Below, in pieces: positions 1 to 44,693 of a stretch of DNA of 44,693 nt; position 1 is the first letter of the stretch; each line of letters begins with the position of its first letter. Location: IMG/VR virus record IMGVR_UViG_3300000101_000028, positions 2,973 through 47,665 of that record. One strand, given 5' to 3'. The notes under the pieces are model-generated. The model saw only the letters and a list, made by a program, of their open reading frames with translations, was not told where the DNA came from and did not search any database. The DNA comes from a virus. A program made the translations under genes and the position numbers.

Positions 1-301
1 CCTCATTAAAGGTAAATGATTCTTGTACCGTAAGGTATTCTACCGCTGAGTCTAACGTTGAAAATGCATCCTGTAGAGAAGTACCAAGGTTACCCTTGAT
101 ACCTGACTTGGACACATAGAATACGTTATCGACTTTGTCGTCACCGACTTGTATGATATCGACTGACCCATTAACATCCCTCTTGATGAACATTTTGCCA
201 TCATGGGTGTTGATCGCAATTTCACCCAGTTGGATGTCTGCGATGCCGGGTCGTCTACCTTCGACGCCTGTTCTTTTCTGTAGTTGTCTAGTATTTGCCA
301 T
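1..301 (-). CDS. Tail fibre/adhesin protein, N-terminal part (cut by window edge)
   Basis: The frame opens with ATG at 301 (MANTRQLQKRTG) and stays open to base 1, so about 100 residues are visible and the C-terminus lies outside. Residues 20-45 carry the pattern LGEIAINTHDGKMFIKR, which matches the short N-terminal module of phage fibre proteins of the Mtd_N type (ELGLAINTxDGKLF...); this module usually anchors a trimeric fibre to its neighbour in the virion. The following segment (VFYVSKSGIKGNLGTSL, then FSTLDSAVEYL) resembles the start of a beta-helical fibre shaft. It is the last visible gene of the late structural operon and follows another fibre-like gene by 12 bases. The upstream 25 bases hold no strong Shine-Dalgarno sequence, only an AT-rich stretch. 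Role in host contact is inferred; the receptor-binding end is not in view. Confidence 0.8.
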   Translation of the reverse strand, partial: MANTRQLQKRTGVEGRRPGIADIQLGEIAINTHDGKMFIKRDVNGSVDIIQVGDDKVDNVFYVSKSGIKGNLGTSLQDAFSTLDSAVEYLTVQESFTFNE

Positions 302-313
302 AGTATCTATTTA

Positions 314-1156
314 TTAGAACACTCCACCATCGTTTGTGATTACGGATATTGCACCAACAGAATCGACCAAAAACTGATCAGAATCCAATTTAACAATACC
401 AGCGTTAATAAATGTTGCGAACTCGGCAAGCACAACCACTCTACCCAAAGAGTCAAGGGTGATGTCAATACCTTCTCCTCCCTGCAATACCTGAACTAGG
501 TTAGCAGCGAGATCTTGTTGATTAATACTAGCAACATTAAGAATACCGATGGTCGCGGAGTCCGCTGCCAAGAACTTGGTATCTGTAGTTCCACCTACGG
601 TTAAGTCACTGTCTATGTTGAGTTCGTTGATTGCCTTTGCAGAATCAACAATGAGGGCGGTATTTGGTGTATTGATACCGTGGACGTGTGTAAGAAGATC
701 AGTGAAGTACTTACCACCAATAACATCAATTCGAGATGCGAGTTCGGTCTGATCAGATCCTACACCAAAGTATAATCGATCACCACCATTACCCCCACCA
801 CCTGTAGATGGATCGGATAGGTATGAGTATGCAAGTTCGCCACCACGAAGACCTGTGGGTAGACCCGAATCACCGGATCTCCTTATTAGAATGTAACCAC
901 GATCAGAATCTCTGTTGAAAACCTTACCGTCTATCTGGTTAACACTGGACTGAGAGTTTCTTAATATCCCATCACTATCCGCAATGAGAATATCACCTTT
1001 TAGAATGTTGCTGGTTGTTATACCTACAACATCATTCAGGTTGACCGAGTTAGATACAAGGACGTTTTTAGTAGGAGTACCGACAACGATCTTTAAGACC
1101 TGTGCGTCATCTCCTACTACGACCTTATAATTTGATGATTTTCTTTGATCTGACAT
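314..1156 (-). CDS. Tail fibre-like virion protein, 280 aa
   Basis: Complete gene with an AGGA ribosome site eight bases before the ATG. Near residues 105-130 it has GGELAYSYL ... Gly-rich loop ... RLYFGVG, a pattern common in phage fibre and neck-appendage proteins where short beta strands wrap a trimer. The rest is rich in Asp, Ser, Val and Ile with repeated 'hydrophobic-DSD/DSA' stretches (for example ADSDG, VDSAKA, NIDSDL, AADSA, KLDSD), suggesting a beta-structured shaft. It lies between an Ig-like protein gene and the Mtd_N-type fibre gene, in the same orientation, so a role in the distal tail or fibre complex is likely. No enzyme motif is visible. The exact family is not recognised. 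Confidence 0.7.
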   Translation of the reverse strand: MSDQRKSSNYKVVVGDDAQVLKIVVGTPTKNVLVSNSVNLNDVVGITTSNILKGDILIADSDGILRNSQSSVNQIDGKVFNRDSDRGYILIRRSGDSGLPTGLRGGELAYSYLSDPSTGGGGNGGDRLYFGVGSDQTELASRIDVIGGKYFTDLLTHVHGINTPNTALIVDSAKAINELNIDSDLTVGGTTDTKFLAADSATIGILNVASINQQDLAANLVQVLQGGEGIDITLDSLGRVVVLAEFATFINAGIVKLDSDQFLVDSVGAISVITNDGGVF

Positions 1157-1165
1157 CTGTTATTC

Positions 1166-1516
1166 CTATGTAACTGCTGGATTAACAGAGATCAATCCCT
1201 GCAAGACTCGTTGAATAGTAGTACCGTCACTATCCGTTTGTGCAATTTCTACATCAAATACATAACGTTTTCTGTGGTTCAGTGCATCGGTCTGTGCATT
1301 TGTGAGAGACAGATTTACGATGCCGTCAGATGCGGGTGACGCAACTAACGCAGTGAAAGAAACTTTATCCGAGTCACTTACGTCATGACTAGTCGCAAGT
1401 TTACCTGCTGCTGAATAACCAGTCAGGTCTTTCTTCGAACCGTTTTTATTGACGAGATACAGGTCGATGGCGACATCAGTGCCTTGATCGATCGTAAGAT
1501 CTTCGTAGTAAGCCAT
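1166..1516 (-). CDS. Small virion protein with Ig-like/beta-sandwich character, 116 aa
   Basis: The start ATG at 1516 follows GGAAG by six bases. The sequence (opening MAYYEDLTIDQGTDVAI, then LTGYSAAGKLA, later RYVFDVEIAQTDSDG and VLQGLISVNPAVT) has the alternating strand pattern of small beta-sandwich proteins such as the BppU/Ig-like structural proteins of marine T4-like phages. A typical late promoter box (TATAAATA) sits 37 bases upstream, so it begins a transcript that covers this gene and the two fibre genes after it. Function is inferred as a structural or accessory fibre component; no catalytic residues are seen. Confidence 0.7.
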   Translation of the reverse strand: MAYYEDLTIDQGTDVAIDLYLVNKNGSKKDLTGYSAAGKLATSHDVSDSDKVSFTALVASPASDGIVNLSLTNAQTDALNHRKRYVFDVEIAQTDSDGTTIQRVLQGLISVNPAVT

Positions 1517-1553
1517 ATAGAACTTCCAAGTATAAAGTGGTTTGTATATGGTT

Positions 1554-1561
1554 TATTTATA
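1554..1561 (-). promoter_or_regulatory. T4-type late promoter -10 box TATAAATA
   Basis: On the minus strand this reads TATAAATA exactly, the late promoter consensus of T4-superfamily phages, which has no -35 element. It lies in the short gap after the oxygenase-like gene and leaves a leader of about 30 bases before the ATG at 1516. Confidence 0.7.
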
Positions 1562-1565
1562 CGTT

Positions 1566-2246
1566 TCAATCTTCACGGATGTCTTCAATAACCCATTCTT
1601 GTATGCCGGAAGACATTTCTGAACGATCCATGATAAACGCAATAGTCATCCTTAAACCACTACCACCATTTCTTGCAGTGTGATATACTACTTTATCGAA
1701 ACCGTCTGAGTAAGAACCAAAATATCCTGCCTTACATTGCCACCCCTTTACGTCTGGTATTGTCACCATTTCTTTCTTGACAGGATCGTAATGTTTCCAC
1801 CAACCATCTCCTGTCTCTGAGTAGGTAAAGATAAAGTTATATGCAGACGCATTCGCATTGTTGTGCCATGAGATATATCCGTTGGGTGGATATATACTGA
1901 ACAATGCGTTCTTCTTGAGGTTTAGTTGAGTCTGAATCTTTTCATAAAAGTTGTTGATTTTAACACCAACTTCCTCTGCAACTTCCTGTGCATTAGGAAC
2001 AAAGTTCATGCCATTGTGACCAAAAGAGTGTGAGACAATCGCTTCCGGAAACCCGCCATGACTTGTTCCGTCTAGACGTACCTTATCAAAATATTCTCTA
2101 CCAGTAAAGTAGTCAGCATCCTGTGCGGAAGTTTGACTTTTACAACTGGCGTCGACCGACTTATAGTTGTCATCCTTCAAGAACCATAGGGTCTCATTAA
2201 GGATGTCCTTCGCAAAGTCATTGAGGGGTATGTCCTTCATTATCAT
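1566..2246 (-). CDS. 2-oxoglutarate/Fe(II) oxygenase-like protein, 226 aa
   Basis: The C-terminal half resembles the double-stranded beta-helix core of 2OG-Fe(II) dioxygenases found in marine T4-like phages. It shows a first strand with WHNN (His128, Asn130), then YNFIFTYS, a strand ending GWQCKAGYFGS, a second histidine in VVYHTA (His189) and an arginine in LRMTIAF (Arg199). These would be the metal and 2-oxoglutarate ligands (HxD...H...R in the classic family), but the usual aspartate is an asparagine here. The start ATG at 2246 follows AGGAAG and overlaps the stop of the glycosyltransferase gene (ATGA-type coupling). Family assignment is by motif layout and is moderate; the protein could be a non-catalytic or altered-activity member. 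Confidence 0.6.
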   Translation of the reverse strand: MIMKDIPLNDFAKDILNETLWFLKDDNYKSVDASCKSQTSAQDADYFTGREYFDKVRLDGTSHGGFPEAIVSHSFGHNGMNFVPNAQEVAEEVGVKINNFYEKIQTQLNLKKNALFSIYPPNGYISWHNNANASAYNFIFTYSETGDGWWKHYDPVKKEMVTIPDVKGWQCKAGYFGSYSDGFDKVVYHTARNGGSGLRMTIAFIMDRSEMSSGIQEWVIEDIRED

Positions 2247-3013
2247 CGATACACTTCCTGTTTAGCGGTTGCGCTTGAGTAATGTCGAATCACAACGGGT
2301 TCTTTATTATGGTTCAACTCTGCTTTATATTTAGAGTAGTAGTTCCAACGTGCATCGTCTTCCATGATGCCTACACTCAAATCATTACAGAATCTTTCGT
2401 CTTTATTGACCAACCACCAAAGAGAGAATTGATCCCAACGTTTAAATGATGCGGGATAGTTTTCTAGATCTTCAGTGCCGTCTGCTTTCTTTGGCCACCA
2501 TTTACCCGCATACTGTAATACGGTTAGGTCAAACCATGCTTGCATAAACTCGCGTACAAGAGGTTTCCTCATATCATACAGACAGACTCCACCACACAAA
2601 TCGAATCCTGCTTTCTCTCCATTGGGTTTAGTTGCGCCCGGAAAGAATACTTCTGCATAACAATAGTGACGAGACTTCGGGAGTCCTGTGAACAATACAT
2701 CATGTCCATTGAACAGATCAAACACCTTTGCGATATCTTCGTGTTCACACTCAGTGTCTGCGTCAATATAGAATGTCAGGTCATAGGGTGACTGTGCCAT
2801 TCCTCGAATCTTTGCACGTTTATGATTATCACATAGGATAATGTCATCTGCAATAGATCTACCATAGTCATCAAGAAGATGTTCTTCGGTGACAAGACAA
2901 AACTTTGCGTCCGGATAGAAGTCTCTTACAGACTCTATAAGGTTACATGCAGAGTTATAGAAAAACTTAGTCCTTGATGCTACTACTAAATATCCTTTAC
3001 TCGGTTCCGTCAT
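2243..3013 (-). CDS. GT-A fold glycosyltransferase-like protein, 256 aa
   Basis: The pattern is that of a nucleotide-diphospho-sugar transferase of GT8-like type: an N-terminal beta-alpha unit (GYLVVASRTKFFYNSACNLI), a region DIILCDNHKRAKI, then FYIDADTEC with the DxD metal/nucleotide-sugar motif at residues 84-86, followed by FDLCGGVCLYD (acceptor-side loop) and RWDQFSLWWLV with a conserved aspartate. No signal peptide or membrane segment is seen, so it would act in the host cytoplasm during virion assembly. I chose ATG 3013 because GGGAG lies nine bases before it; a TTG at 3019 is also in frame but too close to that site. It overlaps the upstream coiled-coil gene by 17 bases. The substrate is unknown; the position after the giant repeat gene suggests a virion protein as acceptor (inference). 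Confidence 0.75.
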   Translation of the reverse strand: MTEPSKGYLVVASRTKFFYNSACNLIESVRDFYPDAKFCLVTEEHLLDDYGRSIADDIILCDNHKRAKIRGMAQSPYDLTFYIDADTECEHEDIAKVFDLFNGHDVLFTGLPKSRHYCYAEVFFPGATKPNGEKAGFDLCGGVCLYDMRKPLVREFMQAWFDLTVLQYAGKWWPKKADGTEDLENYPASFKRWDQFSLWWLVNKDERFCNDLSVGIMEDDARWNYYSKYKAELNHNKEPVVIRHYSSATAKQEVYR

Positions 3014-3464
3014 GACCAAATGCTCCCACTTCTAAACCAATTATCAATGCTGCATATGCATTCATTTCAACTTCATTCTGAGAACGTCTGAGTTTGGTTC
3101 GGAGCGGTTTGTTTTTACTATCACGAATCTCTGGGATCTCAAACGCTTGAAGTTTCATGTGGAATAACTTCTCCAACATTGCAGTCTTCTTCGCATTCTC
3201 TTGTTTGATCTTCCTAGTTTTAACTTCCATGTCTTTGCGTTTACGTCTTTCGTCCGTATTCGCATCAATCTTTTCTTGTCCTATAAGGGACACCACTTCT
3301 TTGTATTGTGGACAAAGTGAACGGTCTTGCAAAGTTCGAGAAAAAGTAGAGACTTCTTTTCGTCTTCCACCACCATCTAACTTGTGCATCCTTATGCATT
3401 TGACGACAGACCGATCATCGATACCGTCCTCCCAATATGCATTATCTTGTATTTCATATTCCAT
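2997..3464 (-). CDS. Unknown coiled-coil protein, 155 aa
   Basis: I do not recognise this protein. It opens with an acidic stretch (MEYEIQDNAYWEDGID), and its centre (residues about 65-110) is a highly charged, helix-prone segment rich in Lys, Arg, Glu and Gln that should form a coiled coil. The C-terminus is more hydrophobic (AYAALIIGLEVGAFG). There is no signal peptide. It starts two bases after the stop of the giant repeat gene and overlaps the glycosyltransferase gene, so all three are probably translated from one message. A chaperone or assembly role for the preceding giant protein would fit the position, as small proteins after long fibre genes often are fibre chaperones, but nothing in the sequence proves this. 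Confidence 0.75.
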   Translation of the reverse strand: MEYEIQDNAYWEDGIDDRSVVKCIRMHKLDGGGRRKEVSTFSRTLQDRSLCPQYKEVVSLIGQEKIDANTDERRKRKDMEVKTRKIKQENAKKTAMLEKLFHMKLQAFEIPEIRDSKNKPLRTKLRRSQNEVEMNAYAALIIGLEVGAFGHDGTE

Positions 3465-3465
3465 C

Positions 3466-6400
3466 TTAATCTACCCTCACGTATAAAGTATATGTTTCAA
3501 TAACAGCAGGTGAACCAAGTAGTTCTCCTCCCGCACCATAAGTTGACTCACCTATATATGTCCCTGCGTAATTTTCTTCTGAAGATTCACCTTCAAACGC
3601 ATTTACAAACTCACCTGCGAACGCACCTGCTTGGAAGGTTGAACTATACTCTCCAGAGAATCCTGCTACTTCATCCCCAGAGTACTCACCAACATAGATC
3701 TGTGTATACGAGACTCCGAGGAACTCTTCTTCCACAGGGCCTTCATATTGATCATAGGTGTTTGAGAAGTCAGATTCATATCCACCTTCAAACTCACCTT
3801 CCAAGAAATTGGACACATATGCAAGTGTAAATGCGCTCCCTTCGTAACTTGCAGAATACTGACCATCGTAGTTCGTGGAGAAGTCTGGTACATAGTCACC
3901 ACTGTAATCCCCCGTGAAATCCTGTTCATATACTGATTGATAATCAGATCCATAGTCAGTGTTATAATCACCCGAATAATCACCAGAGTAATCTCCGGTA
4001 AAGTTACCTTCATAATCCGAAGAGTATTCAGTTGCATAGGGAGAGATAAAGTCTCCGGTATATGCAGAACCGTAATCACCCTCAAATGTAGAGGTGTATT
4101 CAGTATTAAAGTTACCTGTGTATATATCTTCGTAGTTAGACTCGTATACTGTCTCGTAGTTTGTGGTATAGAGTTCTTCTACTTCACCAGTATAATCACC
4201 AGTGTATGGTTCGATATCAATACGTCCATACTCACCGGTATAGTCTTCTAAGACATTGCGATCATACTCACCAGTGAAGATCTCTTGAATTATTGCCTGA
4301 TATTCGCCAGTGTAGTTTTCAATGACACCACCAGAGTAATCTCCAGTATAAGTGTCAGGGTCTTCACGAGTATATTCTCCACTATAGTCTTCTGGGATAT
4401 CACCTTCATAATCTCCCGTATAGTTTTCTGCAATCTCACCAGTATAATCTCCGGTGTAGTTCTCAAGAATTACTCGACCATAGTCACCAATATATATCTC
4501 TTCGGCTTCACCTGTATAATCACCTGTGTAAGTTACTGGAGTTTCGCGACCATATTCACCGGTGTAAGTTTCTGGAACTTCTCCTTGATAATCACCAATG
4601 TACAATTCAGCGATCTCACTACCATAGTCACCAGTGTATGTTTCCAAAACAACACGATCATAATTACCTTCATAATTCTCTTCTATTTCACCAGTATAAT
4701 CTCCGGTGTATGTTTCAGAAACATCTCCAGTAAAGTCTCCAGTGTATGTTTCTAACTCAACACCTGCATATTCACCTGCATATGCTTCTGCAACTTCGCC
4801 AGTATAGTCTCCGATGTAGTTCTCAATCTGAGTCCGAATGTAATCTCCGGTGTACGTTTCTAACGCACCACCTTCATAGTCACCCGTGTATTGACTTATA
4901 TCTGTTCTTTCATAATTACCGGTATATGAATCTTCTTGATCTCTCTCGTAACCACCTGTGTACTCTTCAACAGATTCTCTTTCATAGTCACCGGTAAAGG
5001 TGGTTTCAGTGATACGACCATATTCACCAGTGTACTCAGTGGGATCTGAACGTTCATAGTTGCCTTCATACAAGTCTGTTTGAGTACGTTCATAGTTACC
5101 GGTATAGACATCTGGGTCTGCACGTTCATAATCACCTGTGTAATTCTCTTCAACTGCACGGCCATATTCACCAGTATAGGTATCTGGATCTTCGCGAGTG
5201 TAATCTCCAGAGAACTCATCGGTTTGATCTCTTTCGTAATCACCGGTGTATGTAACTAGATCATCACGTACATAGTTTCCAACATAGTTTTCGGGATCAA
5301 TACGACCATAGTCACCAGTGTACGAATCTGTCTGAACACGTTCATAGTCTCCAGTGAACCCATCCGTTTGAACACGTTCATAGTCTCCAGTGAACGAAGT
5401 CGACTCAACACGAATATAGTTACCAGTGTAGTCCTCTACAATGACACCTTCATAATCACCGGTGTATGTTTCGATAACATCACCAGCATAATCACCAGAA
5501 TAGTCCTCTAAAGGTTCACCGGTATAGTCTCCAGTATAATTCTCGGAAACACCACCAGAGTAATCCCCAGTGTAGTTCTCTGTGGGTACACCAGTGTAAT
5601 CACCAGAATAGTTCTCTAGAGGTTCGCCTGTATAGTCTCCAGTGTATGGTTCTGCGGGTATACCAGTGTAATCACCGGTGTAGTTCTCCGCAGCACCACC
5701 TTGATAATCACCAGTGTATTGTTCTACTTGAGTTCTTTCGTAGTTACCGGTGTAGGTGTCAACTTGAGTTCTCTCGTAGTTACCTGCGTACGGTTCAACG
5801 ATAACACCAGTATAATCACCAGTGTAAGTTTCTAGTTGGATACGACCATAGTCACCAGAGTAAGTCTCTTGTATATCACCTTGATAATCACCGGTATATG
5901 TTTCAACTTGAGTTCTTTCGTAGTTACCTGTATAGTTCTCAACAACCACACCAGTATAGTTACCTGTGTAAGTCTCAAGATCAATACGTCCATAATCTCC
6001 AGTGTAGTCCTCTAAAGCATCACCTTGGTAATCTCCAGAGAAGACAACTGTTTGATTCCTCTCATAGTTACCCGTGTAATCAGACAGGTAAGTGGTAACA
6101 TAACTACCTACGTAAGAACCCGCATAAGATGCTTCATAGTCACCGGTAAACGCATCTGTTTGAGTACGTTCGTAATTACCGGAGTAAGTCTCACCCGCAA
6201 CACGAGCATAGTCTCCAGTGAAGTTGTCTGTTTGATCCCTCTCGTAATCTCCCGTGTATGTGTCTGTTTGAACACGGGTATAGTTACCGGAATAGTTATC
6301 AGTTTGAATACGTACATAGTTACCAGTGTAAGTATCGATTTGTTCTCTTTCGTAGTTACCGGTGTAGGTTTCTACCTGAGTTCTTTCGTAGTCACCCGAG

Positions 6401-9400
6401 AAGGTTTCTCCGGAGTCACGTGTATAACTACCGGTAAAGGTTTCAGTATTATCGCGAGTATAGTTACCGGTATAAACATTGGTCTGGTCACGTTCATAGT
6501 TACCAACGTAATTTTCTGATGCAATACGAGTATAGTTACCAGTATACTGCTGCCCGTCAACACGAGTATAGTTACCAGTGTAGTTCTCGCCAGGCGCACC
6601 AGTGTAATCACCAGAGTAATTTTCTATTGGAGCACCAGTATATTCACCAGTATAGTTCTCGGCAGGAGAACCAGTATAATCACCGGTGTACGTTTCTAGT
6701 GCGTCCGCAGTGTAGTTACCAGTATAATTCTCTGCTTGTGTACGTGCATATGAACCTACATAGTTCTCTGCTTGAATACGTGTGTAGTTACCCACATAAT
6801 TCTGTGCTTGAGTACGTGTGTAGTTACCCACATAGTTTTCAACTTGTGTCCTTTCGTAGTCACCAGTGAAGGCTTGTTCTTGGGTTCGTTCGTAGTTACC
6901 AGTATAAGCCTCTGATTGAATACGAGTATAGTTACCAGTATAGGTTTGAATCTGATTTCGTACATAACTACCGGTATAAGCTTCTTGAACGTCACCCGCA
7001 TAATCACCAGAATAAGCGTCCGCCTGACTACGTTCGTAACCACCAGTATAAGTTTCTTGAACTGCACCTTGGTAGTCACCAGCAAACTGAACACTAACAG
7101 TACCGGCATAATTACCAACGTACGCCTCATCTACTGCACCAGTGTAATCACCAGTAAAGTTTTCTGCAACCACACCTTGATATGTTCCGGTATAGGGTTG
7201 TATTTGTGTACGTGCATATGAACCCACATAGTTCTCAGCAGGGGCACCAGTATAGTTACCAATATAGGTTTCTATTTGTTCTCTTGTGTAGTTACCAGTA
7301 TATGTTTCTTGTGAAGCACGTACGTAATTACCTGAGTATGTGTCACCCTGAGTTCTTTCGTAGTTACCAGTGAAGGATTCTTCTTGAGTACGTTCGTAGT
7401 TACCCGAGTAGGTCTCTTGTGAATCACGGGTGTAGTTACCAGTATAGGTTTCACCTACAACACCAACATATGAACCCGTATAACCCTGTTGAGCAGCACG
7501 TTCATAACCACCAGTATAAGGTTCGGCAGGAGAACCAGCATAATCACCGGTGAAACTGGTTACTTGGTCACGTGCATAGTTACCGGTATAAGTTTCTTGA
7601 ACATCACCACCATAGGTACCGGTATATGGGTCGGCTTGGTCTCTCGTGTAATTACCAACATAGTTTTCTATTTGTGTACGTGCATATGATCCAACATAGT
7701 TTTCTGCGGGAGCACCTGCATAGTTACCAGCATAAGTGTCGATCTGAGTACGATCATATGACCCAACATAGTTCTCAGCAGGAGCACCAGTATAGTTACC
7801 AGTATATGGTTGTAATTGTACACGTGCATAGTTGCCGGTGTAGGTTTCTTGAGCAGAACGTGAGTAACTACCAGTGTAAGACTGTTGTGCATCACGAACA
7901 TAACTACCAACATAATTCTGTACTTGGTCACGTGCATATGAACCCACATAGTTCTCAGCAGGAGCACCAGTGTAGTTACCAGTGTAGTTCTCGCCAGGAT
8001 TACCAGCGTAATCACCTGTGTATGTTTCAAGAGGAACACCAGCATAGTTACCGGTATATGCTTGACTTTGGGTGCGAGAGTAACTACCAACATAATTCTC
8101 TGCTTGATTACGTGCATAGTTACCAGTGTACGTTTCTTGAACATCACCAGCATATGAACCAACATAGTTTTCAACTTGTGTACGTGCATAGTTACCAGTG
8201 TACGTTTCTTGAACATCACCACCGTAGGTACCGGTGTATGCAGCAGCTTGATCACGAGCGTAATTACCAGTATAGGTTTCACTTACAGTACCCGCATAGT
8301 TACCGCCGTATGCAGCGGCGTCATCACGAACATAGTCACCGATGAAGGGCTCTTCACTGACACGTGCGTAATCACCTATGAAACTGCCTGCATAGGTACC
8401 AGCATAAATACCTACGTAACTTGCGCCGGCACTGTTGTAAGTTGTCTCAGTGCCTGAAACGAAATTGGCAAGGTAAGTACCACCTCCACCAGTGTAAGAA
8501 GAACCAAAACTAGCATTATTCGCAGTTATCCAATAAGAAACAAAACCACCAGCGAAACCCACAAAACTACCACGAGTGAATTGTTGTCCACTAATCGTCA
8601 CGGTTGTAGTCGAGAAACTACCAGTTGCAGTACCCCAAAGACCATTTGGCCAATAGATGAAGATATTGTTAGGCCCACCCGCAGCATATACTTTCCACTC
8701 TTTCTGAAATGACACAGATGAGGGGCCATCGTTTCCAAGATAGTTAGGGCCATTGTATGGCAATGCACTACCGACAAAGTTTCCGGTATATGTGATAGCT
8801 GGGCCAACGTAAAAGTTTGAACCGCCACCACCACCAATATAACTACCGGTATAGTTTACATTACTTGAACCAATGTATAACTCTGGTTCACCTGGCCCTC
8901 CGGGCAGATCCCCTTCAAACATGCCGGTAGTGATCCCTTGATAAGTGCCTTGATAGGTAGTACCACCACTACCACCACTTTCGTATCCGCCAGCACCCAC
9001 AAAACCACCTGCGGGGGTGCTATTTCCGACAGCAAGGTACCCACCGACATAACTACCGGTATATGCTTCACCACTTACCCCGCCATAACTACCGGTATAT
9101 GCTTCACCTGAAACACCAGTATAGTTACCCGTAAATGGTGTTACTTGCGTACGTGCATATCCACCTACATAGTTCTCAGCAGGAGCACCAGTGTAGTTAC
9201 CGGTATATGCTTGACCCTGTGCACGAGTATAAGAACCTACATAGTTCTCGCCAGGATTACCTGCATAGTTACCACTATAGGTTTCTTGGGCAGAACGTGA
9301 GTAACTACCAACGTAGTTCTCGGCAGGAGAACCTGCATAGTTACCTGTATAGGTCTCTTGAACTGCACCAGCATATCCTCCGGTATATGGTTGTAATGCA

Positions 9401-12400
9401 TCACGTGCATAGTCACCGGTATATGGTTGTAATTGTACACGTGCATAGTTGCCCGTATAGACATTGGTCTGATCGCGTTGATAATTACCGGTGTATGTTT
9501 CTTGAACTCCACCAGCATAGTTACCACTGTACGTTTCTTGAACCGCACCTTGATACGTTCCAGTATAAGTTTCTTGAACTGCACCACCATATGAACCAAC
9601 ATAGTTCTCGCCAGGATTACCTGCGTAATCACCAGAATAGACATTGGTCTGATCGCGTTGATAATTACCGGTGTATGTTTCTTGAACTGCACCAGCATAG
9701 TCACCCGTAAATGGTGTTACTTGCGTACGTGCATAGTTACCTGTATAGGTCTCTTGAACTCCACCAGCATAATCACCTGAATAAGGTTCTGCGGGTGCAC
9801 CAGTATAGTTGCCTGTATATGCTTGGCCCTGTGCACGAGTATAAGAACCTACATAGTTCTCTGCGGGTGCACCAGTGTAGTTACCGGTATATGTTTCTAA
9901 TTGAGTACGTGCATAGTTACCAACATAGTTTTCACCTACAACACCAACATATGATCCAGTATAACCCTGTTGAGCAGCACGTTCATAACCACCAGTATAG
10001 TTTTCTGCAATTACACCTTGATATGTTCCGACATAGTTCTCGGAAGGAGCACCAGTATAAGGGCCAGTATAGACCTGTAAAACTTGACCAGTGTAATCAC
10101 CGGTATAAGGTTGGATGATTACACCTTCATACGTACCGGTATAGTTTTCTGCGGGTGCACCAGTATAGTTACCCGCAAAGGTTGTGGTCTGATCACGTGA
10201 ATAGTTACCAGTGTAGGTCTCTTGAACTCCACCAGCATAATCGCCTGAATAAGTCTCTTGGGCATCACGTGTGTAGTTACCCGTGAATTGGTTTGTAATG
10301 TAAACATTGTCTTCAAGATCGGACTGCCAACCCAATACGGTTTCTTCGTCATCACTCTGATCGTTAACAACAAGTAAGAAGTTGGTTGTACCTTCAAACT
10401 TCCACAAAGTATTTGAGTTAAAGTTCGTGGTGTTACCTGCGACAGTACTACCAGTCGTGTTGAATCCGTTGTCACCAGTACGCAAGGTGTAAGAAGGACT
10501 GTCCGCAGAACCGGAATTGAAGTGCGTCACGTGTTCTGTCCAAGCAGAACCATTCCAACTTGAAATCCTAACATAACCAGTAGATGGCATTACAATCACA
10601 TAATCACGAAGTGCTTGACCCCATGAGTATGTGTTAGATAAGTATCTTTCTGGTAAACCCCAACAGTTATTACCACCAGCCCCATCACCAATCTCAGTGT
10701 GTGACATACGAGAAGAGTTGTGATACGAACGCTGATTACCGTTGACTACTCCACTCGCATTAGTATTTGATCTACCACCAGCAGTGTACGCACGGCGATG
10801 ATAAATCCTTTCACCTACATTAGAAGTAGGTGGTACCATCGATAAATCAATTGCACTCGTACCCTCAGAGGTAGCAATAATAGGTCTGTTTGAGTGAAAG
10901 TTAAAGAATCCGGTCGTACTACTCATTGTGTGTGAAGTAACAGTGTTAGTACCGCCAGGCAATTCAACTACACTATCCCAAGTACCATAACTAATCATGT
11001 CCGCTACAGAGGGACAACTAGGATTAGTAGTGTCGTCAATACGAGGTTCCCAGAACTGTTGATTAGTAGTGGTATCCGTTGAGTAGTACAAGAAAGCACG
11101 GTGGTGCGTTTTCGCAGTTCCTGTTGGCCATACGTAATCTTGTTCAATGGTATCAACTTTTGTACCAGACGTGTTGTAGATACCAGATTCAGTATCTACC
11201 GCACCGGTGCCAGATCCTTCTGGCCAAACGTGACCAACAACAAGGTACCACTCAGTTGAAGATCCACCCCAAGTTTCGTTGTAGTTAGCGTTGACTTCAA
11301 AGTACGGGTTTGTGGTTGTAGATCCAGCCCCTCTTCGTGGCATGGCAAGGTTACTACCACCACTATTGTATGCATGGGTACCCATGTAAAAGTGACCGTT
11401 ACCCTTTACTTTACGTCTTATCCATGTAGAGAAACGATACTTTTTAGTTGGATCAACTAGTACTTGAGAACTGTTCCAACCACCGTCAGCGCCAGACGAT
11501 GCATCTTGGTTAGACACGTCCCAGACAATATCCTGACCTTTCGGAGAGTCATCAATGATACGACTGTTACCGTCACCGTTCTGACCATAAGCAGGTAGAC
11601 TGTCCGCACCGAGTGAATGCCACTTCGCAAACTGCATTAATAGGTTTGATTGGTCATCATATCCACGACCATTCGCATTGCCAGGATTGAAGATCTTTAC
11701 ACGAGCTTCATGTTTAGAATAGAAGTTGAGAGTGCCTGGGTTATTTCTATTCATATAACCCTGAAAGTCTTCACCCTCTAGTGATTCGGGTACAACTGCT
11801 TGACCGTAATTCTGAACAAATAGATGAATAGGTTTAGATGTATCGGTTGAAACAATCCTGTCACCTTGGTTGGCAGTAAAGGTTCCGTTAGCTGGGCCAC
11901 TGGTTGTGCTAAGTACAGTCGTTGAAGAACCACCAACGGATACTTTGTAAATCTCTGTCCCTGTGTATATTGCAGAATAGGTGACAGTACTCGAACCTGA
12001 CTTCAATACAAGCCAAGATGAACTACCGTGGTGTCTTATTGACTCCCTGTTGGCATCAATGTTCCCAACATATGATCCACCTGATTGGATGTATGCTGCA
12101 CCCCCAACACGAGTGTACGAGGAAACATATTCTTCTAACTCATCGCGAGCGAAGTCTCCAGTATATGGTTGGTGAGCTGTACGTGAGTAAGATCCTGTAT
12201 AACTTTCGGATACCACACCTGCATAGTCACCCGTAAATGGTGTTATTTGCGTCCGAGTGTAACTACCTGTGTACGCTTCTCCTACGGCACCGGTGTAATC
12301 ACCTGAGTAATTTTCAGTAACTTGACCTTCATAATTGCCACTGTAGGGTTCTAATACCTGTCCAGTATAAGGGCCAGTATAACTCTCTGTGGGTACACCG

Positions 12401-15400
12401 GTATAATCTCCAGAATATGGTTCTGCTGCACCACCAGTGTAGTCACCGGTATAGGTTTCTGCTGCACCACCTTCATAGTTACCAGTATAGGTTTCTTGAA
12501 CGGCACCAGCATAGTTACCAGTATAAGTTTCACTCGCATCACGAGTATAGTTACCGGTATAATTATCAGTCTGAACACGTGTGTAATTACCGGTGTAGAT
12601 GTCTGCTTGAATACGTGTATAGTTACCACTATACGTTTCTACTTGAGTACGTTGATAGTTACCAGTGTATGGTTCTAACGCACCACCTTCATAGTCGCCG
12701 GTATAGGTTTCTAGAACTGCACCTGTATATTCACCGGTATAGTTTTCTGCGGGTGCACCAGTATAGTTACCGGTGTAATTCTCTGCGGGGGATCCGGTAT
12801 AGTTACCTGTGTAGTTTTCTCCAACAACACCTTGATATCCACCCGTATAAGGTTCAACAGGAACACCAGTATAGTTACCGGAGTAATTCTCGCCAGGCGC
12901 ACCAACATAGTTTCCTGTGAAAGGAGTAGCAGGGGCACCTTCATAGTCCCCTGTATAAACTTCAATAATATCACCAGTGTAATCACCGGTATAAGGTTCG
13001 GTAGGAACACCGGTATAGTTACCAGTATAAGTTTCTAGAGTAGTACCAGCATATTGACCCTGATAGTTCTCGGAAGGAGCACCAGTATAATCACCAGTAT
13101 ATTCTTCTATTGCAACACCCGTGTAGTTACCTGCGTAGGTACCCGCATAATTCTTGTTATAGTTACCAGTATAGGTCTGTAAAACCTCACCTATGTAATC
13201 ACCGGTGTATTGTTCTATTTCAGTCCGATCATAGTTTCCGGTATACCCTTCTTCTACTGCACCGGTATAGTTACCTGTGTATGGATCAGTCTGATCACGT
13301 TCATAGTCACCAGTGAAAGGAGTAGCGGGCGCACCCGTATAATTGCCAGAGTAAGAGTCTGCTTGAGTACGTGTATATTCACCAGTATAGTTTTCAACTA
13401 CATCGCCACCGTAATCACCAGTAAAATTAGTTGGATCTGCTCTTTCATAATCACCAGAGTAATTCTCGGCAGGCGCACCAGTATAATCACCGGAGTAATT
13501 CTCTAAAGGTTCACCTGTATAGTCACCAGAGAACACGGTACCGTCATCTCGCACATAGTTACCAGTGTATACGTCTGTCTGTACACGTTCGTAGTCACCC
13601 GTAAATCCGTCTGTCTGTACACGTTCATAGTTACCGGTGTATACGTCTACTTGTGTTCTTTCGTAGTCTCCAGTATATGTGGTTGCAGTGATACGACCAT
13701 ATTCACCGGTATATGTGTCTACTTGAGTTCTTTCGTAGTTACCAGAATAGACCTCAATATCAGTGCGAGCGTAATTACCTGAATATTCAACAGGGGTATC
13801 GCGAGTATAATCACCGGTATAGGTTTCTAGTGCTTCACCACCATATTCGCCAGTGTATGCTTCTGCAACTACACCTGTATAATCACCGGTATAAGGTTCA
13901 ACAGGAATACCTGTATAATCACCGGTATAGGTTTCTTGCGCTGCACCTGCATATTCACCGGTGTAGGTTTCTTCTATTTCACCCGTATACTGTGCAGTGT
14001 AATTCTCTGGAATCTCACCGGTGTAGTTACCTGTATAGGTTTCAACGATGATACCTTCGTAATCACCGGTGTATGATTCTCCAATATCGGACTGGTAATC
14101 TCCAGTGTAAATCTCTGCGATCTCACCGGTATAGTCACCAGTATAATCTTCGAGTGTTTCACCCGTATAGTCGCCAGTATATTGTTCTATGACTTCACCG
14201 GTGTATAAAGAACTGTATACCTCACCGGTAGCACCAGTATAATCTCCGGTGTAATTTTCTGTAGGGATGCCAGTATAGTTACCAGAGAATGTACGTTGAT
14301 TTAGTCCAACATACGATCCTGTGTAATCTTCCGCCACTACACCAGTGTAATCCCCAGAGTATGTTACAGGTGTTTGACGAGTATAGTCACCGGTATAATT
14401 CTCAGTAACATTTCCTTCATATGCACCCGCAAAAAGAGTTGCGTCTGTTCTTTCGTAGTCACCAGTATAACCCTCTGTTTCAATACGACCATAATCTCCA
14501 GTGTAATCTTGAGTGGTCGTACGTTCATACTCTCCGGTGTAATTGTCTACTTGTGTTCTTTCATAGTTACCAGTGTAGATCTCAATGATTTCAGAACTAT
14601 AGTCGCCGGTGTAGTTCTCCGCGACCTCACGGATGTACTGACCTTCATAGATTTCCTCATCTTCTCTTTCATAGTCACCGGTATAGTTTTCTGAGATGTC
14701 ACCTGAGTACAATCCAGTGTAACTATCTTCCTGAGTTCTTTCGTAGTCTCCAGTGTACTGTTCTTCTATCGCAGAGTTATAGTTACCGGTATAGACATCA
14801 GGGTCTGCACGTTCGTAGTCACCTGTGTATATTACAGGTGTTTGACGAGTATAGTCACCCGTGTAAGTCTCGGTAATATCACCTTCGTAGTCTCCAGTGT
14901 ACAACTCTTCTTGAATACGACCATATTCGCCAGTATATGTTTCTGAAATATCACGTACGTATTCACCGGTGTAAAGTTCTACAATAGTACCAGTGTAATC
15001 ACCCGTGTAAGTCTCTTGAGTATCACCAGCATATTCACCGGTGAAATCAACAGCGGTTGTTCTTTCATAGTCGCCTGTGTAATCACCAGTATAATCTCTG
15101 ATAAAATCACTCAGATAGTTTGTAATAAATGATTCACTGTATGCAGCTTCGTATGCGAGTGATTCATAAGTACCAACAAACAATGCAGTAAAGATGTCTT
15201 GGTAATTACCAGTAAAGACATTTTCGTATTCGGATACGTAGTTTGTATCTGCATAGTTTGCAATGAAAGTGCTACTGAACGCTCCTTCATAACCAGTTTC
15301 ATAGTCTGAGGCATAGTTACCGGTATACTCTTCTTCAACGTATATTGAGGAGTAGGTTTCAGTTGCAGCCAAACCAGAATATACATTAGAGAACTGTTCT

Positions 15401-16920
15401 GTCACATCTGCGCCAGTATAGTCTCCGGTGTACCCTAGAGTAAAGTTACCACTGTAAATGTTGTCAACGTATGTTGCGTCAAATGTTCCGGAGTAATTCT
15501 TTGCAAAGTTGGTTTCGTAAGAACCCGTGTAACCCTCTGCGTAGTCTCCAGTGTATAAGGAGATAAACGAACCGACATAGTTACCAACAAACTCAGATTG
15601 ATAATTCTGTTCGTAATTACCAACGAAGGTAGTTTCATAGTCGGGAATATATGAACCAGTGTAGTCCTGATCAAATGGTGCGGCACCAGTATAGCCAGGA
15701 TCATCGAAATATGTTCTTCTAGTATCGAGTGCAGTACCACGTGGTACCCATGTACCGAGCGCAGTTGGTGTACCCTGAGATGAGGATCTTAATTGATATG
15801 TACCAATACCGGTAGACATGATCAACTTTTTGACTCGTTCACCGAAGGTGTACTGAATCTCTGGTTCTGACAATGCCTTCAGACCTGCGAACACTCCGTT
15901 CTGTCTGAAGATAGAAATTGGTTGACGCTTAGGAGGAATGGGTGTACTTGAACCCTTCATCCATATGTGATAATAGTTGTTGGTACCGTCACCACGTGTA
16001 TCAGTGAACATGTTCTCAATGAACTTAAAGTACCCAACGCCAGGCGAACCATCAGATAGACGGAATGTGCCAGGTAATTCGTTGTTTACAATCTTACGAG
16101 CAAACTTAGTACAAAGAATATCCAACTCACTGTCGGACATTTCCTTTACACCCTGCGGTTGAGTCTGCCAGTAAACTGGGTTTCTCTTCAAACTACTGGT
16201 AGGAAGATCCTCGGAAGGACTCTGAAATAGATCAGTTTCAGTTGATACACTAGTAGGTGGACGAGTTTCCTGTACCTCAATAGTAGGTAAGGTTACTGAC
16301 AAGTCTGCCGCATTTGTATTGTTATTCTGATCAACCGAGTTGGTCTGTACAGAGATGTTAATCGAACCAACCGAAGTCAGAGTGTAACGATAGATTCCAC
16401 GATACTCACCACTGAGAGTAGGATCTACAAAGTCTTGCCATGTAATTGATCCATCACCTGCAATGTCAGTTGGTGCGGGAGTACCATTGATAGTCTCACT
16501 GAATGTTGCACTACCCGCAGTCGTTGCGTTCATGCCGATAGTTTCAAAACCACCACCATTCGCTTCGGTTGCATTTAATACGATATTAAGTTCTAGAGTG
16601 TCACCGATATAAACGGTTTCTGGTAAACCACCACCAGAAGAAGTGTGAGTATGAATACCGTTGTTAACATTAGAAGTTGTGACAACCTGAAACTCTGTAG
16701 AGATAACTAGAGGGTCATCGTTAGATGTTTCATCGAAGAATGTGTTAGAGAAAGTACCTACTAACTCACTACCCTGATTGAATCGGGAAAGTGCGGATGT
16801 GTCAGCAGAATCCATACCTGCGAGATGAAGTCCTGCCTGATAGGCGATAGAGTCTTCATCTGCAAGAGTAAACTCTTGAAGTTTACCACCAGATAAACTT
16901 TTTAAGGGTCTGTAAGACAT
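3466..16920 (-). CDS. Giant Tyr-Thr-Gly dodecapeptide repeat virion protein, 4,484 aa
   Basis: One uninterrupted frame of 13,455 bases, about 30 percent of the window. Residues 1-410 are non-repetitive: an Ig/fibronectin-like beta region (strand-rich, with HTHTSSGGG) and a segment KEMSDSELDIL...SDGSPGVGYF that resembles structural proteins of marine T4-like phages. From about residue 415 come irregular Tyr-x3-Tyr units, then about 230 regular 12-residue repeats with consensus [YF]-[TSV]-G-[DNSE]-Y-x-[GR]-x4-x (typical units YTGDYTGEIAEI and YTGNYERTQVDT). Two folded inserts break the array (nt 10287-12109 and 8430-9044). The last about 230 residues return to irregular Tyr/Glu/Asp-rich units and end in TYTLYVRVD. 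There are no membrane segments. A late promoter box (CATAAATA) lies 40 bases upstream. A long fibre or tail/whisker filament is the best inference; similar YTGxY repeat proteins exist, as I recall, in other marine myophages. Confidence 0.95.
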   Translation of the reverse strand: MSYRPLKSLSGGKLQEFTLADEDSIAYQAGLHLAGMDSADTSALSRFNQGSELVGTFSNTFFDETSNDDPLVISTEFQVVTTSNVNNGIHTHTSSGGGLPETVYIGDTLELNIVLNATEANGGGFETIGMNATTAGSATFSETINGTPAPTDIAGDGSITWQDFVDPTLSGEYRGIYRYTLTSVGSINISVQTNSVDQNNNTNAADLSVTLPTIEVQETRPPTSVSTETDLFQSPSEDLPTSSLKRNPVYWQTQPQGVKEMSDSELDILCTKFARKIVNNELPGTFRLSDGSPGVGYFKFIENMFTDTRGDGTNNYYHIWMKGSSTPIPPKRQPISIFRQNGVFAGLKALSEPEIQYTFGERVKKLIMSTGIGTYQLRSSSQGTPTALGTWVPRGTALDTRRTYFDDPGYTGAAPFDQDYTGSYIPDYETTFVGNYEQNYQSEFVGNYVGSFISLYTGDYAEGYTGSYETNFAKNYSGTFDATYVDNIYSGNFTLGYTGDYTGADVTEQFSNVYSGLAATETYSSIYVEEEYTGNYASDYETGYEGAFSSTFIANYADTNYVSEYENVFTGNYQDIFTALFVGTYESLAYEAAYSESFITNYLSDFIRDYTGDYTGDYERTTAVDFTGEYAGDTQETYTGDYTGTIVELYTGEYVRDISETYTGEYGRIQEELYTGDYEGDITETYTGDYTRQTPVIYTGDYERADPDVYTGNYNSAIEEQYTGDYERTQEDSYTGLYSGDISENYTGDYEREDEEIYEGQYIREVAENYTGDYSSEIIEIYTGNYERTQVDNYTGEYERTTTQDYTGDYGRIETEGYTGDYERTDATLFAGAYEGNVTENYTGDYTRQTPVTYSGDYTGVVAEDYTGSYVGLNQRTFSGNYTGIPTENYTGDYTGATGEVYSSLYTGEVIEQYTGDYTGETLEDYTGDYTGEIAEIYTGDYQSDIGESYTGDYEGIIVETYTGNYTGEIPENYTAQYTGEIEETYTGEYAGAAQETYTGDYTGIPVEPYTGDYTGVVAEAYTGEYGGEALETYTGDYTRDTPVEYSGNYARTDIEVYSGNYERTQVDTYTGEYGRITATTYTGDYERTQVDVYTGNYERVQTDGFTGDYERVQTDVYTGNYVRDDGTVFSGDYTGEPLENYSGDYTGAPAENYSGDYERADPTNFTGDYGGDVVENYTGEYTRTQADSYSGNYTGAPATPFTGDYERDQTDPYTGNYTGAVEEGYTGNYDRTEIEQYTGDYIGEVLQTYTGNYNKNYAGTYAGNYTGVAIEEYTGDYTGAPSENYQGQYAGTTLETYTGNYTGVPTEPYTGDYTGDIIEVYTGDYEGAPATPFTGNYVGAPGENYSGNYTGVPVEPYTGGYQGVVGENYTGNYTGSPAENYTGNYTGAPAENYTGEYTGAVLETYTGDYEGGALEPYTGNYQRTQVETYSGNYTRIQADIYTGNYTRVQTDNYTGNYTRDASETYTGNYAGAVQETYTGNYEGGAAETYTGDYTGGAAEPYSGDYTGVPTESYTGPYTGQVLEPYSGNYEGQVTENYSGDYTGAVGEAYTGSYTRTQITPFTGDYAGVVSESYTGSYSRTAHQPYTGDFARDELEEYVSSYTRVGGAAYIQSGGSYVGNIDANRESIRHHGSSSWLVLKSGSSTVTYSAIYTGTEIYKVSVGGSSTTVLSTTSGPANGTFTANQGDRIVSTDTSKPIHLFVQNYGQAVVPESLEGEDFQGYMNRNNPGTLNFYSKHEARVKIFNPGNANGRGYDDQSNLLMQFAKWHSLGADSLPAYGQNGDGNSRIIDDSPKGQDIVWDVSNQDASSGADGGWNSSQVLVDPTKKYRFSTWIRRKVKGNGHFYMGTHAYNSGGSNLAMPRRGAGSTTTNPYFEVNANYNETWGGSSTEWYLVVGHVWPEGSGTGAVDTESGIYNTSGTKVDTIEQDYVWPTGTAKTHHRAFLYYSTDTTTNQQFWEPRIDDTTNPSCPSVADMISYGTWDSVVELPGGTNTVTSHTMSSTTGFFNFHSNRPIIATSEGTSAIDLSMVPPTSNVGERIYHRRAYTAGGRSNTNASGVVNGNQRSYHNSSRMSHTEIGDGAGGNNCWGLPERYLSNTYSWGQALRDYVIVMPSTGYVRISSWNGSAWTEHVTHFNSGSADSPSYTLRTGDNGFNTTGSTVAGNTTNFNSNTLWKFEGTTNFLLVVNDQSDDEETVLGWQSDLEDNVYITNQFTGNYTRDAQETYSGDYAGGVQETYTGNYSRDQTTTFAGNYTGAPAENYTGTYEGVIIQPYTGDYTGQVLQVYTGPYTGAPSENYVGTYQGVIAENYTGGYERAAQQGYTGSYVGVVGENYVGNYARTQLETYTGNYTGAPAENYVGSYTRAQGQAYTGNYTGAPAEPYSGDYAGGVQETYTGNYARTQVTPFTGDYAGAVQETYTGNYQRDQTNVYSGDYAGNPGENYVGSYGGAVQETYTGTYQGAVQETYSGNYAGGVQETYTGNYQRDQTNVYTGNYARVQLQPYTGDYARDALQPYTGGYAGAVQETYTGNYAGSPAENYVGSYSRSAQETYSGNYAGNPGENYVGSYTRAQGQAYTGNYTGAPAENYVGGYARTQVTPFTGNYTGVSGEAYTGSYGGVSGEAYTGSYVGGYLAVGNSTPAGGFVGAGGYESGGSGGTTYQGTYQGITTGMFEGDLPGGPGEPELYIGSSNVNYTGSYIGGGGGSNFYVGPAITYTGNFVGSALPYNGPNYLGNDGPSSVSFQKEWKVYAAGGPNNIFIYWPNGLWGTATGSFSTTTVTISGQQFTRGSFVGFAGGFVSYWITANNASFGSSYTGGGGTYLANFVSGTETTYNSAGASYVGIYAGTYAGSFIGDYARVSEEPFIGDYVRDDAAAYGGNYAGTVSETYTGNYARDQAAAYTGTYGGDVQETYTGNYARTQVENYVGSYAGDVQETYTGNYARNQAENYVGSYSRTQSQAYTGNYAGVPLETYTGDYAGNPGENYTGNYTGAPAENYVGSYARDQVQNYVGSYVRDAQQSYTGSYSRSAQETYTGNYARVQLQPYTGNYTGAPAENYVGSYDRTQIDTYAGNYAGAPAENYVGSYARTQIENYVGNYTRDQADPYTGTYGGDVQETYTGNYARDQVTSFTGDYAGSPAEPYTGGYERAAQQGYTGSYVGVVGETYTGNYTRDSQETYSGNYERTQEESFTGNYERTQGDTYSGNYVRASQETYTGNYTREQIETYIGNYTGAPAENYVGSYARTQIQPYTGTYQGVVAENFTGDYTGAVDEAYVGNYAGTVSVQFAGDYQGAVQETYTGGYERSQADAYSGDYAGDVQEAYTGSYVRNQIQTYTGNYTRIQSEAYTGNYERTQEQAFTGDYERTQVENYVGNYTRTQAQNYVGNYTRIQAENYVGSYARTQAENYTGNYTADALETYTGDYTGSPAENYTGEYTGAPIENYSGDYTGAPGENYTGNYTRVDGQQYTGNYTRIASENYVGNYERDQTNVYTGNYTRDNTETFTGSYTRDSGETFSGDYERTQVETYTGNYEREQIDTYTGNYVRIQTDNYSGNYTRVQTDTYTGDYERDQTDNFTGDYARVAGETYSGNYERTQTDAFTGDYEASYAGSYVGSYVTTYLSDYTGNYERNQTVVFSGDYQGDALEDYTGDYGRIDLETYTGNYTGVVVENYTGNYERTQVETYTGDYQGDIQETYSGDYGRIQLETYTGDYTGVIVEPYAGNYERTQVDTYTGNYERTQVEQYTGDYQGGAAENYTGDYTGIPAEPYTGDYTGEPLENYSGDYTGVPTENYTGDYSGGVSENYTGDYTGEPLEDYSGDYAGDVIETYTGDYEGVIVEDYTGNYIRVESTSFTGDYERVQTDGFTGDYERVQTDSYTGDYGRIDPENYVGNYVRDDLVTYTGDYERDQTDEFSGDYTREDPDTYTGEYGRAVEENYTGDYERADPDVYTGNYERTQTDLYEGNYERSDPTEYTGEYGRITETTFTGDYERESVEEYTGGYERDQEDSYTGNYERTDISQYTGDYEGGALETYTGDYIRTQIENYIGDYTGEVAEAYAGEYAGVELETYTGDFTGDVSETYTGDYTGEIEENYEGNYDRVVLETYTGDYGSEIAELYIGDYQGEVPETYTGEYGRETPVTYTGDYTGEAEEIYIGDYGRVILENYTGDYTGEIAENYTGDYEGDIPEDYSGEYTREDPDTYTGDYSGGVIENYTGEYQAIIQEIFTGEYDRNVLEDYTGEYGRIDIEPYTGDYTGEVEELYTTNYETVYESNYEDIYTGNFNTEYTSTFEGDYGSAYTGDFISPYATEYSSDYEGNFTGDYSGDYSGDYNTDYGSDYQSVYEQDFTGDYSGDYVPDFSTNYDGQYSASYEGSAFTLAYVSNFLEGEFEGGYESDFSNTYDQYEGPVEEEFLGVSYTQIYVGEYSGDEVAGFSGEYSSTFQAGAFAGEFVNAFEGESSEENYAGTYIGESTYGAGGELLGSPAVIETYTLYVRVD
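4165..8400 (-). repeat. 36-bp tandem repeat array C inside the giant gene (about 117 units)
   Basis: Degenerate 36-bp units encode the 12-residue repeat without loss of frame. Units near 8400 are neutral (YVGSYARTQ, YTGNYTGAPAEN types); units near 4200 are acidic (YTGDYTGEIEEN types). The regular phase is broken once at about 6065-6150, where Tyr spacing drops to four residues (EASYAGSYVGSYVTTY). Two unit classes alternate irregularly: a G class (Y-T/A-G at repeat positions 5-7) and an R class (Y-E/A-R-T/D-Q at 5-9). Confidence 0.95.
8430..9044 (-). other. Insert domain 2 of the giant protein (about 205 aa, Gly-rich)
   Basis: A non-repeat segment splits arrays B and C. It is very rich in Gly, Ser and Tyr at its edges (GGFVGAGGYESGGSGG) and holds a small compact-looking unit with FQKEWKVYAAGG, IYWPNGLWGTATGSF and TISGQQFTRGSFVGFAGG. 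The alternation of aromatic and small residues suggests a beta-structured, possibly carbohydrate-facing module, but I do not recognise a family. Confidence 0.7.
9045..10286 (-). repeat. 36-bp tandem repeat array B inside the giant gene (about 34 units)
   Basis: The most homogeneous part of the array at DNA level, with low net charge. Block duplications are visible: the DNA around 9457-9513 recurs almost identically at 9637-9693, 180 bases (five units) away, and the block at 9129-9160 recurs at 9705-9736, 576 bases (16 units) away. Confidence 0.95.
10287..12109 (-). other. Insert domain 1 of the giant protein (about 607 aa, jelly-roll/adhesin-like)
   Basis: A large non-repetitive block between arrays A and B. 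Its centre (nt about 11000-11480) has the pattern KKYRFSTWIRR, GHFYMGTHAY, NPYFEV, STEWYLVVGHVWPEG, ESGIY and HHRAFLYYSTDT, typical of the jelly-roll (galactose-binding-like) domain found in many phage fibre proteins. It is flanked by two beta-rich segments that both contain a 'small loop, (R/K)PI, Ser/Thr-rich' motif (GDRIVSTDTSKPIHL and NRPIIATSEGTSAIDL), suggesting a duplicated smaller domain. A surface-binding role is inferred. Confidence 0.75.
12110..15095 (-). repeat. 36-bp tandem repeat array A inside the giant gene (about 83 units)
   Basis: Regular 12-residue units follow the irregular Tyr-x3-Tyr region that spans about 15096-15690. Units near 15000 are strongly acidic (YTGDYEGDITET, YTGDYEREDEEI types), and charge falls towards 12200 where Asn, Gln, Ala and Pro dominate. 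Confidence 0.95.
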
Positions 16921-16959
16921 TAATTATTAATTCCCAATGCAACTTCAGTTTTTGTATTA

Positions 16960-17199
16960 CTATTTATGCATATTGGAAATTAACAATTCCAAAGAACGCT
17001 TGATTTCTGAAATATCTTTTTCTAGATTATCAAGACGATCTTTTTGTGTCATGTCCTTTTGTTCCCTTTCTCTACGTAATTTTTGTCGATGTTTCGAGTG
17101 CATGATCGCAACGCTATCAGTGTTAATGATAGCGTTGGATCTTTTGTCGCGGACTAGGTTCGGGTAACCTTCTACAACCACATAGTTATCTATACCCAC
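16960..17199 (-). CDS. Small coiled-coil phage protein, 79 aa
   Basis: The N-terminus (NYVVVEGYPNLVRDKRSNAIINTD) matches a small protein type that I recall from many marine T4-like phages next to baseplate genes; the C-terminal half (residues about 40-76) is a Lys/Glu/Leu-rich coiled coil (RLDNLEKDISEIKRSLELL). The start is a GTG four bases after the stop of the large DUF4815-like gene, with no clear ribosome site, so translation is probably coupled. Its biochemical role is unknown; a minor baseplate component or assembly factor is possible. Confidence 0.75.
   Translation of the reverse strand: MGIDNYVVVEGYPNLVRDKRSNAIINTDSVAIMHSKHRQKLRREREQKDMTQKDRLDNLEKDISEIKRSLELLISNMHK
16961..16968 (-). 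promoter_or_regulatory. T4-type late promoter -10 box CATAAATA
   Basis: Minus-strand CATAAATA, one base off the T4 late consensus, about 40 bases before the ATG of the giant gene and overlapping the last codons of the 79-aa gene. The giant gene probably has its own late transcript. Confidence 0.6.
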
Positions 17200-17202
17200 G
17201 GA

Positions 17203-20200
17203 TTAATGCGCTAAGAACGTTATCGCAAGATCTTTAAGTGCGGGAGACCGACCACCTGCTTTCATAACCCACTTAGTTTGCGCTTGGTTGAATGGTTTCA
17301 ATGTACCATTCTGACCACCTGCAAGATACTCTGCACGATTATAATTACCGTCATTTCTCCGTGGAATAGGTTCTCTTGGTTCTTGAAGTATCCAAGGTTG
17401 AAGAGTGATATCCTCGTCTGTCTGTGCAGTTCTATAGTAGAAGTCTATTTCTGCACTGTCAGGTAACCAACAATCTCCACGTGCATCAATACCAACAGCA
17501 GGTTCTGACAACACCACTACTTTAGTAATGTGTTTCGATGCAGTAGTACCACCAGTAGGTGCAGTCTCACTTACAGGATATAAGTGAGGTGTTGTTGCTG
17601 GATTATCTATACAGTAACCCGCAGCAATCAAAGAAGATCTTTGTAAGTCGATGATCGGTGAAACATAATCATCTCCAGACTTGAAATCAACCTTGATGTA
17701 TGCAGATCTTACACCCGCACCTAAGTTTAAGGTTTCGGATGCAGCGTTATAGATTGTTTTCGGAACACCAAACTCAGTATTCTCTTGAGGAGTGATACGT
17801 GCATACTCTGGATCTTGAATAAACCGAGTCTGTCCACCACTGATATTTGATCCAGAAGTGAACTTCGCAGATGTATCAATGGAAGTAGATCGTGGTATTG
17901 TATTCTCTAACACGATGTTCGCGGTTGTAAAGACAACGTTACCTTGAGATCTAATCTTATCTCCACCACCGAAACCACCGAAGGTTGCACTGTCGACATC
18001 AATAGTGTAACCATGTACATCAACCTCTTGTACTGTGTGGTTACCATTAAAGTCTGACGCAGAGTTACCGAAGAATCCTTCTGCACTGTCTAGGTTTGCG
18101 GTATCTCCCACTCGTAGACCGTGACACATATGTTTAACATATACACGGTTAGACCCCCCAGTGGCTAAGATTGGGTTGTCCTCTAACTCACGGGATGCAA
18201 GATCTTCATTGTTCAAGATCAAAGAACCACCACCTTGGTTAAACTTCGCACGAACCAGACGATACATGAGGTCTTGATTCTTAGTCTCCAACCAGTTAGT
18301 GCCGTTCTGTGGTAGGAACAGACTGCCTGGAATTGGTTGTGTAGTTACACGTTTGACCGAAGAACCTAATACAGGATTACCTGCGGTCGCACTAAACAAC
18401 TCATATCCAGTGGACGAAGATGATACTACGATTGCATATCTCTTCCAAGGTTGTAAGTGAATTGGTTCATCAAACTCAAAAGTTGTAGGTCTAGACTGTA
18501 CCGTTGAGAGGATAGGTGAACTACCAATCGCGTCAACATCGCCAGGGTTCTTAAATACATGAGAATCTGGCACGATAACGTTTTGAGAAGGTTTACCATT
18601 CTCTACTGGACGTATGTGTATAGACACAGGAAGATCACCAGTATCCTTCGAACGGAAGTATAACTGAATCTTGGTCAACACCAATCCATATGGGTTGTCA
18701 ACATAGAACGTCTGTGACATAGGATTTTCGGGTGGTGCAATAGGATTGACTTCAGTAGACGCTTGGTGATTAAGATCTACACCAATGTAGTCCGACAAAA
18801 CTGTAGACATTGTGTTTGAATTGTCAATGTTACGTAGTTCTGAAGCAGTCAGTCCCGATGTATTAGTACCGAATAGACCAGATAGTTTAGGTTCTGTTAT
18901 CAAAACATTACCAGCAGATACTGCGTCTAGTCTTTCCTTCTGTTCTTTAGTAAGGCGAGTCTGTGCCTTCTTAGACACCCATGAGAAAGGCTGTGGAGAA
19001 TCAGGATAACGAAGATACTTCCAGATATTCAAAGAGTGTAACGCAACACCCAATGTTGCATAGTAACAGAATGCCTTAGACCCTGCCTCACCCCAATCGG
19101 GTTTGTCAATGTCTAACAACATAAACTCTCTTACACCTGCACGGAATCTACGGTTGTTCCAGTATCTGGCACCATCTTTCTTACCCCACTTTCTAATTTC
19201 CTTTTCGCGAACTGCACGGACAGAAGGTATGAAGTAGGAACCAATGATTTCACCGTTTGCATCAGAGATTAAATCAGAAGATCCCTGTGGGTGATTTTCA
19301 ATGTTCCATCCATAACGGTTACCAAAACCATCGGTACGATCAGACCAACGAACAAATGTTGACTCTTCACGACACCACTCGGATACTTTCATACCATCAA
19401 AGAATGGAGTGAATCTAGTATTGGGTTTCAATCCCTTCGCATGGAAGAATACCTTACGCGATCGCATGAACGGAATAAGTGCAAGATTGACCGTTTTGCC
19501 ACCGTATCTTTTACTTAGATGTGACGCTATATTATTGCGGTGAAGTTTTTGAATCGAGGAATAGCCCTTTAATTTGGCAGTTTTGCGTTTAAACGCATCT
19601 AGGTCAACACCCTGCCAGTTCCACTGCCAAGAGTTCCATAAAAGCGCTTGATTAGTGGATATTTTATCATATCCTTCAATTGCACGGTTTGCATTTGTAT
19701 GAGTATCTTTCCATTCGTCAGAAGACGGTGACATTTTAAGACTACCAGTGTTCTGTACATGTCCAAACGGGTTAACGTTAACGTGATCAGACGCAAGTGC
19801 TTGGAATGCCCACTGCTCACTATCATGGTTCAGGTATATGTTGTCACCTATTTTAGTGACACCTGTAGACAATGAGTTGTTGAAAAGAAGTCTTATGTTC
19901 TCTTCTGCCGCCTTGGGATGAATAACCCGTGCATTAGGATCTAATGACGCAGCGTAATCTTCGTTCTCGGTATCTGATACTTCATGATCTGATTGGTCGT
20001 CCGATTGAGAACCACTCGCGAGTCTAGACTCACCTGCACTATCCAGAGACGGTTCTAGAAGGTTACGTAACTCTAGTATAGATAAAGCTGTAGATTCTGC
20101 TAGCGCATCAACCTTATCCTCAAGGTCAGATATATCTCTCATGGTATAATGTCTATGTTCTACTGGAGTAAAAGATAGATCCTGACCATTTAACGTATTA

Positions 20201-22524
20201 GGATTCATTGTTATCTTATACAACTCTAACGCATTTTCTGGTGTAGGTTTGAACTGTGGATCAGATGCTTGGTTACCCATCAACAATTGTAACTCACCTT
20301 CTTGAGTCAACAACAGTTTATCTGCACGTCCCAAGTAGTAACTAATATCGGCGGTTACATTATCCCCATTCTTAGGAAGAAAGTTGATATTGGTAAACGT
20401 ACCATTGTCATTGTCAGAACGGAAGTCGAGATAGTTGAATAGATTTAGTTCGTCACCAGTCTTATTTACGTGAGTAGGTATATCACCATAGTCTAACGTG
20501 TTGTAAGATGACGCAGCGAAGAAATCACCATCATTGTTGTGACGTAATCTCTTATAGTTAACATACAAAACATTTGGTGCACTGTCTTCTCCATCGTGGA
20601 TCAGACGTGAACGTTGATAGAAGTTGTCTCTCTGTCCATCATCCAAAACAAAACTACTGAACATGTCAAGACCGATGCTGCTAGTGTTTTTGACAGAATC
20701 TAATTCAGTTACATCGACATGATCAAACTCATAATAGTTATATGCAACGTTGTTGTATACGTCAAACCCTGTTTGTTTGTTTAACGTGTCAGTAATACCA
20801 GTCAGTTCAGTCTTGGTACGTACCGCACCAGTCTTCTGAACATAGTATAATACTTCAAGAACAACACCGTCTGCAACGTCTGAGAGAGTTATCTCACCAT
20901 TAGATCCATTGACTGTGTGTGGAATAAAACCACGAGTAGAAGACGCAACAACCCAATTGGAGGTGTCAACAAAGGATTCCCCTGCACCTAGTACAGAAGA
21001 GATGTCAATCTTACTTGAGGCGACCGTCTTACTTCCGACATGTCGTTGTATTTTCAAAACGATATCAGACATCGACTGGAGTCTTTCCTGAGTCAAAGGC
21101 ATCAACAAGGAGTTATCCTGTGTATTGAACAACTTGACATCACTGTCAGTTCCCGCACCATTGACCGCAGTGGATAACTTGTATAAGTTAGTTGTGGAAG
21201 TACCAATTGATTTGATATCAGTAAGATCTTTATCTGAATCAACATTCATATCAAAGACAAAAATCTTGTGTGTTCCGTTGTTAGGAAGACTAGAACCCTT
21301 CTCTACCGCACGTATTCTTGCAGTACCGATAGTATTACTACTCGGATCGGTCAGTGATGTACTTAGATTGACTGTCGCCATATCTAGATTGGGTAGTCCT
21401 CGACCAGAATCTGCAACAAAATAGTTACCATATTCAATAGGAACAATGTCGTTGTTGCGATTGTCTGTAGTCTGGGGACGGGGTATTCTCAATTTAACAG
21501 GTGATGGAGTTTCTACTCGATAACCTTTGACATATGCACTACCAGTTGATACAACCAATTCCAGAGAGGAATCACCCGAAACCTCATCTTCAAAGTGAAT
21601 GGTGTATGGGTTGACAATGTAGTCTCCCGACTCTTCTTCGGTACGTAGTGCAATGAGTTCATTGATCTTGTTGTATCCATCACCCTCATCGACTTCCTCA
21701 ACAATCTTAGAGTTCTCGACATTGGCAAGGAATACGAAAGTTTCGTCACTTGTGATGGTTGCTTGATCACATAGTGTCAGAGTTATTCTGTATCGATCTG
21801 CGCCCGGAGATGCATTATTAATTACACCCCCTGTGTTATCAAATAGGGAAGCGTCATCGTTTACAGATATAACTTCTTGAACAACCTTAAATCCAATCGC
21901 CCCAGTAAAGGATTGGGTGTATGGACTTATCATAAGGTGTTGTGTTGTTGCGCGTACGAATCGACCCAGTACAAAGAAATCACCTGTCGCAACGTCAAAC
22001 CGTACGCCACGACCAGATGCATTAGGAGTCTCAGTAACTAACTCGTAACCGGAACCAGATTGATCAAACAAAGTAACTTTGTCACCGAAACGATCAGGTA
22101 GACCGGCAACAACAGATTGATCAGTGTTGATGTATTGGACATATAAGGTATCATACGTGAAACCCAAACCAGTGTTTCGTGGTTGCACCTCAAGTACTTT
22201 GGCTTCAAGTCCAGTGACATCGTCACGGAATATCGTATCGACAGGGATATCTGCAAACGCAGAACCCGCGTTCGTAGATGCAATCTTCACATACTCGTGA
22301 GCTGCATTGATTGCCATTCCACCAGAACTAACTGCAGCACCTTCTTTAAAGATGTTGCGTCCAAAACGACCTATCTCTTGATAGATAAGACTTTGGAGTT
22401 GGGTTAACTCTCGTGCTTGGAGTGCCTTACCACTGTTAAATAATATTTGATGAAATCCCTTATCGTGATCGAGATCGTCATCATAAGTACCACCTAACGT
22501 AGCGGATGTAAATGTAGTTGCCAT
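17203..22524 (-). CDS. Large DUF4815-like baseplate/tail structural protein, 1,773 aa
   Basis: The N-terminus (LDHDKGFHQILFNSGKALQARELTQLQSLI) is the signature of the DUF4815 family of marine T4-like phages. The middle contains an RSRKVFF...GLKPNTRFTPFFDGM motif and, later, SQTFYVDNPYGLVLTKIQLYF..., both usual in these very large virion proteins; the C-terminal part has Ig-like and beta-rich segments (YVKHMCHGLRVGD, QPWILQEPREP). In this family position it probably stands in for the large wedge components gp7/gp10 of T4 (inference; no separate gp7 or gp10 is seen). I chose ATG 22524: it follows AAAGGGA at good spacing and lies just after the gp8 stop, whereas the longer frame would begin with TTG at 22554 inside gp8. 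Confidence 0.88.
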   Translation of the reverse strand: MATTFTSATLGGTYDDDLDHDKGFHQILFNSGKALQARELTQLQSLIYQEIGRFGRNIFKEGAAVSSGGMAINAAHEYVKIASTNAGSAFADIPVDTIFRDDVTGLEAKVLEVQPRNTGLGFTYDTLYVQYINTDQSVVAGLPDRFGDKVTLFDQSGSGYELVTETPNASGRGVRFDVATGDFFVLGRFVRATTQHLMISPYTQSFTGAIGFKVVQEVISVNDDASLFDNTGGVINNASPGADRYRITLTLCDQATITSDETFVFLANVENSKIVEEVDEGDGYNKINELIALRTEEESGDYIVNPYTIHFEDEVSGDSSLELVVSTGSAYVKGYRVETPSPVKLRIPRPQTTDNRNNDIVPIEYGNYFVADSGRGLPNLDMATVNLSTSLTDPSSNTIGTARIRAVEKGSSLPNNGTHKIFVFDMNVDSDKDLTDIKSIGTSTTNLYKLSTAVNGAGTDSDVKLFNTQDNSLLMPLTQERLQSMSDIVLKIQRHVGSKTVASSKIDISSVLGAGESFVDTSNWVVASSTRGFIPHTVNGSNGEITLSDVADGVVLEVLYYVQKTGAVRTKTELTGITDTLNKQTGFDVYNNVAYNYYEFDHVDVTELDSVKNTSSIGLDMFSSFVLDDGQRDNFYQRSRLIHDGEDSAPNVLYVNYKRLRHNNDGDFFAASSYNTLDYGDIPTHVNKTGDELNLFNYLDFRSDNDNGTFTNINFLPKNGDNVTADISYYLGRADKLLLTQEGELQLLMGNQASDPQFKPTPENALELYKITMNPNTLNGQDLSFTPVEHRHYTMRDISDLEDKVDALAESTALSILELRNLLEPSLDSAGESRLASGSQSDDQSDHEVSDTENEDYAASLDPNARVIHPKAAEENIRLLFNNSLSTGVTKIGDNIYLNHDSEQWAFQALASDHVNVNPFGHVQNTGSLKMSPSSDEWKDTHTNANRAIEGYDKISTNQALLWNSWQWNWQGVDLDAFKRKTAKLKGYSSIQKLHRNNIASHLSKRYGGKTVNLALIPFMRSRKVFFHAKGLKPNTRFTPFFDGMKVSEWCREESTFVRWSDRTDGFGNRYGWNIENHPQGSSDLISDANGEIIGSYFIPSVRAVREKEIRKWGKKDGARYWNNRRFRAGVREFMLLDIDKPDWGEAGSKAFCYYATLGVALHSLNIWKYLRYPDSPQPFSWVSKKAQTRLTKEQKERLDAVSAGNVLITEPKLSGLFGTNTSGLTASELRNIDNSNTMSTVLSDYIGVDLNHQASTEVNPIAPPENPMSQTFYVDNPYGLVLTKIQLYFRSKDTGDLPVSIHIRPVENGKPSQNVIVPDSHVFKNPGDVDAIGSSPILSTVQSRPTTFEFDEPIHLQPWKRYAIVVSSSSTGYELFSATAGNPVLGSSVKRVTTQPIPGSLFLPQNGTNWLETKNQDLMYRLVRAKFNQGGGSLILNNEDLASRELEDNPILATGGSNRVYVKHMCHGLRVGDTANLDSAEGFFGNSASDFNGNHTVQEVDVHGYTIDVDSATFGGFGGGDKIRSQGNVVFTTANIVLENTIPRSTSIDTSAKFTSGSNISGGQTRFIQDPEYARITPQENTEFGVPKTIYNAASETLNLGAGVRSAYIKVDFKSGDDYVSPIIDLQRSSLIAAGYCIDNPATTPHLYPVSETAPTGGTTASKHITKVVVLSEPAVGIDARGDCWLPDSAEIDFYYRTAQTDEDITLQPWILQEPREPIPRRNDGNYNRAEYLAGGQNGTLKPFNQAQTKWVMKAGGRSPALKDLAITFLAH

Positions 22525-22534
22525 TGTTGTCCCT

Positions 22535-23899
22535 TTACTTTGTTCCCAAATCAATTACGATTCGGAAATCTTCGGTTTGTGTGCCTGATCGTATTATACT
22601 GTTGTTGAGGCTATTTATGTACATTAAATCACCTGAATATCTGTCGAAATCTGGTGGAACAATCGCATCAATTTGCCATGATGTTGCTGTATTAAGTATT
22701 GAAGTAATTGTTTGACTCGTGCTGAACTCCCCATACCCTGTAGAATCGGTCTGTACATAGTACACTCGATTGTTTGGGCCGTCATGCCAGAAAGTCTTAC
22801 CTCGAACCTGCGCCGGGGTCTCGAAGATTTCATCTGCACTAAAGGTAGTAGAACCACCGCTTACTGTAAAGGAATGCATCGCAGTTCCTACGCTACCGGT
22901 GAATGGAGTATCTGCACCCATGTTCTTGATGTTGCTTAAAAGAGTAACCTGTTTGAAATCATTGCCAGGATCCGCAAGAGGTAATGTAAGACCCTCATCA
23001 TTTGCGATCGTGTTCTGCAACATGATTTTACCTGCACAAAGAGTCGCCACAGGATCTTTATTGACACCACCCTTGGGTGATATGATGGGTCGCAATATTG
23101 CGTTACCCGAGACACTGACCTTAGCATAGTCAAAATCTCTTCCATGTAGTATATTACTGAACTTATCTGAATCAACTTCAATCTTGACAATCTTACCGTC
23201 ATCAATGGTTGCGGTGAACGATGCATTGGGATTACCACCCTCGCTGTCAACACCATTACCCTCAATATCTACTCGTGGAGCAGATTGATAACCCGACCCA
23301 CCGTCTTCGATCGCAATACCTAGGATCTCTCCTCCGATTGCGTTACTCTGTAGACTTTTCTGTTCGATAGTCTCTGCGATGGTACCTACACCGGTGATCA
23401 CTTGTACTGGCATGAAGTCAGTTGTTTTGAAATTGTTTATGGAACTACCGGACATCTTATACAGATATCTCCAGAGATACCCATCACCCGTAGGGAAAGT
23501 TTTTTGTATTCCATCGTATGCAGTTGCAATTTCGACAGTAGGTTCTACCGTTGAAGTTGTAGAGACACCTGTACTGTTCTTTCCTTGTTCTATTACAATG
23601 AAGACTTCGTTCTTACTGTTTGCGACATAGAATGCACTACGATTAGTATCGTTGTTGTCGTATCGACTGTAAACAGTACCGGAGATCCAGTCATTTGTTT
23701 CTACAACAAAACTGTTTGCACTGACTGACTTGACAAAATGCATTTCATTTCTTGTCAACAATTGGTCATGTAATCCCGCAGACGATGAATCTCTACCGGA
23801 AAGACCAATATAATACGTATCACTATCCCCGTCCAAACTCTTTTTGAACTGGTTGATTAGGATCTTTCTACCGTCAGATGTTATTGAACTGGTTCCCAT
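22535..23899 (-). CDS. gp8: Baseplate wedge protein gp8-like, 454 aa
   Basis: The first 180 residues follow the marine T4-like gp8 pattern: DTYYIGLSGRD, NEMHFVKSV, FVVETNDWISGTVYSRYDDN-like segment, AFYVANSKNEVFIVIEQGKNSTG, then FPTGDGYLWRYLYKMS and DFMPVQVI. gp8 is a dimeric wedge subunit that links gp6/gp7/gp10 parts of the baseplate. The protein is longer than T4 gp8 (334 aa), the extra length being beta-rich C-terminal sequence with GIAIEDGGSGYQSAPRVDI (a motif repeated in many virion proteins). A TATAAATA late box lies 29 bases before its ATG, and the gene sits between gp6 and the DUF4815-like gene, the usual order. Confidence 0.85.
   Translation of the reverse strand: MGTSSITSDGRKILINQFKKSLDGDSDTYYIGLSGRDSSSAGLHDQLLTRNEMHFVKSVSANSFVVETNDWISGTVYSRYDNNDTNRSAFYVANSKNEVFIVIEQGKNSTGVSTTSTVEPTVEIATAYDGIQKTFPTGDGYLWRYLYKMSGSSINNFKTTDFMPVQVITGVGTIAETIEQKSLQSNAIGGEILGIAIEDGGSGYQSAPRVDIEGNGVDSEGGNPNASFTATIDDGKIVKIEVDSDKFSNILHGRDFDYAKVSVSGNAILRPIISPKGGVNKDPVATLCAGKIMLQNTIANDEGLTLPLADPGNDFKQVTLLSNIKNMGADTPFTGSVGTAMHSFTVSGGSTTFSADEIFETPAQVRGKTFWHDGPNNRVYYVQTDSTGYGEFSTSQTITSILNTATSWQIDAIVPPDFDRYSGDLMYINSLNNSIIRSGTQTEDFRIVIDLGTK
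22612..22619 (-). promoter_or_regulatory. Possible late promoter box CATAAATA within gp8
   Basis: Minus-strand CATAAATA 88 bases before the preferred ATG of the DUF4815-like gene, inside the gp8 coding end. The match equals the box before the giant gene, but the location within codons (for Tyr-Ile-Asn) means it may be chance. Confidence 0.35.
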
Positions 23900-23927
23900 G
23901 AAACTTACACTCTGTTATTTGTTTATC

Positions 23928-23935
23928 TATTTATA
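23928..23935 (-). promoter_or_regulatory. T4-type late promoter -10 box TATAAATA
   Basis: Exact TATAAATA on the minus strand, overlapping the stop region of gp6 and 29 bases before the gp8 ATG, leaving a leader of roughly 22 bases. Confidence 0.68.
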
Positions 23936-25727
23936 ATGAATCTGTGAGGATAGCATTCGCAAATGATGACGCAGCGTCATATCTTAGAATGTTATTTCGC
24001 AGAGGCGATATTGTTGCCTGATTTTCTGGAGTCGCAATGATCTTAACGTGGTCTCCACTTGTCATACTGATAATAAAGTTCTCTAAGTTCAATGTGCCCG
24101 TTGATGCATCATAGGTACCTACATTGTCAAGTGCAAGTTTACCTGTATTGACGTTGAACAACTCAAGGACATTAGAACTCAGACGATTACGCAGGTAACA
24201 AGTGTCACCCTTGTATCGGAAGTTCTTTGATAAGACTGTGTGTACTGTATCGTCAGGTGCAGCAATTGACGTTGGGTAGTACACTTTATAATTGGTTTGA
24301 CCGACTATAGGTACTAATCTGTTCTGCATTTTGATTTCTGCACGAGAAGATAGGACAGAAGGATCTGTATCATCTATCTCTGTCAACAGATTAGAACGCC
24401 GGAATGACTGATCGAAGTCGCCGAGGTTTGCATCGAAGTGAGACTGCATGGTTGTCTTGACGTTGTTCTGAACAGACGACTGATTCAATGCAGTCAGGTT
24501 CTGATTGTACTGGAAGAAAGTCTGTACCTCAATGAATGTCTCAATGGGGTCTACAAACTCAAGACCAAAGGTAACGACTGCGAGATCCTTTAACAGTCTT
24601 CGAATACCATCCTTAGTTGTCTGCTTGATTGTCGCATCTTCGGATGAGAAAACAAGTGACGTGAATACTGTTCCGTATTGAGGAGGTATATTATCCTCAC
24701 CACCCCATGTCTTCACGTCTGTGATGACGTTACCGTACTCACGTAGTATCAACGAAGAGTAATCTTCTGCGGTCACTGCACGATTCTGTGCAGCATACTG
24801 ATAGGGTGCATTCTTACGAATAGACTCCAAGTCTTCTTTGAGAGTTCCGCCAGAAGAGATAGTCGTGGTGGTAATCTGTAACTCTTTACCATTTATTCCC
24901 GAGTCAGGTGTAAACGTTCTTGCACCGTTTGCTTCTGGGCCACCGGTGATATCGTAGATGACCTCGATTCTATTCCCAGACTGAGGAGAAAGACCCAAGG
25001 TAGTACCGTTAGAAAAAGTAATCTCATACGATCCATTTGGAGTCTCCTTGATTACGAAGATCTTAGATGAGGAACTGATATTAGTGGTTGTGTTTAGGTT
25101 TGTATAGACATCATATGAAGAAGTCGAAGTGTCATTATACACCCTAACCTCTACTGTGTCAAGGTCTAATCGTGACTCAGGTATAACATATGAGTCGTTC
25201 TCTGAAACAGGGCCAGCAATAAAGTTTTTAGTTCTTGAAGTTCCTTCGTATACTGCAACGTTGGTGTTCGCGTTGACCTGAAAGTAGTACAGACCATTAC
25301 CATCATCGGTCGCGGTCAATACATCTCGTGTCTTAAATGTAAACGTCTTATTGTCCACCGTACTAGTAAACTGAAAACCTTTAGGCATAGAGATAGATGC
25401 AGGGCGAGCCGCGTCAGACGAGTAGTCCAGATACATTCTTAGAACTGCAAAGGCTGCATTGCGAGAAGATACCGTATACCCAAGTGAACTCGCAAGACCT
25501 ACCAAAGAAGATCTCAACTGTGCAGTGGATATGAAGGACTCATTCAATGCAAAGTTTGCAAGTAGTGCATTATAATGCGTGTTATACGCAAGCACGTCCA
25601 GTAAGTTTGAGACACCAGATGCTTCGAAGTTGTAATCAACAAACTCTTCCTTCTGTGCAAGGAATAACTTGAGATTGTTTTTAATTCCATCGAAGTCTAA
25701 CTCTGTCGACTTGATTGTTGTTGCCAT
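23931..25727 (-). CDS. gp6: Baseplate wedge protein gp6, 598 aa
   Basis: The N-terminus (STELDFDGIKNNLKLFLAQKEEFVDYNFEASGVSNLLDVLAYNTHYNA) is strongly conserved among T4-like gp6 proteins, followed by NFALNESFISTAQLRSSLVGLASSLGY. The middle has the baseplate-J-like segment with RNAPYQYAAQNRAVTAEDYSSLI and later YYPTS...VHTVLSKNFRYKG. gp6 forms the dimeric ring core that joins six wedges into the baseplate. Length is close to T4 gp6 (660 aa). The ATG is the base directly after the stop of the 63-aa gene, with GGAG eleven bases upstream. Confidence 0.93.
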   Translation of the reverse strand: MATTIKSTELDFDGIKNNLKLFLAQKEEFVDYNFEASGVSNLLDVLAYNTHYNALLANFALNESFISTAQLRSSLVGLASSLGYTVSSRNAAFAVLRMYLDYSSDAARPASISMPKGFQFTSTVDNKTFTFKTRDVLTATDDGNGLYYFQVNANTNVAVYEGTSRTKNFIAGPVSENDSYVIPESRLDLDTVEVRVYNDTSTSSYDVYTNLNTTTNISSSSKIFVIKETPNGSYEITFSNGTTLGLSPQSGNRIEVIYDITGGPEANGARTFTPDSGINGKELQITTTTISSGGTLKEDLESIRKNAPYQYAAQNRAVTAEDYSSLILREYGNVITDVKTWGGEDNIPPQYGTVFTSLVFSSEDATIKQTTKDGIRRLLKDLAVVTFGLEFVDPIETFIEVQTFFQYNQNLTALNQSSVQNNVKTTMQSHFDANLGDFDQSFRRSNLLTEIDDTDPSVLSSRAEIKMQNRLVPIVGQTNYKVYYPTSIAAPDDTVHTVLSKNFRYKGDTCYLRNRLSSNVLELFNVNTGKLALDNVGTYDASTGTLNLENFIISMTSGDHVKIIATPENQATISPLRNNILRYDAASSFANAILTDSL

Positions 25728-25919
25728 TTAATTTGTCTCCATAAAACAATTACGTTTAGTTGTTTTATTAATTGCTTGTTGTGCCCAATCTAACTCTTGG
25801 ATTATTCTTTGATACCATGCAGAATCGATTTCGTTGTTATTCGGATTGTCTCGTTCTACGGATAACTGTTCCATCCGCATTTCAATATAGTCCGATCTTC
25901 GAGATTGTCTTCTTGTCAT
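25728..25919 (-). CDS. Small unknown protein between gp25 and gp6, 63 aa
   Basis: A short helical, charged protein (MTRRQSRRSDYIEMRMEQLS ... SAWYQRIIQELDWAQQAI) with an AGAGGG ribosome site before its ATG. It occupies the place between gp25 and gp6 where marine T4-like phages often carry a small gene of similar size. The two tryptophans and the amphipathic helix suggest a protein-protein contact role, perhaps in wedge assembly, but this is inference. Confidence 0.75.
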   Translation of the reverse strand: MTRRQSRRSDYIEMRMEQLSVERDNPNNNEIDSAWYQRIIQELDWAQQAINKTTKRNCFMETN

Positions 25920-25928
25920 AGTACCCTC

Positions 25929-26618
25929 TTATGCATCTTCATTTATTAATACTAGTTCGTTTAACGCTGGATTAGGATCTTCTGTCAATAACTGGAACTC
26001 AAGTGGATCGTATACTGTCAAGATTGCGCCAGGAATGATACCAAGTTCGTCTGTTCTTAACAACAATCCATCAAATGTCAATAGACGTGAACCAGCTTCA
26101 GACAATAAAATCTCATCTGGTACCGGTGTTGCGGTGACCGGTAGAACAACGGGTATTGCACCGCCACCGTCTGCGATCTTAATACGTAATGTATCTGATA
26201 CCTGTGAGTTAACTACCCTAAACTCGATGACTACCGATATCTGATTGTAATCTGGTGTTGCAACTATCTTTAAATTAGTGATGATTGCACGTGGTTCAAA
26301 ACGTTTGACAGAAGCACGAATCTGTTGAATCATCTTATCCGCAGTAGTCTCGTCCATCATCTCGAACAATAGACCACCAAGGTCACCACCAAATGCGGGT
26401 CTGAACGGTTTCTCAAATCGATTGGTCAACAATAGATTCTTGAGTGACTGTTTTACCGCAGCCGCATCCACTTTACGTAAGACATCTCCATCACCAGAAG
26501 AGTATGTAGGCGCAACCCGTGCGTCTAATGTCAAATCGACATCAGAAAATGCACGTTCTCGGGTGACCCTAGGACTCTTATTGAGGTCTTTGTCGTCCGG
26601 TGAAAATATTTTTGCCAT
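25929..26618 (-). CDS. gp25: Baseplate wedge protein gp25 with C-terminal extension, 229 aa
   Basis: Residues 25-150 match the gp25 lysozyme-like wedge fold: DVDLTLD, DAAAVKQSLKNLLLTNRFEKPFRP, GGDLGGLLFEMMD and RFEPRAIITNLKI (the conserved EPR stretch). gp25 binds the gp6/gp53 wedge and docks the sheath initiator. T4 gp25 has 132 residues; here about 80 further residues follow (from VVLPVTATPVPDE to NEDA), rich in Leu, Asp and Pro, with no recognised domain. A TATAAATA box stands 24 bases upstream, so gp25 likely starts a late transcript. Confidence 0.9.
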   Translation of the reverse strand: MAKIFSPDDKDLNKSPRVTRERAFSDVDLTLDARVAPTYSSGDGDVLRKVDAAAVKQSLKNLLLTNRFEKPFRPAFGGDLGGLLFEMMDETTADKMIQQIRASVKRFEPRAIITNLKIVATPDYNQISVVIEFRVVNSQVSDTLRIKIADGGGAIPVVLPVTATPVPDEILLSEAGSRLLTFDGLLLRTDELGIIPGAILTVYDPLEFQLLTEDPNPALNELVLINEDA

Positions 26619-26641
26619 GTCTCAGTGAAACCTTTTTCTTT

Positions 26642-26649
26642 TATTTATA
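26642..26649 (-). promoter_or_regulatory. T4-type late promoter -10 box TATAAATA
   Basis: Exact TATAAATA on the minus strand in the 34-base gap between the 207-aa gene and gp25, with an AAGG-containing leader of about 18 bases before the ATG at 26618. Confidence 0.68.
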
Positions 26650-26652
26650 CTA

Positions 26653-27276
26653 TTATTCGGGTAGTATCTCTAACAACTCAGACTGAGTTTGTAAAGTACC
26701 GTTGAATGTGGTGTTTATATCATAACCAAAAGAAACATCAAAGTTTTCATTGACTTTAGGCATAGAAACTAGTATACTTGCAACCAAATCACCACTAGGA
26801 TCAAAGGTGTCATATGCCAGTTCTATCTCATCGTAGTCCAGATAATCTTTCCAAAACACTGCGAGATCATAACTCTTACGGGGATCACTCTTACCGTTCT
26901 TATCGATCAACTGGTAACCAATACCTTGACCGTTTCTTCGCAGTTGGTTGAAACCACTAGGGTATTCACCTTTGTATCCACTCGCAGTAAAGTCCTGATA
27001 GGGTTCGTATACACCGTCAGACACAATCAATCTATGTTGTGCAAACTCTTCGTTAGTAGAGATCAAGACCATTGCATTTGCATGGAGAACTAGATTACGT
27101 GCAACCTGTGCACGATCGATAGGGCCACTGAACATGTCGTTGTATAGTCTATCAAACTGTGTACGTGATCCTAGTGCACCAAGGAACTTGGCACAGGTAA
27201 TGCCTGGCGCAAGACTAGTAGACGAACTGATCTCTTTCCCTGCGGGATTATACTTGGGGTCAACTAATATTTTCAT
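26653..27276 (-). CDS. Unknown virion-associated protein, 207 aa
   Basis: Not recognised. The protein opens MKILVDPKYNPAGKEISSST and contains RAQVARNLVLHANAMVLIS, then RLIVSDGVYEPY and QLRRNGQGIGYQLIDKNG; no signal peptide, membrane helix or catalytic triad can be pointed to. It overlaps the needle gene by four bases (ATGA coupling) and precedes gp25, so it is made with the cell-puncturing complex and may be a hub accessory, tip or assembly protein. The C-terminal half (DLAVFWKDYLDYDEIEL ... VASILVSMPK) looks like a mixed alpha/beta fold. Confidence 0.7.
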   Translation of the reverse strand: MKILVDPKYNPAGKEISSSTSLAPGITCAKFLGALGSRTQFDRLYNDMFSGPIDRAQVARNLVLHANAMVLISTNEEFAQHRLIVSDGVYEPYQDFTASGYKGEYPSGFNQLRRNGQGIGYQLIDKNGKSDPRKSYDLAVFWKDYLDYDEIELAYDTFDPSGDLVASILVSMPKVNENFDVSFGYDINTTFNGTLQTQSELLEILPE

Positions 27277-28730
27277 GTGTTCTCATTCACCTTGAATCTC
27301 TTACTTCTGTTATCGGATGGATTGTTACCAATCAACTCTTGTCCGAATCTCATCGTACCCTTCTTGTTTGCAGATCGTCCTATGTTCGTAGGTATGTTAA
27401 CCTTGAACTCACTGTTCAGTTTACCCTCACCTACAAGGAAACTGGTGAACTTGCCGTTGTTGAGATTAGACGGATCCCGTAACTTAGAACGTATCTCTGA
27501 TATGGTAGGATCGTGACTAAACAACTCGGAATAGTCATCTGATTTAAGTATCTTCTCTTCCAACTTATCATCAACACTTACACCTCGAATACCATAACGA
27601 CTTGTAGATAACTGTAGTTCTACAATTGCAGGGTTGGGTAGAGGTGCAGTGGGTGGAAGAGGAACGTAAGGCATGATGCCAGGTTTTGGTATTCCCGGCA
27701 ATACAACACATGGTGCTTCCTTCGCTGCCTTGACCGCATTCTTGGCACCTTTCGCAAAGTCTGCGTAGGTTGCTTTAATTGCATAGTCAGAATGGAATGC
27801 TTCGGTTGCACGACCTACCAGTGAACCATAGAAGGTAGACAGGTTAGTCAGTCCGCCAGGCATACCACCGTAAGTCTTACCGTAGTAGTCCATCATAGGG
27901 CCACCAAACGTTCCCTTGTGACCAATCATCGATACATGTCGTGCAGTTATGTTTGCAGTAGAAGACGCAGCGACCCACTCATTTACCGCAGTGGTAATCA
28001 GATCTACACCCGTCAAGAGTTCGGTTGATGCTTCGGTAAACATATTCAGGTTACCTTTAGTGATCAAGTATCGATCACCTAGAGTAGTAGACGTATTCAT
28101 ACCTACAACCTGTTCACCTTTGTTCCCCTTGATAGTCGAGTTGTCGTCTCGGTTTACTGTGGTGGTTCGTCTTCCTTTGACATTAACAACTTGATCTCCA
28201 GCCACATCGACATTATAATCACCACCGACAGAAACATTAAAATCTCCGTCCACCCGTAAATCCACATTTCCTTTATATACGAGATCACCTTCACCCTCCA
28301 CTATAGTTTTAGAATCCCCACCTACAACCTCGATACGTTGTTTGCGGGTTGATATGACAACACTACCATCTGCACGTAATTCAATGCCTGCACCAGTACG
28401 GTGTTTAATTAATACACGTTCACCGCCAGGAGTGTCGTCCATCTCAAACGAATGACCACTAGGAGTTTCAGATACCTGATTGTAAGGAAAGACAGAGGGT
28501 TCTTGATCCGGTAGATCTAAGTCAACTCCAAAGTCTCCGCCACCCAGTGAAAGGTTATTGACTCTCTCACCAGTTGCAGCTTTGTTAATACTATTATCGT
28601 AGAAGTAATCCCGTTTAGGATACTCACCACTAGGATCGGAAAATCCGTCCTTGGGGATACCTTCTGTAACCTCTTTCGCAATACCCTGTTTTTCTACTCG
28701 GGTCTTGTACTCATCAGAAAAGTTTGTCAT
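27273..28730 (-). CDS. gp5 C-terminal-like beta-helical spike (needle) protein, 485 aa
   Basis: Residues about 88-290 show the repetitive short strands of a triple-stranded beta-helix like gp5C/VgrG: SFEMDDTPGGERVLIKHRTGAGIELRAD is the classic entry motif, followed by IEVVGGDSKTIVEGEGDLVYKG, VDLRVDGDFNVSVGGDYNVDVAGD and similar valine/glycine/aspartate turns. In T4 this is the distal part of gp5, the needle that pierces the outer membrane; here it is a separate gene. The C-terminal about 190 residues hold a proline-rich link (PGIPKPGIMPYVPLPPTAP) and a non-helical tail. Four-base overlaps link it to the amidase gene before it and the 207-aa gene after it. Confidence 0.85.
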   Translation of the reverse strand: MTNFSDEYKTRVEKQGIAKEVTEGIPKDGFSDPSGEYPKRDYFYDNSINKAATGERVNNLSLGGGDFGVDLDLPDQEPSVFPYNQVSETPSGHSFEMDDTPGGERVLIKHRTGAGIELRADGSVVISTRKQRIEVVGGDSKTIVEGEGDLVYKGNVDLRVDGDFNVSVGGDYNVDVAGDQVVNVKGRRTTTVNRDDNSTIKGNKGEQVVGMNTSTTLGDRYLITKGNLNMFTEASTELLTGVDLITTAVNEWVAASSTANITARHVSMIGHKGTFGGPMMDYYGKTYGGMPGGLTNLSTFYGSLVGRATEAFHSDYAIKATYADFAKGAKNAVKAAKEAPCVVLPGIPKPGIMPYVPLPPTAPLPNPAIVELQLSTSRYGIRGVSVDDKLEEKILKSDDYSELFSHDPTISEIRSKLRDPSNLNNGKFTSFLVGEGKLNSEFKVNIPTNIGRSANKKGTMRFGQELIGNNPSDNRSKRFKVNENT

Positions 28731-30640
28731 GCGTTAATCTCATCCACAGTGAATGGCCCCCTAGTTATTGGTGTCTCGAACTTGGAGTCTTTATCAAAGT
28801 TTGCCTTGACATATGCACGGACATCAAAGCCAGGATCGTTGGTCAAATTGTCGATGTCGGAATGACCTAACACCTGACCGCCTGGCCATACATTATAAAA
28901 TGCACGACAGAAGTGATCGAAAGAATTGAATTGACTGCGTGTCAAGGATTGTACTGATATGTACTGTGTGAGGTTGATAGTCTCACTAGGTACATTGATA
29001 CCACCCACAAAACAAACCGCAATACTATATCGATTGTGATTATTGAAGATACCCGTGGAAGCGTGTTCACCTTCAATATTGACAGGTCGACCACGTTGAA
29101 TAGATCCGTCTCTACGAATAATATAGTGATAACCGATACCATTCAACCCTTGATCTAGGTGAAGGTTATTGATCTCCTCACTACCGATATTCTTGTTAGT
29201 TGGGGTTTCTGTCCAGTGACAAACCACCTCGGTGATATCTCTACGAACATTACGCAGTTCTGCCTGTAACTCTTCTACAGAGGATACGTAAGGGAAGATA
29301 GGATCGTTCTTACCATTAGACCATGACTTTGCAAACGAACCAATTACATAGGGTTCATCAAAGACTTGTGTACTTATCTCACCACGGGTTGCATTGGTAA
29401 TAGTAGTGTCGATGGTCTTTAGGAAGGTTCGTATCGTCTGTGAATCTTTGCCAGTCGACTGATTAAGTAGATCTATGCATAGAGACACGTCTTGTGAATT
29501 ACCTTGAGACAACTTTATTACACGTGAGTATTCGTTTCTTGGTAACCTAGGAGCAAATGCCTTTAGACGTTTGTTTATATCAGTTAGAGTATCTATGGAC
29601 AGTGAGCTTATTATACCAGTTTCGCCACCATTGGCAAGCCTTGATTGCACTAAACTGTTCTTTTGATCTACTTGTGCCTGATACCTGTTACGCAAGGTTT
29701 GTTGATTTTGTGTGGACGAAATGATCTCATCACCAGACGCAGTTTCACTACCAGATAATGTTTTGAAATCATTTGCACCCCCAACCAGATTCTGTTTGAT
29801 CTCTTGTGCCTTGGTAATGACATTTGATAGAGATGCAAGTGGATCTGTCTTGACGTTCTTGATTGCAGATGAAAACTCACTGTCACCTGTAGGTCTGGAA
29901 GAAGTAAATGTCGCAGTAGTGAACTCCCCAAACGTAGGAGAGGTTGAGTCATTGTCCATCGTACTAGGTAGAGTTACCGATAGGTTGTGATCTGTTACAC
30001 TACCAACCAGAGTGGTTAACTCATCTGTCACACTACTCACCGCATCTGTCGCAAGTGAATTGATCGTTGTAGAGGTGAATGCACCAAGGTTACCCGCGAG
30101 GTCTGTACCTGCCTGTAACAAACCAGCGGGTGATGCATCCATCACTTTCTTGGTCAACTCACCTGCAAGATCACTAGGATCAGGTAAACCTTTACCCAGT
30201 CCTGTAATCATCTGTAGGATTGCTGCAACCGTACCCGAAACACCTCCTGTAACGTCCAGACTTGACGTGTCAGGGATCGCAATGCCATCTGAGTCTAGGA
30301 CAAAGGTTATGTCAACCTTCGCAGCGAATGCACCTGAGATCTTACTCATTGCTGCATTGACTGCATCGGTCTTGAGGTTCTCAATACTCACAGAACTCGC
30401 ATCCAATAGACCCTCGGTAGTAACACCCTTGAGTTGTTCTGCGGTCTTCTGGAACTTGTCAACCTTTGAGGTGATGGACTTAACTCCACCATTAACCTCG
30501 TTGACAAACGCACCCGCTTGGGATACCTTGGCGTTGACCTGTGCATCTACCGCAGTTTGTGCAGCATTTGTCAGTGAAGTCTTGTCAAATGACTTGGAAG
30601 TCTGGTTTACTAGACTCTTTAATTTTTGTTTATCTGTCAT
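28727..30640 (-). CDS. Tail hub-associated protein with C-terminal N-acetylmuramoyl-L-alanine amidase domain, 637 aa
   Basis: Residues about 468-620 form an amidase_2/AmpD-type domain: VCHWTETP gives the first zinc histidine (about residue 475), GIGYHYIIRRDGSIQRGRP the catalytic tyrosine region, EHA and YSIAVCFVGG the core strands, and GHSDI plus NDPGFDV the second histidine (about 592) and the aspartate (about 602), so the zinc set is His-His-Asp. Such enzymes cut the amide bond between MurNAc and L-Ala in peptidoglycan. The N-terminal about 330 residues are Ala/Ser/Thr/Val-rich, helical and repetitive in feel (for example KVSQAGAFVNEVNGGVKSI), perhaps a tail-anchoring part. Four-base overlaps tie it to the OB/lysozyme gene and the needle gene, so it probably acts in the injecting tail tip rather than in lysis. 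Confidence 0.87.
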   Translation of the reverse strand: MTDKQKLKSLVNQTSKSFDKTSLTNAAQTAVDAQVNAKVSQAGAFVNEVNGGVKSITSKVDKFQKTAEQLKGVTTEGLLDASSVSIENLKTDAVNAAMSKISGAFAAKVDITFVLDSDGIAIPDTSSLDVTGGVSGTVAAILQMITGLGKGLPDPSDLAGELTKKVMDASPAGLLQAGTDLAGNLGAFTSTTINSLATDAVSSVTDELTTLVGSVTDHNLSVTLPSTMDNDSTSPTFGEFTTATFTSSRPTGDSEFSSAIKNVKTDPLASLSNVITKAQEIKQNLVGGANDFKTLSGSETASGDEIISSTQNQQTLRNRYQAQVDQKNSLVQSRLANGGETGIISSLSIDTLTDINKRLKAFAPRLPRNEYSRVIKLSQGNSQDVSLCIDLLNQSTGKDSQTIRTFLKTIDTTITNATRGEISTQVFDEPYVIGSFAKSWSNGKNDPIFPYVSSVEELQAELRNVRRDITEVVCHWTETPTNKNIGSEEINNLHLDQGLNGIGYHYIIRRDGSIQRGRPVNIEGEHASTGIFNNHNRYSIAVCFVGGINVPSETINLTQYISVQSLTRSQFNSFDHFCRAFYNVWPGGQVLGHSDIDNLTNDPGFDVRAYVKANFDKDSKFETPITRGPFTVDEINA

Positions 30641-31488
30641 TCAAACGCCTCATCGTATGCAGTCTGTGCGAGTATCTCTGTATTGTTTGTTGTGATAACA
30701 TAGTTCCTATTCACGATTTCACTCGCGGTTTCAATATCTGTGGTATTTAACAGTTTACGATTGACTGAACTATATCTATTCCTCAACTCAAACAATACAT
30801 AGGATAGTTGAATCGAGAATAATCTCCAGTCGGATGTGGGTTGGAACTGTTGTGAGAACGCAAGTAGTCCATTGAATCGACTACCTATGTTATCAGAACG
30901 TTCCCAAGAAACTATACCTATTTGAGGAGTTTCTTCCTCGTGAAAGGTCAGGAACCTAGACACACCCTGTAACGCACCAGTAATGGCAGCAGAGTGAATC
31001 AGGTTATATCCGTTGTCAAGGAAGAACTTCATACACTGTTGTCTACGCAGTTGTATTGATGTTTCTGCAATGTCGTCTTGTGCGAGAGGATTCTGTACAG
31101 AGTTTTGTAGACGTGCATTAGTCTCCACTGTTCCGGTCTTACCCAATTGAACGTTGGTAGGAAACTCTAGTCTAGGCAAAGAACCCATAATCAATGGTAT
31201 CTGTGATGACTTACCATCAAGGAAACAACCAAAGACAAATGCCCCTGCAAGGATTTGGGGTATACGTCCATATCCAGATACACCACCTTCGGTAGTAGGA
31301 ATAAGAACCTGTGCCCACGGTAGATCCTTCTCAGGTATCTCACCTGTACTTGGATTGTGTACACCGTTGATACGTACCTTCACACGTCCTTCTAGTCCAC
31401 TTGGTGGTTGTGCATTGATAACCGTACCAAAGAACCATCGATGGTCGTCTCCATAGAACTCGTGTTGTATGGGTCTTAAAATATTCAT
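30637..31488 (-). CDS. gp5: gp5-like hub protein: OB fold plus tail-lysozyme domain, 283 aa
   Basis: Residues 10-108 are a gp5/VgrG-type OB fold (RWFFGTVINAQPPSGLEGRVKVRINGVH, DLPWAQVLIPTTEGGVSGYG, GAFVFGCFLDGKSSQIPLIMGSLP). Residues about 145-265 resemble the Phage_lysozyme2 (tail lysozyme) family: LRRQQCMKFFLDNGYN, AAITGALQGVSRF and a Glu-rich loop followed by GIVSW. Possible catalytic acids are among Glu184-Glu186. T4 gp5 carries OB, lysozyme and needle in one chain; here the needle is two genes further on. The protein should trimerise under the gp27 hub and puncture the cell wall. It overlaps gp27 and the amidase gene by four bases each. Confidence 0.87.
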   Translation of the reverse strand: MNILRPIQHEFYGDDHRWFFGTVINAQPPSGLEGRVKVRINGVHNPSTGEIPEKDLPWAQVLIPTTEGGVSGYGRIPQILAGAFVFGCFLDGKSSQIPLIMGSLPRLEFPTNVQLGKTGTVETNARLQNSVQNPLAQDDIAETSIQLRRQQCMKFFLDNGYNLIHSAAITGALQGVSRFLTFHEEETPQIGIVSWERSDNIGSRFNGLLAFSQQFQPTSDWRLFSIQLSYVLFELRNRYSSVNRKLLNTTDIETASEIVNRNYVITTNNTEILAQTAYDEAFE

Positions 31489-32837
31489 AACGTTACACTC
31501 GGTAGATCACCCAGTTTGACTAATCGTGCACTCACTGTGTGGGATTCATCTAACATATTATGTGCGGTATTCATCAATAGATAATCTCCTGATCTCTTTG
31601 AGTCAATACTTTTAGTCTGGTCTTTAGAGTCAGAAGAACTATTGGGGTTAAGGAATATCAGTCGCAGTCTTGCGCCGGGTGATATTTTACCCTCTATGAA
31701 TAATGCACCATCCATCTCAATGTCAATCATATTCTTCTTGAGAATCTGTCGTATGATTTTGTTCTTGACCTTTAGTCTTGACTCATATAAGGTAGTACCA
31801 TCGATCAGTTGTGTTTCATCGTGGTAACTCTTGAATTGATTGAACGTATTCGATGAAGTCACTTGGTGTATTGCAATTGCATCGTATTCGTCTGAGGGTT
31901 TACCTCCGATAATTAGAGAGGGATCGTAGATGTTCTGACTAGTCGATTCACTGATCAACTCGTTGGTATAGAAGTCTTGAATAATCTCTCTTACAGAAAT
32001 GTGAGTATCAAACCGTTGACCTGTATGTGCGTCCAGTGTAGAATATAACGAACCAATCGCACCCTCTTCGTAGAGTCCAAGTGCATCCTCTGTGTCAGTC
32101 TCTTCGAAGTGATTGATCTGGTAGTAGATCTTCTTGAACTCTTCTTCTTCCTCTGCGGATGCCATCGCATCAGTGTATCGTAAGGGTAAAGATTCATTGA
32201 CAACATCCGTACGTAACAACTCGTCCAGTGACGTGAACACGAGGTCGTTGTTATAGAGATCCGCTGAGATGTAGATAGGAGAACCTGTACGTGTTGTCAT
32301 ACGATCCTTCAACCACTTTATAGTCTCCAGAGGACTCATGTAAGGGATGATAAACTTTCGTTGTCCCTGTGCACTACCTAAGAACTTAGATGTTTTGAGA
32401 ACATCCTTTCCTAGATCACGTGCAGAGATATCGATAATCGCATCTTCCAACGTACCTTCATATGACCTACTGATACATTTCATCGCATTGACATAGACAT
32501 GTTCCTCTACTAGATCAATCGATAATATCTCAGAACGTTCGTTGGTCTTCTCTACATCGTTAACCTTGGAGAAGAAAAACGTCTTGGATATCTTTGCAAC
32601 ATTGGGGTCATTACCATCCGCAACAACGATATTGATTCTCTCTGTACCGGTGGTGGATAGTTCGGTTCGGAAACCAAAATCATCCAACATAACGATACGT
32701 GCGTCTACATATTCTTTATGCAAACTCTCAAAGAAACTTAGTTCGATAATGTTCGAACGTATGTCAATGACCGTATTGTCCGCACCCGAAGATAGGACAA
32801 CATCTGCATTTATGATAGTGAATCGAGATCTATTCAT
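31485..32837 (-). CDS. gp27: Baseplate hub protein gp27-like, 450 aa
   Basis: The order of motifs fits the gp27/VgrG N-terminal hub family in marine T4-like phages: SNIIELSFFESLHKEYVDARIVMLDD, then ERINIVV, FFFSKVNDVEKTNERSEIL, VEEHVYVNAMKCISRSYEGTLED and KFIIPYMSPLETIKWLKDRM. gp27 forms the trimeric, pseudo-sixfold ring that joins the sixfold tube to the threefold gp5 spike. Length is near T4 gp27 (391 aa). The ATG overlaps the gp53 stop by one base (TAATG), and its last codons overlap the OB/lysozyme gene start. Confidence 0.88.
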   Translation of the reverse strand: MNRSRFTIINADVVLSSGADNTVIDIRSNIIELSFFESLHKEYVDARIVMLDDFGFRTELSTTGTERINIVVADGNDPNVAKISKTFFFSKVNDVEKTNERSEILSIDLVEEHVYVNAMKCISRSYEGTLEDAIIDISARDLGKDVLKTSKFLGSAQGQRKFIIPYMSPLETIKWLKDRMTTRTGSPIYISADLYNNDLVFTSLDELLRTDVVNESLPLRYTDAMASAEEEEEFKKIYYQINHFEETDTEDALGLYEEGAIGSLYSTLDAHTGQRFDTHISVREIIQDFYTNELISESTSQNIYDPSLIIGGKPSDEYDAIAIHQVTSSNTFNQFKSYHDETQLIDGTTLYESRLKVKNKIIRQILKKNMIDIEMDGALFIEGKISPGARLRLIFLNPNSSSDSKDQTKSIDSKRSGDYLLMNTAHNMLDESHTVSARLVKLGDLPSVTL

Positions 32838-33589
32838 TAGTCAGCGGCCAAGAGTCTCTTCAACTCACCTGACAACTGTCCTACTAGGTTCTTTTTGATG
32901 ATCTTTATCCTCTTAGACTTGTCGTTTTCGTTAACTAACCATTGCAGGTTAGTAACCGGTGCCGTCCCATCCATGTTATCAAAGAACAAATCTTTCTGTT
33001 CTTCCGAATCGTTTTCATAATGATGTGTCCCTTCATACTCATAGACTGTATTGGTCAAACTTGTACCCAACTGAAGAGGATCACTACTGTCCGGTGTCAG
33101 GTAGGCAAGTGTCACCGAACCTGTAACGTTGTCATCTGAAGAGACAACAATTTCTGCGAGATCTAGGTTCTTTCGTATGACCTTACCTCTCTTGGTGCCG
33201 ATCAATACTTCAGTACCTGTCTGATATAAACCAGAGAACTGTGCTGCACTATCCGCAGTGGTCAACGCAATCTTACATGTGTAGTGTTGAAAGAAGTCGG
33301 TACTTGCTCGTTCCATGATCTGTGTCATAGACATTGGCCATCCAGTCTCTCGCAGTCGATCGTTCATTAGATAGAACGTCCAATCATAGTCACTCTTGTC
33401 ATAGAGACGGTGTGATAATGTGTCAGGTCTTTCTCCGTCACGGATCTCCATCTCGATGTATGCGTTTGCGTCATCACTGTATGTGTCAATCAGGTCTGAA
33501 TAGTTTGCAATGTTTTGAAACTGAACTGGATCATTTTCATCACCGAACAAGTATGCAATCTTGGGAACGTTCTCGAAATAACTAGACAT
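32837..33589 (-). CDS. gp53: Baseplate wedge protein gp53, 250 aa
   Basis: The N-terminus SSYFENVPKIAYLFGDE and the stretch RPDTLSHRLYDKSDYDWTFYLMNDR are characteristic of gp53, which contacts gp25 and gp6 and helps link wedges around the hub. Length is close to T4 gp53 (196 aa) plus a C-terminal beta-rich region (TKRGKVIRKNLDLAEIVVSSD). The ATG follows AAAGGAGG nicely and overlaps the gp48 stop by one base. Gene order gp48-gp53-gp27 supports the call. Confidence 0.9.
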   Translation of the reverse strand: MSSYFENVPKIAYLFGDENDPVQFQNIANYSDLIDTYSDDANAYIEMEIRDGERPDTLSHRLYDKSDYDWTFYLMNDRLRETGWPMSMTQIMERASTDFFQHYTCKIALTTADSAAQFSGLYQTGTEVLIGTKRGKVIRKNLDLAEIVVSSDDNVTGSVTLAYLTPDSSDPLQLGTSLTNTVYEYEGTHHYENDSEEQKDLFFDNMDGTAPVTNLQWLVNENDKSKRIKIIKKNLVGQLSGELKRLLAAD

Positions 33590-34755
33590 TAGAATCCTCC
33601 TTTAACGACTTTGCCTTTATGCATCGCGGAGATCTCTCTAAACGACAATTGCACTTGAACCTCAATAAACTCCTTACCCTCGTACATACCACTTGAAGTT
33701 CCGTTGAACGTAGTATCAACACTTTCTAGATAACACCGTTGTATGTTAAAGCCAGGGTTTGAACCATCTTTGTTTTTAATATCGATCTGAAACACATTGG
33801 GGAACTCGTACGCGAATGGTGTAGTCCCGACAGTGATCGCTTCTGGATATACCTCGGAACGGAAGAACTTCAATATCTCCTTGATCTCTCTTGACTCATC
33901 TCCATCTCGTGCGATCAATGTAAACCCAAATGCGAAGTTACGCATCTTAACTCTTTCGAATAGAGTTCTTTCATTAGGTGCGGTTGCAACTCGTGTCGCA
34001 CTCTGTGCAATGGCACCGGTCTGTGCAGATGCATTACCACCTGCGATTCCCCCTAATAGTGCACCCCCACCTAGTCCTCCACCTATTTTTTTACCTAATG
34101 CACCACCAACAGCAGCACTCGCGATTGGAGGTAATGCCTTAGCCATTGCGTTCATTGCAAGAGACTTCGCGGCACCAGATAATCGTCCATCACTCATTGA
34201 TGCTTCACCCATATCACCAGCGGCACCAAGTAAACCAACATCTACAACATTGTACTGCACACCGTCAGTATACTTCAATCCACGTGACAGAGGGAACATG
34301 ACAGAACCCATTGGAGTTCCTTCACTGACATTCTCATATGACTTTAACGCTTGTTTGATTACACCTACTTCTGCAACGGTTACCCCCTCGTCCTCAAGTG
34401 CTTCGGCTAACTTCTTATCTGCTTTAGATTTGATTTCGGAAAGTTTCTTTTTTGCCTTGGACATGTATTTCGATCGTGCACTAGTGTCCACCTCATCACC
34501 AAGACTGAAGAAAGGTTCAACCTTGAATGCAGTAAAGATAATACGACCCGGCGCAGTTTCAAAACCAGCATTGAGTGGGTATCTAAGATCACGTGCACGA
34601 TCACGACTTTCTAATGACGGATCTTCAGCGATTTCAGTATCCTGATTGGTGTAGTTCGCAAGGACTTTCTCTTCATCTTGTTGCAGATTGAGATTCCTTG
34701 AATCTTGGACTGTTGATCGATTGATTGCTTTACTACCGCGTGTGCCACGTGACAT
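33589..34755 (-). CDS. gp48: Tail tube cap/baseplate protein gp48-like, 388 aa
   Basis: The C-terminal 130 residues (FGFTLIARDGDESREIKEILKFFRSEVYPE, AYEFPNVFQIDI, CYLESVDTTFNGT and FIEVQVQLSFREIS) have the tube-fold pattern of gp48/gp54, which cap the baseplate and start the tail tube. The N-terminal part has ARDLRYPLNAG, also usual in marine gp48. Between residues 205 and 241 lies a Gly/Ala-rich stretch (PPIASAAVGGALGKKIGGG...) that looks like a glycine-zipper insertion. It is the first gene of the minus-strand late operon, with a TATAAATA box 40 bases before the ATG. Confidence 0.85.
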   Translation of the reverse strand: MSRGTRGSKAINRSTVQDSRNLNLQQDEEKVLANYTNQDTEIAEDPSLESRDRARDLRYPLNAGFETAPGRIIFTAFKVEPFFSLGDEVDTSARSKYMSKAKKKLSEIKSKADKKLAEALEDEGVTVAEVGVIKQALKSYENVSEGTPMGSVMFPLSRGLKYTDGVQYNVVDVGLLGAAGDMGEASMSDGRLSGAAKSLAMNAMAKALPPIASAAVGGALGKKIGGGLGGGALLGGIAGGNASAQTGAIAQSATRVATAPNERTLFERVKMRNFAFGFTLIARDGDESREIKEILKFFRSEVYPEAITVGTTPFAYEFPNVFQIDIKNKDGSNPGFNIQRCYLESVDTTFNGTSSGMYEGKEFIEVQVQLSFREISAMHKGKVVKGGF

Positions 34756-34766
34756 TTTTAGTCTAC

Positions 34767-34774
34767 CCTAAATA
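34767..34774 (+). promoter_or_regulatory. Possible late promoter box CCTAAATA for the plus-strand operon
   Basis: Plus-strand CCTAAATA (six of eight bases of the T4 late consensus), 38 bases before the gp4 ATG, in the 56-base divergent gap. Placement mirrors the minus-strand TATAAATA in the same gap. Confidence 0.4.
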
Positions 34775-34795
34775 AGTTTATAACATTTGTCTGTC

Positions 34796-34803
34796 TATTT
34801 ATA
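34796..34803 (-). promoter_or_regulatory. T4-type late promoter -10 box TATAAATA
   Basis: Exact minus-strand TATAAATA in the divergent gap, 40 bases before gp48. It should drive the gp48-gp53-gp27-gp5 series. Confidence 0.72.
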
Positions 34804-34811
34804 GGAAAAAT

Positions 34812-35297
34812 ATGGCGTATAAAGGAAAGTTTAAACCAAAAAACACCAAGAAATATGAGGGTGACCCCACTACTATTATTTATCGTAGTCTGTGGGAACG
34901 ACAGTGTTTCCGTTGGTGTGATGATAACAAAGACGTGAAGTCATGGTCAAGTGAGGAAGTAGTGATTCCCTATCTCTATGAGGTAGACAAGAAGTACCAT
35001 CGTTACTATATGGATCTCAAGATTGTGTATAACAACGGTAAAACTGTACTTGTTGAAGTCAAACCAGATGCACAAACTCGTCCTCCTACTGGACAGAGAC
35101 GCACCAAACGGTATATCAATGAGGGATACACCTACGTCAAGAACATGAACAAATGGGGTGCAGCGCAAGTCTATGCGTTAGATCGAGGTTGGTCGTTTGA
35201 GATATGGACAGAGAAGACTCTCAGTAAAATGGGAATACTACCTAAGTCAACAAAACCATTGAAACCATTAAAACCCTTCAAGAAAAAGACTAAATAG
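34812..35297 (+). CDS. gp4: Head completion protein gp4 (gp50), nuclease-like, 161 aa
   Basis: The sequence matches the gp4/gp50 head-completion family: KYEGDPTTIIYRSLWERQCFRWCDDN, then WSSEEVVIPY, KYHRYYMDLKIVY and KTVLVEVKPDAQTRPP. The spacing of Glu (SLWERQ), Asp (YYMDLK) and ExK (VEVKP) is that of a TnsA/restriction-type PD-(D/E)xK nuclease core. In T4 it acts after packaging to prepare the filled head for tail joining. The C-terminus is Lys/Pro-rich (KSTKPLKPLKPFKKKTK). It is the first gene of the plus-strand operon, with AGGAAAAAT before the ATG. Confidence 0.9.
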   Translation: MAYKGKFKPKNTKKYEGDPTTIIYRSLWERQCFRWCDDNKDVKSWSSEEVVIPYLYEVDKKYHRYYMDLKIVYNNGKTVLVEVKPDAQTRPPTGQRRTKRYINEGYTYVKNMNKWGAAQVYALDRGWSFEIWTEKTLSKMGILPKSTKPLKPLKPFKKKTK

Positions 35298-35301
35298 ATT
35301 C

Positions 35302-35457
35302 ATGAGTCATTTAAACGAAATCAGAGAGACATACTTTCATCACATGAAGTTTGCATGGACGGTTGCGTTCGTGTTGATTGTTCATGGGGCATTACCTAAT
35401 GTTTGGACAGATAAAGCGTCAGACATGATGGAAGAGTGGGAGAAGAGACATCAGTAA
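35302..35457 (+). CDS. Small membrane protein (DUF6356-like), 51 aa
   Basis: Reads MSHLNEIRETYFHHMKFAW, then a hydrophobic segment (TVAFVLIVHGALPNVW) and an acidic helix. The opening 'YF-x-HM-x-F' and 'HxxxPN' pattern resembles a small family common in marine T4-like phages (DUF6356-like, from memory). It probably crosses the membrane once. It follows gp4 by four bases and overlaps the presumed start of the next gene by eight bases. No function is known to me. Confidence 0.65.
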   Translation: MSHLNEIRETYFHHMKFAWTVAFVLIVHGALPNVWTDKASDMMEEWEKRHQ

Positions 35458-36031
35458 TCTATTTAAGACAGTAGAACTCGAAGCGTTCCGTGCAGGTATC
35501 ACACCTCGTACTCGGGAAAGTCGTGCGTGGTTCCGTAAGAAAGTACAGAACATGGGTGTGAATAGACGTGGTCTAATGAGAGAAGACCCAGTAGAACAAC
35601 GTGCAAAGTATGTTGCGGGTTCTATGTTCATGTTCTTCTATGATCCTAAACATCGTGCAACTCTACCCTACTATGATTCCTTTCCATTGATCATCGCAGT
35701 TGGCCCAGCGCCTGGCGGGTTCTATGGGTTGAACCTACATTACTTACCCATACCGTTACGTGCAAAGTTTCTAGACGAACTCGTGGGTATCACAAGCAAC
35801 AACCGGTATGATGAGTCGACTAAGTTTGATCTGTCATACCAGTATTTGAAGACCACTTCCAGTATGAAGTACTTCAAACCATGTTATAAACATTACCTTA
35901 CCAAACAGGTAGAGGGCAAACTCGCATACATTCCACCACCTGAGTGGGAGATTGCAACGTTTCTACCCGCTGCACAATGGCAGAAAGGTGGTAGAAGTCA
36001 AGCATATTCAGACGCAAGGAAAATGATCTAA
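35450..36031 (+). CDS. gp2-like DNA-end protector candidate, about 193 aa, apparent ATC start
   Basis: The protein resembles a family near gp4 in marine T4-like phages that is often annotated as gp2 (DNA end protector): RAGITPRTRESRAWFRKKV, PYYDSFPLIIAVGPAPGGFYGLNLHYLP, LRAKFLDEL and YFKPCYKHYL...PPEWEIATFLP. The first ATG is at 35552, but the 34 codons before it are open and clearly coding in character (SNLFKTVELEAFRAGITPRT...). No ATG, GTG or TTG exists in that part after the in-frame TGA at 35426. The best site is ATC at 35450, seven bases after GGAG and overlapping the previous stop as ATCAGTAA. The conservative gene would be 35552-36031. The function assignment is moderate. Confidence 0.75.
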   Translation: MSNLFKTVELEAFRAGITPRTRESRAWFRKKVQNMGVNRRGLMREDPVEQRAKYVAGSMFMFFYDPKHRATLPYYDSFPLIIAVGPAPGGFYGLNLHYLPIPLRAKFLDELVGITSNNRYDESTKFDLSYQYLKTTSSMKYFKPCYKHYLTKQVEGKLAYIPPPEWEIATFLPAAQWQKGGRSQAYSDARKMI

Positions 36032-36792
36032 TGAGAATCCCTAACGTAGATGATTTGAAGTCTAAAATCACCGCAGGTAAAGGATACGCAAATCCTAGTC
36101 TATATTATGTACAGTTACCTGCTCGTAACCTGAACAATGAACAGAAACAATCGGTTGAATTGTTTGTTCGGAATATCACATTACCTTCAAGAAACATGTT
36201 GACGGTAGAAAGAAACATCGGAGTAGATCAGACCAAAGTACCCTATGGATATTCGAATGGTGCAGTCTCGATGACCTTCCGTGTACTCAATGATCAGTTG
36301 ACACGACAGTACATTGAAGACTGGCAAGAAGCAATGGTTTCTAGGTACGATGACACAGTAGAAGGTCATGTTGCAGTTGCATACCCTAAGATGTACATGA
36401 GAGACATCAAGATATCTCAGTTGGATCGTGGTATCTCTTTCTCGGGTATCAACTCTAATAAAAGTGTAGGACTTGGCCCTGTCAACATCAACGTGGGTCT
36501 AGACGTTGATATACGCCAATCTGGACGTGAGGTATATCGATGGGTACTGAGAGATGCATATCCTATATCCTTCACTCAGGAACAACTGAGTGACGACAGG
36601 AAGGGTGTTACGAGTGAAATAACCGTAGAGTTCGCATACAAGTACTGGACTGGTGATGCAGTCAGTGGCAACAGATCAAGTAGTATTGATACAAATGTTC
36701 GTGTCTCATCAGACGCGGCACAGAAGGCAGGAAAAGTAGTTAACGACACATTTGATAAACTCGGAAAGAAGATATCAGATTTATTATTTTAA
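36031..36792 (+). CDS. Tail tube-family protein (gp54/gp19-like), 253 aa
   Basis: The central region (ELFVRNITLPSRNMLTVERNIG, VPYGYSNGAVSMTFRVLND, YIEDWQEAM and a late YRWVLRDAYPISFTQEQLSDD...VTVEF-like strand) follows the phage tube fold shared by gp19 and gp54. T4 gp19 has 163 residues and gp54 has 320; this length and position next to gp26/gp51 favour the tube initiator gp54, but a second tube protein cannot be excluded. It would sit on the gp48 cap to start polymerisation of the tail tube. The ATG overlaps the previous stop by one base (TAATG). Confidence 0.8.
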   Translation: MRIPNVDDLKSKITAGKGYANPSLYYVQLPARNLNNEQKQSVELFVRNITLPSRNMLTVERNIGVDQTKVPYGYSNGAVSMTFRVLNDQLTRQYIEDWQEAMVSRYDDTVEGHVAVAYPKMYMRDIKISQLDRGISFSGINSNKSVGLGPVNINVGLDVDIRQSGREVYRWVLRDAYPISFTQEQLSDDRKGVTSEITVEFAYKYWTGDAVSGNRSSSIDTNVRVSSDAAQKAGKVVNDTFDKLGKKISDLLF

Positions 36793-36807
36793 TATTGGAG
36801 CTTTATA

Positions 36808-37497
36808 ATGGCACTACCTAAGTTAAACGAAACACCCAAGTACAGTTTGAACGTCCCTTCGACCGGACAAGAATTGAGATACAGACCGTACCTTGTGAAA
36901 GAAGAGAAGATCCTTCTCATGGCATCATCGTCAGAGGATCCCAAACAGATTATGAATGCGGTGCATGATACGATCGCTGCATGTGTTGAGGGAATTGACG
37001 TACGCAATCTGACAACGTTTGATCTGGAGTATATCTTTATCCAGTTGAGATCGAAGTCGACAGGGGAGACAAGTGAAATACTAGTCAAGTGTCCCCATTG
37101 TCAAAGTCAACAAAAGGTGACGATACCATTGAATGAAATTGAGGTCACTGAGACGACTGCAAACCCAGTAATTAAGATATCAGATACTGTGACTGTGGTG
37201 ATGAAGTATCCTAGTTATCAGGATGTACCACAGACCGGCGGAGAAGAAGATGTAGGTTTCTCGTTGATTGCATCAAGTATTAAAGAAGTGATCAGTGGAG
37301 ACGAAAAGATAGACGTTCGAGACGAACCGATCGAGGGTGTGATGACATTCCTAGAGTCCATGACCAAAGATCAGTTCCAATTGATCACAAAGTTTTTTGA
37401 AGATGCACCAGCAGTGAAGTACAATCTAGAGTTAATATGTGAGAAATGTACTACTGCTTCTGACATTGAAATAAAAGGACTCCAAAGTTTTTTTTGA
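36808..37497 (+). CDS. gp26: Baseplate hub assembly protein gp26, 229 aa
   Basis: Matches the T4 gp26 baseplate-hub family: QELRYRPYLVKEEKILLMASSS, AVHDTIAACV, LTTFDLEYIFIQLRSKS and LVKCPHCQSQQKVTIPL. Two CxxC pairs (CPHC near residue 94 and CEKC near residue 212) likely bind zinc. gp26 is needed for assembly of the central hub. It has a GGAG site before the ATG. The gene ends in FF-stop, the two Phe codons and stop being part of an eight-T run discussed as a slippery site. Confidence 0.9.
   Translation: MALPKLNETPKYSLNVPSTGQELRYRPYLVKEEKILLMASSSEDPKQIMNAVHDTIAACVEGIDVRNLTTFDLEYIFIQLRSKSTGETSEILVKCPHCQSQQKVTIPLNEIEVTETTANPVIKISDTVTVVMKYPSYQDVPQTGGEEDVGFSLIASSIKEVISGDEKIDVRDEPIEGVMTFLESMTKDQFQLITKFFEDAPAVKYNLELICEKCTTASDIEIKGLQSFF
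37488..37494 (+). other. Candidate -1 ribosomal frameshift site T_TTT_TTT before the gp26 stop
   Basis: In the gp26 frame the bases read AGT TTT TTT TGA, giving a perfect X_XXY_YYZ slippery heptamer directly followed by the stop. A -1 slip would continue as TTG ATA TGC CTC GCG into the gp51 frame, which has no ATG of its own. No clear stem-loop is evident by eye within the next 30 bases. Confidence 0.45.
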
Positions 37498-37694
37498 TAT
37501 GCCTCGCGCATGAAGAGCTTTCCAATTATTTTAAAGTAAACTTTTTGTTGCAGAGGCATCATAATTACACATTGACAGAACTAGATATGATGATACCGTG
37601 GGAGAAAGAGGTTCATACCATTCTCCTACTTCAAGCATTGGAAGAAGAAAAAGAAGCTAAAGAGAAGGCAAAACATGGCAATAACACTGGATGA
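37494..37694 (+). CDS. gp51: Baseplate hub assembly catalyst gp51-like, 66 aa
   Basis: The pattern HEELSNYFKVNFLLQRHHNYTLTELDMMIPWEKEVHTILLLQAL fits gp51 of marine T4-like phages (short, helical, with a 'QHHxYSLxExxxMxPWExE' stretch). gp51 is thought to act catalytically in hub assembly and is not part of the virion. The only canonical start is a TTG at 37494 that overlaps the gp26 stop; AAGGAC lies too far upstream (about 10-14 bases) for a strong site, so expression may depend on coupling or frameshifting from gp26. It overlaps the next gene by 20 bases. Confidence 0.82.
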   Translation: MICLAHEELSNYFKVNFLLQRHHNYTLTELDMMIPWEKEVHTILLLQALEEEKEAKEKAKHGNNTG

Positions 37695-39159
37695 CGTAGT
37701 ACTGGCAAACATGGAAACCAACAAAACGTTGGGGATGTTGGTTGATAAGACCAACATTCTGATCGAGATGGAAGGTGACAGTTTCGCTGGACTCGAACTA
37801 CTCAACGAACAGTTTGAAGATTTCCTTGGTCTTGTGCGTAAAGAGTACGACCTTGCGGCAGAAGCACGGCGAGAGAAAAATGGTCTCAAACCATCAGTAC
37901 AGGATGAAGAATTACCTGTAAAGAAACCAGAAAAAGAAGAGTTGCCTTCCTTCTTCGGTGATGTACCGATACTGACTTTTGGTGTGGGTCTGGTTGGGTT
38001 CGCTGCTAATTTTGTTAAAGGGTTTGCTTTACAGGCAGAAAAATTGATCAACCGAAACATCTTTAATCCCATAAGAAGCATGTTCACCTTCATCGGCGAT
38101 AAGTTCAAGTCATTAGGTAACTTTTTTAAAAAGACATTTGATATGGTAAAAGGTTTCTTCAGACTAGACATCGCAGATGATGTCGCTAAGTTTGTGGAAC
38201 CTTTCAAACCCTTCCTTGATAAGGCAAAGGAGTTTGGTAAGTCATTAGCAAACAATCCTCTAGTCAGAGGTCTGAAGTCCGTTGGCAAATTACTAGGTCG
38301 ATTTGCGGCACCCCTTGTAGCAATCTATGAGTTGTTCACAAACATCACTGAGGAGTTTGGAAACTCATCTGGTGGATTCCTTGCCGGTACTGGCGCAATT
38401 GCACGGGGGATCGCTAAGGCAGCGGTAGACTTTTTCGCAATCTTCTTAGACATACCCAAAGACATTATTAGTTGGTTTGCGGGTTTAGTTGGACTCGATG
38501 AATTAGAAAACTTCTTAGACTCCTTTACCTTTGCAGGCATCGGTGATTATATTATAGACCTTATCGGAGATGTGTTTAGTTTGATCGGTGGTTTCTTTGG
38601 CGTCGATGGTTTAGAGATATCAGATGCGGGGCAAGAAGTTGCAAGTATCACTAAGTCAATTCTCCCAAAAATGTTACCCCCAGCAGACTTCGCGGAGTTT
38701 GAGGTGCCTTCAATGGAAGTGTTTGGTAAGACTTTCGGTGGGGGTTCGATTAACCTAAATCCAATTCCTGATGAATGGTATGCCGAGGCGGGAATGGATG
38801 CACCAGAGGGTTCTTCTTCTATAACATCTAATGATACAATGACAAACAATGTGTCGACTGTAGAAGGTGCTGAGGTAATAGGTGGGGATGCATTATCTTC
38901 TGAAAACATTGAGGTGTTGCGTCAACGGTTTAATTCGGAGGCATTGCAGGCAATTAATGAAGAGAATGCGATCACGAATGCGATCAATACACAGAGTGTT
39001 ACTAATGTAGGTAGTTCACAGAGCGCCCCAATAGTGATTCAGGACAACTCTGTGAACTCCTCCAATCAATCAAACGTCAATCAAAGTGTCCAGAGTCGAA
39101 GATCAATGCGATCCCCGACTCGGAACAATGGGACACGAGCGAGTGCATATGAAGCTTAG
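37675..39159 (+). CDS. Tape-measure/gp29-like tail hub protein, 494 aa
   Basis: The N-terminus is helical and acidic; residues about 98-125 (ILTFGVGLVGFAANFVKGFALQ) and several stretches between 200 and 315 (RFAAPLVAIYELFTNI, AVDFFAIFLDIPKDIISWFAGLVG, YIIDLIGDVFSLIGGFFGV) are hydrophobic helices as in tape-measure proteins, which leave the tube first and may form a channel in the host membrane. The C-terminal about 110 residues are Asn/Gln/Ser-rich. It follows gp51, where T4-like phages place the hub/tail-length protein gp29, but the family match is by position and composition only. Its stop overlaps the gp32 stop by four bases, convergently. Confidence 0.65.
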   Translation: MAITLDDVVLANMETNKTLGMLVDKTNILIEMEGDSFAGLELLNEQFEDFLGLVRKEYDLAAEARREKNGLKPSVQDEELPVKKPEKEELPSFFGDVPILTFGVGLVGFAANFVKGFALQAEKLINRNIFNPIRSMFTFIGDKFKSLGNFFKKTFDMVKGFFRLDIADDVAKFVEPFKPFLDKAKEFGKSLANNPLVRGLKSVGKLLGRFAAPLVAIYELFTNITEEFGNSSGGFLAGTGAIARGIAKAAVDFFAIFLDIPKDIISWFAGLVGLDELENFLDSFTFAGIGDYIIDLIGDVFSLIGGFFGVDGLEISDAGQEVASITKSILPKMLPPADFAEFEVPSMEVFGKTFGGGSINLNPIPDEWYAEAGMDAPEGSSSITSNDTMTNNVSTVEGAEVIGGDALSSENIEVLRQRFNSEALQAINEENAITNAINTQSVTNVGSSQSAPIVIQDNSVNSSNQSNVNQSVQSRRSMRSPTRNNGTRASAYEA

Positions 39160-40040
39160 TCTTCGTTCGCGAGTTTGGCGAAGAATGACATCGTGTCTTC
39201 GTCGCCTTCAGATACCGCAGGCGTTGGAGCACTACTCGATTTCATTGGCGCTGGCTCAAGGCTTTCATCCAGTGCTACCTGCTGAGTGGTTGGTATCACC
39301 CTTGGCACCTCACCTAGAACCATCTGAAGACGAGACTTCAACTCATCATAAGTCTTGTAAGAAGCAGGATCAGTAAACTCGTTAAGATCATACAACTTAT
39401 TGTAGACACCTTCCAACACCTCGTCATCTTCTGACAGTGCGGTGGGTGATGCGAACTCAGACTTATCGTAGTTACGATATCCCTCAACGTTACGAATCTT
39501 CAACTTGAACGATGCACCTTCCCAGAAGTCGAACGGATTAACCGGATCTTCATCTTGGAATTGTGGTTGCATCATGTCCATGACCTTATCAAAGATCTTC
39601 TTACCGAAAGTGTAAAGGAATACTTTACCTTCGTTCTCAGGGTTAGATGGATCAGACTCGACTATGATGTTAGCAACATAGTGTAGACGGCGTTTACGTT
39701 CGCGAACGATCGCACGGTTGTCGTCAGACTCAGTTGCCCATAACTCGCTGTTCATTTCTGATACAGGATCTTGTTGACCAATAGAAGTCAAAGATCGTTC
39801 GATGTACCATTGACCAGTTGGCCCCTTAAAACCGTGATCCCAATATCTAACGAATGGTACGTCTCCATCCTTGCCAGGCAGGAAGCGAACAACAGCATAA
39901 CCATTACCTGCTTTATCAACAGTAGGTTTCCACTGACGTTCGTCAATATAAGATTTCTTGTCGGATTTAGTTTCGGGGGTTGCTGCGGCAACTAGGTCGC
40001 CAATAGAACTGCGGTTACGTTTTAGATTTGCAAAAGACAT
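39156..40040 (-). CDS. gp32: Single-stranded DNA-binding protein gp32, 294 aa
   Basis: The N-terminus has the LAST-like basic motif (SFANLKRNRSS) for cooperative binding. The OB core contains KKSYIDERQWKPTVDKAGNGYAVVRFLPG, PFVRYWDHGFKGPTGQWYIERSLTSIG and GKVFLYTFGKKIFDKVMDMM; the C-terminus is acidic and ends DTMSFFAKLANED, the arm that recruits partner proteins. T4 gp32 binds zinc with three Cys and one His; this core has no cysteine, as in other marine gp32 proteins, so it probably lacks zinc. Strong AAGGA site before the ATG. It coats ssDNA in replication, recombination and repair. Confidence 0.95.
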   Translation of the reverse strand: MSFANLKRNRSSIGDLVAAATPETKSDKKSYIDERQWKPTVDKAGNGYAVVRFLPGKDGDVPFVRYWDHGFKGPTGQWYIERSLTSIGQQDPVSEMNSELWATESDDNRAIVRERKRRLHYVANIIVESDPSNPENEGKVFLYTFGKKIFDKVMDMMQPQFQDEDPVNPFDFWEGASFKLKIRNVEGYRNYDKSEFASPTALSEDDEVLEGVYNKLYDLNEFTDPASYKTYDELKSRLQMVLGEVPRVIPTTQQVALDESLEPAPMKSSSAPTPAVSEGDEDTMSFFAKLANED

Positions 40041-40121
40041 ATGTTTTTTCCTTGTATGAACAATGTATATTCTAGTTTATTTGTTGCCACTGTATACGTG
40101 ACATAGTATATAGTATCAAAA

Positions 40122-40487
40122 CTAATCCGGTTTGGCAAGTGGTTTCCAAACTGAATCAGCAGTGAATACATATGACCCTAAGAACTCTTGATCCCAACGT
40201 TCAGGTTCAATCAGACTTAGAATCACCTTACCGTTGATACGGTAAAGATGGTACTCCACTCCTACCCGAGGTGTGAAGTTATAGGATGCAGTATATATCA
40301 ATTCGTTCAAATTGGCAAGCTCTACCAATCTTTTATATTCTGCATTGAGTTGATCTATTTTGTTTTCAAAGTAATTACGTGCAAGAGACCCGCGTTGAGA
40401 TAGGAACATATCATTGTCCGGTAACTCAATCGCGGGCATATTTGAACTAGTACCATAAGGTAACAGTGCGTTCTTAGAAGAGGTCAA
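40122..40487 (-). CDS. DUF2452-like protein, about 121 aa
   Basis: The order LLPYGTSSNMPAIELPDND, then YFENKIDQLNAEYKRLVELANLNELIYTASYNFTPRVGVEYHLYR and LSLIEPERWDQEFLGSYVFTADSVWKPL is typical of DUF2452 proteins, found in bacteria and T4-like phages; no function is established. I place the start at a TTG (40487) five bases after GGGAG, overlapping the metK end by 14 bases. An ATG at 40526 is in frame but has no ribosome site and would overlap metK by 53 bases; the conserved LPY region is included either way. Confidence 0.7.
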   Translation of the reverse strand: MTSSKNALLPYGTSSNMPAIELPDNDMFLSQRGSLARNYFENKIDQLNAEYKRLVELANLNELIYTASYNFTPRVGVEYHLYRINGKVILSLIEPERWDQEFLGSYVFTADSVWKPLAKPD

Positions 40488-41135
40488 GTTTCTCCCAAGG
40501 AAGATCCTTGTTGCCAAAGTGACCATAGTTTGTCATGAGGGTAAGGTCTCTAGAGAAGAGTTTAAACCGATCTATGATTCCCTCGGGTGTAAGGTCAACC
40601 TTACTTCTAATCTCTTCTACGAGGTCGTCACGGACTTTGCCATCTGCATAGACGTACAGACTGGTGGGTTCTTTAACACCGATCGCATAACTCAACTGAA
40701 CAGTGCAGTTCTCTAACCAGAACTCATGTACTATATTCTTTGCGAGGTAACGTGCCATGTATGCACCAGACCGATCTACCTTAGTACAGTCCTTACCAGA
40801 GAATGCACCACCACCGTGAGGACAGTATCCACCATAGGTATCAACAATGATCTTACGCCCTGTCAGACCCGCATCACCATCAGGGCCACCAATGATGAAC
40901 TGACCAGTGGGGTTGATCAGATACTCGGTATCAATGTCCACCCAACCCTCTAGAATGCGTTCAATACACCCCTGTACGATGTTACGTACCGAACTAATAC
41001 TCTGGGTCTCTTTGTGTTGAACACTACAGACAACCTTACTGACTCGTACAGGTTTACCAATATCGTCATAGTCTACAGAAACCTGTGCCTTCGCATCAGG
41101 GCCATAAGGGAGAGTTTCATTACGTTCTTCAAAAT
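40474..41135 (-). pseudogene. metK: S-adenosylmethionine synthetase, C-terminal part in shifted frame
   Basis: This frame continues MetK after the break: [89 protein letters not shown] and the C-terminal YGHFGNKDLPWEKLDLF. These are the ATP/phosphate-binding and core motifs of the enzyme that makes SAM from methionine and ATP. There is no start codon until a GTG at 40941 (VDIDTEY...), which has no ribosome site, so on its own this part would be poorly or not translated. It lies one frame off the N-terminal part, see that entry. All visible active-site motifs are intact, so the break looks recent or is a sequence error. Confidence 0.8.
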
Positions 41136-41546
41136 CTCATGACTCAAGGAGATTGCAAGGGGCATATACTCTTTGGTTTCCTTACAGGCATAACCAAACA
41201 TCAGACCCTGATCACCTGCACCAAAGTCGTCCGTACCCATTGCGATATCAGAACTCTGTCCATGAAGATGGTTGGTGAAGTCAAAGGTCTCCCAGTGAAA
41301 ACCTTCCTGTTCATAACCAATTGCTTTCACAACGTCACGAGCGATCGTTTCACAGTCTTTGAGACTCTTGTTAGAACGATACTCTCCCGCAACAATGACT
41401 TGGTCGGTAGTAACCATCGTCTCGACCGCAGCACGATTCTCTTTCTTATAGTCGATTAGATAGGTAGCGATTGCATCCGAGATTGCATCGGCAACCTTAT
41501 CAGGATGACCTGCACTAACACTCTCGCTTGTAAACGTGTATTCCAT
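41073..41546 (-). pseudogene. metK: S-adenosylmethionine synthetase, N-terminal part, ends in frameshift
   Basis: The start ATG at 41546 follows GGGAG by five bases. It carries [20 protein letters not shown] (the HPDK catalytic motif, His14), [11 protein letters not shown], and [15 protein letters not shown] (residues about 107-120), then [13 protein letters not shown]. After His136 the homology stops and the frame runs through an unrelated tail ([17 protein letters not shown]) to a TAG. MetK identity resumes in the -1 frame. Compared with E. coli MetK as I remember it, 16 bases are missing between the His (41141) and the LP motif (about 41112), which would account for both the shift and five lost residues. 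An intact gene would be an auxiliary metabolic gene for SAM supply. Confidence 0.8.
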
Positions 41547-41558
41547 ACTATCTCCCAC

Positions 41559-41813
41559 TTATTCTATGGGTAATACCGAATCGTCCTGTTGGATATACCG
41601 GAGACGTTTTGCATCTGCCTCTAGTTTACCCTTAATGACTGGACTGATATACTTCTTGCAGTCTTCAGGTTCGATCGTGTATTTCTCACATAGGTAAATT
41701 ATTGAATCAAGGTAATTCATATCTAGTCTCAACACCACATCTTCGATCATGGTTTGAAAACGTTTCTTGGTCATTACCACATCTTTTAGTTCAGGTTCAA
41801 TGATCTCAGTCAT
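41559..41813 (-). CDS. gp33: Late transcription coactivator gp33, 84 aa
   Basis: The pattern KKRFQTMIEDVVLRLDMNYLDSIIYLCEKYTIEPEDCKKYISPVIKGKLEADAKRLRYI ending in LPIE fits gp33 of T4-like phages, which binds RNA polymerase beta flap and the sliding clamp and, with gp55, activates late promoters. T4 gp33 has 112 residues. A longer frame would begin at 41933 but lies entirely within the preceding gene; ATG 41813 follows AAGGGG and overlaps that gene by eight bases. The TATAAATA boxes of the left block are its expected targets. Confidence 0.85.
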   Translation of the reverse strand: MTEIIEPELKDVVMTKKRFQTMIEDVVLRLDMNYLDSIIYLCEKYTIEPEDCKKYISPVIKGKLEADAKRLRYIQQDDSVLPIE

Positions 41814-42531
41814 CAACCCCTTCGCCTTTCCATACTCTGCATAGATCAGGATAATATACTCCTTTAGTTCGTTTCGCAAATCCCTCATTGTCATAAGCAA
41901 GGGCCACACATATCGGGGTGATTCTTTTGTCACGGTTTAGTCCGTAACAGTCATCTTGCCAACACCCAGTCCTGAGATAAGACTGCATATTGGAGATGTA
42001 CATCTTAGACACAGCGTCAGTATACTTCCCATCTTTCCATGCAGCAATCCATACCTTAACTTTGTCTGGATGTAGTTTGTGATCTTCGTCTAGATCTTGA
42101 AGACTAGGGTGGATCGGTGGTTCACGATGCATATTTGCACGGGTTTCTTCCGCACGAGCATACATTGGGATCAGAATCCTACGCAAAGACTCAACGTATG
42201 AATCTGGCATAAACCCCAGACGTATCGCTTTCCATCCATGTTTAGCAACAGATACTATGTATATGTCTGGTAACGCACGGATATCTACATCGAACCCAGA
42301 GTGATCGCGGATCCACTTCTTCATAGAGTGCAACCATTCCTTCTCGGACACTTCACCGTGGACAAACGCCTCACAGTCTTTGAAGGCAGCGATCTGGTCT
42401 TCTTCAGTCTTCGCCTTCTTCAGGGTGTCCCATTTTGGGACTGGTATCAACGTCTTGATCTGACGCCTAGGTAACGGTTTCTTTTTCTTTCTTGCTTTGG
42501 TATTGAATCCGGTAATCTTTAAAGCTGTCAT
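41806..42531 (-). CDS. Unknown basic protein, 241 aa
   Basis: Not recognised. It starts with a very basic tail (NTKARKKKKPLPRRQIKTLIP), then a helical region (DQIAAFKDCEAFVHGEVSEKEWLHSMKKWIRD), a segment DIYIVSVAKHGWKAIRLGFMP and a C-terminal YDNEGFAKRTKGVYYPDLCRVWKG. The basic N-terminus suggests nucleic-acid binding. It sits just before gp33 and after a small GDKPRP protein, in the early/middle gene block, so a role in replication or transcription is possible. The ATG overlaps the upstream stop by one base, with GGAG nine bases before. Confidence 0.72.
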   Translation of the reverse strand: MTALKITGFNTKARKKKKPLPRRQIKTLIPVPKWDTLKKAKTEEDQIAAFKDCEAFVHGEVSEKEWLHSMKKWIRDHSGFDVDIRALPDIYIVSVAKHGWKAIRLGFMPDSYVESLRRILIPMYARAEETRANMHREPPIHPSLQDLDEDHKLHPDKVKVWIAAWKDGKYTDAVSKMYISNMQSYLRTGCWQDDCYGLNRDKRITPICVALAYDNEGFAKRTKGVYYPDLCRVWKGEGVDD

Positions 42532-42740
42532 TAATCTAATTCTCCATTCTCATTTAGACCACACCAATTACAATGTTCACCTACAAGGTTAGCAAGACTG
42601 ATACCGTCATTACTTTTACAGTCATGACGCCACCACGTGGGAGTTTTCTTCGACTTATCACCGAATGCTTTGTCCCAGTTGCTTTCCATTGTTTTAGAAT
42701 CAACCGAGTATGGTCTCGGTTTGTCCCCTTTCCCATTCAT
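42531..42740 (-). CDS. Small GDKPRP-type protein with CxxC, 69 aa
   Basis: The opening MNGKGDKPRPYSVDSKTMESNWDKAFG is the recognisable start of a small protein common in phages; the C-terminal WWRHDCKSNDG...GEHCNWCGLNENGELD has one CxxC and a further Cys/His, perhaps a zinc-binding site. I chose ATG 42740, six bases after GGAG; the longer frame to 42845 lies within the upstream gene. Function is unknown. Confidence 0.75.
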   Translation of the reverse strand: MNGKGDKPRPYSVDSKTMESNWDKAFGDKSKKTPTWWRHDCKSNDGISLANLVGEHCNWCGLNENGELD

Positions 42741-43290
42741 ATTTTCTCCACCATTCTGGTTTAGGACGATTTGTCCATTTTGCGAATGCGTATTTATCTT
42801 CCCAGTAAAACTGTCTGTATGATGTGAGGGAGTCGCCCTCCACAATACAGTGCGGATATTGTGCCATCGCAGGTGTTGGTTGCGTGAACCGTTTTTCTGA
42901 GTTGATTGCCAGTGGCGGAATCAACAGCAGGTATTCTAACTTGACTTGACTAAGGTGTTTTCGACCATACCGGTAGGTGTACTCATGACACAGGGCAACC
43001 CACATCTCGTACAACCAGTTGTAGTTTGCCGCTGACTCACGTACCCACCTTGCAGACGGGTGATTGATATGACACGCCTTGTACAGGTACATGTTTAAGT
43101 CAGGGTCAGGGTGAAAGAACCTCTTGATACGATGACCCTTAGTGGTACGACCTTCCCACTCTGTGCCATCTACCATACGATGTGCCGTAGACATCAGCTG
43201 AGCGTATTCTATGATCATTTTTACGACATGCTTGTCGCAGTGTTGTTCTGCACATCGGACAGGATCTGGATCTAGATAAAAGATATTCAC
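42700..43290 (-). CDS. Conserved phage protein of the CDKHVVKM type, 196 aa
   Basis: The sequence FYLDPDPVRCAEQHCDKHVVKMIIEYAQLMSTAHRMVDG, HINHPSARWVRESAANYNWLYEMW and YRYGRKHLSQVK, with a late TQPTPAMAQYPHCIVEGD and FAKWTNRPKPEWW, belongs to a family found in many large phages and some bacteria, always with these histidines, cysteines and tryptophans. No function is firmly known to me; the invariant Asp-Lys-His and Asn-His-Pro-Ser suggest an enzyme or nucleic-acid role. It overlaps the membrane protein gene at its start by four bases and the GDKPRP gene at its end. Confidence 0.8.
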   Translation of the reverse strand: MNIFYLDPDPVRCAEQHCDKHVVKMIIEYAQLMSTAHRMVDGTEWEGRTTKGHRIKRFFHPDPDLNMYLYKACHINHPSARWVRESAANYNWLYEMWVALCHEYTYRYGRKHLSQVKLEYLLLIPPLAINSEKRFTQPTPAMAQYPHCIVEGDSLTSYRQFYWEDKYAFAKWTNRPKPEWWRKYEWERGQTETILG

Positions 43291-43442
43291 TTGAACTTGG
43301 ACTCCAAATAGTTACCACCGTTTTTATCTATCCATGTCGCTGCATGGTAGACTTTAGATATGATATAATACACCATATCCCACAGAAAGGCAATAGGGTA
43401 CAACACACAATACTTAAAGTATTTGTTTTTATTCAACATCAT
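43287..43442 (-). CDS. Small membrane protein, about 51 aa
   Basis: Reads MMLNKNKYFKYC, then a hydrophobic stretch (VLYPIAFLWDMVYYIISKVYHAATWI) and a polar tail (DKNGGNYLESKFK), so a single membrane helix is likely. The frame stays open to 43709 but that part overlaps dCMP deaminase; ATG 43442 or 43439 after GGGGG is the sensible start, overlapping the deaminase stop by 14 bases. A similar small membrane protein occurs beside such genes in marine T4-like phages, from memory. Function is unknown. Confidence 0.6.
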   Translation of the reverse strand: MMLNKNKYFKYCVLYPIAFLWDMVYYIISKVYHAATWIDKNGGNYLESKFK

Positions 43443-43911
43443 CCCCCAGTTTTTTAAGTTGAACTCCACTTTTGAGAAGAAAGTCTTTACCCTTTCCTTT
43501 ACCAGCATTGTATTCAATATCATAATAGACGGTCTCGATTCCTGATTGGTATAACAATTTGGCACACTCGATACATGGCAAGTGTGTCGTGAATAGGGTT
43601 GCACCTTCACCAGACTCGGTAGACTTCGCAAGTTTGGTGATTGCATTAGCTTCTGCGTGAAGAACCTCGGGTTTAGTTTTGTAATGCCCGTAGATGTCTT
43701 TGTCTCCATCGTGTACCTTAAAGGTCACGCCATCATTGGGTACCCAATCCTCACACTGATTATCCCAACCGGTCGGGGTTCCATTATACCCAATACTTAT
43801 AATGCGATCATCCTTGACAATAACCGCACCAACTTGTGCTTTAGTTGCAGAACTAAGTTTCGCGGTAGAGTATGCGATATCCATATAGTAGTCAAGAAAC
43901 TTATCCTTCAT
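43429..43911 (-). CDS. cd: dCMP deaminase, 160 aa
   Basis: Zinc-dependent deoxycytidylate deaminase that turns dCMP into dUMP for dTMP synthesis. Motifs: VGAVIVKDDRIISIGYNGTPTG, HAEANAI with zinc His85 and catalytic Glu87, and LPCIECAKLL with zinc Cys113 and Cys116, then YYDIEYN. Length is close to T4 Cd (193 aa). ATG 43911 (KDKFLDYYMDIA) follows GGAG by eight bases; the longer frame to 44052 lies inside the small upstream gene. With gp32 it belongs to the nucleotide/replication block. Confidence 0.92.
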   Translation of the reverse strand: MKDKFLDYYMDIAYSTAKLSSATKAQVGAVIVKDDRIISIGYNGTPTGWDNQCEDWVPNDGVTFKVHDGDKDIYGHYKTKPEVLHAEANAITKLAKSTESGEGATLFTTHLPCIECAKLLYQSGIETVYYDIEYNAGKGKGKDFLLKSGVQLKKLGDDVE

Positions 43912-44077
43912 TAATGAACTCCAGATCAGCGACCGGATAAAGATACTCCCGCCCATTGGAATGACGGCACAGAACCCGATCAGGGTTGGTCTGTTCGATA
44001 ACCTGATACACCGCTCGGAACTCATAACCGTACGGTGAAGGGCCATAGACAAAGTCGCGAGCGTTAAATACCATCAT
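43901..44077 (-). CDS. Small unknown protein, 58 aa
   Basis: Open frame MMVFNARDFVYGPSPYGYEFRA, then VYQVIEQTNPDRVLCRHSNGREYLYPVADLEFINEG. It fills the gap between the next gene upstream and dCMP deaminase with short overlaps at both ends (TGATG at the start, ten bases at the end), the typical packing of real phage genes. It resembles small SH3-like beta proteins of large phages by its F-x-Y-G ... V-x-E ... L-x-F layout. No strong ribosome site; probably coupled. Confidence 0.6.
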   Translation of the reverse strand: MMVFNARDFVYGPSPYGYEFRAVYQVIEQTNPDRVLCRHSNGREYLYPVADLEFINEG

Positions 44078-44307
44078 GCGACATTCAGATCCGGATGGTA
44101 AGCATACTGTTCATCACCGTAGATCGAGTTGAAAAGAACATCGACATCTTGGGCAGACAAAGTGTTGTCGCAGATGACCATGTCAGTGTCACCTTCCATC
44201 TGGAGAAACTCCATACGTGTCGTGAAGACATCACGAGTACGGTTGTAGAAGTAAGTGAACGTCTGGTCAGTCTCGTTGCGCTTAAAGATCATGTTTTTCT
44301 TGAACAT
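44074..44307 (-). CDS. Small unknown protein, 77 aa
   Basis: Opens MFKKNMIFKRNETDQTFTYFYNRTRDVFTTRMEFLQMEG and ends SIYGDEQYAYHPDLNVA. ATG 44307 follows AGGA by about eight bases; the longer frame to 44469 overlaps the next gene and is low-complexity Ser/Thr there, so it is not used. Aromatic-rich, no membrane helix, no known family. Confidence 0.65.
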   Translation of the reverse strand: MFKKNMIFKRNETDQTFTYFYNRTRDVFTTRMEFLQMEGDTDMVICDNTLSAQDVDVLFNSIYGDEQYAYHPDLNVA

Positions 44308-44317
44308 AAAAGTATTC

Positions 44318-44536
44318 CTATCGAAGGTGGAAATCATGGTTAGGGTTGTTCCAGAACTCTGAAACATCTGCGTAGAGAACGACACACTGGTCGTGCTGAT
44401 AGTACTTACGCAGGTTATAAACGAAGTTGGAAAGAGTGGAACACCACTCTTGGGAAATCTCGTTCCCATAGTTCCAACGCTGATAGGCAGACTTGATGTA
44501 GGACATGGGTAACGGACTTGGTAACTTTTTATTCAT
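44318..44536 (-). CDS. Small unknown protein, 72 aa
   Basis: MNKKLPSPLPMSYIKSAYQRW, then SQEWCSTLSNFVYNLRKYYQHDQCVVLYADVSEFWNN. The start overlaps the previous stop (TAATG), which supports it as a real, coupled gene. Aromatic-rich and probably helical; no family recognised. Confidence 0.65.
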   Translation of the reverse strand: MNKKLPSPLPMSYIKSAYQRWNYGNEISQEWCSTLSNFVYNLRKYYQHDQCVVLYADVSEFWNNPNHDFHLR

Positions 44537-44679
44537 TACTTCACCTCCACTTGGTCAACCCAAGCAACATCACGCTCAAGATAAGTCATACGATAGTTAA
44601 GAGCATCGACCATAGTGTCGAACATCTTACAGTTAATTAACTGGTCATTAACAACGTTTCTCAATACATACTTAATCAT
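44536..44679 (-). CDS. Small unknown protein, 47 aa
   Basis: Open frame from ATG 44679 (MIKYVLRNVVNDQLINCKMF, then DTMVDALNYRMTYLERDVAWVDQVEVK) to a TAA that shares a base with the next ATG. A purine-rich AGAGAGAAAG ribosome site lies just before the ATG. Mixed alpha/beta character; no family recognised. First visible gene of the right-hand minus-strand block. Confidence 0.6.
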   Translation of the reverse strand: MIKYVLRNVVNDQLINCKMFDTMVDALNYRMTYLERDVAWVDQVEVK

Positions 44680-44693
44680 AACTTTCTCTCTCA

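Follow-up and report, generated by a model that had tools for sequence, protein, structure and literature searches.

Comparative evidence for a probable −1 frameshift joining the tail-assembly genes 26 and 51 in most relatives of phage T4

In a marine virus related to phage T4, gene 26 ends in a run of eight Ts and the gp51 reading frame follows at −1 without an ATG, which raises the question of how the gp51 sequence is translated. The sequence analysed, referred to hereafter as the window, is a stretch of 44,693 nucleotides (positions 2,973 to 47,665) of the 47.7-kb IMG/VR virus record IMGVR_UViG_3300000101_000028, which carries T4-type tail genes. The original prediction was that ribosomes slip back by one base at the T run, as in programmed frameshifting of the G/GT kind, giving a gp26–gp51 fusion. 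The features of the locus considered here are as follows.

36808..37497, plus strand: gp26 in the 0 frame, 229 aa, PF12322 and phrog_150; the short form
37473..37479, plus strand: Shine-Dalgarno-like AAAAGGA, 8 nt before the heptamer; proposed upstream stimulator
37488..37494, plus strand: slippery heptamer T_TTT_TTT, for −1 slippage of tandem Phe-tRNAs
37495..37497, plus strand: 0-frame stop TGA directly after the heptamer
37494..37694, plus strand: gp51 tail read in the −1 frame, 66 codons, which with gp26 gives a 295-aa fusion
37499..37505, plus strand: 5' arm (ATGCCTC) of the downstream hairpin, 4 nt after the heptamer
37553..37559, plus strand: 3' arm (GAGGCAT) of the downstream hairpin
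37675..39159, plus strand: 494-aa ORF after gp51 with hydrophobic stretches; candidate tape measure protein, by position only

The gp26 ORF matched PF12322 (E=1.7e-60; 204.9 bits against a gathering cut-off of 24.5) and phrog_150 (E=2e-63), and ends CTC CAA AGT TTT TTT TGA. The T run, at 37488-37495, is the only T8 in the window, although T8 as such is not rare by composition, 1.77 being expected. In contrast, an in-frame T_TTT_TTY occurs once in the 13,357 codons of the window's main genes, among 28 Phe-Phe pairs, and that one is the gp26 end. The −1 frame is open from just before the run to 37694 and matched the gp51 family (phrog_634, E=1.3e-19); its first start-like codon is a TTG at 37494 that overlaps the TGA. 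The T8 is also present in three close relatives assembled from other metagenomes, making a base-calling error unlikely. The ‘gp51’ of this locus is, however, only the C-terminal part of what is called gp51 in T4 (249 aa), a point that the original prediction had not recognized.

In order to test whether the T run is conserved, 80 relatives were fetched from IMG/VR, of which 79 reach the junction; with nine named phages and the window this gave 89 loci, 59 of them non-redundant. Every one of the 89 reads NNT TTT TTY at the gp26 end. The preceding codon varies in amino acid (AGT, GAT, AAT, TCT, GCT, ACT) but always ends in T. Elsewhere in the same genes, only 4 of 56 Phe-Phe pairs make this heptamer, and a third of Phe codons are TTC. 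On a tree of the fusion protein, the third base of the first Phe changes 0 times, as compared with 8–21 changes at the 29 other columns of pyrimidine-ended codons; the second Phe, where the rule X_XXY_YYZ allows T or C, changes 12 times. This pattern is that of selection on tandem slippage rather than on protein sequence. In 79 of the 89 loci the 0-frame stop comes 0 or 1 codon after the heptamer, most often exactly one codon later (59), with TAG the commonest stop (47), and this tight spacing may itself affect slippage.

An ATG for gp51 is lacking in nearly all of the relatives. In 77 of 89 loci the −1 frame has no ATG, GTG or TTG at or before its second codon, and where none is upstream the first is mostly at codon 8–19, beyond conserved Leu, His, Leu and Asn residues. 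The fused protein aligns without a single gap in 26 columns spanning the junction in all 89 loci, and several second codon positions of the −1 frame are the constant bases. Annotators have placed gp51 starts at scattered internal codons, or have not annotated the gene. A total of 423 phage records match the gp51 tail, mostly cyanophages, and the frame relation held wherever we checked it in that group, so that hundreds of cyanophage records very probably carry a wrong gp51 gene model.

We next asked whether the heptamer is flanked by signals of the kind that stimulate frameshifting. A Shine-Dalgarno-like element lies about 9 nt upstream: anti-Shine-Dalgarno pairing energy peaks in 8-nt windows starting 17 to 14 nt before the heptamer (mean −5.1 kcal/mol against a background of +0.2). 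This is not only a by-product of the conserved Gly, as its codon ends in a purine in 40 of 57 cases against 153 of 422 elsewhere in gp26 (p=2e-6), and the preceding Glu/Lys/Gln codon ends in G in 22 of 42 against 954 of 3,085 (p=0.004). Downstream, the folding z-score across 52 non-redundant loci is near zero along gp26 and peaks at −1.78 +/- 0.23 for windows starting 5 nt after the heptamer. The two arms pair better within a locus than between loci (z=−5.1), whereas thirteen control positions in gp26 gave −2.1 to +1.4. In the window the structure is the hairpin formed by 37499-37505 with 37553-37559 (MFE −18.1 kcal/mol, z=−2.71), with one compensatory C-G to U-A change in a relative. A single conserved hairpin for all loci was not supported; its form differs between groups, only 31–38% of individual loci have z below −2, and in the window's own group the shuffle control was not significant (63/500). 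A role of these signals in stimulating slippage is inferred.

The heptamer is also present in Citrobacter Ci1, Aeromonas P19, phage 65, Ahp1 and Aeh1, Vibrio ValKK3, CZ01, D481 and vB_VmeM-32, Xanthomonas X1, Pelagibacter Mosig, Methylophilales Melnitz and Synechococcus BUCT-ZZ01. A scan of viral contigs with a distant alignment was unsuccessful, and two single-protein scans gave only six more loci, all of which carry the heptamer. Ackermannviridae and similar phages (Dickeya Ds25CZ; Vibrio K476, D494, Kuja and SUMAE) lack it, and three of these five have TAATG at the junction. Kuja (locus L103, 2640-2720) and SUMAE (locus L094, 2640-2720) lack both the heptamer and an ATG at the stop, yet keep a −1 tail that starts at the same place, and a variant slip site may be used there. 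In Listeria phage LIS04 (locus L095, 1971-2930), the gp26 homologue is followed by an ORF in the +1 (or −2) frame after GAG TTT TTT AGT, with weak similarity to the gp51 tail; a different frameshift direction may serve the same purpose in this phage.

Examination of T4 itself revealed what the product of the frameshift would be. T4 gp51 matches PF12322 over residues 1-201 (7.7e-55), as T4 gp26 does over its whole length (8.8e-64), and the two T4 proteins match each other at E=5.7e-5. The last 54 residues of T4 and Acj9 gp51 match the profile of the −1 tail at 2e-7 and 6e-8, respectively, while T4 gp26 has no such tail. T4 gp51 is therefore a gp26-like domain plus the tail in one ORF, and T4 gp26 and gp51 are paralogous short and long forms. 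The original prediction, in which gp26 was joined to a hub assembly catalyst, missed this point: the product is not gp26 fused to a separate catalyst but the equivalent of T4 gp51. A tree places the T4 gp26 and gp51 domains together (support 0.89, long branches), as expected of duplication in that lineage. In T4, Aeromonas PS49 and Acj9, gp26 lacks the heptamer and is followed by gp25. Among the openly licensed papers searched, none was found that describes this frameshift or the gp26/gp51 paralogy, although Pfam already places both T4 proteins in one family, so the paralogy may have been noticed elsewhere. Sullivan et al. 2010 (PMC3037559) noted that cyanophage and vibriophage gp51 lack the first about 200 residues but resemble the C-terminus, and that gp51 is missing only in Aeh1. 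The frameshift would explain both observations. Aeh1 has GAT TTT TTC GAC TGA and an unannotated −1 tail in the 166-base gap after gp26.

We conclude, from sequence comparison and in the absence of protein, ribosome-profiling or reporter evidence, that −1 programmed ribosomal frameshifting is very probably what joins gp26 to the gp51 tail. In this view, ribosomes translating gp26 reach T_TTT_TTT with Phe-tRNAs in the P and A sites and, held by an upstream anti-Shine-Dalgarno contact and a downstream hairpin, with a stop codon next, a fraction slip back one base and read on in the gp51 frame. The products would be a short protein (gp26, 229 aa), presumably the major one, and a presumably minor long one (295 aa, ...GLQSFF-LICLAHEELSNYFK...), for which the tryptic junction peptide would be GLQSFFLICLAHEELSNYFK.

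Other explanations were considered and appear unlikely. Gp51 could be a separate short protein, started at the TTG or ATG near the gp26 stop by termination-reinitiation, or at an internal Met. A TTG does overlap the TGA in the window and three close relatives; some Ackermannviridae-type phages and the KVP40-like vibriophages have TAATG at the junction, and public annotations start gp51 at various internal codons. The TTG, however, exists only because the run is followed by TGA, and relatives with TAA or TAG lack it; moreover, 77 of 89 loci lack an early start codon, and separate initiation explains neither the frozen synonymous T nor the gapless junction. Separate initiation remains possible in Schizotequatrovirus vibriophages, which have both the heptamer and an ATG overlapping the stop; the KVP40-like vibriophages (loci L101, 2816-2983; L102, 2831-2998; L089, 2816-2983) have both the heptamer and a TAATG stop-start and could make the long form and a free gp51 tail.

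Slippage of RNA polymerase on the T run, with addition of a U, is still less likely. The eight Ts of the window may be long enough for some polymerase slippage, but 47 of 89 loci have only six Ts followed by C, 24 have seven and 18 have eight; what is conserved is the tandem-codon heptamer rather than run length, and an SD-like element is a translational stimulator. That the T run is a chance or assembly artefact, with gp26 and gp51 either one ORF or unrelated neighbours, is refuted by the comparative data. One to two T8 runs are expected by composition and homopolymers attract sequencing errors, yet the same frame relation recurs in 89 of 89 loci from many independent assemblies and in isolate genomes including P-SSM2, Aeh1 and phage 65.

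A role of the pair as tail-assembly chaperones is likely but inferred, and rests on T4 genetics, gene position and a weak fold match. A T4 review lists both gp26 and gp51 as hub assembly chaperones, with gp51 required but absent from the particle and of unknown function (PMC3004832). In the window, gp26 is preceded by a tube-family gene (phrog_45). The 494-aa ORF that follows gp51 gave only a weak hit to phrog_27688, of unknown function, and profile searches for a tape measure protein found only families of unknown function or peptidase/endolysin-like ones; homologous places in relatives hold ORFs of unknown function, about 490-740 aa or longer, and in Aeh1 the ORF at this place is followed by gp3. 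In Listeria phage LIS04, the gp26 homologue lies between tail tube and an annotated tape measure gene. In a Foldseek search with the AlphaFold model of gp26 (pLDDT 86.8), the HK97 tail assembly chaperone 2ob9 had the highest probability among the PDB matches listed (0.75), but the match is weak (E=0.97, TM 0.42 on the target).

In comparison with the lambda G/GT tail-assembly chaperone frameshift (PMC5009743), the locus shares a short protein with a slippery heptamer near its end, a very probable −1 fusion to a tail domain that has no start, and genes, likely of chaperone type, near the tail tube gene; the lambda proteins are non-structural. By analogy to lambda gpG/gpGT, the short form would bind the tape measure protein in many copies and the tail domain would recruit the tube or hub. 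It differs in its sequence family (PF12322, Cys-rich and zinc-ribbon-like), in its T_TTT_TTY heptamer, in the stop of the short form 0–1 codon after the slip in 79 of 89 loci, and in that SD-like and RNA-hairpin signals are seen; homology to lambda G/T is not established. T4 gp26 and gp51 belong to the same family and equal the short and long forms, but T4 encodes them as two separate genes with no frameshift, and seems to have replaced the frameshift by gene duplication. A review states that G-T tail frameshifting is conserved among long-tailed phages ‘except T4’ (PMC5009743), and our results suggest that this exception is only apparent, giving the essential T4 gp51 a testable role as the long form of a chaperone pair. 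It is more likely than not, although far from certain, that a G/GT-like frameshifted chaperone is the ancestral state of the whole T4 superfamily, that T4 is the derived case, and that its gp26 and gp51, long called hub subunit and hub assembly catalyst, are the T4 tail-assembly chaperone pair acting on the tape measure protein. Finally, the layout of signals, with an SD-like sequence upstream, a slippery heptamer and a hairpin a few nt downstream, appears to be that of the E. coli dnaX −1 frameshift, but with T_TTT_TTY instead of A_AAA_AAG, and with the long form as the frameshift product where in dnaX it is the short one.
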